From positions 62,001 to 126,000 of the forward strand of contig NZ_JAPKNI010000004.1 of assembly GCF_026343955.1 (NCBI RefSeq): 64,000 bases of DNA, in the 5' to 3' direction. Both the position numbers and the translations under genes were made by a program. The notes beneath the pieces were generated by a model. The model searched no databases, had not been told where the DNA came from, and saw only the letters and a program-made list of their open reading frames with translations. This stretch comes from Kaistia defluvii. GTDB lineage: Bacteria > Pseudomonadota > Alphaproteobacteria > Rhizobiales > Kaistiaceae. Below are positions 1 through 64,000 of the stretch, piece by piece (position 1 is the stretch's first letter; each line of letters starts with the position of its first letter).

Positions 1-34
1 GGCAGCCAGGGGTCAGCCGCCCCCCTGCCCTCAA

Positions 35-919
35 TCAGACCGTGCGCGCGGTGATCGCCTTGCGGGCGGATTCACCCATGCGAGCCTCGATATAGGCCTT
101 GGCCAGGCGCGCCACTTCGACATTGTCGGTCCAGGTGTTGCGCCAGATCGCGCAGGTGATCGACAGATCCTTGTCGACAACCTCGGTCGAGAAGCTCTCG
201 AAGGTGATCCAGTCCTGGTAGTCGATCTCGAGCAGCGCGTCGAAGATCGCCGAGAAGTTGATCACGCCGGAACCGAGGAAGCCGCGATTGCTCTCGCCGA
301 TGTGGAAATAGCCGAGCTTCTTGCCGGCGGTGCGCAGCGCCTGGACCGGATCCGCTTCCTCGATGTTCATGTGGAAGGTGTCGAGGTGCAGGAAGATGTT
401 GTCCGAGCCGGACTGCTCGATGAAGGCGAGGCCCTGCGCGGTGGTGTTGAGCAGGTTGCTCTCGAAGCGGTTGACGACCTCGAGGTTCATCGACACGCCG
501 GCGGCCTTGCCGATGTCAGCGGCGCGGGCGAGCGCGGCGACGCTGTTGTCCCAGCCCTTCTGGGTCGGCATGCTCTGGTACTTGGTGTGGGCGGAGAAGA
601 TGATGCCGCCGAGCTTCGAGCCGCCGAGATCGCGGGTGATCGAGATGGCCTCGGCCAGCAGGGCCTCGCCGCGCTTGACCACGGCCGGGTCTTCCGACGA
701 CACGTCGCAATCGAGCGGCAGGCCCATGGTGACGACGACCTTGAGGCCATAATCCTGCAGCCGCTTGGCGAGCCAGTTGACGTCGAACTTCTTCGGGTCG
801 AGGCGCGGAAACTCGATCAGGCCGTAGCCGAGGTCATGCGACTTCTTCATCGCGCCTTCGAGGTCTTCCTGCGTCGTGCCGCCGGTCCAGACGAACGAAT
901 GAATGCCAAGCTTCTTCAT
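35..919 (-). CDS. Ketose 3-epimerase of the D-tagatose/D-psicose 3-epimerase family (sugar phosphate isomerase/epimerase TIM barrel)
   Basis: The 294-residue protein has the AP-endonuclease-2 TIM-barrel fold typical of free-ketose C3 epimerases. The full catalytic set of the D-tagatose 3-epimerase family is visible: metal ligands Glu147, Asp180, His206 and Glu241, the second-shell Glu153 in 'VNRFE', His183 in 'DTFHMNIEE' and Arg212 in 'HIGESNRG'. The family uses Mn or Mg to invert C3 of ketoses. It is transcribed away from a polyol dehydrogenase gene, which suggests a joint role in polyol or rare-sugar catabolism (inference). The substrate cannot be fixed from sequence. The ATG start at 919 is chosen because the typical N-terminal beta strand follows immediately. 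Confidence 0.82.
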   Translation of the reverse strand: MKKLGIHSFVWTGGTTQEDLEGAMKKSHDLGYGLIEFPRLDPKKFDVNWLAKRLQDYGLKVVVTMGLPLDCDVSSEDPAVVKRGEALLAEAISITRDLGGSKLGGIIFSAHTKYQSMPTQKGWDNSVAALARAADIGKAAGVSMNLEVVNRFESNLLNTTAQGLAFIEQSGSDNIFLHLDTFHMNIEEADPVQALRTAGKKLGYFHIGESNRGFLGSGVINFSAIFDALLEIDYQDWITFESFSTEVVDKDLSITCAIWRNTWTDNVEVARLAKAYIEARMGESARKAITARTV

Positions 920-995
920 CAGCGTTTCCTCGTGGTTCCATCGCCGGGCCGGCTTCCGGCCGGATCGACATCCAGTGCGATTTCAACATCGCTTA

Positions 996-1020
996 TTTGT
1001 TGGCAGTAGCAGCAAACAAA
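996..1020. promoter_or_regulatory. Imperfect dyad in the divergent promoter region, possible sugar-regulator operator
   Basis: The 221-bp gap between the divergent epimerase and dehydrogenase genes holds TTTGTT at 996-1001 and AACAAA at 1015-1020, with further partial symmetry (GC..GC) inside. The position is right for an operator controlling both directions. The binding protein is unknown, and no regulator gene lies inside the window nearby. Confidence 0.3.
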
Positions 1021-1140
1021 CTTGCTTTCAAGCGGGGGGCGGGTCTAGTTTAGCGGAACGCACCGCCACAAACGAGCGGTGAGAAGCCATGCGCCCGGTT
1101 CGGACATGAGGTCCGGCAAGGGCTTTGGGAGGAAACCGAA

Positions 1141-1917
1141 ATGTCTGCCAACCAGGCGTTCACCGCCGACCTGACGCGTCCCTTCGACATGACCGGCAAG
1201 GTCGCTCTGATCACCGGCGCCGCCGGCGGCATCGGCCGCGCGCTCGCCACCCTCTTCGCCGCCAATGGCGCCACGCTCGCCCTGCTCGACAAGAACGAGG
1301 CGGTGCATGACTTCGCAGCCTCGCTTGGCGCAGGCCACAAGGGCTGGACCGGCGACGTCACCGATGCTTCCGCCATCGAGCGCGCCGTCGCCGAAGTCGC
1401 GGCGCATTTCGGCAAGATCGACATCCTCGTCAACAATGCCGGCATCGGCACGCTCGCCCCCGCCGAGGCGACGACGACCGAGAGCTGGGACCTGCAGCTC
1501 GCGGTCAATCTACGCGCGCCCTACATCTTCTCGCGCGAGGTCGCCGGCCACATGATCGCCGCCGGCTATGGCCGCATCGTCACCATCGCCTCGCAGGCCG
1601 CCGTCATCGGCATCGAGGGCCATGTCGCCTATTCCGCCTCGAAGGCCGGCCTGCTCGGCATGACCAATTGCATGGCGCTGGAATGGGGCCCGAAGGGCAT
1701 CACCGCCAACTGCATCTCGCCGACCGTCGTCGAGACCGAGCTCGCCAAGGTCGGCTGGGCCGGTGAAAAGGGCGAGCGCGCCCGCGCCGAAATCCCGACC
1801 CGCCGCTTCGCGCAGCCGGAAGAGATCGCCTATGCCGCGCTCTACCTCGCCAGCGACGGCGCGGCGATGGTCAACGGCGCCAACCTGCTGGTCGACGGCG
1901 GCTACACGGTTCGCTGA
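1141..1917 (+). CDS. SDR-family polyol dehydrogenase (NAD-type)
   Basis: This 258-residue classical short-chain dehydrogenase/reductase has the cofactor motif TGAAGGIG at residues 25-32, NNAG at 98-101, Asn123, and the catalytic Ser151, Tyr164 and Lys168. An acidic Asp50 ends beta strand 2, which in this family favours NAD over NADP. The overall pattern, including the C-terminal 'LLVDGGYT', resembles galactitol, D-arabitol and D-threitol dehydrogenases. It starts 27 nt before a second SDR gene on the same strand and is divergent from a ketose epimerase, so oxidation of a polyol to a ketose is the likely role. The exact polyol is not determined. GGAGG just upstream of ATG 1141 supports the start. 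Confidence 0.75.
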   Translation: MSANQAFTADLTRPFDMTGKVALITGAAGGIGRALATLFAANGATLALLDKNEAVHDFAASLGAGHKGWTGDVTDASAIERAVAEVAAHFGKIDILVNNAGIGTLAPAEATTTESWDLQLAVNLRAPYIFSREVAGHMIAAGYGRIVTIASQAAVIGIEGHVAYSASKAGLLGMTNCMALEWGPKGITANCISPTVVETELAKVGWAGEKGERARAEIPTRRFAQPEEIAYAALYLASDGAAMVNGANLLVDGGYTVR

Positions 1918-1944
1918 TTTCTGGACATTGATGGAGGAGACACC

Positions 1945-2673
1945 ATGGCCGTATCGATTGCCGGCAAGGTGATGATTGTGACCGGCGCCAGCTCCGGCAT
2001 CGGCCGCGCCGCCGCCCGCCGCTTCGCCGCCGAGGGCGCCAGGCTGGTGCTGGTCGCGCGTTCGGCCGAGAAGCTGGAGGCGCTGGCGAAGGAACTGGGC
2101 GGCGACGCGATCGCCGTTCCCGCCGACCTGACCAAGGCCGCCGATGTCGAGGCGATGGTCGCCAAGGCCGAAGCGCATTTCGGCCGGATCGACATCCTGT
2201 TCGCCAATGCCGGCAGCTATGTAACCGGCGACGTCGCCACCGGCGATCCGGACGAATGGGACCGGGTCATCGGCGTCAACGTCAATGGCGTGTTCCGCAC
2301 GGTGCGCGCGGTGCTGCCGGGCATGATCGCGCGCCGATCCGGAGACATCGTCGTCACCTCGTCGATCTCCGGTCATCAGGCGATCCACTGGGAGCCGGTC
2401 TATTCGGCCACCAAGCACGCGGTGCAGTCCTTCGTGCACGGCGTCCGCCGCCAGCTCGGTCCGCACAATGTCCGCATCGGCGCGCTGTCGCCGGGAATCG
2501 TGCTGAACGAGCTCTGGGGCATCACGGATCCGGCCGAGATCGAGCGCCGCGCCGAGGCGCATGAAGGCCTGCGCTCGGAGGATATCGCCGACGCACTGGT
2601 GTTCATGGTCACCCGCCCGCCCAACGCCACCATCCGCGACCTCGTCATCCTGCCGCAGAACCAGGATATCTGA
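1945..2673 (+). CDS. Ribitol 2-dehydrogenase-like SDR
   Basis: This 242-residue SDR has TGASSGIG (13-20), NAG (88-90), and catalytic Ser140, Tyr153 and Lys157. Along its length it matches my memory of Klebsiella ribitol dehydrogenase RbtD: 'ANAGSY', 'GDPDEWDRV', 'EPVYSATKHAVQSFVH' and the C-terminal 'RDLVILP' all have counterparts there. The expected reaction is NAD-dependent oxidation of ribitol to D-ribulose. It lies 27 nt after the preceding SDR, so the two are probably cotranscribed; 'GGAGGAGACACC' before the ATG is a good ribosome site. The neighbouring epimerase could interconvert the ketose product, but this pathway link is inference. Confidence 0.72.
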   Translation: MAVSIAGKVMIVTGASSGIGRAAARRFAAEGARLVLVARSAEKLEALAKELGGDAIAVPADLTKAADVEAMVAKAEAHFGRIDILFANAGSYVTGDVATGDPDEWDRVIGVNVNGVFRTVRAVLPGMIARRSGDIVVTSSISGHQAIHWEPVYSATKHAVQSFVHGVRRQLGPHNVRIGALSPGIVLNELWGITDPAEIERRAEAHEGLRSEDIADALVFMVTRPPNATIRDLVILPQNQDI

Positions 2674-2775
2674 TCCGGCTTCCTTGCCTCTGCCTCCGGG
2701 CTCCCTCTTCAATATGCTGAAGCGGCCCGGAGGGCCGTCTCGAAGCACGCAACGCCACCGCCTTCAGGGCAGAAA

Positions 2776-2814
2776 GCCCCTCACCCCACCCTCTCCCGCG
2801 CGCGGGAGAGGGAG
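2776..2814 (+). repeat. REP-like palindromic unit, forward
   Basis: The core 2789-2812 is a perfect palindrome with arms ccctctcccgcg and cgcgggagaggg, preceded by 'cccctcacccca'. The same unit recurs at 13872 and 28670. Confidence 0.75.
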
Positions 2815-2881
2815 CGCACCGCACCTCGTCGCTGTTTTCCCAGCCTTAGGAATACCTGGCCTCCCCCTCGACGCCACGCCG

Positions 2882-2930
2882 GCCAAAAGGCCCTCGGCCG
2901 CTTGCCGGAGAGGTTGGGTGAGTGTCTTGC
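2882..2930 (-). repeat. REP-like palindromic unit, inverted and partly degenerate
   Basis: The unit starts 'ccggccaaaaggccctcg' relative to the plus strand and ends in 'ggttgggtgag', the reverse of the 'ctcacccca' lead of the unit at 2776. It is a degenerate copy of the unit at 28745-28792, so 2776 and 2882 form a facing pair about 70 bp apart. Confidence 0.6.
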
Positions 2931-3078
2931 TTTCGACCGAGCGAAGCCGAGCAACCGACCCGCGCCCTGCCCGTATCGAAAAAAATCTTCCCCCCCTGTC
3001 GAAATCGCGCTTCCCCGCCCGTCGAGACCCTGAGGCGGCCATGCGCCGCTCGCGATTCCCATGTGAGGAGACAGGACG

Positions 3079-3516
3079 ATGGACACCAGGACCGACGAGA
3101 CAAGCGCCTTCGCCAGTATGCCCAGGGTGCTGAGCGGCGTTGCGCCGTATCTGAGCGTCGGCGGCGCCGTGAAGGCCTCGGAATTCTACCAGCGCGCGCT
3201 GGCGGCCGAGGAAGTGATGCGCGTCCCCGTCGACGAGAAGGGACGCACCATGCACATCCACCTCTACATCAATGGCGGATCGGTCATGCTGGCCGACCCC
3301 TATGAGGAATACGGCCATCCGCTGGAGACGCCGCAGGGCTATACGCTGCACCTGCAACTCGGCGACGACATCGACACGTGGTGGCAGCGGGCGATCGATG
3401 CCGGCATGGAGGTCGTGATGCCGCTCGACCTGCAGTTCTGGGGCGACCGCTACGGCCAGCTACGCGATCCGTTCGGCGTGCTGTGGTCGCTGGGGGCGCG
3501 GGCGAAGGCGGCCTGA
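3079..3516 (+). CDS. VOC (glyoxalase/bleomycin-resistance) superfamily protein, PhnB-like
   Basis: The 145-residue protein begins the VOC fold at about residue 20 ('VAPYLSVGGAVKASEFYQRAL') and ends it with 'DRYGQLRDPFGVLWSL', the signature of the PhnB/YdcR-like branch (3-demethylubiquinone-9 3-methyltransferase-like domain). Members are small dimeric enzymes or binding proteins; the substrate is unknown. 'AGGAGACAGGACG' in front of ATG 3079 is a strong ribosome site. It is a single-gene unit followed by a strong terminator. No functional link with its neighbours is evident. Confidence 0.7.
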   Translation: MDTRTDETSAFASMPRVLSGVAPYLSVGGAVKASEFYQRALAAEEVMRVPVDEKGRTMHIHLYINGGSVMLADPYEEYGHPLETPQGYTLHLQLGDDIDTWWQRAIDAGMEVVMPLDLQFWGDRYGQLRDPFGVLWSLGARAKAA

Positions 3517-3532
3517 GCCGATCCGCCAACTT

Positions 3533-3565
3533 GCGAGGGGCCAACCAGCGCCCCTCGCCTTTTTC
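3533..3565 (+). terminator. Rho-independent terminator of the VOC gene, possibly bidirectional
   Basis: Arms gcgaggggc (3533-3541) and gcccctcgc (3550-3558) form a GC-rich hairpin followed by CTTTTTCG. It lies between the convergent VOC and proV genes and may stop both transcripts. Confidence 0.85.
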
Positions 3566-3576
3566 GTCTTGTACGA

Positions 3577-4623
3577 TCAGCCGACGCCCGGCGTGTGGCG
3601 CGCCAGCGCCTTGATCACCTGCTTGGCGGTGACGCGGCCGATCTGCTTGCCCTCGCCATCGACTACGCCGACCCATTGATGCTCGGCGAACAGCGGCAGC
3701 ACGTCCTCGCAGCACGCATCCATCGATACCGACTGCTCGCAGGGCTCGGTCACGCCGCGCTCCAGGATCGAGCGCACATGGATGGCGCGGGCCTTGTTCA
3801 CCTCGCGCACGAACTCCTCGATATGCTCGTTGGCCGGACGCAGCACGATGTCCTCGGGCTTGCCCTCCTGCTGCAGGGCTCCGTCCTTCAGCACCGCGAT
3901 GCGATCGCCGATCTTCAGCGCCTCGTCGAAATCATGCGTGATGAACAGGATCGTCTTGTTCAGCGATTTCTGCAGCGTGATCAGCTGGTCCTGCATGCCG
4001 GAACGGATCAGCGGATCGAGCGCCGAAAACGCCTCGTCCATCAGGATGATGTCACTATCCATCGAAAGCGCCCGCGCCAGGCCGACGCGCTGCTGCTGGC
4101 CACCCGAAAGCTGGCGGGTGCGGGAATTCTCATAGCCCGCGAGCCCGACCGTCTCGATCCATTTCGCCGCCGTCTCCAGCCGCTCCTTGCGGCCGACGCC
4201 GCGGACCTCGAGGCCATAGGCGACATTGTCGATGACCGAACGATGCGGCAGCAGGCCGAACTTCTGGAACACCATCGCCACCTTGGTGCGGCGATAGGCG
4301 CGCAGTTCGTTGAGGCTCATCTTCAGCACGTCGGTGCCGTGCACGATGATCTCGCCCGCCGTCGGCTCGATCAGCCGGTTGACGTGGCGGATCAGCGTCG
4401 ACTTGCCGGAGCCGGAGAGCCCCATGACGACGAAGATCTGCCCGGCCGCGATATCGAGCGAGACATTGTCGAGGCCGACGACATGGTTGGTCTCGGCCTG
4501 GACCTCGGCCTTGGATTTCCCCGCCCGCAGCAGCGCCAGCGCGCCCTCCGGGTCCGGGCCGAAGATCTTGGTGACCCCGCGCATGGCGATGGCGAGATCG
4601 GTCTTCACGATGGGATCGGACAT
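3577..4623 (-). CDS. proV: Glycine betaine/proline-type ABC transporter ATP-binding protein
   Basis: The 348-residue ATPase energises uptake of quaternary amines such as glycine betaine, choline or proline betaine. Walker A is GLSGSGKST at residues 68-76, followed by the LSGGQQQR signature and a Walker B ending in DEAFSALD. The N-terminal stretch before the ABC domain is typical of ProV/OpuAA. The C-terminal part ('WVGVVDGEGKQIGRV') looks like one CBS-type unit, shorter than in E. coli ProV. The ATG at 4623 overlaps the proW stop by one base (TAATG), so the two are translationally coupled. Longer versions of this frame run antiphase through proW and are not real. Confidence 0.88.
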   Translation of the reverse strand: MSDPIVKTDLAIAMRGVTKIFGPDPEGALALLRAGKSKAEVQAETNHVVGLDNVSLDIAAGQIFVVMGLSGSGKSTLIRHVNRLIEPTAGEIIVHGTDVLKMSLNELRAYRRTKVAMVFQKFGLLPHRSVIDNVAYGLEVRGVGRKERLETAAKWIETVGLAGYENSRTRQLSGGQQQRVGLARALSMDSDIILMDEAFSALDPLIRSGMQDQLITLQKSLNKTILFITHDFDEALKIGDRIAVLKDGALQQEGKPEDIVLRPANEHIEEFVREVNKARAIHVRSILERGVTEPCEQSVSMDACCEDVLPLFAEHQWVGVVDGEGKQIGRVTAKQVIKALARHTPGVG

Positions 4624-5492
4624 TAGCGGGCCTCCTGCATGCCGATGCGGGCCTGCAACTGGCGGCCGAACGCCTGGGTGATGCGATCGAAGATGATGGC
4701 GAGCGCCACGATGCCGAGACCGGCGAACAGGCCGCGGCTGACTTCGAGGCGGCCGATGCCCTGCAATACCTGGTAGCCGAGGCCGCCCGCGCCGATCATC
4801 GAGGCGATGACCACCATGGAGAGCGCCATCATGGTGGTCTGGTTGATGCCGGCGAGAATGGTCGGCAGCGCCAGCGGGATCTGTACGCCGAGCAGGCGCT
4901 GGCGCGGATTGGTGCCAAAGGCGCGGCTGGCCTCCATCACGGCCGGATCGACCGAGCGCAGGCCGAGATCGGTGAGCCGCACCAGCGGCGGCGCGGCATA
5001 GACGATGGTGGCGATCAGCGCCGGGATCTTGCCGGGGCCGAAGATCATCACCGTCGGGATCAGATAGACGAAGCTCGGCAGCGTCTGCATGAGGTCGAGG
5101 ACCGGCGTAATGCCCTGTCGCATCCGGAGCGAGCGCGACATCCAGACGCCGACCGGGATCGAAAGGATGATGGCCGTCAGCGTTGCCGCGATCATCAGCG
5201 CCATGGTCGTCATGGCGTCCTTCCACAGATCCATCACGCCGAGGAATAGCAGCGCGCCCAGCACCACGGCCGGAAGCTGCCAGCGTCGCGTGGCCAGCCA
5301 GGCGATGCCCGTCAGCAGGCCGATGATCAGCCACCAAGGCGTCGCGATCAGCAGGTTCTCGATCGCCTTCAGCAGCATGAGAAGCGGATAGGCGGCGGAC
5401 TCGAAGGTCCCGCCCCAATGGCGGACCACCCAGTTCAGGCCATCGTCGACCGCGCGGCGCCAGGGCCGCGTATCAATCAGTTGAGGAAACAA
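4623..5492 (-). CDS. proW: Glycine betaine/proline-type ABC transporter permease
   Basis: The 289-residue inner-membrane permease contains the BPD_transp_1 fold with about six hydrophobic segments. The EAA-like coupling loop reads 'MEASRAFGTNPRQRLLGVQIPLALPTILAGINQT'-like in its middle part, matching ProW/OpuAB proteins. It forms the membrane channel with ProV and receives substrate from ProX. It lies between proX (154-nt gap with a hairpin) and proV (one-base overlap). The spacing implies one operon with reduced expression after proX. Confidence 0.88.
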   Translation of the reverse strand: MFPQLIDTRPWRRAVDDGLNWVVRHWGGTFESAAYPLLMLLKAIENLLIATPWWLIIGLLTGIAWLATRRWQLPAVVLGALLFLGVMDLWKDAMTTMALMIAATLTAIILSIPVGVWMSRSLRMRQGITPVLDLMQTLPSFVYLIPTVMIFGPGKIPALIATIVYAAPPLVRLTDLGLRSVDPAVMEASRAFGTNPRQRLLGVQIPLALPTILAGINQTTMMALSMVVIASMIGAGGLGYQVLQGIGRLEVSRGLFAGLGIVALAIIFDRITQAFGRQLQARIGMQEAR

Positions 5493-5605
5493 GCTCTGTC
5501 TCTTTCTTCAGCCCGGCGACACGGATTGGCTTCCCAGGCGGCGTGGCAGCTTGCCCGCCCTGCCCGGCCGCGTTGCCGGGAAGCAAGGCACGGCCCAACG
5601 GGAAA

Positions 5606-5625
5606 CGGCCGGGAAATCCCGGCCG
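5606..5625 (-). terminator. Hairpin between proX and proW, likely attenuator
   Basis: Arms cggccggga (5606-5614) and tcccggccg (5617-5625) form a perfect 9-bp stem with a 2-nt loop. On the minus strand it is followed by TTTCCCGTT, a weak U-rich tail. Such a site would leave more proX mRNA than proWV mRNA, fitting the need for excess binding protein (inference). Confidence 0.55.
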
Positions 5626-5646
5626 CTCGTTTGCCTATTGGCAATG

Positions 5647-6708
5647 TCAGTTGAGGCTGGCCTTGACCTTGGCCGCCACTTCCGGCGCAACCCAGCTCGT
5701 CCAGCGGTCTTCCTTGGTCTTCAGGAAATTGCGCGCCGTCGCCGCCGCGTCCGCCTTGTTCTCGTCGCCATAGACGAGGATCTCGCTGATCTCGGCATTG
5801 GTCAGGCCGACCTTGGCGAGATAGGCGGCCACATTCGGCGCGTCGCTCTCGATCCACTTCGCCGCGCCGACGACGGCCGGCGAGGACGGATAGGCGGTCA
5901 CGCCCGGCTTGTCGGTGCAATCGCGGCTGGTGTTGCAGGCATAGACGTCCGGCTTCGTCTCGCCGAGGTCGAGTTGCACGGCGTCGTACTTGCCGAGAAT
6001 GGCCGTCGGACCCCAATAGTAGAACAGGATCGGCTCTTCACGGGTGAAGGCGCGGGCAATCGAGGCGTCAAGCGCGCCGCCGGATCCGGGCGAGAACAGG
6101 TTCCAGCCCTTGTCCTTCATGCCGAGCGCTTCGAAGAGCGCGCCGGTCGAGATCTCGCAGGCCCAGCCGGGCGGGCAGGAATAGAGCCGGCCCTTGCTGC
6201 TGTCCTCGGGATCCTTGAACAGCTCGGGATGCGCAATGACGTCCTGGGCGCTCTTGAGATCGGGATGAGCCGTCTGGACATAACGGGGAATGAACCAGCC
6301 CTCGACCGTGCCGTCCGTGATGGCGTCGGCCAGTTCGACGACCTTGCCGTCGGCCAGGCCCTTCGCCCAGGGTTCCTTGATCGTGCTGGTCCAGAGTTCA
6401 GGGGCCACCGACGGGCTGCCGCGCGTCAACATCGAGGACGAGGTCGGAACGGTGTCGCCGGTGACGATCTCGACATTGCAGCCGAAACCCTTCTCCAGAA
6501 TGATGGCATGGATATGCGCCAGCGCGGCCGCGGAGGGCCAGGTCATCTCGGCGATATCGATGGTTCGGTCGGTGCCGCAGCTGACCGCGTCCTTGGCCTT
6601 CGTATCAGCGGCCTTCGTATCAGCGTCCTGGGCAAGCGCGGAAAAGCTCGTCGCGGACAAAAGCGCAACGGCGATCGCGGCGGCAATGCCACCGGATTTA
6701 AACATCAT
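5647..6708 (-). CDS. proX: Glycine betaine/choline-type ABC transporter periplasmic binding protein
   Basis: The protein is 353 residues with a signal peptide ending in 'SFSALA' and an OpuAC/ProX-type ligand domain. Ligand-box features include many Trp and Tyr residues ('MTWPSAA', 'LWTSTIKEPW', 'GWFIPRY', 'FYYWGPTAIL') and two Cys pairs in the mature part. It delivers quaternary amines to ProWV. I chose ATG 6708 over the upstream frame start at 6741 because 6741 falls in the promoter -10 box and because GAGG lies nine bases before 6708. Just after the signal peptide a 15-bp tandem repeat (6597-6626) encodes a doubled 'ADTKA'. Which quaternary amine is bound is not decided. Confidence 0.85.
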   Translation of the reverse strand: MMFKSGGIAAAIAVALLSATSFSALAQDADTKAADTKAKDAVSCGTDRTIDIAEMTWPSAAALAHIHAIILEKGFGCNVEIVTGDTVPTSSSMLTRGSPSVAPELWTSTIKEPWAKGLADGKVVELADAITDGTVEGWFIPRYVQTAHPDLKSAQDVIAHPELFKDPEDSSKGRLYSCPPGWACEISTGALFEALGMKDKGWNLFSPGSGGALDASIARAFTREEPILFYYWGPTAILGKYDAVQLDLGETKPDVYACNTSRDCTDKPGVTAYPSSPAVVGAAKWIESDAPNVAAYLAKVGLTNAEISEILVYGDENKADAAATARNFLKTKEDRWTSWVAPEVAAKVKASLN

Positions 6709-6740
6709 TGGATATGACCTCACGTCAGTTGATGAACACA

Positions 6741-6769
6741 ACCATACGCATCCAGTCCAATTGTGTCAA
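6741..6769 (-). promoter_or_regulatory. Sigma-70-type promoter of proXWV
   Basis: On the minus strand TTGACA (6769-6764) is followed after 17 nt by TATGGT (6746-6741). Transcription should start near 6734, giving a leader of about 26 nt to ATG 6708. Confidence 0.75.
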
Positions 6770-7268
6770 ACCAGCCAATATCTTGCCACATATCGGCGAG
6801 ATAATCGCCTTAATCTTGATAGATCATCGATCGTTATGCTCTAGGCCTGCTATCTAAAGAAAAAATGATCTGAAGCATGTCCATCTCAAGCGAAACGGAT
6901 ACGATCCCAAAGAAAAAATAAATTTCACCCTTCGATGGATATCCTGCTGCGTCCCAGCCAAATCGCCGATTGCCGCCGGATGCGGCGCGACGCGCGGGCC
7001 AACCCCTTCCTCTAGGGAATGCCGCGCCTTAAAACTTCGGCGCCCTGCCCCGTCCCCACCTCGCGCCCCTCGTAGCGACAGCTCGAACGGATCGAGCGTC
7101 AGGCTTCGACAGCGCGGTGCGCGCCCTCGGGCACGATCCTTCCGCGCCACGTTCCGTCGGCTCGCGCTGGCGCCGGTCGCGGGGCGAAAGCGATACCGCA
7201 GCGGGCCTCGCCAACAGGGGCGCCGGGCCATGGAGGCGCCTGGCCTCAAGCCTATGCCCAGGGCGGCC
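6770..7268. other. Gene-free stretch upstream of lexA
   Basis: About 500 bp without a credible gene. The first part (6770-6950) is AT-richer than its surroundings, and the rest is very GC-rich. A 67-codon frame at 7117-7320 has Arg/Ser/Gly-rich, frame-shadow composition and no ribosome site. I see no tRNA, repeat or recognised RNA. Confidence 0.6.
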
Positions 7269-7297
7269 TTGCGGAACGCATGGGGAACAGGTATTCT
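7269..7297 (+). promoter_or_regulatory. lexA promoter
   Basis: TTGCGG (7269-7274) and TATTCT (7292-7297) are separated by 17 nt. One LexA box begins at the last -35 base and the other starts right after the -10 box, as expected for autorepression. Confidence 0.65.
7274..7288. promoter_or_regulatory. LexA operator 1 (perfect GAAC-N7-GAAC)
   Basis: GAAC at 7274-7277 and GAAC at 7285-7288 are separated by seven bases, an exact match to the alphaproteobacterial LexA box read on the other strand (GTTC-N7-GTTC). It covers the -35 end and spacer of the lexA promoter. Confidence 0.75.
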
Positions 7298-7312
7298 GTT
7301 CGCGTTTTGTAC
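7298..7312. promoter_or_regulatory. LexA operator 2 (one mismatch)
   Basis: GTTC at 7298-7301, seven bases, then GTAC at 7309-7312, one mismatch from GTTC-N7-GTTC. It abuts the -10 box; its start is 24 bp downstream of the start of the first box. Confidence 0.65.
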
Positions 7313-7409
7313 CTGAATGATTCCCGGATCGCCGCCTGGCAGTGGCTCGAGGGGATCGGCCTTCGGGTACGGCGATAGAACTTGGCAATGCCCCCAGCGC
7401 GAGATCACC

Positions 7410-8114
7410 ATGCTCACCCGGAAGCAGTATGAACTCCTCATGTTCATCCAGGAGCGGCTCAAGGAAGCGGGCGTTCCTCCCTCTTTCGACGAGATGAAGG
7501 ATGCGCTGGATCTCCGCTCGAAATCCGGCATCCACCGCCTGATCAAGGCGCTGGAGGAACGCGGCTTCATCCGCCGGCTGCCCAACCGGGCCCGTGCGCT
7601 GGAAGTCGTGCGGTTGCCCGAGACGATGACGCCGGCCATGGCGCGGCCGAAGAAGCAGGCCTTCTCGCCCAGCGTGATCGAAGGCAGCCTCGGCAAGGTC
7701 CGCCCGATCGACGACATGCACGACGTGGCCGAGCCGGTGATCATCCCCGTCATGGGCAGGATCGCCGCCGGCGTGCCGATCTCGGCCATCCAGACCCAGA
7801 GCCATTCCATCACCGTGCCGCCGGAGATGCTGCGCGGCGGCGAGCATTTCGCGCTCGAAGTGCGCGGCGATTCGATGATCGAGGCCGGTATCCTCGACGG
7901 CGACACGGTGCTGATCCGCAAGAGCGACAACGCCGAATCCGGCGACATCGTCGTGGCACTGGTCGATGAGGAAGAGGCGACGTTGAAGCGGCTGCGGCGC
8001 AAGGGCGCCTCGATCGCGCTGGAGGCAGCGAACCCCGCCTATGAAACGCGGATCTTCGGGCCGGACCGCGTCCGCATCCAGGGCAAGCTCGTCGGGCTGC
8101 TGCGCACCTACTGA
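7410..8114 (+). CDS. lexA: LexA repressor, SOS regulator
   Basis: The 234-residue protein has the N-terminal winged helix-turn-helix (about 1-65), the self-cleavage site Ala120-Gly121, and the catalytic dyad Ser155 (in 'GDSMIEAG') and Lys193 (in 'ATLKRL'). On DNA damage RecA filaments trigger self-cleavage and release SOS genes. I start it at ATG 7410 ('[10 protein letters not shown]'), the standard alphaproteobacterial N-terminus, not at the upstream in-frame codons. Two LexA boxes lie at its promoter, about 100-135 bp before the start. Its 3' end overlaps the comEC stop tail to tail by 7 bp. Confidence 0.97.
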
Positions 8115-10696
8115 TCGGCAAGCTCGTCCTCATAGGGCGGCATCCAGGGCCGTCGCACCGGTGCATAGGCGGTGCGGATCTCGAAGCGCCGGGCTAGCCA
8201 TGGATCGGGCGGCGCAGGGCGTGACTCCGCTGTGGCCGAGGGTTCCGGCGGCAGCACATCCTCGTCGTCGGCATTGCGCTCGACGCGGTCGTAGCGCGAT
8301 GGCTCCATGGGGACGGCGATATCGGGGATGAATGTCTCCGGTTGCGCCGCGGGCGGCTCCGGCCCGGCGCTGCCCGCCGTTTCGGATGCCGGCCCGTCGG
8401 CACTCCCCTCTGATGAAGCACCCGCCCCGCGCGGCTCCATGAAGGTACTGGCCCCGGCGATAGCCGTCTCCAGTTGCGCCTCGGTCGACTTCGGTCCCGC
8501 CCTTCCGGCCATTTCGGGTGACTGCCCCGCGGCACTCTCCGGTGGCGATGCCACCGTCCCGCGCGGCCACATGGCCAGCGATCCTGAGCGCTCCAGCGTT
8601 CCTCGATCGATCACGGCGGTATGGCGGAGGCAGGTTTCCGGCGCGGACAAGGGCGTCAGCACCAGCACGGCGCGGCGGCAATCCTCCTCGAAGGCGGCTC
8701 GGTCGAGCGCCAGCGCCACCCAGTTCCCATCCGGCATTCGGCCGACGCAGCCGGCCGCGTCGCAACCACCCGCCTGCAACGCCGCCTTCGGGTCCCTCTC
8801 GTCGCCATCGGATCGAAGCCAAATATCGCTGACGAAGCGGTCCGGCCTGCGCGCGACGATGCGGTAAAGGCCGTCGCCGCCCCGGATCGCCATCTGCCTG
8901 CCATCCGCGCTGACCAGCAGGTCCGGTCGCGCCGGGAACAGGGCGAGTGCAATTCCCGCCAGCATGGGCACAATGCCGAGCATCCGCCAGCGCTCGCGCC
9001 AGAGCGCCAGCCAGACGAAACCACCGACGAAGAGCAGCAGGGCCGCGACGCCCGGCATCGCCGCGCCGCCGGATTGGCCCGACCATCGGGCGACCGTCGC
9101 CGACACGCCGAGCATGCCGTCAATCCCCCAGTGCACGACCGCGAGCGGCAGCGCCTCCATTCCAAACGGCATGGCGAGCACGGAGAGCAGCGCGAAGGGC
9201 ATGATGAGAAAGTCGGTGAGCGGCATCGCCGCGACATTGGCCAGGATCGACAGCGGCGCCATGCGCTGGAAGTGATAGAGCGCGAAGGGCGTGGTGCCGA
9301 GGCCGCCGAGCAGCGAGGTCAGCGCCATGCCGGCGACGAACAGGAAGGCACGCCTCGGCAAGGCGGCCGCGCCGCTGCGGGCGCGCAGGCTGGGCGAGGG
9401 ATTGTTGCGGCGTCGGTCGGACAGCATCTCGAAGCCGGCGACGAGCGCGATCGTGGCGGCAAACGACATCTGGAAGCTAGCCGAGAGGATGCTCTCCGGC
9501 GTGATCGCCAGCACGACCAGCCCCGCCAGCGCGACATTGCGCATCGAGATCGCCCGGCGGTCGACGAGGATGGCGAGGAAGGCGATCGAGGTCATGATGA
9601 ACGAGCGCTGCGCGGCGACGTCGAGCCCGGAGATAAGCAGGTAGAAGCCGCTGACCAGCAGCGCCGCGATCGCCGCCCATTTCTTGATCGGCCGCCGCAG
9701 CGCCAGCGACGGAATCAGCGCCAGCCCCGCCCGCGCGCTCCAGAACACGACGCCGGTCACCAGCACCATGTGCAGGCCCGAGACGGACAGCACATGCGCG
9801 AGGCCAGAGAGGCGCAGGTCGTCCTCCGTCGTCTCCGCCAGGCCGCCGGCATCGCCGATGATCAGCGCGGAGGCGATATAGCGGCTCTCGCCGTCGAGAT
9901 GGGCGACAAGGCGCGCGCGGATTGCCTCGCGGACCGCCTCGAGCGGCTGGCGCAGGCGGATCGACAGCGGCGCGGGGCCGAGTTCGGCCGGCTGCGCCGC
10001 GCCATAGCCGAAGCCGGTGGCGCCGATGCCGCGATAATAGGAATCGCGCGCGAAATCATAGCCGCCCGGCAGCACGGGCCCGGAAGCCGGACGCAATCGC
10101 GCCAGAATCCGGATGCCGTCGCCGACCGCCGGGGCCGACTTGCCGCGCACCGTCACGGTGACGCGCTGCGGGATGACCGTCACGCGCCTGGCGTCGAGGC
10201 CGGCCACCCGGACGGTCAGGCGATAGCCGCCCCGCCGCGCCTTGCGCTCCTCGACCCAGCCGGTGACCGTGCCCGTCACCTGCCGCTCCAGCACGCGCGT
10301 CGCCAGCGTATCGGTGCGCAGCTTGATCGCGCTGGCGCCGGTCGCGGCCATGGCGAGCACGATCAGCAGGCGGACGGACGCCGTGCGATGCCGGCGCGCC
10401 ACCGCCAGTCCCCACAGCAGGACCGCAAGCCCGGCGAGCGCCAGGATCGACGGCTCGGAGGGCAGCGCGAAATAGATCAGCGCGCCGATTCCGAAGGCAA
10501 CGGGAAGCCAGGGAAAGCCGCGCCCGGCCTCGATCTCGCGCTCCAGCCAGGCGCCGGCGCCGAGCCAGAGCCGATCCAGCGCCACCGCGGCGCGAAACCC
10601 CGGCGGGATGCCGGCGGGAACGAGAAAACGGCGCGCGCGAAGGCGCGCCGGCCCGTCGCTTATGCCTTCCTCGTCGCGCGGATCGCTTGCAGCCAT
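8108..10696 (-). CDS. comEC: ComEC/Rec2 family DNA-internalisation membrane protein
   Basis: The protein is about 862 residues: an N-terminal DUF4131-like soluble part with flanking membrane helices, then the polytopic Competence domain ('[18 protein letters not shown]' and following helices), then a soluble C-terminal region. I do not see the HxHxDH metal motif of the C-terminal beta-lactamase-like domain found in Bacillus ComEC. The family carries single-stranded DNA across the inner membrane. The tail has a Pro/Ala/Glu/Gly-rich stretch made of two 44-residue tandem units (8303-8434 and 8435-8566). ATG 10696 is chosen because the residues before it are not family-like. Convergent with lexA and divergent from gltX. 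Confidence 0.85.
8303..8566. repeat. Tandem 132-bp repeat inside comEC, two degenerate copies
   Basis: The units 8303-8434 and 8435-8566 have equal length (132 bp, 44 codons) and aligned landmarks: 'ctccat' at 8303 and 8435 and 'gccccgcgcgg'-like ends. In the protein both units begin 'PRG', contain 'AGP' and 'AQ.ET.I', and end in 'ME'. By eye nearly half of the residues agree. Confidence 0.8.
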
Positions 10697-10845
10697 GCCC
10701 CCGCCTTTGCGCAGCTGGGCAAACAGGCCGGGCGCCCCCAAACCCGTTTGGCCCCTGCGCCCCCCTATGCTACATGACCAGCCGCAGATCGCCGAGTGGC
10801 GAGACTCCATGCCCCTTGCGGCTTCCCGCACATCGAGAACAGTCC

Positions 10846-12267
10846 ATGTCCAAACCGGTTGTCACCCGCTTCGCCCCCTCGCCTACCGGGTTCCTGCACA
10901 TTGGCGGTGGCCGCACCGCGCTGTTCAACTGGCTCTATGCGAAGCATACCGGCGGCAAGATGCTGCTGCGGATCGAGGACACCGACCGCGAGCGCTCGAC
11001 CGAGGCCGCCATCGACGCCATCCTGGACGGCCTCAAGTGGCTCGGCCTCGACTGGGAGGGCGAGACCGTCTTCCAGTTCGCCCGCGCGCCGCGCCACCGC
11101 GAGGTGGTCGAGGAACTGCTGGCGGCCGGCAAGGCCTATCGCTGCTACTGCACGCCGGCCGAGCTCGACGCCATGCGCGAGAAGGCGCGGGCCGAGGGCC
11201 GCGCGCCGCGCTATGACGGCACCTGGCGCGACCGCGACCCGTCCGAGGCGCCGGCCGGCGTCAAGCCCGCCATCCGCATCAAGACCCCGCTCGAGGGCGA
11301 GACCGTGATCGACGATCAGGTGCAGGGCCGCGTCGTCATCCCCAACAAGGATCTGGACGATCTCGTCCTTCTACGCTCGGACGGCAACCCGACCTACATG
11401 CTCTCCGTCGTGGTCGACGACCATGACATGGGCGTCACCCATGTCATCCGCGGCGACGACCATCTGACCAATGCCGCGCGGCAGATGGTGATCTACCACG
11501 CCATGGGCTGGGACGTGCCGGTGATGTCGCACATCCCGCTGATCCACGGCTCGGACGGCGCCAAGCTGTCGAAGCGCCATGGCGCGCTCGGCGTCGATGC
11601 CTATCGCGCCATGGGCTACCTGCCCGAGGCGATGCGCAATTATCTCGTCCGCCTCGGCTGGGCGCATGGCGACGACGAAATCATGTCGCTCGACCAGATG
11701 GTCGAGTGGTTCGACATCGTCGATGTCGGCCGTTCCGCCTCCCGCTTCGATTTCGCCAAGCTGGAGAATCTGAATGGCCACTACATGCGGGCGACCGATG
11801 ACGAGACGCTGCTGAAGATCTTCCTCGACACGTTGCCCTATCTGCCGGGCGGCGCGGCGATGCAGGTCCAGTTGACGCCGGAGAAGACCGAGCAGCTGCG
11901 CCTGGCGCTGCCCGGCCTGAAGGACCGCGCCAAGACGCTGGTCGAGCTCAAGGACGGCGCGAACTTCCTGATGGTGCAGCGCCCGCTGACGCTGGACGAG
12001 AAGGCGACGACCATTCTCGACGCCAATGCCCGCGCCCTGCTGAAGGACGTGCATGACGTGCTGACCGGCGTCAACGACTGGACCGTCGAGGCAACCGAGG
12101 AGGCGGTCAAGGCATTCGCGGAAACGCGCGCGCTGAAGCTCGGCAAGATTGCTCAACCCCTGCGTGCAGCGCTGACGGGGCGCGCCACGTCGCCGGGAAT
12201 TTTCGACGTGCTGATCGTTCTCGGCCGCGAGGAAAGCCTCGGCCGCATCGCCGACCAGGCCTTGTGA
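10846..12267 (+). CDS. gltX: Glutamate--tRNA ligase
   Basis: The 473-residue class I synthetase charges tRNA-Glu (in many alphaproteobacteria also tRNA-Gln). The HIGH-type motif is '[15 protein letters not shown]' near residue 10 and the KMSKS-type motif is 'KLSKRHG' near residue 243. The Cys pair 'YRCYC' in the middle fits this family. The frame is open further upstream, but '[15 protein letters not shown]' at 10846 is the standard N-terminus. It is divergent from comEC and followed by gltA on the same strand after a likely terminator. Confidence 0.96.
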
Positions 12268-12275
12268 AAACCGGC

Positions 12276-12310
12276 GGCGCGGCAGGAGCGAACCGCCTCC
12301 CTGCCGCGCC
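12276..12310 (+). terminator. Probable terminator after gltX
   Basis: Arms ggcgcggcagg (12276-12286) and cctgccgcgcc (12300-12310) form a perfect 11-bp stem. The following bases (gtcccgttgatatc) are only weakly T-rich. Confidence 0.6.
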
Positions 12311-12482
12311 GTCCCGTTGATATCAAAGCCTTATCATAGGCCACGCCGGGCCCGCTTGCCGCGCTGCAATAAATCGGATACCCATCGGACCGTTAATTTT
12401 CTCGGCAGCGCTGCCAGATTCACGCATGACACGCGCGCGAGCACCCGCCCGAACAAAACAATTCTTCAAGGGGGTAGGTTTC

Positions 12483-13775
12483 ATGAGCGAAACCAAAGCG
12501 ACACTCACAGTTGGTGGCGAGTCCTGGGACTTCGACGTCAAGCAAGGCACCCTCGGACCCGACGTCATCGACATCGGCTCGCTCTATTCCAAGACCGGAC
12601 GCTTTACCTACGACCCCGGCTTTACGTCCACCGGCGCCTGCGACAGCAAGATCACCTTCATCGACGGCGACAAGGGCGTTCTGCTCTATCGCGGTTACCC
12701 GATCGAGCAGCTGGCCGAGAATGGCGACTTCCTCGAAGCCTGCTACCTGCTGCTCTACGGCGACCTGCCGACCGCGGCCCAGAAGGCCGATTTCGATCAG
12801 CGCGTGACCTATCACACGATGGTCCATGAGCAGATGTCGCGCTTCTTCACCGGCTTCCGCCGCGACGCGCATCCGATGTCCGTCATGGTCGGCGTCGTCG
12901 GCGCGCTCTCCGCCTTCTATCACGACTCGACCGACATCTCGGACCCGCATCAGCGCATGGTGGCCTCGCTCCGCCTGATCGCCAAGATGCCGACGATCGC
13001 GGCCATGGCCTACAAGTACCATGTCGGCCAGCCCTTCGTTTATCCGCTGAACTCGCTCGACTACGCGTCGAACTTCCTGCGCATGTGCTTCGCCGTGCCG
13101 GCGGAAGAGTACAAGGTGAACCCGATCCTCGCCCGCGCGATGGACCGGATCTTCATCCTGCACGCCGATCACGAGCAGAACGCATCGACCTCGACGGTCC
13201 GCCTCGCCGGCTCGTCGGGCGCCAATCCGTTCGCCTGCATCGCGGCCGGCATCGCCTGCCTCTGGGGCCCGGCGCATGGCGGCGCCAACGAGGCGGCGCT
13301 CAACATGCTGCAGGAAATCGGCAGCGTCGATCGCATCCCCGAATACATCGCCCGCGCCAAGGACAAGAACGATCCGTTCCGCCTGATGGGCTTTGGCCAC
13401 CGCGTCTACAAGAATTACGACCCGCGCGCCAAGATCATGCAGAAGACCTGCCATGAGGTGCTCGGTGAGCTCGGCATCACCGATGATCCGATCCTCGAGG
13501 TCGCGCTCGAACTCGAGCGCATCGCGCTGCATGACGACTATTTCGTCTCGAAGAAGCTCTATCCGAACATCGACTTCTATTCGGGCATCACGCTGAAGGC
13601 GCTGGGCTTCCCGACGACCATGTTCACCGTGCTGTTCGCGCTCGCCCGCACCGTCGGCTGGATCGCCCAGTGGAAGGAAATGGTCGAGGATCCGAGCCAG
13701 CGCATCGGCCGTCCGCGCCAGCTCTACACGGGCGCCGCCTCGCGCGACTACGTCCCGGTTTCCAAGCGCCACTAG
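12483..13775 (+). CDS. gltA: Citrate synthase (type II)
   Basis: The 430-residue enzyme condenses acetyl-CoA with oxaloacetate at the entry of the TCA cycle. The active-site residues are visible: His in '[11 protein letters not shown]', His in '[13 protein letters not shown]', and Asp in 'PNIDFYSG'. Length and N-terminal '[26 protein letters not shown]'-type beta region are those of the Gram-negative hexameric form, which is commonly inhibited by NADH. 'AAGGGGGTAGGTTTC' before ATG 12483 is a strong ribosome site and fixes the start over the upstream frame. A strong terminator follows directly. Confidence 0.97.
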
Positions 13776-13795
13776 GCGTCGGGGTTCTGAAATGC

Positions 13796-13822
13796 AAAAG
13801 GGCGCCTTCGGGCGCCCTTTTT
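13796..13822 (+). terminator. Rho-independent terminator of gltA
   Basis: Arms aaaagggcgcc and ggcgccctttt around a short ttc-g loop are followed by further T residues. This is the textbook form. Confidence 0.9.
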
Positions 13823-13871
13823 CGTTGGTCCGGCGTCGGCTGGCCACTCGCCCCGGCTAAACCCGCAAAGC

Positions 13872-13914
13872 AAGCCCCTCACCCCAGCCCTCTCCCGCGC
13901 GCGGGAGAGGGAGT
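13872..13914 (+). repeat. REP-like palindromic unit
   Basis: The core 13888-13911 is the same perfect 12+12 palindrome as at 2789 (arms ccctctcccgcg/cgcgggagaggg), with the lead 'gcccctcaccccag'. It lies between the convergent gltA and lpxB genes. Confidence 0.75.
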
Positions 13915-13961
13915 CGGCTGTGCCAACGCCCTGCGGCTTGTCACTCCGGCCTTCGCCCCAT

Positions 13962-14002
13962 CCTCGCCGTCATCCTGGGCCTGACCCGGGATGACGGCGA
14001 GG
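13962..14002. repeat. Long extragenic inverted repeat between convergent gltA and lpxB
   Basis: Arms cctcgccgtcatcc (13962-13975) and ggatgacggcgagg (13989-14002) match perfectly over 14 bp, with an inner 'tgggcctgaccc'. The core resembles the widespread alphaproteobacterial 'gtcatcc...ggatgac' palindrome. It could terminate lpxB transcription. Confidence 0.7.
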
Positions 14003-14043
14003 GTGGATTCAGGAAGAAGGAGGTCCGCGCAGGGGCGCAGCCC

Positions 14044-15219
14044 CTACCCGCGAGCGGCCAGCAGGGTGAGAACGGTGTCGGCGGCGCGCTCGGAGGGCGC
14101 GACGCCGCCCGTACTCATCAGCGCGTCGAGGCGGGCGAAGCCATCGAGCTGGGCCTGCCGGGCCGGCCCCTCGGCAATCAGCGGCTCCAGCGCCGCGACG
14201 AGCTTCTCCGGCGTGCAGTCATGCTGGATCAGCTCCGGCACGACAGGCCCGTCCAGGATGATGTTGGGCAACGTCGCGAAGCGGCCGGTGATGAAATACT
14301 TGACCAGCCGCGCCTCCCAGCCGGGAACGCGATAGGCGGCCGCGAAGGGCACGCCGGCCAGCGCCAGTTCCAGCGTCACCGTGCCGGAGGCGGCGAGCGC
14401 CACCCGGGCCGAGCGGAACGCCGCCAGCTTGGCCGCCTCGCCCGCCACGATATGCGGCCGCACGGGCCAGTCGCGCGTCATCTCGGTGACGCGATCGACC
14501 AGCCGCGGCAAGGTCGGCAGCACCAGCGTGAAATCGTGCCCCCGCGCCTTCAGCAGGGCCAGCGCCTCGCCGAAAGGCTCGCCGAGCCGCTTCAGTTCCA
14601 TGCGGCGACTTCCCGGCAGGACCAGCAGGACCGGCGGCTCGCCATGGCGCAGCGCCAGATCGGCGGCAGTCGGCTGCAGGTCCGGGATTTCGCTCAGCAG
14701 CGGATGGCCAACATAGGTCGTCTCCGGCCCGCCGAGGCGATACATGGCCTCGGGCTCGAAGGGCAGCAGGGCCAGCACATGGTCGATCGATCCGTGCATC
14801 GCGCGGGCCCGGCCCGGCCGCCAGACCCAGACGGTCGGCGCCACATATTTCACGATCAGCAGGTTGGGCAGCCGCCGGCGCACCCGCGCCGCGACGCGGT
14901 GGGTGAAATCCGGCGCATCGACCAGGATAAGGATATCGGGCGGGCTGGCGACGATCGCCTCGACCGTCTGGCGCATCCGCTTCAGGATGGTCGGCAGCTT
15001 GCCGAGCACGGCGCTGAAGCCCATCGCCGTCAGATCGTCCATCGGATAGAGGCCATGCAGGCCCGCCGCTGCCATGCGGTGGCCGCCCACGCCACGATAG
15101 CGCACCGGCCCCGGCCGCTTCTCGGCCAGCGAGCGCATCAGCCCGGCGGCGAGGATGTCGCCCGATTCTTCGCCTGCGATGAGGAAGACGTCGAGCGGCT
15201 TGCTGGCCGGCAGGGTCAT
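14044..15219 (-). CDS. lpxB: Lipid-A-disaccharide synthase
   Basis: The 391-residue peripheral membrane glycosyltransferase (family GT19) joins UDP-2,3-diacylglucosamine and lipid X into the lipid A disaccharide. Typical features are the N-terminal 'FLIAGEESGDILAAGLM', 'YRGVGGHRMAAAGL', and the C-terminal half with 'LLVLPGSRRMELKR' and 'ALAASGTVTLELALAGVPF'. It is the last gene of the minus-strand lpx run; its ATG overlaps the lpxI stop (ATGA). Downstream lies an inverted repeat and the convergent gltA. Confidence 0.95.
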   Translation of the reverse strand: MTLPASKPLDVFLIAGEESGDILAAGLMRSLAEKRPGPVRYRGVGGHRMAAAGLHGLYPMDDLTAMGFSAVLGKLPTILKRMRQTVEAIVASPPDILILVDAPDFTHRVAARVRRRLPNLLIVKYVAPTVWVWRPGRARAMHGSIDHVLALLPFEPEAMYRLGGPETTYVGHPLLSEIPDLQPTAADLALRHGEPPVLLVLPGSRRMELKRLGEPFGEALALLKARGHDFTLVLPTLPRLVDRVTEMTRDWPVRPHIVAGEAAKLAAFRSARVALAASGTVTLELALAGVPFAAAYRVPGWEARLVKYFITGRFATLPNIILDGPVVPELIQHDCTPEKLVAALEPLIAEGPARQAQLDGFARLDALMSTGGVAPSERAADTVLTLLAARG

Positions 15220-16088
15220 TTGTCGAGTCCGATGATGAACAGGCCCTTCTCGTCCGCGATGCGCACGATGGCCTCGATTTCGGCGGCGATGACGCCGCCC
15301 GCCTCGACCGCGACGCCGGCCAGCCCGGCCTCGGCGGCAAGCTCGATGGTGCGCGGGCCGATCGACGGCATGTCGAGCCGCCGGTCCTGGCCGGGCTTGG
15401 GCGCCTTGACCAGCACGCCGGCGCGGCCATGCAGCTTGATCCGGCCATTGGCGCGCAGCTCGCGGCAGCGCGCGAGCATCAGATCGGTGCCTTCCGCCGC
15501 CTCGACCGCCAGCACGCGACGGCCGCCGACGACGACGCCCTGGCCGATGTCGAACGGGCCGAGCGCGCGCACCACGTCGCGGCCGAACTCAGCGGCGGCG
15601 AGATCGTCCGCGCCCGGCCGGTGCGCGCCCAGCACGCCGGCCGGCACGAGGATATCCGGCGCGATCTCATGCGCGCCGACCAGCTCGAAGCCGTTTTCCT
15701 CGAAGATGCGCCCGACCGCGGAAAGAAGATGATCGTCGCCACCCCGGAACATGCCGAGCACGCGCGGCAGCAGCTTGAGCGAGCCCCAGTCGACCCGGAG
15801 CTTGCGGATGCTCGGGCGCAGCACCGTGCCGACGAAAACCACCTGGCGGCAGCCATGGCGCTTGAGAACGGAGGAAAGCTTGCCGAAGGCGCCGATATGG
15901 ATCCACTCATGCGGATAGCGCGCCACGGCGGCGGGCTCGGCAAAACCATGGATCGGCAGCAGGAAGACGTCGCGCCCGGCCTTGAGCGCCGCCTCGGCGA
16001 CCACGACCGGAAAGGCGCCGCCACCGCAGATGATGCCGAGCGTGCCCGAATCGGACGCGCTCGGCTGGGATCGGGCCGCTTCCGTCAC
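15216..16088 (-). CDS. lpxI: UDP-2,3-diacylglucosamine pyrophosphatase LpxI
   Basis: The 290-residue protein is the DUF1009-type enzyme that replaces LpxH in most alphaproteobacteria. It makes lipid X (2,3-diacylglucosamine 1-phosphate) from the UDP sugar. Family features are 'LGIICGGGAFPVVVAEAA' at the N-terminus, 'GKLSSVLKRHGCRQVVFVG', and the C-terminal region with 'GTDLMLARC', 'KAPKPGQDRRLDMPSIG' and 'GVAVEAGGVI'. The start is GTG at 16088, supported by GAGAGG just upstream. It lies 10 nt after lpxA and overlaps lpxB by 4 nt, which places it firmly in the lipid A operon. Confidence 0.93.
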   Translation of the reverse strand: MTEAARSQPSASDSGTLGIICGGGAFPVVVAEAALKAGRDVFLLPIHGFAEPAAVARYPHEWIHIGAFGKLSSVLKRHGCRQVVFVGTVLRPSIRKLRVDWGSLKLLPRVLGMFRGGDDHLLSAVGRIFEENGFELVGAHEIAPDILVPAGVLGAHRPGADDLAAAEFGRDVVRALGPFDIGQGVVVGGRRVLAVEAAEGTDLMLARCRELRANGRIKLHGRAGVLVKAPKPGQDRRLDMPSIGPRTIELAAEAGLAGVAVEAGGVIAAEIEAIVRIADEKGLFIIGLDK

Positions 16089-16098
16089 GGCCTGCCTC

Positions 16099-16917
16099 TC
16101 ACGCGTCCGCGTCGTGATGTTCGGTCGCGGCCGCCCGCGGCGTGGTCAGCCGGCGCTTGCCACGATTGCGGATGAACTCGATCACATGCATGACGTTGGC
16201 ATCGTCGGTATAGCGCTCGGCCACCGTCTCGATGCGCTCGGCCAACTGGCCGGGGCCGAAGAACAGGTCGCGATAGGCGGCGCGCAGGCGCTGGATCTGC
16301 GGCCGGTCGAAACCGCGCCGCTTCAGGCCGATGATGTTGAGCCCGCCCAGGCCTTCCGCGCCCTCGCGGACGGCACCGAACGGAATCACATCGTGCCAGA
16401 TCGGGCAGAGGCCGCCGATGATCGCCTGGTCGCCGACGCGGACGAACTGGTGCAGCGCGCAGAGGCCGCCGAGGAAGACGTTGTTGCCGATCTCGACATG
16501 GCCGCCCAGGGTCGCGCAGTTCGCCATGATGACGTCGTTGCCGAGCTGGCAATCATGCGCGATGTGCACGGCGGTCATCAGGAAGCAGCGATCGCCGATC
16601 TTGGTCTCGCGCCGCTCGCCGACCGAGCCGATGCTGATCGTGACGTTCTCGCGAATGACGCAATTCTTGCCGATCGTCACCAGGCCCGGCTCGCCCTTGT
16701 AGTGCACGGACTGCGGGTTGCCGCCGAGCGATGCGAAGGGGTGGATCACCGTCCCCTCGCCGACCGTGGTCCGCGCGGTGACCGAGACGTGGTTCTGGAC
16801 CACCACGCCATCGCCGAGCACGACGTCGCGGCCGATCAGGGAGAATGCGCCGACGCGGACATCGGCGCCAAGACGGGCCCCATCCTCGATGACGGCTGTG
16901 GGATGAATGTTGCTCAT
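16099..16917 (-). CDS. lpxA: UDP-N-acetylglucosamine acyltransferase
   Basis: The 272-residue trimeric left-handed beta-helix enzyme performs the first step of lipid A synthesis, moving an (R)-3-hydroxyacyl chain from ACP to UDP-GlcNAc. Hexapeptide repeats fill the first two thirds; the catalytic His lies in 'TAVHIAHDCQLGN'. The C-terminal helical part follows ('LNIIGLKRRGF'). I start it at ATG 16917, ten bases after the fabZ stop, with GGAG close upstream; a TTG at 16938 would overlap fabZ and is less likely. Confidence 0.95.
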   Translation of the reverse strand: MSNIHPTAVIEDGARLGADVRVGAFSLIGRDVVLGDGVVVQNHVSVTARTTVGEGTVIHPFASLGGNPQSVHYKGEPGLVTIGKNCVIRENVTISIGSVGERRETKIGDRCFLMTAVHIAHDCQLGNDVIMANCATLGGHVEIGNNVFLGGLCALHQFVRVGDQAIIGGLCPIWHDVIPFGAVREGAEGLGGLNIIGLKRRGFDRPQIQRLRAAYRDLFFGPGQLAERIETVAERYTDDANVMHVIEFIRNRGKRRLTTPRAAATEHHDADA

Positions 16918-16927
16918 GAAGCTCCGT

Positions 16928-17389
16928 TCACTGATCAATCAGCATGGCGCTGATCTCAGCCTCTGCGACCTTGGTGCCTGCGACGATACCCTCGCACTGG
17001 AACTTCCAGACCGCGCCGCGCGAACGCGTCTTGCGGACGTGGTATTCGAGCACGTCGCCGGGAACCACCGGCCTGCGGAACTTCGCCCCGTCGATCGTCA
17101 TCAGGTAGACGACACCCGGCGGGCCCGACTTGCCGGCATTGGCGATGCAGATCGCACCCGCCGTCTGCGCCATGCCCTCGAGGATCAGAACCCCCGGCAT
17201 CACCGGATGGGCGGGGAAATGACCCTGAAAATGCGGCTCATTGAAGGAGACGTTCTTGATCCCCTTGGCGCTCTCGTCGCGATCGATATCGACGATCCGG
17301 TCCACCATCAGAAACGGATAGCGGTGCGGCAGCAGCGCAAGGATCTTGTGGATGTCGGCCGTGGCCAGCACCTTGGCGTCTTCGGTCAT
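16928..17389 (-). CDS. fabZ: 3-hydroxyacyl-ACP dehydratase FabZ
   Basis: The 153-residue hot-dog enzyme dehydrates 3-hydroxyacyl-ACP in fatty acid elongation and so shares the 3-hydroxyacyl-ACP pool with LpxA and LpxD. The active site lies in '[19 protein letters not shown]', with catalytic His and Glu. ATG 17389 follows the lpxD stop by 4 nt and is preceded by GAGGGGG; the longer upstream frame is a shadow of lpxD. Confidence 0.95.
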
Positions 17390-17393
17390 GGGA

Positions 17394-18461
17394 TTATTCC
17401 CCCTCACTGTCCTTGTTGTGCCCGGACTTGATTTCCCGCTGCGCGAGACGGCGCATCGCCACCTCTTCGCGATACCATTCCCGGACATTGCGCGCGGGCG
17501 CGCCGCCATAGCGGCCGCCGGCGGCCAGATCATCCTTGACGCTCGCCGTCGCCGCGACCTGCGCGCCGGAGCCGACCGTCACGTGGCCGACCACGCCGAC
17601 CTTGCCGCCGAGCACGACGAAATCGCCCAGCGTCACGCTGCCGGCCAGCGCCACCTGCGAGATGATCACGCAATGGCGGCCGACGACGACGTTGTGGCCA
17701 ATCTGAACCTGGTTGTCGATCTTGGTGCCCTCGCCGATCACCGTGTCGCGGTTCGCGCCGCGGTCGACCGTCGTGTTGGCGCCGATCTCGACATCGTCCT
17801 GGATGATGACTCGGCCGATCTGCGGCACCTTGGCATGGCCCTTGGCGCTCATCTGGTAGCCGAAGCCATCCTGGCCCACGCGGACACCCGGATGCAGGAT
17901 AACCCTGTTTCCGATCAAGGTGTTGGTAACGGTTGTTCCAGCGGCGATCGAACAATCACGGCCGATGCGGACGCCCGCGCCGATCACCGCGCCCGGGCCG
18001 ATCACCGTGTTGGAGCCGATTTCGACATCGGCGCCGACGACGGCCGTCGGCTCGATCGTCACGCCCGATTCGATGCGCGCCGTCGGATGGACATGCGCGG
18101 CCGGAGAGATGCCCTCGCCGAAGACGATCGCGGGCCGTAGCGAGGTTGGATAGAGCCTGGTCTGAACCGCGACATAGGCCTCGTAGGGCTTGGCGGTCTC
18201 CAGCGCCGCGACGCCGGCCGGCACGGCGGCGGCGTGCTTGGGCGAACAGAAGCAGGCGGCAGCCTGGGTCTCCGCCAGCAGCGGCGCATAGCGCGGATTG
18301 TCGATGAAGGTCAGGTCCGACGAACGGGCCTGATCGAGCGGCGCGACACCCAGGACCTGCCGGCTTCCATCGATGCCGTTGGCGATCCGCGCGCCCGTGA
18401 GGGCAACGATGTCATCGAGCGTGACCGGGCCTGACGGAACGAAGAAGACGGGATCTGTCAT
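17394..18461 (-). CDS. lpxD: UDP-3-O-(3-hydroxyacyl)glucosamine N-acyltransferase
   Basis: The 355-residue trimeric enzyme adds the N-linked 3-hydroxyacyl chain in lipid A synthesis. It has an N-terminal uridine-binding domain ('[14 protein letters not shown]'), a hexapeptide beta-helix from about residue 110 to 310, and the catalytic His in '[13 protein letters not shown]'. ATG 18461 ('[11 protein letters not shown]') is the typical start; an upstream start at 18476 is possible. It begins only 24 bases after the bamA terminator hairpin, which is unusual for genes thought to be coexpressed. Confidence 0.94.
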
Positions 18462-18484
18462 GCCGCGAAGGTCCACAAATAGAA

Positions 18485-18509
18485 AGGCCGCCGGCTCACC
18501 CGGCGGCCT
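18485..18509 (-). terminator. Terminator or attenuator between bamA and lpxD
   Basis: Arms aggccgccgg (18485-18494) and ccggcggcct (18500-18509) pair perfectly. On the minus strand the stem is followed by TTTCTATTT, so it looks like a real intrinsic terminator right before lpxD. Confidence 0.75.
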
Positions 18510-18530
18510 ATCAGATCTCTATAGAGGCTA

Positions 18531-20909
18531 TCAGAACTGGGTGCCAGCGCTGAAGCGGAAGACCTGCGTCTTGTCGTAGTCGGCCTTGGTGAGAGCCTCC
18601 GCGAAGTCTGCGCGCAGCAGACCGAACGGCGAGTTCCAGATGACCGAGGCACCGACCGACGAACGGACCATCGAACTGTCCTGCAGGTACGTTCCGGCCG
18701 GAAGCCCCTCGAGATCCGAGCCCCAGAGCGAGCCGGCATCGGCGAACACGGCGCCGCGCAGACCGAACTCTTCCGGGAAGAGCGGCAGCGGGAACTGCGC
18801 TTCGGCCGTGACGTTCCAGTAGTTCTTGCCGCCGATCGGGTAATCGTCGTCCAGACCCTGGACGCGACCGCCGTAACCGAACGATTCGAAGCCGCGGATC
18901 GTCTCGCCGCCACGGAAGAAGTTGTCGAGAACCGCAACGTCCTTGCCGAGGCCGGTGATGTTGCCGGCGCCGCCCTTGACGAAACCGATGACACCGCTGT
19001 CGGGCCACAGTTCCTTGTAGTAGCGCGCATCGACGATGGTGCGCATGAACTGGCCGTCGCCACCGACGCCGGCAAAGTCCTGCGCGAAGCGCACGAACAC
19101 GCCGTCATGCGGATCCTGAAGATTGTCGATCGTCGAGTAGGTGAGCTGGTAGCCGACCGACGAGTTGATCCACGAACCCTCGGGATAGAGAATCGGCAGC
19201 AGACCGTTGCCAGGAGGATTTGCCCAAGTCGGGCCATCCTGGTCATACGAGCTGCCGTACGACGTGACGTCGCGCTGCACCAGCTTGTAGTTGAACTGGA
19301 CGTTGAAGTCGTCGGTGATCGGCAGGCCGAGACGAACCGTGCCACCCCAGCTGTCCATGTTGTACGGACGGAAATCCGTATCCTTGGCCTGGTTGTAGAA
19401 CACGTCGAAGCCGAGCGACATGCGGCGACCGAGGAAGTAGGGCTCGGTGAACGAGAGGTTCGCCGTGCGATCGTCGACGCCGCCGCCGACCGAGACCTTG
19501 AGGTACTGGCCACGGCCGAGGAAGTTCTTCTCGGTCATCGAGACGGAGGCGATGAAGCCGCCGCCCTGGTCGGTGGTGTAGCCACCGCCGACCTGGAACG
19601 AACCGGTCGACTGGTCTTCGACCTGCACGTCGATGACGACCTTGTCGGGCGTGCTGCCCGGCTGGGTCGTAACCGAGACGGTCTTGAAGTATCCGAGATT
19701 CCGGAGGCGACGCTCGGCCTTGTCGATGATGACGCGGTTGTACGCATCGCCCTCGGCCAGATCGAACTCGCGACGGATGACGTAGTCACGCGTCCGGGTG
19801 TTGCCGCGCACATTGATGCGCTCGACATAGAGACGCGGACCCTCATCGATCAGATAGGTGAGATCGATGGTGTGGTTTTCATAGTTGCGGTCGCCGCGCG
19901 GACGGATCTGCGCGAAGGAGTAGCCCTTGCGGGCGACGGCCGTGTTCAGGTCTTCGGTCGTGCGCTCGATCAGCGTCGCGTTGAAGACGCGGCCTTCGCG
20001 GGTGCGGACCAGGCCCTTGAGATTGGCGGCGTCGACTTCCGGGATCGACGAATCGACGTTGACGGTACCGAAGCGGTAGCGCGGACCCTCGTCGACCGTG
20101 ATCACCAGACGATAGCGGTTGGCCGCCTCGTCGAAATTCGCCTCGGCCGAAACGATGCGGAAATCGGCGAAGCCGTTGCGCATGTAAAGGCGGCGGATGA
20201 GTTCCTGGTCGGACTGGAAGCGCGATTCATCGAAGGTGTCGCGCTTCGACAGCCAGCTGGTGATGTTCGTCCGCTTGGTCGTCATCGTGTCGCGAAGACG
20301 GCTGTTGGAGAACGCCTTGTTGCCGACGAAGTCGATGCTGGCGATGCCCGTGCGCGTGCCTTCGTTGATGACGAAGGTGACGTCGATGCGGCCATTGTCG
20401 CGCGGCGTCGTCTGGACCGTGACGCCGGCCTCGGAACGACCGTTGCGGCGATACGCTTCCTTGATGCGCTCCACGTCGCCATCGAGCTTCTCCTGGGTCA
20501 ACACCCCACGAGATTTCGTCTCGATGATCGGCTGCAGCATGTCCTTCTTGAGCTTCTTGTTGCCCTGGAAGCGCACGGTGCCGACGACGTTGTTTTCCTT
20601 GACGCTGACGACCAGGTTGTTGCCCTGACGCGAAATCTTCACGTCGGAGAACAGGCCGGTGCCGTAAAGCGCCTTGACGGACTCGTTGATCTCGGCCGCG
20701 CCGAAGTTGCGGCCGGGTTCGATCGTCAAGTAGTTGCGGACGGTTTCCGGATCGACGCGCGAGTTGCCCTGCACGACGATGTTACGCACGACGTCGGCAT
20801 GGGCTTGCGTTGCCCCAATGACGGACATCTGCGCGGCAAGCGCCGGCACGGCCACTGTCATGACCGCGGCACGGGCCGCTCCCCGCGTGAAAGTCTTGAA
20901 GGAATTCAT
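18531..20909 (-). CDS. bamA: Outer membrane protein assembly factor BamA
   Basis: The 792-residue Omp85 protein inserts beta-barrel proteins into the outer membrane. A signal peptide ends near 'THAHA'-like 'TQAHA', followed by 'DVVRNIVVQGNSRVDPETV' (first of five POTRA domains, to about residue 430) and the 16-strand barrel. The barrel has the 'VRGF'-type loop motif as 'TIRGFESFGYGGR' and a C-terminal Phe (beta signal). ATG 20909 is preferred over a TTG at 20918. It is placed between rseP and lpxD as in many proteobacteria, but no skp/ompH gene lies in between. Confidence 0.95.
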   Translation of the reverse strand: MNSFKTFTRGAARAAVMTVAVPALAAQMSVIGATQAHADVVRNIVVQGNSRVDPETVRNYLTIEPGRNFGAAEINESVKALYGTGLFSDVKISRQGNNLVVSVKENNVVGTVRFQGNKKLKKDMLQPIIETKSRGVLTQEKLDGDVERIKEAYRRNGRSEAGVTVQTTPRDNGRIDVTFVINEGTRTGIASIDFVGNKAFSNSRLRDTMTTKRTNITSWLSKRDTFDESRFQSDQELIRRLYMRNGFADFRIVSAEANFDEAANRYRLVITVDEGPRYRFGTVNVDSSIPEVDAANLKGLVRTREGRVFNATLIERTTEDLNTAVARKGYSFAQIRPRGDRNYENHTIDLTYLIDEGPRLYVERINVRGNTRTRDYVIRREFDLAEGDAYNRVIIDKAERRLRNLGYFKTVSVTTQPGSTPDKVVIDVQVEDQSTGSFQVGGGYTTDQGGGFIASVSMTEKNFLGRGQYLKVSVGGGVDDRTANLSFTEPYFLGRRMSLGFDVFYNQAKDTDFRPYNMDSWGGTVRLGLPITDDFNVQFNYKLVQRDVTSYGSSYDQDGPTWANPPGNGLLPILYPEGSWINSSVGYQLTYSTIDNLQDPHDGVFVRFAQDFAGVGGDGQFMRTIVDARYYKELWPDSGVIGFVKGGAGNITGLGKDVAVLDNFFRGGETIRGFESFGYGGRVQGLDDDYPIGGKNYWNVTAEAQFPLPLFPEEFGLRGAVFADAGSLWGSDLEGLPAGTYLQDSSMVRSSVGASVIWNSPFGLLRADFAEALTKADYDKTQVFRFSAGTQF

Positions 20910-21078
20910 TGGGTTCAAACGCCCTGCTCTATTCTGACTTCCCAGACCGAGCCCCGAGACGGGATTCGTGCCGGACCGATGGACTGCAGCTTTGTGGCAT
21001 GCGACCGAACCGTTCGCAAGCCGAGCCCCATAATGGCACGACGGAATTTAACCGTCCGTTGCCAACGAGCCACGCTCG

Positions 21079-22224
21079 TCAAAGAGAGCTCAAGTGGATG
21101 ATATCGTTCCAGGTTGTGAAGATCATCAGCATGAGAACCGCCGCGAGGCCGATGCGGAAGCCAATGTCCTGGGCCCGCTCGCTCAAGGGACGGCCGCGGA
21201 TGATCTCGAATAAATAGAACAGCAGGTGGCCGCCATCGAGCATCGGCACCGGGAAAAGATTGAGCAGACCGATCGATACCGACAGGATTGCCGCCAGATT
21301 GATCAGCGCAACCAGGCCGAGCGTCGCCACCTGTCCGGAGACCTGCGCCACCCGAATCGGTCCGCCCAGTTCCTCGGTCGACTCGCGGCCGGTGAAGATG
21401 CCGCCGATATAGTCGAAGGTGCGCTCGACGATGAACCAGGTCTCCTTGGCGCCCTGCCAGATCGCCTGGGGCGGCGAGAAGCGCTCCAGCTTGACGTCGC
21501 CGCCGGCCGCGCTGCGGGAAAGACCAAGCTGGCCAATCTTGTGGACATTGCCGAAACGGTCGGTGACTTCGCGTCGCTGCGGCGTCGCCTCGAGCGTCAC
21601 TTCGCTTCCCGCGCGCTCGACGCGAATCGAAAGCGGCTGGTCGGCGCTGGCGCTGACGATCCGCTGCAGGTCGTTGAAGGACGAGATCGGGCTGCCGTCG
21701 ATCGACAGCACGAGGTCGCCGACCTGGAAGCCGGCCGCCTCGGCCGCGCCTCCCGCGACGATCTGGTCGACCCGGGCGCTCGTCACCTCGCGACCATAGA
21801 TCGTGAAAATGCCGGCGAAGATCAGGATGGCGAGGATGAAATTGGCGATCGGGCCGGCCGCGACGATGGCCGCGCGCTGCCAGACATTCTTGGCGAAGAA
21901 GGTGTCCTTGCGGTCTTCCTCGGGCATGGCGTCGATCGCCGTGCGGCTCGGCGTGCTGGCCGCGTCCTCGTCGCCGAGGAACTTGACGTAGCCGCCCAGC
22001 GGAATCGCCGAGATCTTCCAGCGCGTGCCGCGGCGGTCGTTGAAGCCGATCAGTTCGGGGCCGAAGCCGATGGAAAAGGCCTTGACCCGCACGCCGCACC
22101 AGCGGGCGACCAGGAAGTGGCCCAGCTCATGGAAGAACACCACGATGGTCAAAACGAAGAGGAACGGGATCAGGTAGCCGAGCGTGCTCGATCCGAAATG
22201 TCCCAGAGGGGCCAGAAAATCCAT
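21079..22224 (-). CDS. rseP: RIP metalloprotease RseP (site-2 protease family, MmpA-like)
   Basis: The 381-residue inner-membrane zinc protease cleaves membrane-anchored regulators. The HExxH motif is HELGH at residues 32-36 within the first hydrophobic helix, and the third zinc ligand is in 'NLFPVPMLDGGH' near residue 330. A single PDZ domain lies around 125-210 ('VVAGGAAEAAGFQVGDLVLSIDG'-like). It follows dxr by 36 nt and precedes bamA by 169 nt, the standard gene order. The target in this organism is not visible; an anti-sigma factor is likely by family. Confidence 0.93.
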   Translation of the reverse strand: MDFLAPLGHFGSSTLGYLIPFLFVLTIVVFFHELGHFLVARWCGVRVKAFSIGFGPELIGFNDRRGTRWKISAIPLGGYVKFLGDEDAASTPSRTAIDAMPEEDRKDTFFAKNVWQRAAIVAAGPIANFILAILIFAGIFTIYGREVTSARVDQIVAGGAAEAAGFQVGDLVLSIDGSPISSFNDLQRIVSASADQPLSIRVERAGSEVTLEATPQRREVTDRFGNVHKIGQLGLSRSAAGGDVKLERFSPPQAIWQGAKETWFIVERTFDYIGGIFTGRESTEELGGPIRVAQVSGQVATLGLVALINLAAILSVSIGLLNLFPVPMLDGGHLLFYLFEIIRGRPLSERAQDIGFRIGLAAVLMLMIFTTWNDIIHLSSL

Positions 22225-22260
22225 TCCTCACATCACCTTTCCGCTTTCGCGTGCACACCG

Positions 22261-23490
22261 TCAGCCGGCGCGCCGTCCTCGGAATTCAATTCGCTCGGCG
22301 GCCAGACGCCGCCCTTCGCCGTCCAGCGCCAGCACCGTTTCGACCGTGTCGAGCACGGTTCCGCCGACCGTCGCGGTCGCACGGTCGAGCACGGCCTCGA
22401 CGGTCGCGGCGATCTCCAGGAACTCGATGGCTCCATCCAGAAACGCCGCAACGGCCACCTCATTGGCGGCATTCAGAATATTGGTGGCCCAATCGCCGTT
22501 TTCCAGCGCGGCCCGCGCGATCGAGAGCGCTGGAAAGCGCTCCAAATCCGGCTTTTCGAAGGTTAGGGTTCCCACCGCCGCCAGATCCAGCCGCGGCGTC
22601 GCGGTTTCGAGGCGGCGCGGCCAGTTCAGGCAATGCGAGATCGGGATGCGCATGTCGGCGGCGCCGAGCTGGGCGATGACCGATCCGTCGGCATAGGTGA
22701 CGAAGCCATGCACGATCGACTGCGGATGCACGAGAACGTCGAGCCGGGCCGATTCGATATCGAACAGATGATGCGCCTCGATCAGTTCGAGGCCCTTGTT
22801 CATCATCGTCGCCGAATCGATCGAGATCTTCGGCCCCATCGCCCAGCGCGGATGCTTCAGCGCCTGGGCGGGCGTCGCGCCCCGCATCTCGTCCAGCGTG
22901 GCCGTGCGAAACGGTCCGCCCGAGGCAGTGATGGTGATCCGCTCGACGGCGCGAAGGTTGTTGGCTTCCAGCGACTGGAAGATGGCGTCATGCTCGGAAT
23001 CGACCGGCAGGACGCGCACTGCGGCCGCCGCCGCGCGCCGGTTGAACAGCGCCCCGGCGCAGACCATGCATTCCTTGTTGGCGAGCGCGATGTCGGCGCC
23101 GGCGTCGATGGCCGCGAGCGTCGGCTCCAGCCCGGCCGCGCCGACGATCGCCGCGACCGCGAGATCGACCGGGCGCGACGCCGCCTCGACGATGGCCCCC
23201 GGGCCGGCGGCAACCGCGATTCCCGTGCCCGCCAGGCGCTCGCGCAGGTCCGCAAGACGGGTGGCGTCGCCGATGACGGCCAGCCGCGCGCCGAGCTGGA
23301 CGGCCGTCTCGGCCAGTTCATCGACCCTGCTCTGGGCCGTTATGACCTCGACGTCGAAGGCATCGCCATGCTGCAGCACGACGTCGGCCGTGCTGCGGCC
23401 GATCGAGCCGGTGGCGCCGAAAATCGACAGGGTGCGGCGGGCCTTGTCGGCCCGCGCCCGCCCTTCCGGCAAGGCCGGGCTTCTCACCAT
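22261..23490 (-). CDS. dxr: 1-deoxy-D-xylulose 5-phosphate reductoisomerase
   Basis: The 409-residue NADPH enzyme performs the first committed step of the MEP isoprenoid pathway. Visible motifs are 'GATGSIG' near residue 25, 'LANKECMV', the metal-site region 'PVDSEHDAIFQSL', 'TASGGPF' and 'MMNKGLELIEAHHLF'. ATG 23490 overlaps the end of cdsA by 7 bp; the much longer frame reaching 24273 merely reads cdsA out of phase. Its product feeds UppS, encoded two genes upstream. Confidence 0.95.
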   Translation of the reverse strand: MVRSPALPEGRARADKARRTLSIFGATGSIGRSTADVVLQHGDAFDVEVITAQSRVDELAETAVQLGARLAVIGDATRLADLRERLAGTGIAVAAGPGAIVEAASRPVDLAVAAIVGAAGLEPTLAAIDAGADIALANKECMVCAGALFNRRAAAAAVRVLPVDSEHDAIFQSLEANNLRAVERITITASGGPFRTATLDEMRGATPAQALKHPRWAMGPKISIDSATMMNKGLELIEAHHLFDIESARLDVLVHPQSIVHGFVTYADGSVIAQLGAADMRIPISHCLNWPRRLETATPRLDLAAVGTLTFEKPDLERFPALSIARAALENGDWATNILNAANEVAVAAFLDGAIEFLEIAATVEAVLDRATATVGGTVLDTVETVLALDGEGRRLAAERIEFRGRRAG

Positions 23491-24350
23491 GAAAGCAACC
23501 CCTGGCCGATATGGTGATTGCCGCCATGCAGCGCGCCGATCAGGGCCGCGCCGACGGCGGCGAAGATCAGGCCGTCGACCCGATCCATCATGCCGCCATG
23601 GCCGGGGATGATGCAGCCGGAATCCTTCTTGTCGAAATGACGCTTGATCGCGGATTCGAACAGGTCGCCCGCCTGCGAGACGATCGAGAGCAGCGCCAGG
23701 AAAAGCACCAGCACCGGCCCGATACGGACGCCGAACAGCATCGCCGCCAGCGCCGCGACCAGGACGCCGCCGATCAGGCCGCCAATCGAGCCGGACCACG
23801 TCTTCTTCGGCGAAACGCGGGGCCAGAGCTTGGGGCCGCCGATCGTGCGGCCGGCGAAATAGGCGAAGCTGTCCGTGCCCCAGACCAGAACCAGCAAAAC
23901 CACCACGGCGGTGAGGCCGTCGGCGCCATCGCTGCGCAGCGCGGCGAGACAGACGCCCAGCAGGCCGGCATAGGCGACGCCGCCGGCCAGCCATGCCGAA
24001 CGCGAGAGCAGCGCGACGCCGACAAGACCTGCGGCGAGCACGGCGAGCCCGGCGCCGAAGCCCTGCAATCCCGCCACGATGGCCGAGAGCGCGACAAAGG
24101 CGATACCGACGGAAACGTCCGTTGTGGAGGGCAGCAGACGCGGCGAGCGCCCGACGATGTTCGCCCATTCGGCGAAGACGATCGCGGAGACCAGGGCGAC
24201 CAGCAGGAAGGACGGCAGGCCGCCCCACCAGGTCACCACCAGGGCGAGCGGAATCAGCACAGCGGCGGACCACACCCGAAGCGTCAGGTCGCTTCGTCGC
24301 GGCTTGCCGTCGTCATTCGCGGGCACGCCCACGGGATGCTGGGATTTCAA
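23484..24350 (-). CDS. cdsA: Phosphatidate cytidylyltransferase
   Basis: The 288-residue membrane enzyme makes CDP-diacylglycerol for phospholipid synthesis. It has several hydrophobic helices and the family signature near the C-terminus (Ser, Lys-Arg, Lys-Asp, 'IPGHGGMMDRVDG'). The likely start is TTG at 24350: it overlaps the uppS stop as TTGA and is preceded by GGAGGAGCGG. A later GTG is possible. It overlaps dxr by 7 bp at its end. Confidence 0.93.
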   Translation of the reverse strand: MKSQHPVGVPANDDGKPRRSDLTLRVWSAAVLIPLALVVTWWGGLPSFLLVALVSAIVFAEWANIVGRSPRLLPSTTDVSVGIAFVALSAIVAGLQGFGAGLAVLAAGLVGVALLSRSAWLAGGVAYAGLLGVCLAALRSDGADGLTAVVVLLVLVWGTDSFAYFAGRTIGGPKLWPRVSPKKTWSGSIGGLIGGVLVAALAAMLFGVRIGPVLVLFLALLSIVSQAGDLFESAIKRHFDKKDSGCIIPGHGGMMDRVDGLIFAAVGAALIGALHGGNHHIGQGLLSW

Positions 24351-25132
24351 CCGCTCCTCCGGGCGGCAATCCCGCCAAAGCGCCGCGCACGACGCGAATA
24401 TTCCTCGACCGCCTGCAGATAGGCAGCGCGGTCGAAATCAGGCCAATAGGCCGGCAGGAAGACGAGTTCGGCATAGGCCGCCTGCCAGAGCAGGAAATTG
24501 GACAGCCGCATCTCGCCGCTGGTGCGGATCACCAGATCGGGATCCGGCATGTCGGCCGTGTCGAGGCGGGAGCGAATGGTGTTCTCGTCGATCGCGTCCG
24601 GCGCCAGCCGGCCGTTGGCGACCTCCTCCGCAAGCCGCCGCACGGCGCGGGTGATCTCGTCGCGCGCGCCATAATTGAAGGCGATGACCAGGCGAAGGCC
24701 GGTATTGTCTCGGGTCAGCGTCTCGGCCTGCTCGAGCAGCGAGCGGATGTCGGACGACAGGCGCACGCGGTCGCCGATGACGGTGACGCGCACGCCGTTG
24801 CGATGCAGATTGGCCAGGTCGCGCTGGATGAACAGGCGCAGCAGGCCGAACAGGAACTGGATTTCCAGCGGCGGCCGCGACCAGTTCTCCGAGGAAAAGC
24901 TGAACAGCGTCAGATAGGAAACGCCGAGCTCGCGCGACGTCTCGACGGCGGCGCGAACCGCCTCCATCCCGCGCCGGTGCCCCTCGGTGCGGGAAAGGCC
25001 CCGCCCCTGCGCCCAGCGGCCATTGCCATCCATGATGATGGCGACATGACGCGGAATGCTCAGCGGCGAAACCGCCGTGCCAGAGGGTTTCGCCAGAAGC
25101 TCGGCGCCCGAATCGTCGGCATTCGAGTTCAT
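24347..25132 (-). CDS. uppS: Undecaprenyl (isoprenyl) diphosphate synthase
   Basis: The 261-residue cis-prenyltransferase builds the C55 carrier lipid for peptidoglycan and O-antigen. The catalytic Asp lies in 'HVAIIMDGNGRWA', followed by 'GHRRGMEAV', 'TLFSFSSENWSRP' and 'DLVIRTSGEMRLSNFLLWQ'. ATG 25132 is preferred; a TTG two codons upstream is also in frame. It lies 16 nt after frr and overlaps cdsA by 4 nt. Confidence 0.95.
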   Translation of the reverse strand: MNSNADDSGAELLAKPSGTAVSPLSIPRHVAIIMDGNGRWAQGRGLSRTEGHRRGMEAVRAAVETSRELGVSYLTLFSFSSENWSRPPLEIQFLFGLLRLFIQRDLANLHRNGVRVTVIGDRVRLSSDIRSLLEQAETLTRDNTGLRLVIAFNYGARDEITRAVRRLAEEVANGRLAPDAIDENTIRSRLDTADMPDPDLVIRTSGEMRLSNFLLWQAAYAELVFLPAYWPDFDRAAYLQAVEEYSRRARRFGGIAARRSG

Positions 25133-25148
25133 GGCCAATCCGCCCTGG

Positions 25149-25697
25149 TCAGATCTGAGTGATCTCCGCTTCCTTCGCCGCGAGGACCGCGTCGATCTCG
25201 GCGATGGTGTCGTCGGTGAGCTTCTGGACCTTTTCCGACATCTTGCGGCTGTCGTCCTCGCTCATGCTGCCGTCCTTCTCCGCCTTCTTCAGGCCGTCAA
25301 TGCCGTCGCGACGGACATGACGAACCGAGATGCGGGCCGACTCGGCATATTTATGCGCGACCTTGACGAATTCCATGCGGCGCTCGGTGTTGAGCTCCGG
25401 GATCGGAATGCGGAAGACCTGGCCTTCGACGACCGGATTGAGCCCGAGGCTCGACTCGCGGATCGCCTTCTCGACGGCGCCGGCCGTGGCGCGGTCCCAG
25501 ACCTGGACCATGATCAGCCGCGGCTCCGGAACGCTGATCGTCGCGAGCTGCGTGATCGGCATGTGCGAGCCATAGGCATTGACCATGATCGGGTCGAGCA
25601 TTCCAGACGAGGCGCGGCCGGTGCGAAGGCCTGCGAGTTCTGTCCTCAGGACCGAGATGGCGCCGTCCATGCGGCGTTTCAGGTCGTCCAAGTTCAT
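25149..25697 (-). CDS. frr: Ribosome recycling factor
   Basis: The 182-residue protein splits post-termination ribosomes together with EF-G. It shows the family's coiled three-helix domain and small beta domain: '[20 protein letters not shown]', '[12 protein letters not shown]', and the C-terminal helix '[21 protein letters not shown]'. AGAGGA just before ATG 25697 supports the start. It follows pyrH by 48 nt, as in nearly all bacteria. Confidence 0.96.
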
Positions 25698-25745
25698 GGC
25701 ATCCTCTTTATACTTGGTGCGCGTCGGAGAGTACCGAGGCGCGCA

Positions 25746-26468
25746 TCACTCGTCAGCGACAATCGTCGCGCGGCCATGGCCACGCAGGATGTCGACGAAC
25801 GCGTTGGGTTCCTGGATCGAAAATACGACAAGCGGAATGCCGTTGTCACGGGCCAGCGCCACAGCGGCCGTATCCATGACCTGCAGCCCGCGCGCCAGCA
25901 CTTCGGCGTGGGTGATGCGCTCGAAGCGGACGGCGTTCGGGTCCTTGCGCGGATCGGCGGAGTAGACGCCGTCGACCTGCGTGCCCTTGAACAGCGCCTC
26001 GCAGCCCATCTCGGCCGCGCGCAGCGCCGCGCCCGAATCCGTCGTGAAGAACGGGTTGCCGGTGCCGCCGGCGAACAGCACCACCTTGGAGCGCTTCAGC
26101 GCCCGCTCGGCGCGCTGCTGGCTGAACGTCTCGCAGATGGTGGGCATCGGCACGGCCGAGAAGACGCGCGAGGAGATGCCGCGGCGCTCCAGCGCCTCGT
26201 GCATGCCGATCGCGTTCATCACCGTCGCCAGCATGCCCATATGGTCGCCGGCGACGCGGTTGCCGCCCGCCTTGGCGATCGTCATGCCGCGAAAGATGTT
26301 GCCACCGCCGACGACGAGGCCGACTTCGACGCCCAGTTCCACCGCCTGGCCGACTTCCCCCGCGATCCGGTCGATGACTTTCTCATCGATACCGAAGGGT
26401 TGATCACCGAGAAGCGCTTCGCCAGAGACCTTGAGGAGGACACGTCGAAAACGGACCGACTCCGCCAT
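25746..26468 (-). CDS. pyrH: UMP kinase
   Basis: The 240-residue amino-acid-kinase-fold enzyme phosphorylates UMP to UDP and is hexameric in bacteria. Motifs include 'VLLKVSGEALLG', 'LVVGGGNIFRG', 'FAGGTGNPFFTTDSGAALRAAE' and 'VDGVYSADPRKDPNA'. ATG 26468 has AGAGGAAGC just upstream. It lies 107 nt after tsf behind a terminator-like hairpin and is followed by frr. Confidence 0.96.
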   Translation of the reverse strand: MAESVRFRRVLLKVSGEALLGDQPFGIDEKVIDRIAGEVGQAVELGVEVGLVVGGGNIFRGMTIAKAGGNRVAGDHMGMLATVMNAIGMHEALERRGISSRVFSAVPMPTICETFSQQRAERALKRSKVVLFAGGTGNPFFTTDSGAALRAAEMGCEALFKGTQVDGVYSADPRKDPNAVRFERITHAEVLARGLQVMDTAAVALARDNGIPLVVFSIQEPNAFVDILRGHGRATIVADE

Positions 26469-26514
26469 GCTTGCTTCCTCTTCGCTTTATGAAAGGCGCC
26501 TTCGGATACACGAA

Positions 26515-26540
26515 GGGCGCCGGGATGTCATCCGGCGCCC
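26515..26540 (-). terminator. Terminator-like hairpin between tsf and pyrH
   Basis: On the minus strand gggcgccgg and ccggcgccc pair around an 8-nt loop and are followed by TTCGTG. A partial terminator between tsf and pyrH is plausible. Confidence 0.5.
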
Positions 26541-26575
26541 TGTCTTTTCTCGAAAAGGAACGGATGTTCCCCGAA

Positions 26576-27502
26576 TTATTTGGTGCCCGCTGCGGCGGCC
26601 ACTTCGGCGGCGAAATCGGACTCTTCCTTCTCGACGCCTTCGCCGAGGCGATAGGAGACGAAGGTGGTGAGTTCGATCGGCGCGCCGACCTCCGCCTCGG
26701 CAGCCTTCAGCGCCTTCTCGACGGTCAGGTCCGGGTTGATCACGAAAGCCTGCGAGAGAAGGACGACTTCCTCGTAGAACTTGCGGACGCGACCCTCGAC
26801 CATCTTCTCGATGATGGCTTCCGGCTTGCCGGATTCACGCGCCTGCTCGGCATAGACCGCGCGCTCGCGTGCCACCACGTCGGCATCGAGATCATCGCTG
26901 CGGACCGAAAGCGGGTTGGTGGCGGCGATGTGCATCGCGACCTGGCGGCCGAGGGCGATCAGCTTGTCCTTGTCGCCCGTCGACTGCAGGCCGACGAGAA
27001 CGCCGATCTTGCCGAGGTTCGGCGCGACGGCCGAGTGGACATAGGTCGCCACGATACCGTCGGTCACCGAAACGGCGGCCGAACGGCGCAGGTTCATGTG
27101 CTCGCCGATCGTCGCGACGGCGGCGGTGATCGCGTCTTCCACGGTCTTGTCGGAGCCCGGGAAGTTCGATGCGGCAACCGCTGCCACCGAGCCGTCGGTG
27201 GCGAGAGCGGCCTGCGCCACGTTCTGCACGACCTGCTGGAACTCGGCGTTGCGCGCCACGAAGTCGGTCTCGGAGTTGACTTCGACGACGACGGCGGTCG
27301 TGCCCGAGGACGCGACGCCGACAAGGCCTTCCGCCGCGACGCGGCCGGCCTTCTTGGCGGCCTTGGCGAGACCCTTGGTCCGCAGCCAGTCGATCGAAGC
27401 CTCGACGTCGCCGCCGTTCTCGATCAGCGCCGCCTTGCAATCCATCATGCCTGCGCCGGTCTTCTCGCGCAGGTCCTTCACCATCGAAGCGGAAATGGTC
27501 AT
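26576..27502 (-). CDS. tsf: Elongation factor Ts
   Basis: The 308-residue nucleotide exchange factor for EF-Tu begins with the UBA-like '[19 protein letters not shown]' and has the core '[13 protein letters not shown]' loop that contacts EF-Tu. Both dimer-core halves are present, ending near '[20 protein letters not shown]'. ATG 27502 has GAGGCAG in front. It forms the usual rpsB-tsf pair. Confidence 0.97.
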
Positions 27503-27534
27503 CGTCTGCCTCGTTTTCTCGTGTTTCTAACGAA

Positions 27535-27558
27535 CAGCCGGGCAAAAGCGCCCGGCTG
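27535..27558 (-). terminator. Hairpin in the rpsB-tsf gap, possible attenuator
   Basis: Arms cagccgggc (27535-27543) and gcccggctg (27550-27558) pair perfectly around 6 nt. On the minus strand TTCGTTAG follows. It may tune tsf relative to rpsB. Confidence 0.5.
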
Positions 27559-27609
27559 CGTTTGTCCTCAGTTCCAACACCACGCAGAGATGCGTGACGG
27601 CGGGATGAC

Positions 27610-28416
27610 TTAGGCGGCGGGAGCGGCTGGAACTTCCTCGGCCGGAGCTTCCTCAGCGGGAACGTCCTCGGCCAGCGCCTCTTCGTAGACTTCGTCCTGG
27701 GCGCCGAGATCGACGCCGGCATGGCCCGAAGCGCGCATGATGCCGTCGAGCGCCGCACGGGCGATCAGGTCGCCATAGAGCGTCAGGGCGCGGCCGGCGT
27801 CGTCATTGCCGGGGATCGGATAGGTGATGCCATCGGGATCGGAGTTCGAATCGATGATCGCCGCGACCGGGATGTTCAGACGACGGGCTTCCTGGATCGC
27901 CAGGGCTTCCTTGTTCGTGTCGATGACGAACAGGAGGTCGGGAATGCCGCCCATGTCCTTGATGCCGCCGAGCGCGTTCTCGAGCTTGTCGCGCTCGCGC
28001 GACAGCGTCAGACGCTCCTTCTTCGTCAGGCCCTGCACGTCCGACGAGAGCAGCTCGTCGAGGTGGCGCAGGCGCTGGATCGAATGCGAGATCGTCTTCC
28101 AGTTGGTCAGCATGCCGCCGAGCCAACGCGAATTGACGTAGTACTGTGCGCAACGCTTGGCAGCCGCAGCGACCGGCTCGGAAGCCTGGCGCTTGGTGCC
28201 GACGAAGAGCACGCGGCCGCCGCCGGCGACGGTGTCGCTGACAGCCTGGAGGGCGCGGTGCAGCATCGGCACGGTCTGGGCCAGGTCGATGATGTGGATG
28301 TTGTTGCGCACGCCATAGAGGTGCGGTGCCATCTTCGGGTTCCAGCGATGCTTCTGGTGACCGAAGTGGACGCCAGCTTCAAGCAACTGACGCATAGAGA
28401 AATCCGGAAGAGCCAT
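27610..28416 (-). CDS. rpsB: 30S ribosomal protein S2
   Basis: The 268-residue protein has the S2 signature regions '[19 protein letters not shown]', 'LFVGTKRQA', '[10 protein letters not shown]' and '[16 protein letters not shown]'. It exceeds the usual core by an acidic Ala/Glu/Pro-rich tail of about 30 residues ('[20 protein letters not shown]'), an extension seen in other alphaproteobacterial S2 proteins. 'AAGGAGATAGGGCC' before ATG 28416 is a strong ribosome site. A good promoter lies 130-155 bp upstream. It heads the run that continues through frr and, with internal promoters likely, to lpxB. Confidence 0.97.
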
Positions 28417-28541
28417 GGCCCTATCTCCTTGTTTACCGGTTCAGCCTCCGTGGGGAAAGCCGCGATTGCGACACCGGTGGGTTCCGTCGGACGATGCAAG
28501 GATCGCCGCCGGAGCCCGAGCCCCACGTGTGGAATGCGCGC

Positions 28542-28570
28542 CTTATAGGCGGCGAAAGGCCATAGCGCAA
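28542..28570 (-). promoter_or_regulatory. rpsB promoter
   Basis: On the minus strand TTGCGC (28570-28565), 17 nt, then TATAAG (28547-28542). The leader to ATG 28416 would be about 120 nt. Confidence 0.65.
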
Positions 28571-28669
28571 GCGTTTCGGCGCGACGCACCGACACGAGAT
28601 GGGGATCGCAGGCCGCTTTGGCGAGGCCCGGGACCAGCTGCGCCTCGCAGCCCGCGTTTTGAAGCAATT

Positions 28670-28707
28670 CCCTCACCCCAGCCCTCTCCCGCGCACGGGA
28701 GAGGGAG
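28670..28707 (+). repeat. REP-like palindromic unit, forward
   Basis: Same unit as at 2776 and 13872 with one central change: arms ccctctcccgcg and cacgggagaggg, lead 'ccctcaccccag'. Confidence 0.75.
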
Positions 28708-28744
28708 CCGGCGGAGCCCAGTCTCGCCGTGCAGACCCCACCGG

Positions 28745-28792
28745 CCGAAAAGCCCTCGCCCGCTTGCGGGAGAGGGTTGGGTGAGGGGCTTG
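28745..28792 (-). repeat. REP-like palindromic unit, inverted
   Basis: The unit reads 'gccctcgcccgcttgcgg' and then 'gagagggttgggtgagggg'-like on the plus strand, the mirror of the lead of the unit at 28670. The two face each other across about 40 bp, like the pair at 2776/2882. Confidence 0.7.
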
Positions 28793-28849
28793 CTGGCTTC
28801 TCTGTACACAGCACCCTGACGGCGAGCCCACTGGGCGCAGCGGCTGCCC

Positions 28850-31800
28850 CTATACCAGCTCGACCTGCACGACGCCGCTGACGGCGCGGAGCGCGCCGGC
28901 GATCTGCGGGGAGAGCAGGTAGCGGCCGGGAAGCGCCACCTCGACCTCGCGCTGGCCCTTGTCGAGCATCAGCACGAGACTGACATCGCCGTCGCCCTTG
29001 CCGCGGGAGAGATGCCGCTCGATGCTCTTCAGCGGCTCCTCGCCGCGCATGAAGATGCGGAGCTGCTTCAGGCCGGTGGTCATCTGGTCGAGCGGCTTGA
29101 CGGTGACGATCCGGACGCTGATGCCTTCCGGGCGATCCTCGGCCGCGACCTGGACGATCACCGACTGGCCGGGCTCCAGCTTGTCGCGATACTCGTTCAG
29201 CGCCTCGGAGAACAGGATCGCCTCGAACTGGCCGGTCGGGTCGGAAAACTGGACGATGCCCATCTTGTTGCCCGACTTGGTCCGCCGCTCCTGCCGCGTC
29301 GTGACCGTGCCGGCCAGGCGCCCGGCGGCGGAGCCGAGGCGCACGGCTTCCGAAAACTCGGCCCAGGTCTGGACGCGCATCCGCTTCAGGATCGGCGCAT
29401 ATTCATCGAGCGGATGGGCGCTCAGATAGAAGCCGACGACGGCGTGCTCGCGCTGCAGCCGTTCCGACGGCATCCAGGGGTCGACGAAGGGCAGGGTCAG
29501 CGCCTCGCCCTGCCCGCCCCCGCCGAACAGCTCGTCCTGGCCGATCGCCTGCCCCTCGACCACGCGGCTGCCGATCGCCATGATCCGCTCGACGCCGGCC
29601 ATGACGCGGGCGCGGTCCGGGGTGAAGCCATCCAGCGCGCCGGCGCAGATCAGGCTTTCCAGCGTGCGCTTGTTGAGCACGCGCGGATTGATGCGGGCGG
29701 CGAAATCGGCGAGATCGCGGAACGGCCGGCTGCCGCGGCTCTCGACCAGATGCTCGACCGCCTGGCTGCCGACGCCCTTGATGGCGGCGAGCGAATAGAT
29801 GATGCGGCCCTCTTCGACGTCGAACACCGCGCCCGAGCGATTGACCGAGGGCAGCTCGACGGTGAAGCCGAGGCGCATCGCCTCGCGGCGGAAGTCGTTC
29901 AGCTTCTCGGTATTGCCCATGTCGAGCGTCATCGACGCGGCGAGGAACTCGACCGGGTAATTGGCCTTCAGATAGGCGGTCTGGTAGGCGACGAGCGCGT
30001 AGGCGGCCGCGTGGCTCTTGTTGAAGCCGTAGTCGGCGAACTTCGCCAGCATGTCGAAGATGGTGTTGGCGTGGTCCTTGGTCAGGCCCTGCTTGACGGC
30101 GCCGACGACGAAACGGTCGCGCTGGGCGTCCATCTCCGCCTTGATCTTCTTGCCCATGGCGCGGCGCAGCATGTCGGCTTCGCCGAGCGAATAGCCGGAC
30201 AGGATCTGCGCGATCTGCATCACCTGTTCCTGGTAGATGACGACGCCGTGCGTCTCCTTCAGCACGACCTCGATCAGCGGATGGTAATAGTCCGGCTTTT
30301 CCTCGCCATGCTTGCGCGCATTGTAGGTCGGGATGTTGTCCATCGGACCCGGGCGATAGAGCGCCACCAGCGCGATGATGTCCTCGAACCGGTCCGGCCT
30401 CATGCCCATCAGGGCCTTGCGCATGCCCTGGCTTTCAAGCTGGAACACGCCGACCGTCTCGCCGCGCGCCAGCATCTCGTAGGAAGGCTTGTCGTCGAGT
30501 GGAATGGCGGCGAGGTCGACGGTGATGCCGCGCTTGGCGATCAGCTTCACCGCCGTGTCGAGCACCGTCAGCGTCTTCAGGCCGAGGAAGTCGAACTTCA
30601 CCAGCCCGGCGCTTTCGACCCATTTCATGTTGAACTGGGTGACGGGCATGGTCGAGCGCGGATCGCGGTAGAGCGGCACCAGCGCATCGAGGCGCCGGTC
30701 GCCGATCACGATGCCGGCGGCGTGCGTCGAGGCATGGCGATAGAGCCCTTCGAGCTTCTGCGCCATGGCGAGCAACTGGGCGACGGCAGGATCCTCGTCG
30801 CGCGCCTCGCGCAACCTTGATTCATCGATCAGCGCCTGCGCCAGCGACACCGGATTGGCCGGATTCTGCGGCACCATCTTGCAGAGGCGGTCGACCTGGC
30901 CATAGGGCATCTGCAGCACGCGGCCGACGTCGCGCAGCACGGCGCGCGCCTGCAGCGTTCCGAAGGTGATGATCTGCGCCACCTGGGCGGCGCCGTATTT
31001 CTGCTGGACGTAGTCGATGACCTCGCCGCGCCGGTCCTGGCAGAAGTCGATGTCGAAGTCCGGCATCGAGACGCGTTCGGGGTTGAGGAAGCGCTCGAAC
31101 AGCAGCGCGAAGCGCATCGGGTCGAGATCGGTGATGGTGAGCGACCAGGCGACGAGCGAGCCGGCGCCCGAACCACGGCCGGGCCCGACCGGGATACCCT
31201 GCAGCTTCGCCCATTGAATGAAGTCGGCCACGATCAGGAAGTAGCCGGGGAACTTCATCTTCTCGATGACGGACAGCTCGAATTCGAGCCGGTCCCAATA
31301 ATCCTTGTCGGTCAGCCCCGGTGCCAGGCCATGGAAGGCGAGGCGCTTCTCCAGGCCGGTCCTGGCCAGGTCGCGCAGCGCCTGGACCTCGGCACGCTCG
31401 GCGGCCTCCGGCTCGGCATCGGCGCCGGCGAAGCGCGGCAGGATCGGCTTGCGCTTCATCGGCCGGTAGGAACAGCGCAGCGCGATCTCGACGGAATTGT
31501 CGGTCGCCTCGGGAAGGTCGGCGAACAGCGCCACCATCTCGGCGCGCGACTTGAAATAATGCTCCGGCGTCAGCCGCCGCCGCTTCTCGTCGGCGACCAC
31601 CGACCCCTCGGCGATCGCGACCAGCGCGTCATGCGCTTCATAGTCGTCGCGCTTCGGGAAGAAGGCCTCGTTGGTGGCCACCAGCGGCAGGCCAAAACGA
31701 TAGGCGAGATCGATCAGCTCGGGCTCGGCGCGCTGCTGCTCGATCGCCTGGTGGCGCTGCAGCTCGACATAGAGTCGGTCGCCGAGCAGGCCGGCCATGC

Positions 31801-32311
31801 GCTCGATCCGCTTCTCCGCGACGGCGCCCTGCCCGATCCGGATTGCCTGGTCGAGCGGTCCGGCGCCGCCGCCGGTCAGCACGATCAGACCCTCATGGGT
31901 TTCTTCCAGATCGCCAAACTTGATATGCGGCTTGTCGCCGGGATCCGTCTCCATGAAGGCGCGCGACACGAGGCGGACGAGGTTCCAGTACCCCGCCTCG
32001 TTCGAGGCGATCATGACCAGATCGGAAAGGTTCTTCTGGCCCGGGACCGGGCGACGCGACGGTTCGAACCCGTCGTCGAAGTGGACCGCCACCTGGCAGC
32101 CGATGATCGGCTGGATGCCGGCCTCGACCGCCCTCTCGGAGAATTCCAGCGCGCCGAACAGATTGCCGGTGTCAGTCAGGCCAAGCGCCGGCATCTTGTC
32201 CGCCGCCGCCAGCTTGATCAGCGATTTGAGCGGCAGAGCGCCTTCCAGCAGCGAATAGGCGGAGTGGACGCGGAGATGAACAAATCCGACGTCGCGAGCA
32301 ATGAGACTCAT
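28850..32311 (-). CDS. dnaE: DNA polymerase III alpha subunit (replicative, DnaE1)
   Basis: The 1153-residue C-family polymerase has an N-terminal PHP domain ('FVHLRVHSAYSLLEGALPLK'), the catalytic palm with 'PDFDIDFCQDRRGEVIDYV' (paired Asp), 'GFNKSHAAAYALVAYQTAYLKANYP', a helix-hairpin-helix region and a C-terminal OB fold ('GNKMGIVQFSDPTGQFEAILF'). Length and these features fit DnaE1, not the shorter error-prone DnaE2/ImuC. ATG 32311 is preferred because AGAGGA lies 8 nt upstream and 'MSLIARDVGFVHLRVHSAYS' is the expected N-terminus. A 32-codon SOS-box gene lies 82 nt upstream on the same strand with no obvious terminator between them. Confidence 0.95.
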   Translation of the reverse strand: MSLIARDVGFVHLRVHSAYSLLEGALPLKSLIKLAAADKMPALGLTDTGNLFGALEFSERAVEAGIQPIIGCQVAVHFDDGFEPSRRPVPGQKNLSDLVMIASNEAGYWNLVRLVSRAFMETDPGDKPHIKFGDLEETHEGLIVLTGGGAGPLDQAIRIGQGAVAEKRIERMAGLLGDRLYVELQRHQAIEQQRAEPELIDLAYRFGLPLVATNEAFFPKRDDYEAHDALVAIAEGSVVADEKRRRLTPEHYFKSRAEMVALFADLPEATDNSVEIALRCSYRPMKRKPILPRFAGADAEPEAAERAEVQALRDLARTGLEKRLAFHGLAPGLTDKDYWDRLEFELSVIEKMKFPGYFLIVADFIQWAKLQGIPVGPGRGSGAGSLVAWSLTITDLDPMRFALLFERFLNPERVSMPDFDIDFCQDRRGEVIDYVQQKYGAAQVAQIITFGTLQARAVLRDVGRVLQMPYGQVDRLCKMVPQNPANPVSLAQALIDESRLREARDEDPAVAQLLAMAQKLEGLYRHASTHAAGIVIGDRRLDALVPLYRDPRSTMPVTQFNMKWVESAGLVKFDFLGLKTLTVLDTAVKLIAKRGITVDLAAIPLDDKPSYEMLARGETVGVFQLESQGMRKALMGMRPDRFEDIIALVALYRPGPMDNIPTYNARKHGEEKPDYYHPLIEVVLKETHGVVIYQEQVMQIAQILSGYSLGEADMLRRAMGKKIKAEMDAQRDRFVVGAVKQGLTKDHANTIFDMLAKFADYGFNKSHAAAYALVAYQTAYLKANYPVEFLAASMTLDMGNTEKLNDFRREAMRLGFTVELPSVNRSGAVFDVEEGRIIYSLAAIKGVGSQAVEHLVESRGSRPFRDLADFAARINPRVLNKRTLESLICAGALDGFTPDRARVMAGVERIMAIGSRVVEGQAIGQDELFGGGGQGEALTLPFVDPWMPSERLQREHAVVGFYLSAHPLDEYAPILKRMRVQTWAEFSEAVRLGSAAGRLAGTVTTRQERRTKSGNKMGIVQFSDPTGQFEAILFSEALNEYRDKLEPGQSVIVQVAAEDRPEGISVRIVTVKPLDQMTTGLKQLRIFMRGEEPLKSIERHLSRGKGDGDVSLVLMLDKGQREVEVALPGRYLLSPQIAGALRAVSGVVQVELV

Positions 32312-32393
32312 CAGGCGATCCTCTTCCGCCTGATTTACGTCCAGAGCGCCGCGCCTGTCCATCACGCCGGCGCCTTTCCCCCGCTGAGGCGGA

Positions 32394-32492
32394 TCAGACG
32401 ACGTGGACGAGCAGATCCGACCAGAGGCTCACCATCGCGATGAACAGCATCAGGGCGCCCAGGGCGGCAACGTCACGGATATAGGCGGTCAT
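32394..32492 (-). CDS. 32-residue single-pass membrane microprotein with a LexA-controlled promoter
   Basis: A short frame from ATG 32492 to TGA 32394 encodes 32 residues: polar start 'MTAYIRDVAA', a hydrophobic core 'LGALMLFIAMVSLW', then 'SDLLVHVV'. This is one clear membrane helix with a charged N-terminal flank (Arg6, Asp7). 'AAGGAGATAGCC' directly before the ATG is a near-ideal ribosome site. The promoter upstream has TTGACG and a perfect LexA box in its spacer, so expression should rise in the SOS response. I do not recognise the sequence. The nearest functional precedent I know is SidA of Caulobacter, a 29-residue LexA-regulated membrane inhibitor of division; homology is not claimed. 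It lies directly upstream of dnaE on the same strand. Confidence 0.72.
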   Translation of the reverse strand: MTAYIRDVAALGALMLFIAMVSLWSDLLVHVV

Positions 32493-32522
32493 GGCTATCT
32501 CCTTATCGGACTGTCGATATCT

Positions 32523-32552
32523 CATATGTTCATGTTTTGTTCTCGTCGTCAA
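32523..32552 (-). promoter_or_regulatory. Promoter of the SOS microprotein
   Basis: On the minus strand TTGACG (32552-32547) is followed after 18 nt by CATATG (32528-32523). Transcription would start near 32516, leaving a leader of about 24 nt to ATG 32492. Confidence 0.5.
32528..32542. promoter_or_regulatory. LexA operator (perfect GTTC-N7-GTTC)
   Basis: GTTC at 32528-32531, seven bases, GTTC at 32539-32542. It fits the alphaproteobacterial LexA consensus exactly and sits between the -35 and -10 elements of the microprotein promoter. Confidence 0.78.
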
Positions 32553-32817
32553 GTCTTTCCGTCGGGACGGCATTTTGCCGCCTGTCGGCAGGCAGGAATG
32601 GCGGGATCACAAGGAGGCCGCGCGGCACGCGCAAGACGGCTGTGCATCAACCGTTCTTTCGGGACAAGGAGCCGCGCGGCGGGACGGGACGCGCTCGCAA
32701 TCCTGCGCCGTCGCGCTATGGTAGCGTTGCTGTGCCATTGCATGTTTGCAGGCGGCCGGATGCCGGCCGCCAACCGGCCAACAGTTCAAGATCGTTCCGA
32801 ACGATGGAGTTTTCCCA
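32553..32817. other. Intergenic region between divergent SOS microprotein and DUF1269 genes
   Basis: No further gene is visible. A perfect hairpin with arms ggcggccgg (32751-32759) and ccggccgcc (32763-32771) and a 3-nt loop lies about 47 nt before the DUF1269 start codon, in its presumed leader. No T-run follows it. Confidence 0.5.
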
Positions 32818-33369
32818 ATGAGCGACCTCGTCTTTATCGCCTTCCCGTCCGAGCAGAAGGCCGAGGAAGTGCGCGACCGCGTCCTCGAGATGCAGAAGGA
32901 ATATCTGATCGAGCTCGGCGACGCGGTGGTCGCGGTGCGCGACGCCAATGGCCGCGTCAAGCTCAACCAGCTGGTGAACACCACGGCGACCGGCGCCGTC
33001 TCCGGCGCCTTCTGGGGCACGCTCATCGGCTTCATCTTCCTGATGCCGCTGGTCGGCACGGCGATCGGCGCCGCTTCCGGCGCACTCGGCGGCAAGCTCA
33101 CCGATGTCGGCATCAACGACCAGTTCATGAAGGATGCGGCGGAGTCGCTGGCGCCGGGCAATGCCGGCCTGTTCCTGCTGATCCGCAAGATGACCACCGA
33201 CAAGGTCCTGGCGGACCTGCGTGGCGTCGGCGGCACGGTGATGCGCACCTCGCTCACCGACGAGCAGGAAAAGGCGCTGCGTGAGGCGCTGGCCGATCAT
33301 GCCGCCGCGCCGGCCGAGACCACCGCTCCCAGCGAGCCGGCCGCCCCCGCCGGCGGCGCCACGAGCTAA
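32818..33369 (+). CDS. DUF1269 family membrane-associated protein
   Basis: The 183-residue protein matches the DUF1269 family: N-terminal 'SDLVFIAFPSEQKAEEVRDRVLEMQKE', a central Gly/Ala-rich hydrophobic hairpin ('TGAVSGAFWGTLIGFIFLMPLVGTAIGAASGALGG' region, residues about 60-95) and a C-terminal domain ending in a Pro/Ala-rich tail. The glycine-rich helices suggest membrane association. Function is unknown. GGAG lies 8 nt before ATG 32818. It is followed after 34 nt by a metallophosphoesterase gene on the same strand, perhaps cotranscribed. Confidence 0.75.
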   Translation: MSDLVFIAFPSEQKAEEVRDRVLEMQKEYLIELGDAVVAVRDANGRVKLNQLVNTTATGAVSGAFWGTLIGFIFLMPLVGTAIGAASGALGGKLTDVGINDQFMKDAAESLAPGNAGLFLLIRKMTTDKVLADLRGVGGTVMRTSLTDEQEKALREALADHAAAPAETTAPSEPAAPAGGATS

Positions 33370-33403
33370 CCGGATTGATGTCGCCCTTGCCCGTGTGCCG
33401 CCG

Positions 33404-35155
33404 ATGAACCCGATTGTCGATCCCCGCAAGGGCGACATTGAAGACGACGCCTCCAGCACGAAGCAGCGCTCGCTGTTTTCGATCGCCGGATCTCTCCTGG
33501 CCGAGATCAGCCCGCTCAAGCTGATCCTTGCCTGGACCCTGCTGATGGGTCTGCCCGGGCTCGCGCTCGGGCTCACTCCCTTCTTCCTGTCGATCTGGAT
33601 CAGCAAAGTGTCGCGACAAGCGGCGGAGCTGTTTACCGGCCTGGTACCCATCCTGCTGCTGGCGATCCTCGGCCTGGTCGCCTGGTATGGCGGCCGGCCG
33701 CTGTTCCGCATGATCGAGAGCAGCTTCTGGTCACTGAATTCGATCGCGGTGCAGCCGGCCTATGCGCTGTGCCGCGAGACGCTGCGCCATCTGATCGAGC
33801 ATCGACTGCTGCGCCGCATCGATGCCAGGCCCGCGACGATCGCCCGGGCGCGCGCCATGACGGCGGCGATCGCCGGCCTGACCGTCTGCGTGCTCGCCAT
33901 CGGCGTCGCGGCGCTGATCTGGCCGGCGACGCACTGGACCGGAACGCTGGCCGATCTCAGCGCGCCGCGCCGGGTGGTGGGGATCGCGCTTGCCAATGGC
34001 ACGGTGCTGCTCTGCGCCTATCTCGCCATCGCGGCCCTCGTCTGGGGCATCGCCGACGCCACCATGGCGCAACCGCGCGGCTTCACCGGCTTCCGCCCGG
34101 CGCCCGACGATGCGCCGCGCTGGCGGGTCGCCCATCTCTCCGACATTCATTGCGTGGGCGAACGCTATGGCTTCCGCATCGAGAGCGGCCGGGTGGGCCC
34201 GCGCGGGAATGACAAGTTCAAGGCGACGCTGGAGCGGCTGCGCGCCGTGCACGCGGCAAGGCCACTCGACGCGATCCTGATCACCGGCGACATGACCGAT
34301 GCCGGCATCTCGACCGAATGGGCCGAATTCTTCGACGCGCTGGAGCCGTTCCCGGACCTTGTGCCGCTCGTGACGATCCTGCCCGGCAACCACGACGTCA
34401 ACGTCGTCGACCGGAACAACCCCGCCCGCATGGACCTGCCGACGAGCCCGAACAAGCGGCTGCGGCAGTTGCGCACGCTTTCGGCGATGGAGGCCCTGCA
34501 GGGCGACCGCTACCGGCTGGTCGACCGCGAACACAACCGTCTCGGCGAGACGTTTCGCGAGGCGATGGAGCGTCGGCGCGCTTCGATCGAGGCGTTCGCC
34601 GACCGCGCCTCGCGCCGGGCCTGGCGCCCCGTCGCGGATATCTGGCAGACATCCTTCCCGATGGTGCAGCCGCCCTCACGCCCGGACGGGCTCGGCATCA
34701 TCGTGCTGAACTCGAATGCCGAGACGCATTTCTCCTTCACCAACGCGCTCGGCATGGTGTCGCTGGAGCAGGCGCGGGCGATGGACGCGGCCAAGGCCGA
34801 CTATCCGCAGGCGTCCTGGCTGGTCGCGCTGCACCATCACGTCGTCGAATACCCTCAGCCGGCCAATGCGCTGTCGGAACGGATCGGCACGGCGCTGATC
34901 AATGGCAGCTGGTTCGTCCGGCGGCTTCAGCGTTTCGCCGGCCGGGTCGTCGTCCTGCATGGCCATCGCCATGTCGACTGGATCGGCGAGAGCGGGGGCA
35001 TGCCGATCCTCTCGGCCCCCTCGCCGGTGATGGAGGGGACCAACGCCAAGGGGAGCTATTTCTACGTCCATACCCTGCATGTCGACGGCAAGGGCCTGGC
35101 ACTGGCAAGGCCGGAGCGCGTCCTGGTCGCCGCGCCGGAGCCGGAAACGGCGTGA
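33404..35155 (+). CDS. Membrane-anchored metallophosphoesterase (calcineurin-like)
   Basis: The 583-residue protein starts with about four membrane segments (roughly residues 38-66, 78-95, 148-168 and 185-205) and carries a calcineurin-like phosphoesterase domain from about residue 232. The five metal-site motifs are all visible: 'HLSDIHC', 'ITGDMTD', 'LPGNHDVN', 'ALHHHVVEYP' and 'VLHGHRHVDW'. It probably hydrolyses a phosphoester or phosphodiester in the cytoplasm at the membrane; the substrate is unknown. ATG 33404 lacks a strong ribosome site, so a GTG three codons upstream (33395) is an alternative. It is convergent with the AI-2E-family gene. Confidence 0.8.
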   Translation: MNPIVDPRKGDIEDDASSTKQRSLFSIAGSLLAEISPLKLILAWTLLMGLPGLALGLTPFFLSIWISKVSRQAAELFTGLVPILLLAILGLVAWYGGRPLFRMIESSFWSLNSIAVQPAYALCRETLRHLIEHRLLRRIDARPATIARARAMTAAIAGLTVCVLAIGVAALIWPATHWTGTLADLSAPRRVVGIALANGTVLLCAYLAIAALVWGIADATMAQPRGFTGFRPAPDDAPRWRVAHLSDIHCVGERYGFRIESGRVGPRGNDKFKATLERLRAVHAARPLDAILITGDMTDAGISTEWAEFFDALEPFPDLVPLVTILPGNHDVNVVDRNNPARMDLPTSPNKRLRQLRTLSAMEALQGDRYRLVDREHNRLGETFREAMERRRASIEAFADRASRRAWRPVADIWQTSFPMVQPPSRPDGLGIIVLNSNAETHFSFTNALGMVSLEQARAMDAAKADYPQASWLVALHHHVVEYPQPANALSERIGTALINGSWFVRRLQRFAGRVVVLHGHRHVDWIGESGGMPILSAPSPVMEGTNAKGSYFYVHTLHVDGKGLALARPERVLVAAPEPETA

Positions 35156-35209
35156 GCGCTGACGGGGTGCTAACGGGCCGTTACCAGAACGGGCGCTGTT
35201 AACCCCGCC

Positions 35210-36265
35210 TCAGCCGGCTTCCGGATCGGCCGGCGGGGAGCCGAGGATGTCGGCGATCCAGCGGCTCGAATCATGATGCGCGCAGATGGTGACGATGGCG
35301 ATGACGATCGGCACGCCGATGAAGGCGCCGGCGATGCCCCACAGGAACGTGCCGAAGAACACCGCGAACAGCACCATGACCGGCGAGAGCGACAGCGACT
35401 TGCCGGCGATCCGGGGCTCCAGATAGCTGCCGACCAGGAACTGGATCAGGTTCAGGAAGACGAAGATCAGGATCGCCGCCTGCCAGGTCTCGAACTGGGC
35501 GATGGCGAACAGCGTCGGCAGCACGGTGGCGAACAGCGGTCCGATCACCGGGATGTAGTTGAGCGCGAAGGCGATCACGCCCCACTCGGCCGACAGGCTG
35601 AGGCCGGCGCTGTAGGTCAGGCCCCAGACCAGCACGCCCGTCATGATGCTCATCAGCGTGCGCACCAGCATGTAGCGGCGCAGCTTGGCGCCGGTCTCGC
35701 CGCTGCCGACCAGAAAGGCATGGCCAAGGCTACCGGTCTTGAAACGGCGCAGCTTGCGGCCGATATCGCCGACTTCCAGCAGGCCGAGCATGACGTAGAT
35801 CAGCACGACCAGCGAGAAGGTCAGCGTGCTGTTGAGCCGGCCGGTGACCTGCTGGACGATGCGCAGGATCCAGCTGACGCTGAAATGCTGTTCCCAGAGG
35901 CCGGAAACGGCGATGCCGTGGCCCTCGAGCCAGGCCGCGAGCTCGTTGTACATCGTCTGGAAGCGCGCCGTGTCGCTCAGCACATAGATGCCGACCCGAT
36001 TGAGGCTCCAGCCCAGCAGCAGCGTGAAGATCCCCATCACCACGATAGTGCCGACGAGGCAGACCAGAAGCGCCACCAACTGCGGCAGACGGGCCTGGAG
36101 CGCGCGCTGCAACGGCCAGACCATGGCGATGATCAGCAGCGCGAAAGAGATGGGCGCGAAGACGTTGCTGGCCCAATACATCGCCGCCACGATCAGGATG
36201 ACCGCGCAAAGGCCGATCATGGCCGGTACGGGGCTGCGTCCCGTGCTGCTCGTCGAATCGTTCAT
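35210..36265 (-). CDS. AI-2E family (PerM/DUF20) transporter
   Basis: The 351-residue polytopic protein has the architecture of the AI-2E/PerM family: paired N-terminal helices, a soluble middle segment ('YNELAAWLEGHGIAVSG'), then further helices including 'LNYIPVIGPLFATVLPTLFA' and 'LEPRIAGKSLSLSPVMVLFAVFFGTFLWG', both diagnostic. Members are exporters or antiporters of varied substrates (AI-2, sodium, others). The substrate here is unknown. It follows the lone-receiver gene after 144 bp on the same strand. Confidence 0.82.
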   Translation of the reverse strand: MNDSTSSTGRSPVPAMIGLCAVILIVAAMYWASNVFAPISFALLIIAMVWPLQRALQARLPQLVALLVCLVGTIVVMGIFTLLLGWSLNRVGIYVLSDTARFQTMYNELAAWLEGHGIAVSGLWEQHFSVSWILRIVQQVTGRLNSTLTFSLVVLIYVMLGLLEVGDIGRKLRRFKTGSLGHAFLVGSGETGAKLRRYMLVRTLMSIMTGVLVWGLTYSAGLSLSAEWGVIAFALNYIPVIGPLFATVLPTLFAIAQFETWQAAILIFVFLNLIQFLVGSYLEPRIAGKSLSLSPVMVLFAVFFGTFLWGIAGAFIGVPIVIAIVTICAHHDSSRWIADILGSPPADPEAG

Positions 36266-36409
36266 GGAAGGCCCTGGCTACATCCCGTTCGCGCTCTCGC
36301 TCCGAGCGTCGTAGCACGCGCGTCCCGATTCGACTGCGCAATCCCGACGCAAAACCGGCGCCGGTTGCCTGACCAATCCGCCGCAAGGCGTCGCCGCGGG
36401 ATGGCCGCC

Positions 36410-36829
36410 TCAGGCGGGGGCGCCGGGATCGTCTGGAGGAAGATCGCCCGCCAGGGCCTCGCGGATCCGGTCGAGCAAGGCCGGGCCCAGCAGCGGCTTC
36501 TCGACCAGCGCGACGCCGGCCGCCTCGGCCTGACGGGCCAATGCCGGCGACGGGTTGGTGACGGTCAGGATCGCGGGGATCGGGCAATCGCGCCGGCGCA
36601 TCGACTGGATCAATTCAAGCCCGCTCATGCCCTTCAGCCGATAGTCGACGACAATGCAGGCGCCCGGACGGCATTCCGCCAGCTTCAGGAACGCCTCGGC
36701 ATCGGCGAAGGTGTCGACCTGAAAACCTTCGATCCCCAGCGCGAACCACAGGGAACGACGGACGGCGCCATCGCCGTCGACGACGAAGACCAAAGGCGGT
36801 CGCGGTTCGGAGGGTGCGGAAACGGCCAT
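36410..36829 (-). CDS. Stand-alone response-regulator receiver protein
   Basis: The 139-residue protein is a single receiver domain without output. The phospho-acceptor is Asp62 in 'IVVDYRLKG' and the conserved Lys is Lys111 in 'VEKP'. The N-terminal acidic pair is altered: aligned with FixJ 'IDDDDAA', it reads 'VDGDGAV', so Asp18 stays but the second acidic residue is Gly19. Mg binding may be weaker. It lies 79 bp after fixJ on the same strand. A single-domain receiver near fixLJ is also known in Bradyrhizobium, where its role is not clear to me. It may act as a phosphate sink for FixL (inference). Confidence 0.8.
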   Translation of the reverse strand: MAVSAPSEPRPPLVFVVDGDGAVRRSLWFALGIEGFQVDTFADAEAFLKLAECRPGACIVVDYRLKGMSGLELIQSMRRRDCPIPAILTVTNPSPALARQAEAAGVALVEKPLLGPALLDRIREALAGDLPPDDPGAPA

Positions 36830-36908
36830 CGCTCTCGGGTTCGCGCGGAAAGCCTACACCCTGCCCGGCTCCCCGAGCGGCCGCATTGATCCACCTCAAG
36901 GCGGCCGG

Positions 36909-37544
36909 TCAACCTTCCCTTGCGGCGAAGCTTCCTTCTGCGCCCACGACGAGCGCCATGCGCACGAGTTCCGACAGGCTCGATGCACCCATCTTGGTCA
37001 TCACATGCGCGCGGTAGATCTCGACGGTGCGCGGGCTGATATCGAGGTCATGCGCGATCCGCTTGTTGGCATGGCCGGCAACAAGCCCGTCGAGCACCTG
37101 CTGCTCGCGGTTGGACAGCGCCGCCAGGCGCTGCCGGATCGCGACCCGCTCCTGTCCCTGCTCGCGGGTCGTGCCGTGACGGGCGAAGGCGGAGCGGACG
37201 GCGCGAAGCATCGCTTCGTCGTCGAACGGCTTCTCCATGAAGTCGACCGCGCCGCTCTTCATGGCCTCGACGGCGAGGGCAATATCGGCATGCCCGGTAA
37301 TGACGATGACCGGCAGCGTTATGGCCTGCGCCCTGAGACGCTTCAGCAGTTCGATACCATTGATCTCCGGCATCCGCACGTCGGTGACGATGCACCCATC
37401 CGGGAGAGCCGGCGCAATGGCCAGGAAAGCTTCTGCGGAAGGGTATGTCGCCACCGCGATGTCGGCGCTTTCGAACAGGAAGGCGAGCGAATCGCGCGCG
37501 GCATCGTCATCGTCGATGACATGGACCCTACGTTCAGTGGACAC
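36909..37544 (-). CDS. fixJ: Response regulator FixJ
   Basis: The 211-residue NarL/FixJ-type regulator has a receiver domain with Asp55 ('[16 protein letters not shown]'), 'VITGHAD' and 'MEKPFDD', and a C-terminal LuxR-type helix-turn-helix ('[22 protein letters not shown]', '[13 protein letters not shown]'). Phosphorylated FixJ activates fixK in low oxygen. The start is GTG 37544, inside the end of fixL (11-bp overlap), with GGAGGCGGAGC just upstream; the longer in-frame extension is fixL read out of phase. Confidence 0.92.
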
Positions 37545-39045
37545 GCTCCGCCTCCTCGATCCGCACGGCCGGCACGGTGAAATTGAACACGGTGCCGCCG
37601 CCGGGATTGCCCTCGGCCCAGATCCGCCCGCCATGCGCCTCGACGATGGTCCGGCAGATCGACAGGCCGACGCCCATGCCATTCTGCTTGGTCGTCAGGA
37701 AAGGCTGGAACAGCCGCGCCATCACCTCGGGCGCAATGCCGGTCCCCCGGTCCGAAACCTTCACCCGGATCATGTCGCCCGCCTCGACCTCGCTGGAAAT
37801 GACCAGATCCCTACCGCCGCCCTCCTCCATAGCGTCGATGGCGTTGCGCATCAAATTGACCAGCACCTGCTGGATCTGGACGCGATCGCCGAACAGGAGG
37901 TCGACGTCGGGAGCGAGCTCGAACCGAATGCGGATGCCCTTCTCCTTGGCGCCGACGAGGGCCAGCGCGCTCGCCTCCTCGATCAGCCGCGCCAGGCTCT
38001 CCACCCGCTTCTCGGTCTCGCCGCGCGCGAGGAAATCGCGCAGGCGGCGAATGATCTCGCCAGCCCGCAGCGCCTGGTCCGCCGCGCTTTCCAGCGCGGC
38101 CCGAACCTTGGGGATGTTTTCCGGCGTCGCGTTTTCCAGCAGCCGGCGCGAGCCGCGCAGATAATTGGCGACCGCCGAGAGCGGCTGGTTCAGCTCATGC
38201 GCCAGCGTCGAGGCGATCTCGCCCATCGCGGTGACACGCGAAATATGGACCAGTTCCGACTGCAGTTCCTGCAACCGCGCCTCCGTCTCCTGCCGCTCGG
38301 AAAGATCGCGGACGAAGCCGGTGAAGAATCGCTGCTCGCCGGAATGCATCTCGCCGATCGCCAGTTCCATCGGAAAGGTCGAGCCATCCTTGCGCTCGCC
38401 CACGACGATGCGGCCGATGCCGATGATCCGCCGCTCGCCCGTTTTCCTATAGCGCTCGAGATAGCCGTCATGCTGCTCGCGGTAGGAAGACGGCATCAGG
38501 AGCTTGACATTGCGCCCAAGGATCTCCGCCGCCGTGTAGCCGAACATGCGCTGCGCGGCCGCGCTGAAGGACTGGACCAGCCCCGCCTCGTCGATGACGA
38601 TCATCGCATCGGGAATGGTCTCGAGGATCGAACGAAGATGCGCCTCGCGATAGCGCAGGTCCGCGGCCGCCGTGGCGAGTTGCCCCCGGACGCGGTGCAG
38701 CCACTCGCCGAGTGCGACAAGGCCGCCGCCGATCACCGCAAAGGCGACGCCATTCCAGACATGCGAGGTGCCGAGCCCGTCCGCCTGGCCATAGATCGCC
38801 ATGCCGAGCCCCAGGCTGGCGACGATCGCCACGATCCCGGGCCAGAGCCCGCCAATGCCCGCCGCGACGATGACCGCTGGAATGTAGAGCAGGAACGTCG
38901 CCTGCGCACGGAAGACGGGGTGCAGCGACAGCCAGGATGCGGCGATGACCAGACAGGAGACAAGCAGGAAGGAGAGCAAAGCCCGTCTCAGGCCGGGGAT
39001 AGGCCAGGAAAAAATCTTCATGGCCGAGCCACGCGCCTCCGACAT
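37534..39045 (-). CDS. fixL: Oxygen-sensing histidine kinase FixL
   Basis: The protein has about four N-terminal membrane helices (residues about 20-120), a heme PAS domain, and HisKA plus HATPase domains. The heme-pocket residues known from Bradyrhizobium FixL can be aligned: the proximal His (His200 there) in '[10 protein letters not shown]', Arg206 in the same stretch, and the oxygen-gating Arg220 in 'IIGIGRIV'. The phospho-His lies in '[16 protein letters not shown]'. Low oxygen should switch on autophosphorylation. The start is uncertain: 39045 and 39021 both lack a clear ribosome site. The coding end overlaps fixJ by 11 bp. Confidence 0.9.
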
Positions 39046-39118
39046 TCGCCCGCGGCGCCGATGGCCGCCGCTCCGCGCAAAGCAAACAAGCAGACTACCT
39101 CCCGCCCCGCCGCCGAGC

Positions 39119-39140
39119 ACCTACGGGATATCCCTTAGGT
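39119..39140. promoter_or_regulatory. Dyad resembling a FixJ operator upstream of fixK
   Basis: Half-sites ACCTACGGGAT (39119-39129) and ATCCCTTAGGT (39130-39140) form a 22-bp dyad with one mismatch, about 75 bp before the fixK start codon and between fixL and fixK. The 'CCCTTA' and 'TAGG' elements recall FixJ-binding sites at rhizobial fixK promoters. The assignment rests on position and memory. Confidence 0.5.
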
Positions 39141-39215
39141 ACATGATCTGAATGTCGGCGCAGCCGTCTTCATCCTATTCCAGCGTTCATACCGATCGAA
39201 TGCGAGGAAGACGAC

Positions 39216-39914
39216 ATGCTGAGCGCCGTTGCCACTGCCCGGACCATCCTTCCGGAAATGAGAGACCGCGCGGCTGGCATCGTCGTCAAGGGCTCGCGTT
39301 TCGCGCCGTCGAACTACATCGGCCTGATGGGCGTGACGATGCACTTCGAACGCGGCGCCGAGATCGTCGCCGAGGAGGACCCGGCGGAGTATGTCTACCA
39401 GGTCATCAGCGGCACGGTGCGGACCTGCAAGCTGCTCAGCAATGGCCGCCGCCAGATCGGCGCCTTCCTCATGGAGGGCGACTATTTCGGCATGGAGGCG
39501 CGGGCCGTTCACTGCTTCGCCGCCGAGGCGATCACGGACACGACCATCCACATGATCAACCGGAACACCGCATTCGCCGCGGCCGGTCGCGACCCGGAGA
39601 TCGCCCGCGCGCTCTGGGACATCACGGCGCGCAGCCTCGATGCCTGCCAGCAGCATTCGCTCCTGCTTGGCCGCAAGACGGCGCTCGAGAAGATCGGCTC
39701 GTTCCTGACCGAGATGGCCGAGCGTCAGGGCAGCCACGTGGAAATCGACCTGCCCATGTCCCGACAGGACATCGCCGATTATCTCGGCCTGACGATCGAG
39801 ACCGTCTCGCGCACCATGACCCAGCTGGAATGCGCCGGCACCATCGCGCTGCCGACCTCACGCCATGTGCTGGTGAAGCGGCGGCACGAACTGGCGCGTC
39901 TCAGCGCCTGCTGA
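39216..39914 (+). CDS. fixK: FixK-type CRP/FNR transcriptional regulator
   Basis: The 232-residue protein has the cyclic-nucleotide-type beta-roll and the C-terminal winged helix with 'MSRQDIADYLGLTIETVSRTMTQLE', where E..SR matches the FNR/FixK recognition helix for TTGAT half-sites. An N-terminal Cys cluster like that of FnrN/FNR is absent, so oxygen control should come through FixLJ, as for rhizobial FixK. Targets usually include cbb3 oxidase and other microaerobic genes, none of which lies in this window. 'GAGGAAGACGAC' before ATG 39216 supports the start. Its stop is only 4 bp from the convergent cysW stop. Confidence 0.88.
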   Translation: MLSAVATARTILPEMRDRAAGIVVKGSRFAPSNYIGLMGVTMHFERGAEIVAEEDPAEYVYQVISGTVRTCKLLSNGRRQIGAFLMEGDYFGMEARAVHCFAAEAITDTTIHMINRNTAFAAAGRDPEIARALWDITARSLDACQQHSLLLGRKTALEKIGSFLTEMAERQGSHVEIDLPMSRQDIADYLGLTIETVSRTMTQLECAGTIALPTSRHVLVKRRHELARLSAC

Positions 39915-39918
39915 GAGG

Positions 39919-40773
39919 TCAGGATCCGTGCAGCGCCCCGGCGCTGCCGGTGACCCGCTCCAGTATCGTCTTGACGAACAGGGTCAGGAGCGCGACCAGC
40001 GTCAACACCAAGGCCGCTGCAAAGGCGCCGGCCGCGTTGTAGTCGTGATAGAGCAGCTCGACATGCAGCGGCAGCGTGTTGGTCTCGCCGCGGATGTTGC
40101 CCGAGACGATCGAAACGGCGCCGAACTCGCCCAGAACGCGCGCATTGCAGAGCACGACGCCATAGAGCAGGCCCCAGCGGATGTTGGGCAGCGTCACGCG
40201 GAAGAAGGTCTGCCAGCCATGCGCGCCCAGCGTCGCGGCGACTTCCTCGTCGCCATTTCCCTGAAGCTGCATCAGCGGGATCAGTTCCCGCGCCACGAAG
40301 GGCGCGGTGACGAAGGTCGTCGCCAGGATGATGCCCGGCAGCGCGAACATGATTTTCAGATCGTGCGCTTCGAGGAACGGGCCGAACAGCCCCTGCCCGC
40401 CATAGACGAACAGATAGGAAATGCCCGCGACGATCGGCGAGACCGAGAACGGCAGTTCGACGATCGCCAGCAGCAGCTTTCGGCCTGGAAAGCGGAACTT
40501 GGCGATCGCCCAGGCGGCGGCGATACCGAATACCGTGTTGATCGGCACCACGACGATGGCAACGGTGATGCTGAGCCAGATCGCGGCCCGCGTATCCGGC
40601 TGCGCCAGCGAATCCAGCGCATAGCCGACGCCCTGTGACAGCGCCTGGACGAAAACCGCGGCCACCGGCGCGCCGATGACGAGCGCCGTGACCAGCAGCA
40701 CGATGCCGATCACGACAGGACGCGACCATCCACGTCCTGCGGCACCGGCGAGCGGCGGGGAGGCCTGGCTCAT
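39919..40773 (-). CDS. cysW: Sulfate/thiosulfate ABC transporter permease CysW
   Basis: The 284-residue permease has six membrane segments and the CysW pattern: 'AIAKFRFPGRKLLLAIVELPFSVSPIVAG', the coupling loop 'EEVAATLGAHGWQTFFRVTLPNI', and 'NARVLGEFGAVSIVSGNIRGETNTLPL'. It pairs with CysT to form the sulfate channel. ATG 40773 overlaps the cysT stop (ATGA). No cysA ATPase gene follows; the next gene is the convergent fixK. Confidence 0.92.
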   Translation of the reverse strand: MSQASPPLAGAAGRGWSRPVVIGIVLLVTALVIGAPVAAVFVQALSQGVGYALDSLAQPDTRAAIWLSITVAIVVVPINTVFGIAAAWAIAKFRFPGRKLLLAIVELPFSVSPIVAGISYLFVYGGQGLFGPFLEAHDLKIMFALPGIILATTFVTAPFVARELIPLMQLQGNGDEEVAATLGAHGWQTFFRVTLPNIRWGLLYGVVLCNARVLGEFGAVSIVSGNIRGETNTLPLHVELLYHDYNAAGAFAAALVLTLVALLTLFVKTILERVTGSAGALHGS

Positions 40774-41666
40774 GGCGCCAACTCGTGGCGGCGTGCAAGA
40801 GCCTGCACAGCGTTGGTGACGACCAGAAGCACGAAGGCGGTACCGAGCATCACGGTCGCAATCGCGGCGGCGGCGGGATAGTCGTATTCCTCGATCCGGA
40901 TGAAGGCGAGCAAGGCGGTGATCTCGGTGCTGTAGGGTTGGTTGCCGGCGATGAAGATCACGGCGCCGAATTCGCCGAGGCAGCGCGCGAAGGCAAGCGA
41001 GACGCCTGCGAGCAACGCCGGCACAAGGATTGGCAGCACGACGCGGAAGAAGATCGTGACCGTGCCGGCGCCCAGCGTGCGGGCCGCTTCCTCGATCTCG
41101 CCGTCGAGCTCTTCCATCACCGGCTGCAAGGTGCGCACGATGAAGGGCAAGCTGGTGAAAGCCATGGCGAGGGCGATGCCGATCGGCGTGTAGGCAACCT
41201 TGATGCCGAGGGCTCCCAGCGGTTCGCCGAACCATCCGTTCTTGGCGAAGATCGCCGTCAGCGCGACGCCGGCCACCGCCGTCGGCAGGGCGAAGGGCAG
41301 ATCGACGATCGCGTCGAGCACCCGGCGCCCCGGAAATTCATAGCGGACCAGCACCCAGGCGAGCGCGAAGCCATAGACGGTGTTGAACATCGTGGCGAGC
41401 GCCGCGGCGCCCAGCGTGACGCGGTAGCTCGCCAGCGCGCGGGGCGAGCTGACGACAGCCCAATAATCGGCAGGCCCGAGGCGCGCGCCGACGAGAATCA
41501 GCGTCGCAAGCGGCAGGCAGATGATGATCGCCGCATAGAAGAGCGTGATACCCAGCGAAAGGCGAAAGCCGGGTACGACCCGGCCCTGCCCCTTGCCACC
41601 AGCCGTCGATAGGCGGCGGCGCGGCAACGCGCCGGCTCCGCCCATCCCCATATCAACGGAACTCAC
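40770..41666 (-). CDS. cysT: Sulfate/thiosulfate ABC transporter permease CysT
   Basis: The 298-residue permease shows the CysT (CysU) pattern: 'WVLVRYEFPGRRVLDAIVDLPFALPTAVAGVAL', the coupling loop 'EIEEAARTLGAGTVTIFFRVVLPIL' and 'ARCLGEFGAVIFIAGN'. The likely start is GTG 41666, which overlaps the cysP stop as GTGA; ATG codons five and seven residues later are alternatives. It lies between cysP and cysW with 4-bp overlaps on both sides. Confidence 0.92.
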   Translation of the reverse strand: MSSVDMGMGGAGALPRRRLSTAGGKGQGRVVPGFRLSLGITLFYAAIIICLPLATLILVGARLGPADYWAVVSSPRALASYRVTLGAAALATMFNTVYGFALAWVLVRYEFPGRRVLDAIVDLPFALPTAVAGVALTAIFAKNGWFGEPLGALGIKVAYTPIGIALAMAFTSLPFIVRTLQPVMEELDGEIEEAARTLGAGTVTIFFRVVLPILVPALLAGVSLAFARCLGEFGAVIFIAGNQPYSTEITALLAFIRIEEYDYPAAAAIATVMLGTAFVLLVVTNAVQALARRHELAP

Positions 41667-42667
41667 TGGCCTGCGAGCTGCTGATCGAGAAGCCCGTCGG
41701 AGCCGAAATAGGTCTTGTTGGCAGCCGGCCAGCCGCCGAAGACCGCCTCCACGGTGACGAGACGCACGGGCTTGAAGGAGTCCGCGAACCTGGCGGATAC
41801 AGCCTCATCGCGAACGCGATTGCCATGCTCGGCCAGGATCGTCTGGCCCTCCGGCGAATAGAGGAAGTTCAGATAGTCCTTGGCGATCTCGGTCGAGCCG
41901 CGCTTCTCCGCCACCTTGTCGACGATCGCGACGGGGAAATCGGCCAGCAGGCTGACGGACGGAACGACAGCGTCGAACTTGTCGGTGCCGAACTCCTTGC
42001 GGATACCCGTCGTCTCCGTCTCGAAGGTGATCAGCACGTCGCCGATCTCGCGCTCGACGAAGGTCGTGGTGGCAGCGCGCCCCCCGGTGTCGAACACGAC
42101 GACATTGGCGAGGAACTTCTTGACGAAGTCGTTCACCTTGGCCTCGTCATTGCCGAAGGCTTCCTTGGCGTAGGCGGTCGCGGCCAGGTAGGTGTAGCGG
42201 GCATTGCCGGAGGTTTTCGGGTTCGGGAAGACGAGCTTGACGTCGTCACGAACCAGATCGTTCCAGTCCTTGATGCCCTTGGGATTGCCGGCGCGGACCA
42301 GGAAGACGGGCAGCGAGTAATAGGGCGACGCGCCATGCGGGAACTTCGAGGTCCAGTCGCTGGCGACAAAGCCCTTGTCGGCCAAGACCTGCACGTCGGT
42401 CGCCTGATTGAAGGTCACGACATCGGCGTCAAGGCCTTCGAGGATCGAGCGCGCCTGCTTGGACGAACCGGCATGCGATTGCTTGATCTCCAGCGTCTTG
42501 CCGGTGTCCTTCAGATATTTCGCGGCATAGGCCTGATCGACCGCGACGAACAGCTCGCGCGAGACGTCGTAGGACGCGTTGAGGATCGTGCTCGGCGCGT
42601 CGGCGAATGCCGGAAGCCCGCCAAGCGCCAAGAGGACCGCAGCCGTTACAACCGGAAGGCGACGCAT
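41663..42667 (-). CDS. cysP: Sulfate-binding periplasmic protein
   Basis: The 334-residue protein has a signal peptide ending in 'LPAFADA' and the Sbp/CysP fold: 'ILNASYDVSRELF', 'KQSHAGSSKQARSI', 'NQATDV', 'FPNPKTSGNARYTYLAA' and 'VVFDTGGRAATTTF', the residues that hold sulfate in Sbp. Whether it prefers sulfate or thiosulfate cannot be told. ATG 42667 is fixed by AAGGA seven bases upstream; the upstream frame extension is not family-like. It begins the cysPTW operon. Confidence 0.9.
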   Translation of the reverse strand: MRRLPVVTAAVLLALGGLPAFADAPSTILNASYDVSRELFVAVDQAYAAKYLKDTGKTLEIKQSHAGSSKQARSILEGLDADVVTFNQATDVQVLADKGFVASDWTSKFPHGASPYYSLPVFLVRAGNPKGIKDWNDLVRDDVKLVFPNPKTSGNARYTYLAATAYAKEAFGNDEAKVNDFVKKFLANVVVFDTGGRAATTTFVEREIGDVLITFETETTGIRKEFGTDKFDAVVPSVSLLADFPVAIVDKVAEKRGSTEIAKDYLNFLYSPEGQTILAEHGNRVRDEAVSARFADSFKPVRLVTVEAVFGGWPAANKTYFGSDGLLDQQLAGQ

Positions 42668-42835
42668 CGTGGTTCCTTGCTCATGTTTTCGGCGCAGCAG
42701 GACCGCAGCCGACGAATGGGATGAGCAAAGTAGCAAGCGTATGCGGGGCGTTCGAGAAACAGGGATCTCATTTCCCGCAGCCCCCAGGATGGAAGTCCTA
42801 GGAAACGCACCGACCGCGCACAAACGTCATGCGCC

Positions 42836-43564
42836 TCAAAATTCGACGATCTTGCCCGCCTGAAGGGTGATGCGGCGATCCATCCGCTCCGCCAGTTCCA
42901 TGTTGTGGGTGACGAAGAGCGCGGCCAGGCCGGAGGCGCGCACCAGGGCCTCCAGCGCGTCGAACACATAGTGCGACGTCTTCGGGTCGAGATTGCCGGT
43001 GGGTTCGTCGGCCAGAAGCAGGCGCGGCGCGTTGGCCACGGCGCGGGCGATCGCCACGCGCTGCTGCTCGCCACCCGAAAGCTCGGACGGACGGTGCGTC
43101 ACGCGCGCCTCCAGCTTCATGTAGGCCAGCAGTTCGGCGGCGCGGCGGGCCGCCTCCCTGCGGTTGAGACCGCGGATCAGCTGCGGCATCATCACGTTCT
43201 CGAGCGCCGTGAATTCCGGCAGCAGATGGTGGAACTGGTAGACGAAGCCGATCTCGAGCCGGCGGATCGCCGTGCGGTCGCCGTCGCCGAGCGAACCGGC
43301 GAGGCGGCCACCGATCTCGACGTCGCCACCATCCGGACGCTCCAGCAGGCCGGCCATGTGCAACACCGTCGACTTGCCGGCGCCGGAGGGCGCGACGAGC
43401 GCGACGATCTCCCCCGGATAGATCGCCAGGCTGGCGCCGGTGAGGATCGAGAGCTTGCCGGTACCTTCCTTATAGTGGCGCTCGACGCCCAGAAGGCGGA
43501 GTGCGGGCGCCTGTTCCGCGGCGGGTTTCGGCTTCTGCCGTTCTTCGGTCAAGACGTTGCTCAT
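42836..43564 (-). CDS. lolD: Lipoprotein-releasing system ATP-binding protein LolD
   Basis: The 242-residue ABC ATPase has Walker A 'APSGAGKST', the LolD-type '[22 protein letters not shown]', the signature '[14 protein letters not shown]' and Walker B '[12 protein letters not shown]'. It powers LolCE-type extraction of lipoproteins from the inner membrane. ATG 43564 overlaps the lolC stop (ATGA), so both are coupled; upstream frame codons are lolC read out of phase. Confidence 0.93.
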
Positions 43565-44829
43565 TCGTATCGCAGGGCCTCGACCGGATCGAGCCGCGCC
43601 GCGCGCCACGCCGGATACAGCGTGGCGAGATAGCTGAGCACGAGCGCCATGATGACGATCGAGAGCGTTTCGCCGGGGTTCATGTCCGCCGGCAGCTTCG
43701 ACAGGAAATAGAGCTCGGGCGAGAATACCTCGGTGCGGGTCAACCAGGACACGAACTGGCGGATCGATTCGATATTCAGGCACACCACGGTGCCGAGCAG
43801 CACGCCGAAGGCGGTGCCGACGGTGCCGATGGCGGCGCCCGTGATGAAGAACACCCGCAGGATCGAGCCGCGCGTCGCCCCCATGGTGCGGAGGATGGCG
43901 ATGTCGTGGCTCTTGTCCTTCACCAGCATGGTGAGGCCGGAGATGATGTTCAGCGCCGCGACCAGCACGATCAGCGTCAGGATCATGAACATCATGTTGC
44001 GCTCGACCTCGAGCGCCGAGAAGAAGGTCATGTTGCGCTGGCGCCAGTCGGTCAACAGCACGGGCCGGCCGGCGGCAGTCTCGATCGGCTCGCGCAATGC
44101 CCCGGTCTGTTCGGCGTCGGAGAGGTAGATCTCGATCGCGGACGCCTTGTCGTCCAGATTGAAAAAGGCCTGCGCCTCGGCGAAGGGCATGAAGACGAAG
44201 GACGAATCATATTCCGACATGCCGATCTCGAAGATCGCCACGACGGGATAGGCCTTGATGCGCGGCGTCATTCCCATCGGCGTGACGTTGCCGCGCGGCG
44301 AGACCAGCGTGAGCTTGTCGCCGATGGTGAGGCCCATATTGGTCGCGAGCCGCGTGCCGATGGCCACGCCCTCGGCTTCGTCGAAATTGTCGAGCGTGCC
44401 GAGCTTCACGTTCTTCGAGATGCTCGGCAGGTTCGGCAGGTCCTCGGACCGCACGCCGCGAACGAGCGCACCGGTCGAGTTGTTGGCACCCGACGCCAGC
44501 ACCTGCCCCTCGACGAGCGGAATAGCCGCCGTCACGCCCTTGACCATGGTGATCCGGCTGGCGACATCGGCGAAATCCGTGAACGGCGTCTCCAGCGGCT
44601 GCACGACGATGTGGCCGTTGATGCCGAGGATCTTGTCGATCAGCTCGCCGCGAAAGCCATTCATCACCGACATCACGATAATCAGCGTCGCGACGCCGAG
44701 CATGATGCCGATGAAGGAAAAGCCCGCGATGATCGAGATGAAGGTCTCACGCCGGCGCGCGCGCAGGTAGCGCAACGCCAGCATCCATTCGAAAGCGGAA
44801 AACGGTTTCGTGCCGGTCGGCTCAGCCAT
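43561..44829 (-). CDS. lolC: Lipoprotein-releasing system permease LolC/E
   Basis: The 422-residue permease has the MacB/LolC plan: one N-terminal helix ('[31 protein letters not shown]' region), a large periplasmic domain and three C-terminal helices ('[21 protein letters not shown]', '[21 protein letters not shown]'). Only one such permease gene is present, so the complex is probably a homodimer (LolF-like) as proposed for alphaproteobacteria. ATG 44829 has ACAGGA directly upstream; residues before it overlap proS and are not family-like. It follows proS by 28 nt. Confidence 0.92.
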
Positions 44830-44857
44830 TCCTGTCCCGATCGCGGCGCGCCGCGCG

Positions 44858-46180
44858 TTAAGAGCTGCCCAGAAGTTTGGCCACTGCCGCATCCAGGCTA
44901 ACGGATTCGCGTTCGCCCGTCGCCCGTCGCTTGATCTCGACTTCGCCACGCTCAAGTCCCTTCGGACCGACGATCAGCTGCCACGGAAGGCCGATCAGGT
45001 CCATGGTCGCAAACTTAGCCCCGGCGCGGCCCTCTACATCATCGTAAAGGACTTCGATTCCGGCATTCGTAAGGCGCTCATAGAGCCCGTCGCAGGCCAG
45101 ATCCGTCGCGGCATCGCCGACCTTCAGATTGATCAGGGCGACCTTGTAGGGCGCGATGCTCTCCGGCCAGATGATGCCCGCCTCGTCATGGCTCGCCTCG
45201 ATGATGGCCGCCACCAGCCGCGACACGCCGATCCCGTAGGAACCCATATGCACGGGACGATCGACACCGTCCGGTCCGGTGACCGTGGCGCCCATCGGTT
45301 CCGAGTATTTGGTGCCGAAATAGAAGACCTGGCCGACCTCGATGCCGCGCGCCTCGATGCGGTTCTCTTCCGGCAGGGCCTCGAAAACCGCCTTGTCGTG
45401 CATCTCTTCGGTGGCAGCGTACTTCTCGGTCCAGGCCGAAACGATCGGCGTGAGATCGCCGTAGAAATCGATGTCGTCGCCGGGAACCGGCGTCTCGAGC
45501 GCCGCCCTGTCGAGGAACACCGCGCTCTCGCCGGTCGAAGCCAGAACGATGAACTCGTGCGTGGCGTCGCCGCCGATCGGGCCCGAATCGGCGCGCATCG
45601 GGATCGCCTTGACGCCAAGCCGATCGAAGGTGCGCAGATAGGCGACGAACATGCGGTTATAGGCGCGGCGCGCCGCGGCCTCGTCGACGTCGAAGGAATA
45701 GGCGTCCTTCATCAGGAATTCGCGGCCGCGCATGACGCCGAAACGCGGACGCAGTTCGTCCCGGAACTTCCACTGGATATGGTAGAGGTTCATCGGCAGC
45801 TCCTTGTAGGAGCGCACGTAGCTGCGGAAAATGTCGGTGACCATTTCCTCATTCGTCGGGCCGTAGAGCATCTCGCGCTCCTGCCGGTCCTGGATGCGCA
45901 GCATCTCCTTGCCGTAATCGTCGTAGCGTCCGCTCTCGCGCCAAAGATCGGCCGATTGCAAGGTCGGCATCAGGATCTCGACGGCGCCGGCGCGGTTCTG
46001 TTCTTCGCGGACGATGCGCTGGATGTTGCTCAAGACCTTCTGGCCGAGCGGCAGCCAGGAATAGATGCCCGCGCTCTGCTGGCGAATCAGACCGGCGCGA
46101 AGCATCAGACGGTGAGAAACGATCTCGGCTTCCTTCGGCGTCTCGCGGAGAGTCGGCAGGAATGAGCGGGAAAGGCGCAT
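44858..46180 (-). CDS. proS: Proline--tRNA ligase, short alphaproteobacterial form
   Basis: The 440-residue class II synthetase has motif 1 around '[22 protein letters not shown]', motif 2 '[28 protein letters not shown]' and motif 3 '[15 protein letters not shown]', then the anticodon-binding domain. It lacks the about 180-residue editing insertion found between motifs 2 and 3 of E. coli ProRS. Organisms with this form usually have a separate editing protein (ProXp-ala/YbaK type), not seen in this window. ATG 46180 ('[19 protein letters not shown]') is the standard start. Confidence 0.95.
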
Positions 46181-46489
46181 CAGAAAAGGGCTCCAGCGAG
46201 TCGAATGGGCGCACATCAAGCCATACGCGGACGAAAACACAAGTCCTGGAAATCAGCGCCTTTGTCGCGGCATGCCCAAGCCTTGTGCAGAGGTGCCTGA
46301 ACACGTCCAAAGCAAAATCCGACGCGCGAATCCCCCCTTCGCACCTCGCTGCCACTAAGGTCAGTCATACTGACGCAAAAAATATGGGCTGCCCTTGCAC
46401 AATTAGATGACAAGCGCGTGGGCATTGGATAACGTCGGGTCATAACAAAGGAACACGCAATAAAGCGTGGCTCCAAACAACGGCACGCG

Positions 46490-46648
46490 GTCTAAGTCTT
46501 GGGAGGAAGCCCCCTCTGGCGCGCTGAAAAGCAGCTGCCGCCGAGCTCGCCATAACGAGCTCGATCAAAGCCAATCGAGCGAAAAGCTCGGCTGAGGGGT
46601 TGAACGCGAACTATTCAAGGCAAGATCCTCGCGGATCTTGCCTTTTTT
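46490..46648 (+). ncRNA. Candidate small structured RNA ending at a strong terminator
   Basis: On the plus strand a closing stem pairs cccctc (46511-46516) with gagggg (46594-46599). Inside it are hairpins gagctcg/cgagctc (46543-46562) and cgagc-gaaaa-gctcg (46576-46590), plus a weaker gctg/cagc one. A perfect terminator follows 17 nt later. Nothing on the plus strand upstream encodes a protein (proS reads the other way), so the terminator must serve an RNA started inside this gap, unless it works only for the minus strand. I find no convincing promoter and cannot assign a known family. The 5' end is a guess. Confidence 0.35.
46617..46648 (+). terminator. Strong rho-independent terminator
   Basis: Arms aaggcaagatcc (46617-46628) and ggatcttgcctt (46633-46644) pair over 12 bp with a tcgc loop, followed by a T-run to 46648. 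On the minus strand the hairpin is followed by TTGAATAG only, so the plus strand is the natural direction. Confidence 0.85.
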
Positions 46649-46681
46649 ATTGCTCGCACGCGGCGCTGTTCTTTTTTCGGC

Positions 46682-46942
46682 TCAGAACGAGAAGTGACTG
46701 AGAACTTCCGCTGTCCAGCCCATCTTCACATAGCCGTACCAGATGCCGTAGACGATGATCGCGCTGATGACCGAGGTGATGATCATCTTGCGAACCAGAT
46801 GCAGATTCGCCGGCGCGCTCTCGGTAGTGCCCAGCAGAACATCGCCCTGCTCGTCATGGGTGCGAACGCCAAACGGGAGCACCATGAAAATCACCAGCCA
46901 CCAGACAATGAAATAGACGGCGAAAATGCTGTAGATCGGCAT
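46682..46942 (-). CDS. DUF1467 family small membrane protein
   Basis: The 86-residue protein has two membrane helices ('IYSIFAVYFIVWWLVIFMVLPFGV' region and 'MIITSVISAIIVYGIWYGYV') joined by a polar loop with 'RTHDEQGDVLLGTTESAPA', typical of the DUF1467 family. The function is unknown. It starts 5 nt after the mce stop with GAGGAGG in the mce end, so the two are cotranscribed. This pairing is common in Hyphomicrobiales. Confidence 0.85.
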   Translation of the reverse strand: MPIYSIFAVYFIVWWLVIFMVLPFGVRTHDEQGDVLLGTTESAPANLHLVRKMIITSVISAIIVYGIWYGYVKMGWTAEVLSHFSF

Positions 46943-46947
46943 GCTGT

Positions 46948-47352
46948 TCAGGCCTCCTCGAGTTCGACCAGCGTTCCGCAAAGGTCCTTGGGATGCAGGA
47001 ACAACACCGGCTTGCCATGCGCGCCGATCCTCGGCTCGCCATTTCCCAGGACCCGGGCGCCATCCGCCTTCAACCGGTCACGCGCGGCCAGGATGTCGTC
47101 CACCTCATAGCAGAGGTGATGAATGCCGCCATCCGGATTGCGGGCCAGGAATTTCGCGATCGGCGAATCCTCACCCAGCGGCGCCAGCAGTTCGATCTTG
47201 GTGTTCGGCAGTTCGACGAAGATCGTCACGACGCCATGCTCGGGCAGGCGCAGCGGCGCGGAGACGCGCGCGCCCAGCGTGTCCCGATAGGTCCGCACCG
47301 CGGCGTCGAGGTCCGACACCGCGATCGCGACATGGTTCAGTCGGCCGATCAT
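46948..47352 (-). CDS. mce: Methylmalonyl-CoA epimerase
   Basis: The 134-residue VOC-fold enzyme interconverts (R)- and (S)-methylmalonyl-CoA in propionate breakdown. Metal ligands are visible: His7 in 'LNHVAIAVSDLD', a His in 'GGIHHLCYEVDD' and the C-terminal Glu in 'GTLVELEEA'. 'FVELPNTKIELLAPLG' is also family-typical. It lies between rnj (37 nt upstream) and the DUF1467 gene (5 nt downstream); a metabolic link with RNase J is not apparent. Confidence 0.9.
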   Translation of the reverse strand: MIGRLNHVAIAVSDLDAAVRTYRDTLGARVSAPLRLPEHGVVTIFVELPNTKIELLAPLGEDSPIAKFLARNPDGGIHHLCYEVDDILAARDRLKADGARVLGNGEPRIGAHGKPVLFLHPKDLCGTLVELEEA

Positions 47353-47389
47353 GCCCTGCTCCTTCGCGGACGTTGCGTCCGCACAGGCG

Positions 47390-49069
47390 TCATACGATCG
47401 CGACGAACACAGTGCAAAGTGGCTTTTTGCCCCAAGCCTGCCGGATCGAGGCCCGCACCGAGCGGCGAATCGCCTCGCGGACCAGTTCGGCGTCGCGGCG
47501 GCGCGCGCGCGGGATGCTCTCGATCGTGCCGAGCACCGCCGTCATGACGGTCTCCTCGAACGGGTGGCCGGAGACGCCCTGGATGGGCAGTCCGGTCAGC
47601 GCGATTTCCGGATCGACGGCGACGCCGCCCTTGGAATCGAGCACCACCGAGATGGCGACATGGCCGGCGAAGCCGAGCTTGCGCCGCTCCGGGACGCCGA
47701 CGCCGTCCTCGTCCGAGATGATCATGCCGTCCTTGTAGAGGCGGCCGACCGGCACATCGTCGATCTCTTCAGCGGGACCCGGCGCCAGGCGAACGATATT
47801 GCCGTTCTCGGTGAGCACCACCTGCTTGACGCCCATGTCGCGGGCAAAGGCCGCGTGCGCCCAGAGATGCATGGCCTCGCCATGCACCGGAATGGCGATC
47901 TCGGGACGAACCCAGCCATACATCTCGGCCAGCTCATCGCGGCGCGGATGGCCGGATACATGCACGAGGCGGTCACGATCGGTGATCACCACGATGCCCT
48001 GGTCGCAGAGCGCATTGATGATGTTGCCGATCGCCTTCTCGTTGCCGGGGATCGGACGCGCCGAAAAGACGACCGTGTCGCCCGGCGAAAGACCGACGAA
48101 CTTGTGTTCGTCCTCGGCGATGCGGGCCAGGGCCGCGCGCGGCTCGCCCTGGCTGCCGGTCAGGATCGCAACGACCTTGGAGCGCGGCAGGTAGCCATAG
48201 GATTCCTCGTCGAGGAAGGGCGGCAAGCCCTCCATATAGCCGAGCTCGGTTGCCACCTCGATGGCGCGACGCAACGCGCGGCCGACGACGACCACCTGTC
48301 GGTCCGCCGCCTGCGCGGCCAGCGCGATAGACTTGATGCGGCCCACATTCGACGCGAAGGTGGTGAACGCGACGCGGCCCGTCGCTTCCTTGACGATCTC
48401 GGTCAACGACAGCCCGACTTCGGTCTCGCTCGGGCTGCGGCCCTCCCGCATCGCATTGGTCGAATCGCAGACGAGCGCCAGCACACCTTCGTCGCCAATC
48501 GCCGCGAACCGCGCGGCGTCGGTCAACGGACCGATGACCGGGTCCGGATCGAGCTTCCAGTCGCCGGTGTGGACCACCGTGCCAAGCGGCGTGCGGATCG
48601 CCAGCGACATGGGCTCCAGGATCGAATGCGCCACCGCGATGAATTCGACCTCGAACGCGCCGATCGTCACGCGGTCGCCGGGGTGGACGATGGTGATCGG
48701 GATTTCGGGAGCGCCCGGCTGGGCAGCCCGCTTGGCGTTGAGCAATCCGGCGGTGAAGGGGCTGGCATAGACAGGCACGCGCAGGCGCGGCCACAGATCC
48801 AGCAGCGCGCCGAAATGGTCCTCATGCGCATGGGTGATGATGATCGCGTCGATGAAATCGCGCTCTTCTACCATGTAGCGGATATCGGGCAGCACGATAT
48901 CGACGCCCGGCAGGTCCGGGCCGCCGAAGCTGATACCGAAATCGATGCCGATCCAGCGCCGCCGATTGGAAGGGCCGTAGCCGTAGAGGGCGAGATTCAT
49001 ACCGATCTCGCCGACGCCACCCAGGGGAAGAAAGACGAAGTCGTCCGTAGCTGCTGTTTTTGCGCTCAT
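47390..49069 (-). CDS. rnj: Ribonuclease J
   Basis: The 559-residue metallo-beta-lactamase/beta-CASP nuclease processes and degrades RNA with 5'-exo and endo activity. Zinc motifs are 'THAHEDHFGAL' (motif 2), 'HSILEPMSLAI' and 'HTGDWKLDPDP'; the beta-CASP part includes 'FTTFASNVGRIKSIA', 'TGSQGEPRAALARI' and 'VHVSGHPRRDEL'. The C-terminal domain is shorter than in Bacillus RNase J1. The ATG overlaps the birA stop (ATGA). RNase J beside birA and nuo is the usual alphaproteobacterial order. Confidence 0.94.
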   Translation of the reverse strand: MSAKTAATDDFVFLPLGGVGEIGMNLALYGYGPSNRRRWIGIDFGISFGGPDLPGVDIVLPDIRYMVEERDFIDAIIITHAHEDHFGALLDLWPRLRVPVYASPFTAGLLNAKRAAQPGAPEIPITIVHPGDRVTIGAFEVEFIAVAHSILEPMSLAIRTPLGTVVHTGDWKLDPDPVIGPLTDAARFAAIGDEGVLALVCDSTNAMREGRSPSETEVGLSLTEIVKEATGRVAFTTFASNVGRIKSIALAAQAADRQVVVVGRALRRAIEVATELGYMEGLPPFLDEESYGYLPRSKVVAILTGSQGEPRAALARIAEDEHKFVGLSPGDTVVFSARPIPGNEKAIGNIINALCDQGIVVITDRDRLVHVSGHPRRDELAEMYGWVRPEIAIPVHGEAMHLWAHAAFARDMGVKQVVLTENGNIVRLAPGPAEEIDDVPVGRLYKDGMIISDEDGVGVPERRKLGFAGHVAISVVLDSKGGVAVDPEIALTGLPIQGVSGHPFEETVMTAVLGTIESIPRARRRDAELVREAIRRSVRASIRQAWGKKPLCTVFVAIV

Positions 49070-49902
49070 TGCCTCGACGTCGCCACTGTACCGAAATGGA
49101 CTTCGCCGGCGGCGATCGTCCTAACCAAACCCTCGGGAGAACGAATGACGAGGCGGCCTTCCTCATCGATCGTCTCGAAAACTCCAGAGAATACCTGTTC
49201 GCCCACCCGCACGGCGACCGTCTCGCCGAGCCCGGCCGCACGATCGAGCCAAAGCCGTCTAACCGCCTTGAAACCGCGCCCTTCATTCCAGACGCGTGCA
49301 ACACTCGCCCAAGCGTCGGAAAGCGCTTCGAACAAGCGAAACGCATCGATCCCGACACCCAGTTCGACAAGTGCCGTCGCAGGATACGGCAAGCCCTCGG
49401 GGGCTGCGACGACATTTACACCGATTCCGATCACAACCGCGAGGCGGCCATCCGGGAGCGGCTCGGCCTCCAGTAGGATGCCGGCCAGCTTGCCACCGTC
49501 GAGCAGGACATCGTTCGGCCATTTGAGCCGGAGGCGATCCCGCCTCCCGGCCGGGCCATCTCCCTCAATCCCGTCCAACCCGATCCGGAATGCAAGGCCG
49601 GGAGCCACCGAACGCAGCGCCTCGTCGAGCGCCAGTCCCGCCACGAAACCGAGCGTCGCAGCGGTTGCGGGCTGATTGGGGACGATGACCAGGAGGCTGG
49701 CGGCGAGATTGCCCGCCGGCATGGCCCATGGCCGCCCCCGGCGCCCCCTGCCCGAGGTCTGCTGCGCCGTCACGAACCAGCAACGGCCGGGATCCCCGGC
49801 GCGCGCGGCCGCCAGGCCCTCGGCATTTGTCGAACCCGTCGTCTCGAAGAACTTGAGACGGTAGGCGCTTTCTGCGGAGGCCCGGCCGAGCTTGAACTCC
49901 AT
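49066..49902 (-). CDS. birA: Biotin--[acetyl-CoA-carboxylase] ligase, monofunctional
   Basis: The 278-residue enzyme biotinylates carboxylases. Visible motifs are 'FFETTGSTNAEGL', the biotinyl-AMP loop 'TSGRGRRGRPWAMPAGNLA', 'KWPNDVLLDGGKLAGILLE' and 'GIGVNV'. The N-terminal helix-turn-helix of E. coli BirA is missing, so it should not act as a repressor. An insertion after 'RIGLDGIEGDGPAGRRDRL' lengthens one loop. ATG 49902 is preferred over the TTG one codon earlier; it starts 4 nt after the nuoN stop. Confidence 0.92.
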   Translation of the reverse strand: MEFKLGRASAESAYRLKFFETTGSTNAEGLAAARAGDPGRCWFVTAQQTSGRGRRGRPWAMPAGNLAASLLVIVPNQPATAATLGFVAGLALDEALRSVAPGLAFRIGLDGIEGDGPAGRRDRLRLKWPNDVLLDGGKLAGILLEAEPLPDGRLAVVIGIGVNVVAAPEGLPYPATALVELGVGIDAFRLFEALSDAWASVARVWNEGRGFKAVRRLWLDRAAGLGETVAVRVGEQVFSGVFETIDEEGRLVIRSPEGLVRTIAAGEVHFGTVATSRQ

Positions 49903-49906
49903 CAAA

Positions 49907-51346
49907 TCAGAAGAAGGTCTTGGCTGCGACGCTCGCCGCCGTGCCCAGCGGGCCGGCGATGAAGACGAAGAGAATGACGAACAGCCCCGACAGACCGAGA
50001 ACGACGCGCAGTTCGCCGGACATCGGCTCGAAGGCGCCGGCCGGCTCGTCGAAATACATGATCTTGACGAGACGGAGATAGTAGAACGCGCCGACCACGC
50101 TCGACAGAACGCCGATCACCGACAGCACATAGAGGTTCGCCTCGATGGCTGCGAGGAAGACGTAGAACTTGGCGAAGAAGCCGGCCAGCGGCGGAATGCC
50201 CGCGAGCGAGAACAGGATCATCGCGAAGATGAAGGCGACCACGGGATGGGTGCGCGACAGGCCGGCGAGATCGCTGGTGTCCTCGACCATCGTGCCCTGG
50301 CGCCGCATGAACAGGATCACCGCGAAGGCGCCGAGCGTCATGGCGACATAGATCGCCATGTAGATCAGCACGCCCTGCACGCCTGCCTCGGTGCCGGCCG
50401 CGAGGCCGACAAGCGCGAAGCCCATATGGCCGATCGACGAATAGGCCATCAGGCGCTTGATGTTGCGCTGGCCGATCGCGGCAAAGGCGCCGAGGATCAT
50501 CGAGGCGATGGCGATGAAGGTGATGACCTGCTGCCAGTCGGCGGTGGCCGGGCCGAGGGCGCCGACCAGAACGCGGACGAACAGGGCCATGGCGGCTGCC
50601 TTCGGCGCGGCGGCGAAGAATGCCGTGACCGAGGTCGGGGCCCCCTCATAGACGTCCGGAGTCCACATGTGGAACGGCACTGCCGAGACCTTGAAGGCAA
50701 GGCCGGCGATGACGAACACCAGGCCGAACACCACGCCGACCGAGACCGGGCCGGCGCTCAGCGCGGTGGCGACGCCCTGGAACTGGGTGTGGCCGGTGAA
50801 GCCGTAGATCAGCGAAATGCCGTAGAGCAGCATGCCGGACGACAGCGCGCCGAGCACGAAGTATTTGAGGCCGGCTTCCGTCGACCGGACCGAGTCCCGG
50901 TTGCTGGCGGCGACGACGTAGAGCGCGAGCGACTGCAGCTCGAGGCCAAGATAGAGCGCGATCAGGTCGTTGGCCGAAATCATCAGCATCATGCCGAGGG
51001 TCGCGAGCAGGATCAGCACCGGATACTCGAAGCGGGCGATCTTCTCCCGCTTGGTATAGTTCGTCGACATGATGATGGCGAAGCCGGAACCGGCGAGCGC
51101 AAGCAGCTTCATGAAGCGGGCGAAGGGATCGAGCACGAAGGCGCCGTTGAAGGTGACGCCGTCCTCGGCCTTGAAGACCAGGACCAGTCCGGCGACCAGA
51201 ACCAGAAGCACCGCCAGCGTGGTGACGAGCGAGGTCGTCCGTTCGCCGCCGAAGGCGCCGATCATCAGAAGCACGAGCGCACCGACCGCGAGCGTCAGCT
51301 CCGGCAGGAACGGCATGAGCGAGGGGAACGTAGCGAGGTCCATCAT
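49907..51346 (-). CDS. nuoN: NADH-quinone oxidoreductase subunit N
   Basis: The 479-residue antiporter-like membrane subunit of complex I has about 14 helices with the key membrane Lys and Glu residues in stretches such as '[35 protein letters not shown]' and '[21 protein letters not shown]'. It pumps protons as part of the membrane arm. Two ATG codons in a row form the start. It is the last nuo gene and is followed by birA after 4 nt. Confidence 0.96.
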
Positions 51347-51362
51347 GATCTGTCCGTGTTCC

Positions 51363-52874
51363 TCACTGCGCTGCCAGCGCGAGCTTGCCGGCAGCGGAGA
51401 GCGCGGCCTGATAGTTGGTGATCAGCTTGTCGACCGCCTGCCCCGTCACGTTGAAGACGGGCGTCGGATAGACGCCGAAGAAGATCGTCAGCACGACCAG
51501 CGGAACGAGAATGGCGATCTCGCGACGCGACAGGTCGAACATCGACTTGAGGTTCGCCTTGTCCAGCGCGCCCATGATCACCTTGCGGTAGAGCCACAGG
51601 CCGTAGCTGGCCGACAGGATGACGCCGGATGTGGCGAAGGCCGCGACCCAGGTGTTGGCGCGGAAGACGCCGATCAGGACCATGAACTCGCCGACAAAAC
51701 CGCTGGTGCCCGGCAGGCCGACATTCGCCATGGTGAAGACGAGGAAGGCCGTCGCGTAGAAGGGCATCCGGTTGACGAGGCCACCATAGGCCGCGATCTC
51801 GCGGGTGTGCATCCGGTCGTAGATGACGCCGACGCAGAGGAAGAGCGCACCCGACACGATGCCGTGCGACAGCATCTGGAAGATCGCGCCTTCGACGCCC
51901 TGGGCGTTCATCGTGAAGATACCCATCGTGACGTAGCCCATGTGGGCGACCGACGAGTAGGCGATCAGCTTCTTCATGTCCGTCTGAACAAGCGCCACCA
52001 GCGAGGTGTAGATGATGGCGATGACGGAGAGCGTGTAGATCATCGGCGCGAAATCGGCCGAGGCGATCGGGAACATCGGCAGCGAGAAGCGCAGGAAGCC
52101 GTAACCGCCCATCTTCAGCAGCACGCCGGCCAGGATGACCGAGCCTGCCGTCGGCGCCTCGACGTGCGCGTCCGGCAACCAGGTGTGCACCGGCCACATC
52201 GGCATCTTCACCGCGAAGGAGGCGAAGAAGGCGAGCCACAGCCAGGTCTGCATCGAGGCCGGGAACTGGTGGTCGAGCAGCGTCGGGATGTCCGTCGTGC
52301 CGGCCTGCCAGTACATCGCCATGATGGCGAGCAGCATCAGCACCGAGCCGAGCAGCGTGTAGAGGAAGAACTTGAACGCCGCATAGACGCGCCGCTGTCC
52401 ACCCCAGACGCCGATGATCAGGAACATCGGGATCAGGCCGGCTTCGAAGAAGACGTAGAACAGGAACAGGTCCATCGCGCAGAACACGCCGATCATCAGC
52501 GTTTCGAGCACGAGGAAGGCGATCATGTACTCCTTGAAGCGGAACTTCACGGAGTACTTGGACGCCACGATGCAGGCCGGCATCAGGAAGGTCGTCAGGA
52601 TGACGAACAGCATGGAGATGCCGTCGACGCCCATCGAATAGGAGATCTTGCCGCCCAGCCATTCGCTGCGCTCGACGAACTGGAAGCCGGCGCTGGAATT
52701 GTCGAAGTCGACCCAGATCAGGATCGACACCAGGAAGGTGACGATCGTGGTCCAGAGCGAGATCCAGTAGACGTTGCGCCGCGCCGCGGCGTCGTCGCCG
52801 CGGATCAGCAGAAGCAGGAGTGCGCCGACCGTTGGCAGGAAGGTAACGGTCGAGAGGATCGGCCAGTCAGTCAT
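51363..52874 (-). CDS. nuoM: NADH-quinone oxidoreductase subunit M
   Basis: The 503-residue antiporter-like subunit shows the conserved '[39 protein letters not shown]' region and '[22 protein letters not shown]', which hold the Lys, Glu and His residues of the proton path. It lies between nuoL (10-nt gap) and nuoN (16-nt gap). Confidence 0.97.
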
Positions 52875-52884
52875 CTAAAACCCC

Positions 52885-54963
<2,079 letters not shown>

Positions 54964-54971
54964 GGCAGGCC

Positions 54972-55280
54972 TCAGCCCTTCATCATGTTGATGTCTTCCA
55001 CCGCGATCGAGCCACGGTTGCGGAAGTAGACGACGAGGATGGCAAGGCCGATGGCCGATTCAGCGGCCGCGACGGTCAAGACCAGGAGCGCGAAGACCTG
55101 CCCGACGAGATCGCCCAGGAAGGACGAGAACGCGACGAAGTTGAGATTGACGGCGAGCAGGATGAGCTCGACCGACATCAGGATGACGATCACGTTCTTC
55201 CGGTTCAGGAAGATGCCGAAGACGCCGATCGTAAACAGGATCGCCGCGACCGACAGATAATGGGAGAGACCAATTGCCAT
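54972..55280 (-). CDS. nuoK: NADH-quinone oxidoreductase subunit K
   Basis: The 102-residue three-helix subunit has the typical '[48 protein letters not shown]', which includes the two conserved membrane Glu residues, and '[22 protein letters not shown]'. It follows nuoJ by 21 nt and precedes nuoL by 8 nt. Confidence 0.97.
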
Positions 55281-55301
55281 GGGGTGTTCCTCGTCTCTCG
55301 C

Positions 55302-55910
55302 TCAGATGCCCTTGCCGGGCTCGACGGAGTGCAGTTCGACTTTCTGCGTCCGCGCGACCTGGTCGGCGATGTTCTGCCGCTTGACCCGCGGCTTGTGGCG
55401 CAGCGTCAGCACGATGGCGCCGATCATGGCCACCAGCAGCACGAAGCCGGCGATCTGGAAGAAGAAGATGTAGTGGGTATAGAGCAGCCGCCCGATCGCT
55501 TCCGTATTGGAAATCTGCGCCATGTCGGGAATGGGCTGGACCGGATTGCCGACGACATCGGGCGCGAAGGCCCAGCCGCTCAGCACGATCAACAGCTCGG
55601 CCAGCAACACGACCCCGATCAGTCCGCCGACCGGCAGATACTGAAGGAAGCCCTGGCGCAGTTCCGTTAAATCCACGTCGAGCATCATAACGACGAACAG
55701 GAACAGCACCGCGACGGCGCCGACATAGACGACTACCAGCATCATCGCCAGGAACTCCGCACCCAGCATCACGAAGAGGCCGGCCGCGTTGAAGAAGGCG
55801 AGGATCAGGAAGAGCACGGAGTGCACGGGATTACGCGACGAGATCACCATCAGCGCCGAGGCGATGGTGATGCCCGAAAACAGATAAAAGAAAATGGTAT
55901 GCAGGATCAT
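55302..55910 (-). CDS. nuoJ: NADH-quinone oxidoreductase subunit J
   Basis: The 202-residue five-helix membrane subunit contains 'SRNPVHSVLFLILAFFNAAGLFVMLGAEFLAMMLVVVYVGAVAVLFLFVVMML', the site of the pi-bulge helix thought to couple quinone chemistry to pumping. I start at ATG 55910 ('MILHTIFFYLFSGI'), as in other NuoJ proteins; residues further upstream are not family-like. Confidence 0.95.
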   Translation of the reverse strand: MILHTIFFYLFSGITIASALMVISSRNPVHSVLFLILAFFNAAGLFVMLGAEFLAMMLVVVYVGAVAVLFLFVVMMLDVDLTELRQGFLQYLPVGGLIGVVLLAELLIVLSGWAFAPDVVGNPVQPIPDMAQISNTEAIGRLLYTHYIFFFQIAGFVLLVAMIGAIVLTLRHKPRVKRQNIADQVARTQKVELHSVEPGKGI

Positions 55911-55979
55911 GATCCGTGCCCTCGGACAGCGCGGCAAGCCGCGGCATCCCTCCAAAATTGCGTCGGAACCACACCCCGC

Positions 55980-56468
55980 CTAGCGGTAGGGTGCGTCCAT
56001 GCTGATATTCTGCGCGATCTCGCGCTCCCACCGGTCGCCATTCGCGAGAAGCTTTTCCTTGTCGTAGTAGAGCTCCTCGCGCGTTTCCGTCGCGAACTCG
56101 AAATTCGGTCCCTCGACGATGGCGTCGACAGGGCATGCTTCCTGGCAGAAGCCGCAATAGATGCACTTCACCATGTCGATGTCGTAACGCGTGGTCCGGC
56201 GCGTGCCGTCATTGCGGCGCGGGCCGGCCTCGATCGTGATCGCCTGGGCGGGGCAGATGGCCTCGCACAGCTTGCAGGCGATGCAGCGCTCTTCACCGTT
56301 CGGATAGCGGCGCAGCGCGTGCTCGCCGCGGAAGCGCGGGCTCAGCGCCCCCTTCTCGAACGGATAGTTCACGGTCTTCTTCGGCGCAAAGAAATAGCGC
56401 ATCGCCAGGAAGAAGGCGGACACGAATTCCGTGAGGAAGATCGACTTGGCGGTCTGGTCGAGGCGCAT
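55980..56468 (-). CDS. nuoI: NADH-quinone oxidoreductase subunit I
   Basis: The 162-residue iron-sulfur subunit carries two 4Fe-4S clusters (N6a, N6b) in '[12 protein letters not shown]' and '[16 protein letters not shown]'. An N-terminal amphipathic region ('[24 protein letters not shown]') contacts the membrane arm. ATG 56468 shares one base with the nuoH stop (TGATG), so a start four codons upstream is less likely. Confidence 0.97.
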
Positions 56469-57514
56469 CACGGTGCCCATCCCATGGTCTGCAGAACAAC
56501 GGCGACCACAACGACCATGCCCAGCGAGATCGGCAGGAATACCTTCCAGCCCAGACGCATCAGTTGGTCGTAGCGGTAGCGCGGCACGAAGGCCTTCACC
56601 ATCGAGAACATGAAGAAGACCAGGGAGCCCTTCAGCACGAACCAGACGATGCCCGGCACCCAGGTGAAGGGCGCGACGTTCACCGGCGGCAGCCAGCCTC
56701 CCAGGAACAGGATGGTCGTCATGGCGGACATCAGGCAGATCGATGCGTACTCGCCGAGCATGAACATCATGTACGGGGTCGAGCCATATTCCGACATGAA
56801 TCCGGCGACGAGCTCGGATTCCGCTTCGACGAGATCGAAGGGAGGACGGTTGGTTTCCGCCAGCGCCGAGATGAAGAAGATCACGAACATCGGCAGCAGC
56901 GCGAGCCAGTACCAGTCAAGGAAGCTTCCCGGCAGGCCGAGCTTGGTCCCGAGACCCGTCTGCTGCGACATGACGATGTCGGTGAGGTTCAGCGAACCGA
57001 CGCAGAGCAGCACGGTGACGATCACGAAGCCGATCGAGACTTCATAGGAGACCATCTGGGCGGCGGCGCGCAGCGACGACAGGAACGGGTACTTCGAGTT
57101 CGAAGCCCAGCCGCCCATGATGACGCCGTACACGCCGAGCGACGAGATCGCCAGCAGGTAGAGCACGCCAACATTGAGGTTGGCGATCACCCAGCCGAAA
57201 TTGAACGGGATCACCGCCCAGCCCGCAAGCGCCAGCGTCACCGTGACGAGCGGCGCGAGCAGGAAGATGCCCTTGTTGGCGCCGGACGGAATGACCGGTT
57301 CCTTCAGGACGAACTTCAGCAGATCCGCGAAGGACTGGAACAGGCCGAACGCGCCGACCACGTTGGGGCCGCGACGCATCTGCACCGCCGCCCAGATCTT
57401 GCGGTCGGCAAGCAGGACATAAGCGATGAAGACCAGCAGCAGCACGAGCACAAGCAGGCTCTGCCCGACCATGATCGCGCCCGGGATGAGGTAGTTTTCG
57501 ACGAAGCCGTTCAT
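56468..57514 (-). CDS. nuoH: NADH-quinone oxidoreductase subunit H
   Basis: The 348-residue membrane subunit forms the quinone chamber with NuoB and NuoD. Conserved stretches are '[36 protein letters not shown]', '[16 protein letters not shown]' and '[23 protein letters not shown]'. I start at ATG 57514 ('[12 protein letters not shown]'), 8 nt after nuoG, with GAGGCGGGA just before it. Confidence 0.97.
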
Positions 57515-57521
57515 TCCCGCC

Positions 57522-59615
57522 TCACTCCGCAGCAGCGGCAAGCTGGCCGGCCGCGAGCGCCGAGCATTCCGCCATGATGGCGGAGGCGCGTGCGATCGGG
57601 TTGGTCAGGTAGAAATCATGGATCGGATTGGCGAAAGCCGCCCAGCCGAGCGAGCCGCCGGCCGAAGCCAGCGCCGCCACGTCGGCCAAATCGCCGGCGC
57701 GGACCGTGTCGACAGCCGCGAGATGCGGATGGGCCGCATAGAGCGCCCTGCGCAGTTCGCCGAGCGAGTCGAAGGGCAGCCTGTGGCCGAGCACGTCGGA
57801 CAGGGCGCGAAGAATGGCCCAGTCCTCGCGCGCGTCGCCGGGCGGGAAGCCGGCCCGGTTGGCGATCTGCACGCGGCCCTCGGTGTTGACGAAAGTGCCG
57901 GACTTCTCGGTATAGGCCGCTCCCGGCAGGATGACGTCGGCGCGGTGCGCGCCAGCGTCGCCATGGGTGCCGATATAGACGACGAAGGCCGAGCCGAGGC
58001 TCGTGGTGTCGATCTCGTCGGCGCCGAGCAGGAAGAGCACGTCGAGCGCGCCCTGCCCTGCGGCGGAAACCATGCCGGCGACATCGAGCCCGCCTTCCGC
58101 CGGCACGAAGCCGACGTCGAGGGCGCCAACGCGCGAAGCGGCGGTGTGCAGCACGGCGAGGCCGTTCCAGCCTTCGTCACGACCCGGAGCCGACGCAATG
58201 GCAGCGGCCGCGGCCAGCACGGCCTTGCCGTCGTCGCGGGCCAGAGCGCCCTGCCCGACGATGATGATCGGCCGCTTGGCGTTGGCGAGGATCTCGCCGA
58301 ACGCGCCCTTGCCGGCAGCGATCTCGCCGAGGGTTTCGGGACCGGCGCCGAGGTAGTCATGCGGATAGGTCAGGTCGACATGCTCGCCGACGACGCCGAT
58401 GCGCACATTGCCGGCGCGCCAGCGCTTGCGGATGCGGGCGTTCAGCACCGACGCTTCCTTGCGCGGATTGGCGCCGACGATAAGGATCGCGTCCGCCTGC
58501 TCGATGCCGGCAATGGTCGGGTTGAACAGGTAGCTCGCACGGCCAAGCGCCGGATCGAGCTTCGCGCCATCCTGGCGGGCGTCAAGATTGGAGGAGCCCA
58601 GCGAACCGATCAGCGCCTTCAGAGCATAAAGCTCTTCGACGGCGGCCAGATCACCGGCGATCGCGCCGATCTTCGAACCCGACGTCGCATTGACGCGGTC
58701 GGCGATGGCAGCGAAGGCCTCCGCCCAGGAAACCGGCTTCAGGCGACCGTCGACGCGCAGATACGGACGGTCGAGACGCTGCGTGCGCAGGCCGTCCCAG
58801 ATGAAGCGCGTCTTGTCCGAAATCCACTCTTCATTCACCGCCTCGTTGAGGCGGGGCAGCACGCGCATCACTTCGCGGCCGCGCGTATCGACGCGGATGT
58901 TCGAACCGACCGCGTCCATGACGTCGATCGACTCGGTCTTGGTCAGTTCCCAGGGACGGGCCTGGAAGGCATAGGGCTTGGAGGTCAGCGCGCCGACCGG
59001 GCAAAGGTCGATGACGTTGCCCTGCAGTTCCGACGAAAGCGCCTTCTCGAGATAGGTCGTGATCTCGGCGTCCTCGCCACGGCCGATCAGGCCGAGCTCG
59101 GAGATGCCGGCGACTTCCGTGGTGAAGCGGACGCAACGCGTGCAGTGGATGCAGCGGTTCATCGACGTCTTCACGAGCGGGCCGATATGCTTGTCTTCGA
59201 CGGCGCGCTTGTTCTCGGCGAAACGGTTCTTGTCGACGCCATAGGCCATGGCCTGGTCCTGGAGATCGCACTCGCCGCCCTGATCGCAGATCGGGCAATC
59301 CAGCGGGTGGTTGATCAGCAGGAACTCCATCACGCCTTCGCGTGCCTTCTTCACCATGGGCGACTTGGTGAGCATGACCGGCGGCTCGCCGTTCGGGCCC
59401 GGACGCAGGTCGCGCACGTTCATGGCGCAGGAAGCGGTCGGCTTCGGCGGTCCGCCCTTCACCTCGACAAGGCACATGCGGCAATTGCCGGCGATCGACA
59501 GACGCTCGTGGAAGCAGAAACGCGGCACTTCGGCGCCCGCGGCTTCCGCCGCCTGCAGCAGCGTGTAGTCCGGCGGAACGTCGACTTCGATGCCGTCAAC
59601 GATGATCTTGGCCAT
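57522..59615 (-). CDS. nuoG: NADH-quinone oxidoreductase subunit G
   Basis: The 697-residue subunit has an N-terminal 2Fe-2S ferredoxin domain ('[22 protein letters not shown]'), the His-Cys cluster region ('[21 protein letters not shown]') and '[16 protein letters not shown]', then a molybdopterin-oxidoreductase-like domain without cofactor. It passes electrons from NuoE/F toward NuoI. It lies 3 nt after nuoF and 7 nt before nuoH. Confidence 0.97.
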
Positions 59616-59618
59616 GAT

Positions 59619-60926
59619 TTACTCCGCCGCTTCCATCATCTGCCGTTCGACCGGCCTGGGGTTGCGGGAATAGAGGTCGATCCGCTCCTCGATCTCATGC
59701 CGGAAATGCCGGATCAGGCCCTGGATGGGCCATGCCGCGGCGTCGCCGAGCGCGCAGATCGTGTGGCCTTCGACCTGGGTCGTGACCTGGAGGAGCATAT
59801 CGATTTCGCGCTTCTCAGCTTCGCCGCGCGCCATGCGGTCGATCACGCGCCACATCCAGCCGGTACCTTCGCGGCATGGCGTGCACTGGCCGCAGCTCTC
59901 ATGCTTGAAGAAGTACGCGATGCGGGCGATGGCGCGGATGACGTCGGTCGACTTATCCATGACGAGCACGCCGGCCGTGCCGAAGCTCGACTTCACGGCG
60001 CGGGTGCCGTCGAAGTCCATGATCAGGTCTTCGCACTGGTCGGCCGGGATGATCGGGCAGGAAGCGCCGCCGGGGATGATCGCCTTCAGATTGTCCCAGC
60101 CGCCGCGAATGCCGCCGCCGTGCTTCTCGATCAATTCCTTGAACGGGATGCCCATCGCCTCTTCGACGATGCAGGGGGTGTTCACATGGCCGGAAATGCC
60201 GAACAGCTTGGTGCCGACATTGTTGGCGCGGCCGATCGACGAGAACCAGGCGGGACCGCGACGCAGGATGGTGGGCGCAACCGCGATGCTCTCGACGTTG
60301 TTGACCGTCGTCGGGCAGCCATAGAGGCCAACATTCGCCGGGAACGGCGGCTTGAGGCGCGGCTGGCCCTTCTTGCCCTCAAGGCTTTCGAGCAGAGCCG
60401 TCTCTTCGCCGCAGATATAAGCGCCGGCGCCATGGGCGACATAGATGTCCATGTCCCAGCCATGGACGTTGTTCTTGCCGATCAGGCGGGCGTCATAGGC
60501 CTGGTCGATGGCGGCCTGCAGATGCTCGCGCTCGCGGATGAATTCGCCGCGCACGTAGATGTAGGCGGCATGCGCGCCCATCGCGAAGCCGGCGATCAGC
60601 GCGCCTTCGACGAGGTGATGCGGGTCATGGCGCAGGATCTCGCGATCCTTGCAGGTGCCCGGCTCGGATTCGTCGGCGTTGATGACGAGGTAATGCGGCC
60701 GGCCGTCGTTCTGCTTGGGCATGAACGACCATTTCAGGCCGGTCGGGAAACCGGCCCCGCCACGGCCGCGCAGGCCCGAGGCCTTCATCTGGTCGACGAT
60801 CCAGTCGCGACCAGCCTCGAGGATGGTCTTGGTGCCATCCCACGAACCGCGCTTCAGCGCGCCCTGCAGGCCCCAGTCATGATGACCGTAGATATTCGTG
60901 AAGATGCGGTCTTTGTCCGAAAGCAT
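59619..60926 (-). CDS. nuoF: NADH-quinone oxidoreductase subunit F
   Basis: The 435-residue subunit binds NADH and FMN ('[17 protein letters not shown]', '[16 protein letters not shown]'-like '[15 protein letters not shown]', '[19 protein letters not shown]') and the N3 4Fe-4S cluster ('[17 protein letters not shown]' plus a later Cys). It is the electron entry of complex I. GAGGGGCGG lies just before ATG 60926. Confidence 0.98.
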
Positions 60927-60937
60927 CGTCCGCCCCT

Positions 60938-61786
60938 CTACTCTTTCTTGGCCGCATCCGGGCGGACCGAAGGGTCCGAAGCCGGCACGGTCTGCTTGAC
61001 CTGATCGGGAACCTTTTCCTTGTCGGCCTCGCCCTGCGCCTTGACGGCGGGAGCGGCGGGAGCCTCGGCAGGAGCAGGATTGGCGGCGGCTCGCGCAGCC
61101 TCCTCGGCGGCGGCCGCGCGAGCGGCGATCGCTTCGCGCGCGGCCGCCAAGCCAGCGCCCTGCCCGACCATCGAACCGTCATAGAGCTCGGGGGTCGTCA
61201 GCGCGCGGAAGCCGCCCACGGGCGCCGAGTGGTGGCGCTCGATCTGCGGACCCGGCTTGATCGGCCGGTCGGCCTGGATGTCGTCGATCAGCTTGTCGAG
61301 GGTCTCGACAGTCAGATCCTCATAGGTATCAGGGACGATCTGCAGCATCGGAGCGTTCACGCAGGCGCCGAGGCACTCGACCTCTTCCCACGACAGATTG
61401 CCATCGGCCGAGACGTGGAACGGCTCGGGATGGATGCGCTCGCGACACCGGTCGATCAGCTTGTTGGCGCCCCGCAGCATGCAGGGGGTGGTGCCGCAGA
61501 CCTGGATGTGCGCCTTCTTGCCGACCGGGGCCAGCAGGAACATCGTGTAGAAGGTGGCAACCTCGAGGACGCGAATGTAGGGCATGTCGAGGAACTCGCC
61601 GACCCAACGGATCGCCGGTTCGGAGACCCAACCCTCTTGCTCCTGGATACGCCAGAGCAGCGGAATGACGGCCGAAGCCTGCTTCCCTTCCGGGAACTTC
61701 AGCAACTGCTTTTCAGCCCAGGCCAGATTGTCCGGCGAGATGGCGAAGCTTTGCGGCTGCTCGGATGCGAGACGACGTACGGACAT
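60938..61786 (-). CDS. nuoE: NADH-quinone oxidoreductase subunit E with a long Ala-rich tail
   Basis: The 282-residue subunit carries the N1a 2Fe-2S cluster: '[15 protein letters not shown]' and '[16 protein letters not shown]' hold the four Cys. After the core (about residue 200) comes an Ala/Glu/Pro-rich tail of about 80 residues that ends in 'RPDAAKKE'. The E. coli subunit is only about 166 residues; tails of this kind occur in alphaproteobacteria and their role is unknown. The ATG overlaps the nuoD stop by one base. Confidence 0.95.
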
Positions 61787-62976
61787 TAGCGGTCAACCTC
61801 TCCGAACACGATATCGATGGAGCCCAGCACCGCGGAGACGTCGGCCAGCATGTGGCCGCGGCACAGGAAGTCCATCGACTGGAGATGTGCGAATCCCGGA
61901 GCGCGGATCTTGCAGCGGTATGGCTTGTTCGAGCCGTCCGCCACAAGATAGACGCCGAATTCGCCCTTCGGCGCCTCGACAGCCGCATACACCTCGCCGG
62001 CGGGCACGTGGTAGCCCTCGGTGTAGAGCTTGAAGTGATGAATCAGCGCTTCCATCGAGCGCTTCATCTCGCCGCGCTTCGGCGGAACGATCTTGTTGTC
62101 GGTGTAGGAGACCGGGCCGGTCTTCTCGGTACCCAGCAGGCGCTTCACGCACTGCTTCATGATCCGGATCGACTCGCGCATTTCCGCCATGCGGACGAGA
62201 TAGCGATCATAATTGTCGCCATGCACCCCGGTCGGGATATCGAATTCGAGTTCCGAATAGCACTCGTAGGGCTGCGAACGGCGCAGATCCCAGGCGGCGC
62301 CCGTGCCGCGGATCAGCACACCGGAATAGCCCCACTTCCAGGCTTCTTCCTGCGTCAGCACGCCGATATCGACATTGCGCTGCTTGAAGATGCGGTTGCC
62401 CGTGACGAGACGATCCAGATCGTCGAGCCGCCGCAGATAAGGATCGCAGAAATCGCCGATGTCGCGGACAAGCTGCTCGGGGATGTCCTGGTGAACGCCA
62501 CCCGGCCGGAAATACGCGGCGTGCATCCGCGAGCCGGACGCGCGCTCGTAGAAGATCATCAGCTTCTCGCGTTCCTCGAACCCCCAGAGCGGCGGCGTCA
62601 GCGCGCCGCAGTCCATCGCCCAGGTCGTCACATTCAGGATGTGCGACAGGAGACGGCCCATCTCGGAGAAGAGAACACGGATCAGCTGGCCGCGCTTCGG
62701 CACTTCGATCTCGAGCATCTTCTCGACGGCGAGCGCGAAGGCATGTTCCTGATTCATCGGCGCGGCGTAGTCGAGCCGGTCGAAATAAGGCACAGCCTGA
62801 AGATAGGTCTTGGTCTCGATCAGCTTCTCGGTGCCGCGATGCAGCAGGCCGATATGCGGATCAACGCGATCGACGATTTCACCATCGAGTTCCAGCACCA
62901 GACGCAACACACCGTGCGCGGAAGGATGCTCGGGACCGAAGTTGATATTGAATGGACGAACCTGGGCTTCTGCCAT
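61786..62976 (-). CDS. nuoD: NADH-quinone oxidoreductase subunit D
   Basis: The 396-residue 49-kDa subunit lines the quinone pocket with NuoB and NuoH. It starts '[27 protein letters not shown]' with the quinone-site His, and ends 'DIVFGEVDR', the universal C-terminus. Other stretches are '[20 protein letters not shown]' and '[10 protein letters not shown]'. ATG 62976 is chosen because the upstream extension overlaps nuoC and is not family-like; TGAGG precedes it. Confidence 0.97.
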
Positions 62977-62983
62977 GGGTGCC

Positions 62984-63613
62984 TCAGCTCGGCTTCTGTT
63001 CGGGCTTGGGAGCTTCCTTGGCCTTCTCATCGCCCGGCAGCACGTAGTCCGTGCCTTCCCAGGGGGAGAGGAAGTCAAAGTCGCGGAATTCCTGCGTCAG
63101 CTTCACGGGCTCGTACACGACGCGCTTCTGCTGGTCGTCGTAGCGAACCTCGACATAGCCCGTCAGCGGGAAATCCTTGCGCAGCGGATGCCCTTCGAAG
63201 CCGTAATCGGTGAGCAGGCGCCGCAGGTCCGGGTGACCGGTGAACAGGATGCCGTACATGTCATAGGCTTCGCGCTCGAACCAGTCCGCGCCCGGAAGCA
63301 CCGAGGTGATCGAGCGAACCGGGGTGACGTCATCCGTCTCGAGCTTCAGCCGGATGCGCAGGTTCCGCGTCGGGCTCAGCAGGTGGTAGACGACGTCGAA
63401 ACGCATCTCGCGCTGCGGGTAGTCGACACCGCAGACATCGATGATGCTGATGAAGCCGGTATTCGCATCGCGCTGCAGCCAGGTGACGAGATCGAGGATC
63501 GCGTCGCGCTGGACGGTGACGGTGAGCTCGCCATAGGCGACCTCGAAGCCGATCACATCGCCGGCGCGCTGCGCGACGATGTAGTCACCGAGCTCTTTGA
63601 GGGTCTCTTCCAT
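62984..63613 (-). CDS. nuoC: NADH-quinone oxidoreductase subunit C
   Basis: The 209-residue 30-kDa subunit has the signature 'ERAYDMYGI'-type motif as '[40 protein letters not shown]'. It is a separate gene here, not fused to nuoD as in E. coli. It lies 7 nt before nuoD and 9 nt after nuoB. Confidence 0.97.
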
Positions 63614-63622
63614 GCTGTACCT

Positions 63623-64000
<378 letters not shown>

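What the first reader, a model, noticed from the sequence alone, without database searches (positions are those of the whole stretch)
32394..32552. LexA-box-controlled 32-residue single-helix membrane microprotein upstream of dnaE
Seen: a 32-codon frame (32492 to 32394, minus strand) with a near-ideal ribosome site, one membrane helix, and a promoter (TTGACG, 18 nt, CATATG) with a perfect GTTC-N7-GTTC box in its spacer. Known: LexA of alphaproteobacteria binds this motif, and Caulobacter SidA is a 29-residue LexA-controlled membrane inhibitor of division. Inference: this is an SOS-induced microprotein that may act on division or another membrane target after DNA damage. It is below usual gene-calling size and would be missed in most annotations.
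Basis: partly seen in the sequence, partly recalled or inferred. Interest (0 to 1): 0.9.

Follow-up and report, generated by a model that had tools for sequence, protein, structure and literature searches.

The report
SOS-controlled SidA-family division-brake microprotein
A 32-residue membrane protein hidden just before the DNA polymerase gene dnaE of a Kaistia bacterium looks like a distant relative of SidA, the tiny protein that stops Caulobacter from dividing when its DNA is damaged, and the same gene pair recurs in many other Alphaproteobacteria.

Summary
The 32-codon frame (32492-32394, minus) has a ribosome site and a GAAC-N7-GAAC LexA box between TTGACG and CATATG. It is a real gene: 26 of 28 family genomes keep it before dnaE (25 with 32 codons, one 33), 25 of 26 with the box in place, under purifying selection (pN/pS 0.44; 1.7 and 1.6 out of frame). 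In Caulobacter sp. SLTY and its family, the gene at the same place behind the same kind of box is a 29-residue single-helix protein, SidA's published length. The two sets align without a gap from the start codon (hhalign E 2.2e-7). A profile search of 289 class genomes, blind to position, gave ten hits at E 1e-3 or better, five from families outside the profile; all ten lie just before dnaE behind a box. An order search hit 40 of 150 genomes at E 0.01. So this is a distant SidA-family member, LexA-repressed, probably holding FtsW/I/N inactive after DNA damage (inferred). New is the family's reach and its link to dnaE. C. crescentus sidA itself was not fetched; function was not testable.

The parts
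32394..32492 (-). SidA-family microprotein gene, 32 codons plus stop, one predicted membrane helix (residues 2-31)
   Evidence: Frame and ribosome site; 26 of 28 family genomes keep it before dnaE; pN/pS 0.44; profile match to the Caulobacteraceae-like set E 2.2e-7, 2.3e-7 with all frames; one helix, pLDDT 96, single-sequence model
32528..32542 (-). LexA box GAACAAAACATGAAC (GAAC-N7-GAAC)
   Evidence: Exact match; exact box in place in 25 of 26 family loci; same class of box before imuA-, uvrA/ssb- and SRAP-like genes in this genome
32547..32552 (-). -35 element TTGACG
   Evidence: Sequence; TTGAC in 25 of 26 family loci
32523..32528 (-). -10 element CATATG, overlapping the last base of the box
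   Evidence: Sequence; CATA follows the box in many family loci; not called by a strict scan
32498..32504 (-). Ribosome site AAGGAGA, 5 nt before the ATG
   Evidence: Sequence
28850..32365 (-). dnaE, replicative DNA polymerase III alpha; probably the second gene of the same transcript (GTG 32365 or ATG 32362)
   Evidence: Pfam PHP, DNA_pol3_alpha, finger, HHH_6, OB; a 500-aa piece scores best with PRK05673 (DNA polymerase III alpha), well above the error-prone model PRK05672; a second DnaE lies elsewhere in the genome, about 3 kb behind an imuA-like gene
7410..8108 (+). lexA, the presumed repressor gene, in the same window
   Evidence: TIGR00498 over its cut-off at G000:C16:69410-70108; Pfam LexA_DNA_bind and Peptidase_S24
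7274..7288 (+). Box GAACGCATGGGGAAC upstream of lexA; a one-mismatch second box at 7298-7312

Best explanation
The frame is the Kaistia relative of sidA at the sidA address. Shown here: a selected 32-codon gene with one hydrophobic helix, a conserved promoter with the LexA box inside it, profile-level homology and shared position with the 29-residue Caulobacter protein, and dnaE directly behind. Inferred: LexA sits in the promoter and blocks it; after DNA damage RecA-driven LexA cleavage frees it; the peptide inserts in the inner membrane and, like SidA, holds the late divisome complex FtsW/FtsI/FtsN inactive so that cells do not divide over damaged DNA. Because dnaE follows 28-31 nt later, the same induced transcript probably also tops up replicative polymerase, so one LexA switch brakes division and supplies the replicase.
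For: Coding and selection: 26 of 28 family genomes keep it before dnaE, 25 at exactly 32 codons and one at 33; pooled pN/pS 0.44 over 91 Kaistia pairs (pairs not independent), 1.68 and 1.56 in the two wrong frames; 51% of differences at third positions. Regulation: exact box 47-54 nt before the start in 25 of 26 (sd 1.9); of the four other GAACAAAA boxes among the 100 places listed, three stand before imuA-, uvrA/ssb- and SRAP-like genes. Homology to SidA: of 55 dnaE genes found in the Caulobacteraceae-like family 30 upstream regions were examined, and 29 hold a 28-31 aa helix frame, 23 of these exactly 29 aa; Caulobacter sp. SLTY and three Caulobacter MAGs have it with box and dnaE. Gap-free register from the start codon, shared R6, D/E7, A10, L11, F17, V/I18, M20: offset-0 score 21.6, best other offset 3.7, 0 of 20000 column permutations as good; hhalign Prob 93.5, E 2.2e-7, 2.3e-7 with all 26 and 29 frames. 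Profile search of 289 class genomes: 10 of 10 hits at E 1e-3 or better lie just before dnaE behind a box (five from families outside the profile); 0 of 18 weaker hits has dnaE in its 3-kb locus. Published role of SidA: 29 aa, inner membrane, SOS-induced, acts on FtsW (PMC4211646, passages). FtsW is present in this genome.
Against: A direct BLASTP of the window protein with the Caulobacter protein finds nothing; homology is seen only with profiles, and with the N-terminal seven columns set aside the register score is matched by 60 of 20000 permutations. Identity of the Caulobacter 29-aa frame with published sidA is inferred from length, box, genus and place: PMC1839093 gives dnaE as CC1926, PMC10769358 gives sidA as CCNA_02004, and adjacency follows only from my reading of the two numbering systems. 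The C. crescentus sequence was not fetched and the original SidA paper is not held. The residues that SidA needs for FtsW are unknown to me, and the Caulobacter FVWM core is FIAM here. Alone in the window the box is close to chance. The family is not universal: 10 of 100 class regions sampled have box plus helix frame, and 110 of 150 order genomes have no hit at E 0.01.
Confidence: 0.8

Rival explanations
1. Leader peptide: the box controls dnaE, and the small frame is translated only to tune dnaE translation or read-through; the peptide itself has no job.
For: It sits right before dnaE in nearly all members examined; Caulobacter is reported to have other small leader frames (PMC4117421, passages).
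Against: Amino-acid-level selection and gap-free homology across families. The distance to the box is fixed (47-54 nt) while the distance to dnaE varies (67-208 nt to the conserved dnaE motif, 25 loci). Aquibium L213 and genome G475 (L277) keep box and peptide with no dnaE in the stretch held behind them. No terminator-like site in 32200-32800.
Confidence: 0.06
2. SOS-induced membrane-damaging peptide of the TisB or DinQ sort, slowing metabolism by depolarising the membrane rather than by touching the divisome.
For: Same size class, SOS-type control and one helix; DinQ is described as a toxic single-membrane SOS peptide (PMC3567139, abstract start in listing).
Against: Conserved column pattern shared with the Caulobacter set. 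The helix is not amphipathic (hydrophobic moment 0.05-0.24). TisB and DinQ are held by antisense RNAs (TisB recalled); none was looked for here.
Confidence: 0.08
3. SidA-family member whose target has shifted to another membrane protein in Hyphomicrobiales (overlaps the best explanation except for the target).
For: The C-terminal half differs (WSDLLVHVV here, CSVAYLAA there) and the Caulobacter tryptophan at position 19 is alanine in the window protein.
Against: The N-terminal half and F17 are kept; FtsW is present. No positive evidence for another target.
Confidence: 0.15
4. Chance frame beside a box that serves dnaE alone.
For: The frame is short, and the box is close to chance in the window alone.
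Against: Length and frame kept in 26 genomes, pN/pS 0.44; 10 of 10 good profile hits in class genomes lie at this spot.
Confidence: 0.01

Closest known systems
SidA of Caulobacter crescentus (CCNA_02004)
   Same: Tiny single-helix protein, SOS control, and in named Caulobacter relatives a box about 50 nt before the start, dnaE directly behind, and gap-free homologous residues 1-23
   Different: 32 residues instead of 29; different C-terminal half; found by profile only; one box here, often two in the Caulobacteraceae-like set; function untested
DidA of Caulobacter crescentus
   Same: Small single-helix damage-induced division inhibitor acting on the FtsW/I/N complex (PMC4211646, passages)
   Different: 71 residues, SOS-independent (DriD), binds FtsN; no sequence link tested
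YneA (Bacillus), SosA (Staphylococcus)
   Same: SOS-induced division inhibitors, YneA acting on FtsW (listing abstracts and titles of PMC13396833 and PMC6851548)
   Different: Larger proteins of other phyla (size recalled); analogues by role only, no sequence comparison made
TisB / DinQ of Escherichia coli
   Same: SOS-induced single-helix peptides
   Different: Thought to act on the membrane itself, not on division proteins (recalled; DinQ abstract start)

Membership tests
SidA family | About 29-residue protein with a single membrane helix | tested here: met
   32 residues, helix 2-31 at pLDDT 96 (single-sequence model), hydrophobic core; membrane location itself not tested
SidA family | Sequence homology to the Caulobacter protein | tested here: met
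   hhalign Prob 93.5, E 2.2e-7, 2.3e-7 with all frames; register test; position-blind profile search. Pairwise BLASTP negative
SidA family | LexA operator in its promoter | tested here: met
   GAACAAAACATGAAC between -35 and -10, exact box kept in 25 of 26 family loci; protein binding not tested
SidA family | Same gene neighbourhood (before dnaE) as in Caulobacter | tested here: met
   Caulobacter sp. SLTY L216 and Caulobacter MAGs L187, L188, L203; 29 of 30 loci examined of the Caulobacteraceae-like family
SidA family | Identity of the Caulobacter 29-aa frame with the published C. crescentus sidA | tested here: inconclusive
   Length, genus, box and locus numbering agree; the C. crescentus sequence was not fetched
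SidA family | Induction by DNA damage through LexA | not testable with these tools
   Needs RNA or protein data
SidA family | Blocks division through FtsW | not testable with these tools
   Needs expression and interaction tests; FtsW present
TisB/DinQ-type SOS membrane toxins | Amphipathic or pore-forming peptide with an antisense RNA | tested here: inconclusive
   Low hydrophobic moment; antisense RNA not looked for

The most novel reading that the evidence does not exclude
sidA-dnaE is an old, shared operon of Alphaproteobacteria in which one LexA-controlled transcript both stops division and renews the replicative polymerase; SidA, studied in Caulobacter, is the visible member of a family too short for usual gene calling, and it is the SOS division brake of much of the Hyphomicrobiales.
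Probability: 0.5. Interest if true: 0.72.

Novelty: new member of a known kind. Interest (0 to 1): 0.62.

Why it matters
In the passages I could read SidA is described only from Caulobacter, and seven frames of the kind found here match no Pfam or NCBIfam family usefully. If the reading holds, one known checkpoint protein becomes a family found in many Hyphomicrobiales and several other families of the class, with a usual address (behind a LexA box, before dnaE) at which it can be looked for in genomes where it is too short to be called. It offers a candidate SOS division inhibitor for a large group of bacteria, and may join division arrest and replicase supply in one transcript, which can be tested directly.

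Tried and rejected
Pfam and NCBIfam scans of seven microproteins gave no usable match (one Pfam hit at E 0.18). f122 was first guessed to be Caulobacteraceae; a family search found only 4 genomes there. A holdfast marker (NF037936, accession recalled, accepted by the tool) then rang in the Caulobacter vibrioides control and over its cut-off in 2 of 289 class genomes, both f65; 7 others matched weakly, two of them f122. So f65 is called Caulobacteraceae-like, not named by a call. Direct BLASTP of the window and Caulobacter proteins: nothing. The first script on the f65 loci found no dnaE because my motif was too strict; repeated with tblastn. Three of 29 matches (L025, L028, L029) lie away from dnaE and were dropped from the family count; genome G011 had no match and G004 only a chance one. 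The 43-codon upstream start was rejected. An HMM scan of the 100 class regions found 7 of 223 frames at 5 bits or more against 0.35 per shuffle, so some class members are recognised by box and place only; the frame printed for L115 is not the SidA-like one.

Choice of rows: the f65 frames were picked by hand from the frames printed (29 of 30 loci; L167 had none). The register test used the f65 frames of exactly 29 aa plus three named loci (26 sequences; 6 of the 29 f65 frames left out). A1 is 21 of 26 family frames, A2 is 22 sequences of my choice and leaves out two divergent 29-aa frames (L154, L169); with all 26 and all 29 frames the result is the same, E 2.3e-7. A3 is 28 chosen sequences.

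Literature: nine searches of the held open-licence library listed no paper whose title or abstract start concerns SidA outside Caulobacter or a sidA-dnaE pair; unrelated genes and a plant that share the name SidA aside. I did not read the listed papers in full. Modell 2011 and da Rocha 2008 are not held, so prior mention there cannot be excluded. Of the papers cited I saw passages only or listing abstracts.

Full report
What is there. On the minus strand of the window, TTGACG (32552-32547), an 18-nt spacer holding GAACAAAACATGAAC (32542-32528), CATATG (32528-32523), AAGGAGA (32504-32498) and ATG (32492) lead into a 32-codon frame ending at 32394; dnaE begins 28 or 31 nt further on. The window lies in G000:C16.

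Is it a gene? A protein search of 28 family genomes gave matches at E 1 or better in 27. Of the 29 matches, 26 lie before dnaE, one per genome; three are chance. Of the 26 frames 25 are exactly 32 codons and one is 33; 25 have an exact GAAC-N7-GAAC 47-54 nt before the start and TTGAC upstream, and in the 26th the contig begins there. Among 14 Kaistia loci (91 pairs, not independent) pS is 0.49 and pN 0.22, ratio 0.44; reading the same DNA in the two other frames gives 1.68 and 1.56; half of all differences are at third codon positions. Close pairs agree (L006/L007: six synonymous, no amino-acid change), though L008/L012 are more even in raw counts (14.5 synonymous, 16.5 not; pS 0.57, pN 0.24). 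M1, A10 and F17 never vary in the 21 sequences of A1, and D7, A9, S25 nearly never.

Is the box a LexA box? In this genome the pattern matches 127 times against 67 for its reversed control, so many matches are chance. I fetched 16 of them, chosen by spacer. Three are recognisable SOS loci: an imuA-like gene (NCBIfam ImuA, below its cut-off) with a second DnaE about 3 kb on (C12:289519), the uvrA/ssb intergenic region (C17:86659) and an SRAP-like gene (C12:131018; Pfam match below cut-off). Among the 100 places that one search lists, five boxes read GAACAAAA; besides the window's own, three are these loci and one (C12:376027, L033) has no gene that I recognised. lexA itself is in the window at 7410-8108 with one exact box and one with a single mismatch upstream. 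Naming GAAC-N7-GAAC (GTTC-N7-GTTC) as the operator follows the Caulobacter literature (PMC9578287 and PMC12700426, passages).

Going outwards. A dnaE search of 289 class genomes found 271; I fetched the upstream stretch of 100 of them. Seventeen of 100 have an exact box in either orientation. Ten of 100 have GAAC-N7-GAAC followed by a hydrophobic frame of 24-60 codons that ends before dnaE; 50 shuffles of all 100 gave none. In the family whose sampled genomes carry the holdfast protein HfaD over the cut-off, dnaE was found in 55 of 60 genomes. Of the 30 loci returned, 29 hold a 28-31 aa helix frame before dnaE, 23 of them exactly 29 aa, and 28 of 30 have a box under a loosened pattern within 450 nt. 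A pattern scan of named genomes returned 42 loci. Twenty-one have box, helix frame and dnaE in order, among them Caulobacter sp. SLTY and three Caulobacter MAGs (29 aa), Jiella pelagia, Prosthecomicrobium, a Tepidamorphaceae, a Stappia, a Hellea and two Marinicaulis MAGs. One (Aquibium) has box and frame but no dnaE. The other 20 were not identified by a call: two look like recA by eye, one precedes an error-prone-type DnaE, and two end shortly after the box.

Homology to SidA. Published SidA is a 29-residue SOS-induced inner-membrane protein that acts on FtsW (PMC4211646, passages). C. crescentus dnaE is CC1926 (PMC1839093) and sidA is CCNA_02004 (PMC10769358); that they are neighbours is my inference from the two numbering systems, and agrees with the Caulobacter loci above. 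The Kaistia-family and Caulobacter-family columns align without a gap from the start codon: score 21.6 at offset 0, at most 3.7 at any other offset from -8 to 8, and 0 of 20000 column permutations as good; with only columns 8-29, 60 of 20000. hhalign gives Prob 93.5, E 2.2e-7 over columns 1-23, and E 2.3e-7 when all 26 and all 29 frames are used. BLASTP of the single pair gives nothing. A profile of 28 chosen sequences searched against 289 whole class genomes hit 27 at E 0.1. The ten at E 1e-3 or better, from five families, are all directly before dnaE behind a box; of the 18 weaker matches none has dnaE in its roughly 3-kb locus. Families f1, f65 and f122 were in the profile, so the independent hits are f5 (three genomes) and f11 (two). 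In the order, 40 of 150 genomes hit at E 0.01 or better, five of them of the own family and 35 of 15 other families. I examined 27 of these loci, two of them of the own family: 24 have dnaE just behind on the same strand and 21 have a box under a loosened pattern (22 and 19 of the 25 outside the own family). L277 (two boxes) and L273 (one) have no dnaE in the stretch held, and L260 has neither. The weaker hits were not examined.

How it works. Shown: a selected gene, an SOS-type promoter, a single helix in a structure model, profile homology and position. Inferred from SidA: release of LexA after damage, insertion in the membrane and arrest of the FtsW/FtsI/FtsN complex in an inactive state (the model of PMC4211646, passages). 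FtsW is present. dnaE lies close enough to share the transcript, with no terminator-like site found between, so damage would raise the replicative polymerase as well; that step is inference. Against a leader-peptide role: the frame keeps its distance to the box and not to dnaE (sd 1.9 against 28.6 nt in 25 loci), and two lineages keep box and peptide with no dnaE seen behind.

Verdict. The finding is right, and its analogy turns out, on profile evidence, to be homology. I file it as a new member of a known kind; what is new, as far as the held library shows, is how far the SidA family reaches and its standing link to dnaE.

Noticed in passing
L213 (Aquibium sp. ELW1220), L277 (G475): SidA-like 28-residue frames behind one or two boxes with no dnaE in the stretch behind; in L277 an ORF of 416 codons follows and, by eye, a LolC/LolD-like pair precedes.
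   Followed up: partly
L152-L181 (Caulobacteraceae-like family): Often two boxes in tandem, starts about 16-18 nt apart, often with GAAT as the last half of the first; Kaistiaceae usually have one.
   Followed up: no
window 7274-7312: Two boxes upstream of lexA, one exact and one with a single mismatch on the other strand, suggesting self-regulation of lexA.
   Followed up: partly
L079, L090, L093, L136, L143: Box plus helix frame before dnaE whose peptides score weakly or not at all with the profile: very divergent members or independent inventions at the same address.
   Followed up: partly
window 36909-39914: Sensor kinase with PAS domains, response regulator and a Crp-type regulator side by side, like a FixL-FixJ-FixK set (name recalled).
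   Followed up: partly
window 32746-33369: Divergent DUF1269 glycine-zipper protein gene upstream of the microprotein.
   Followed up: partly
   Followed up: no
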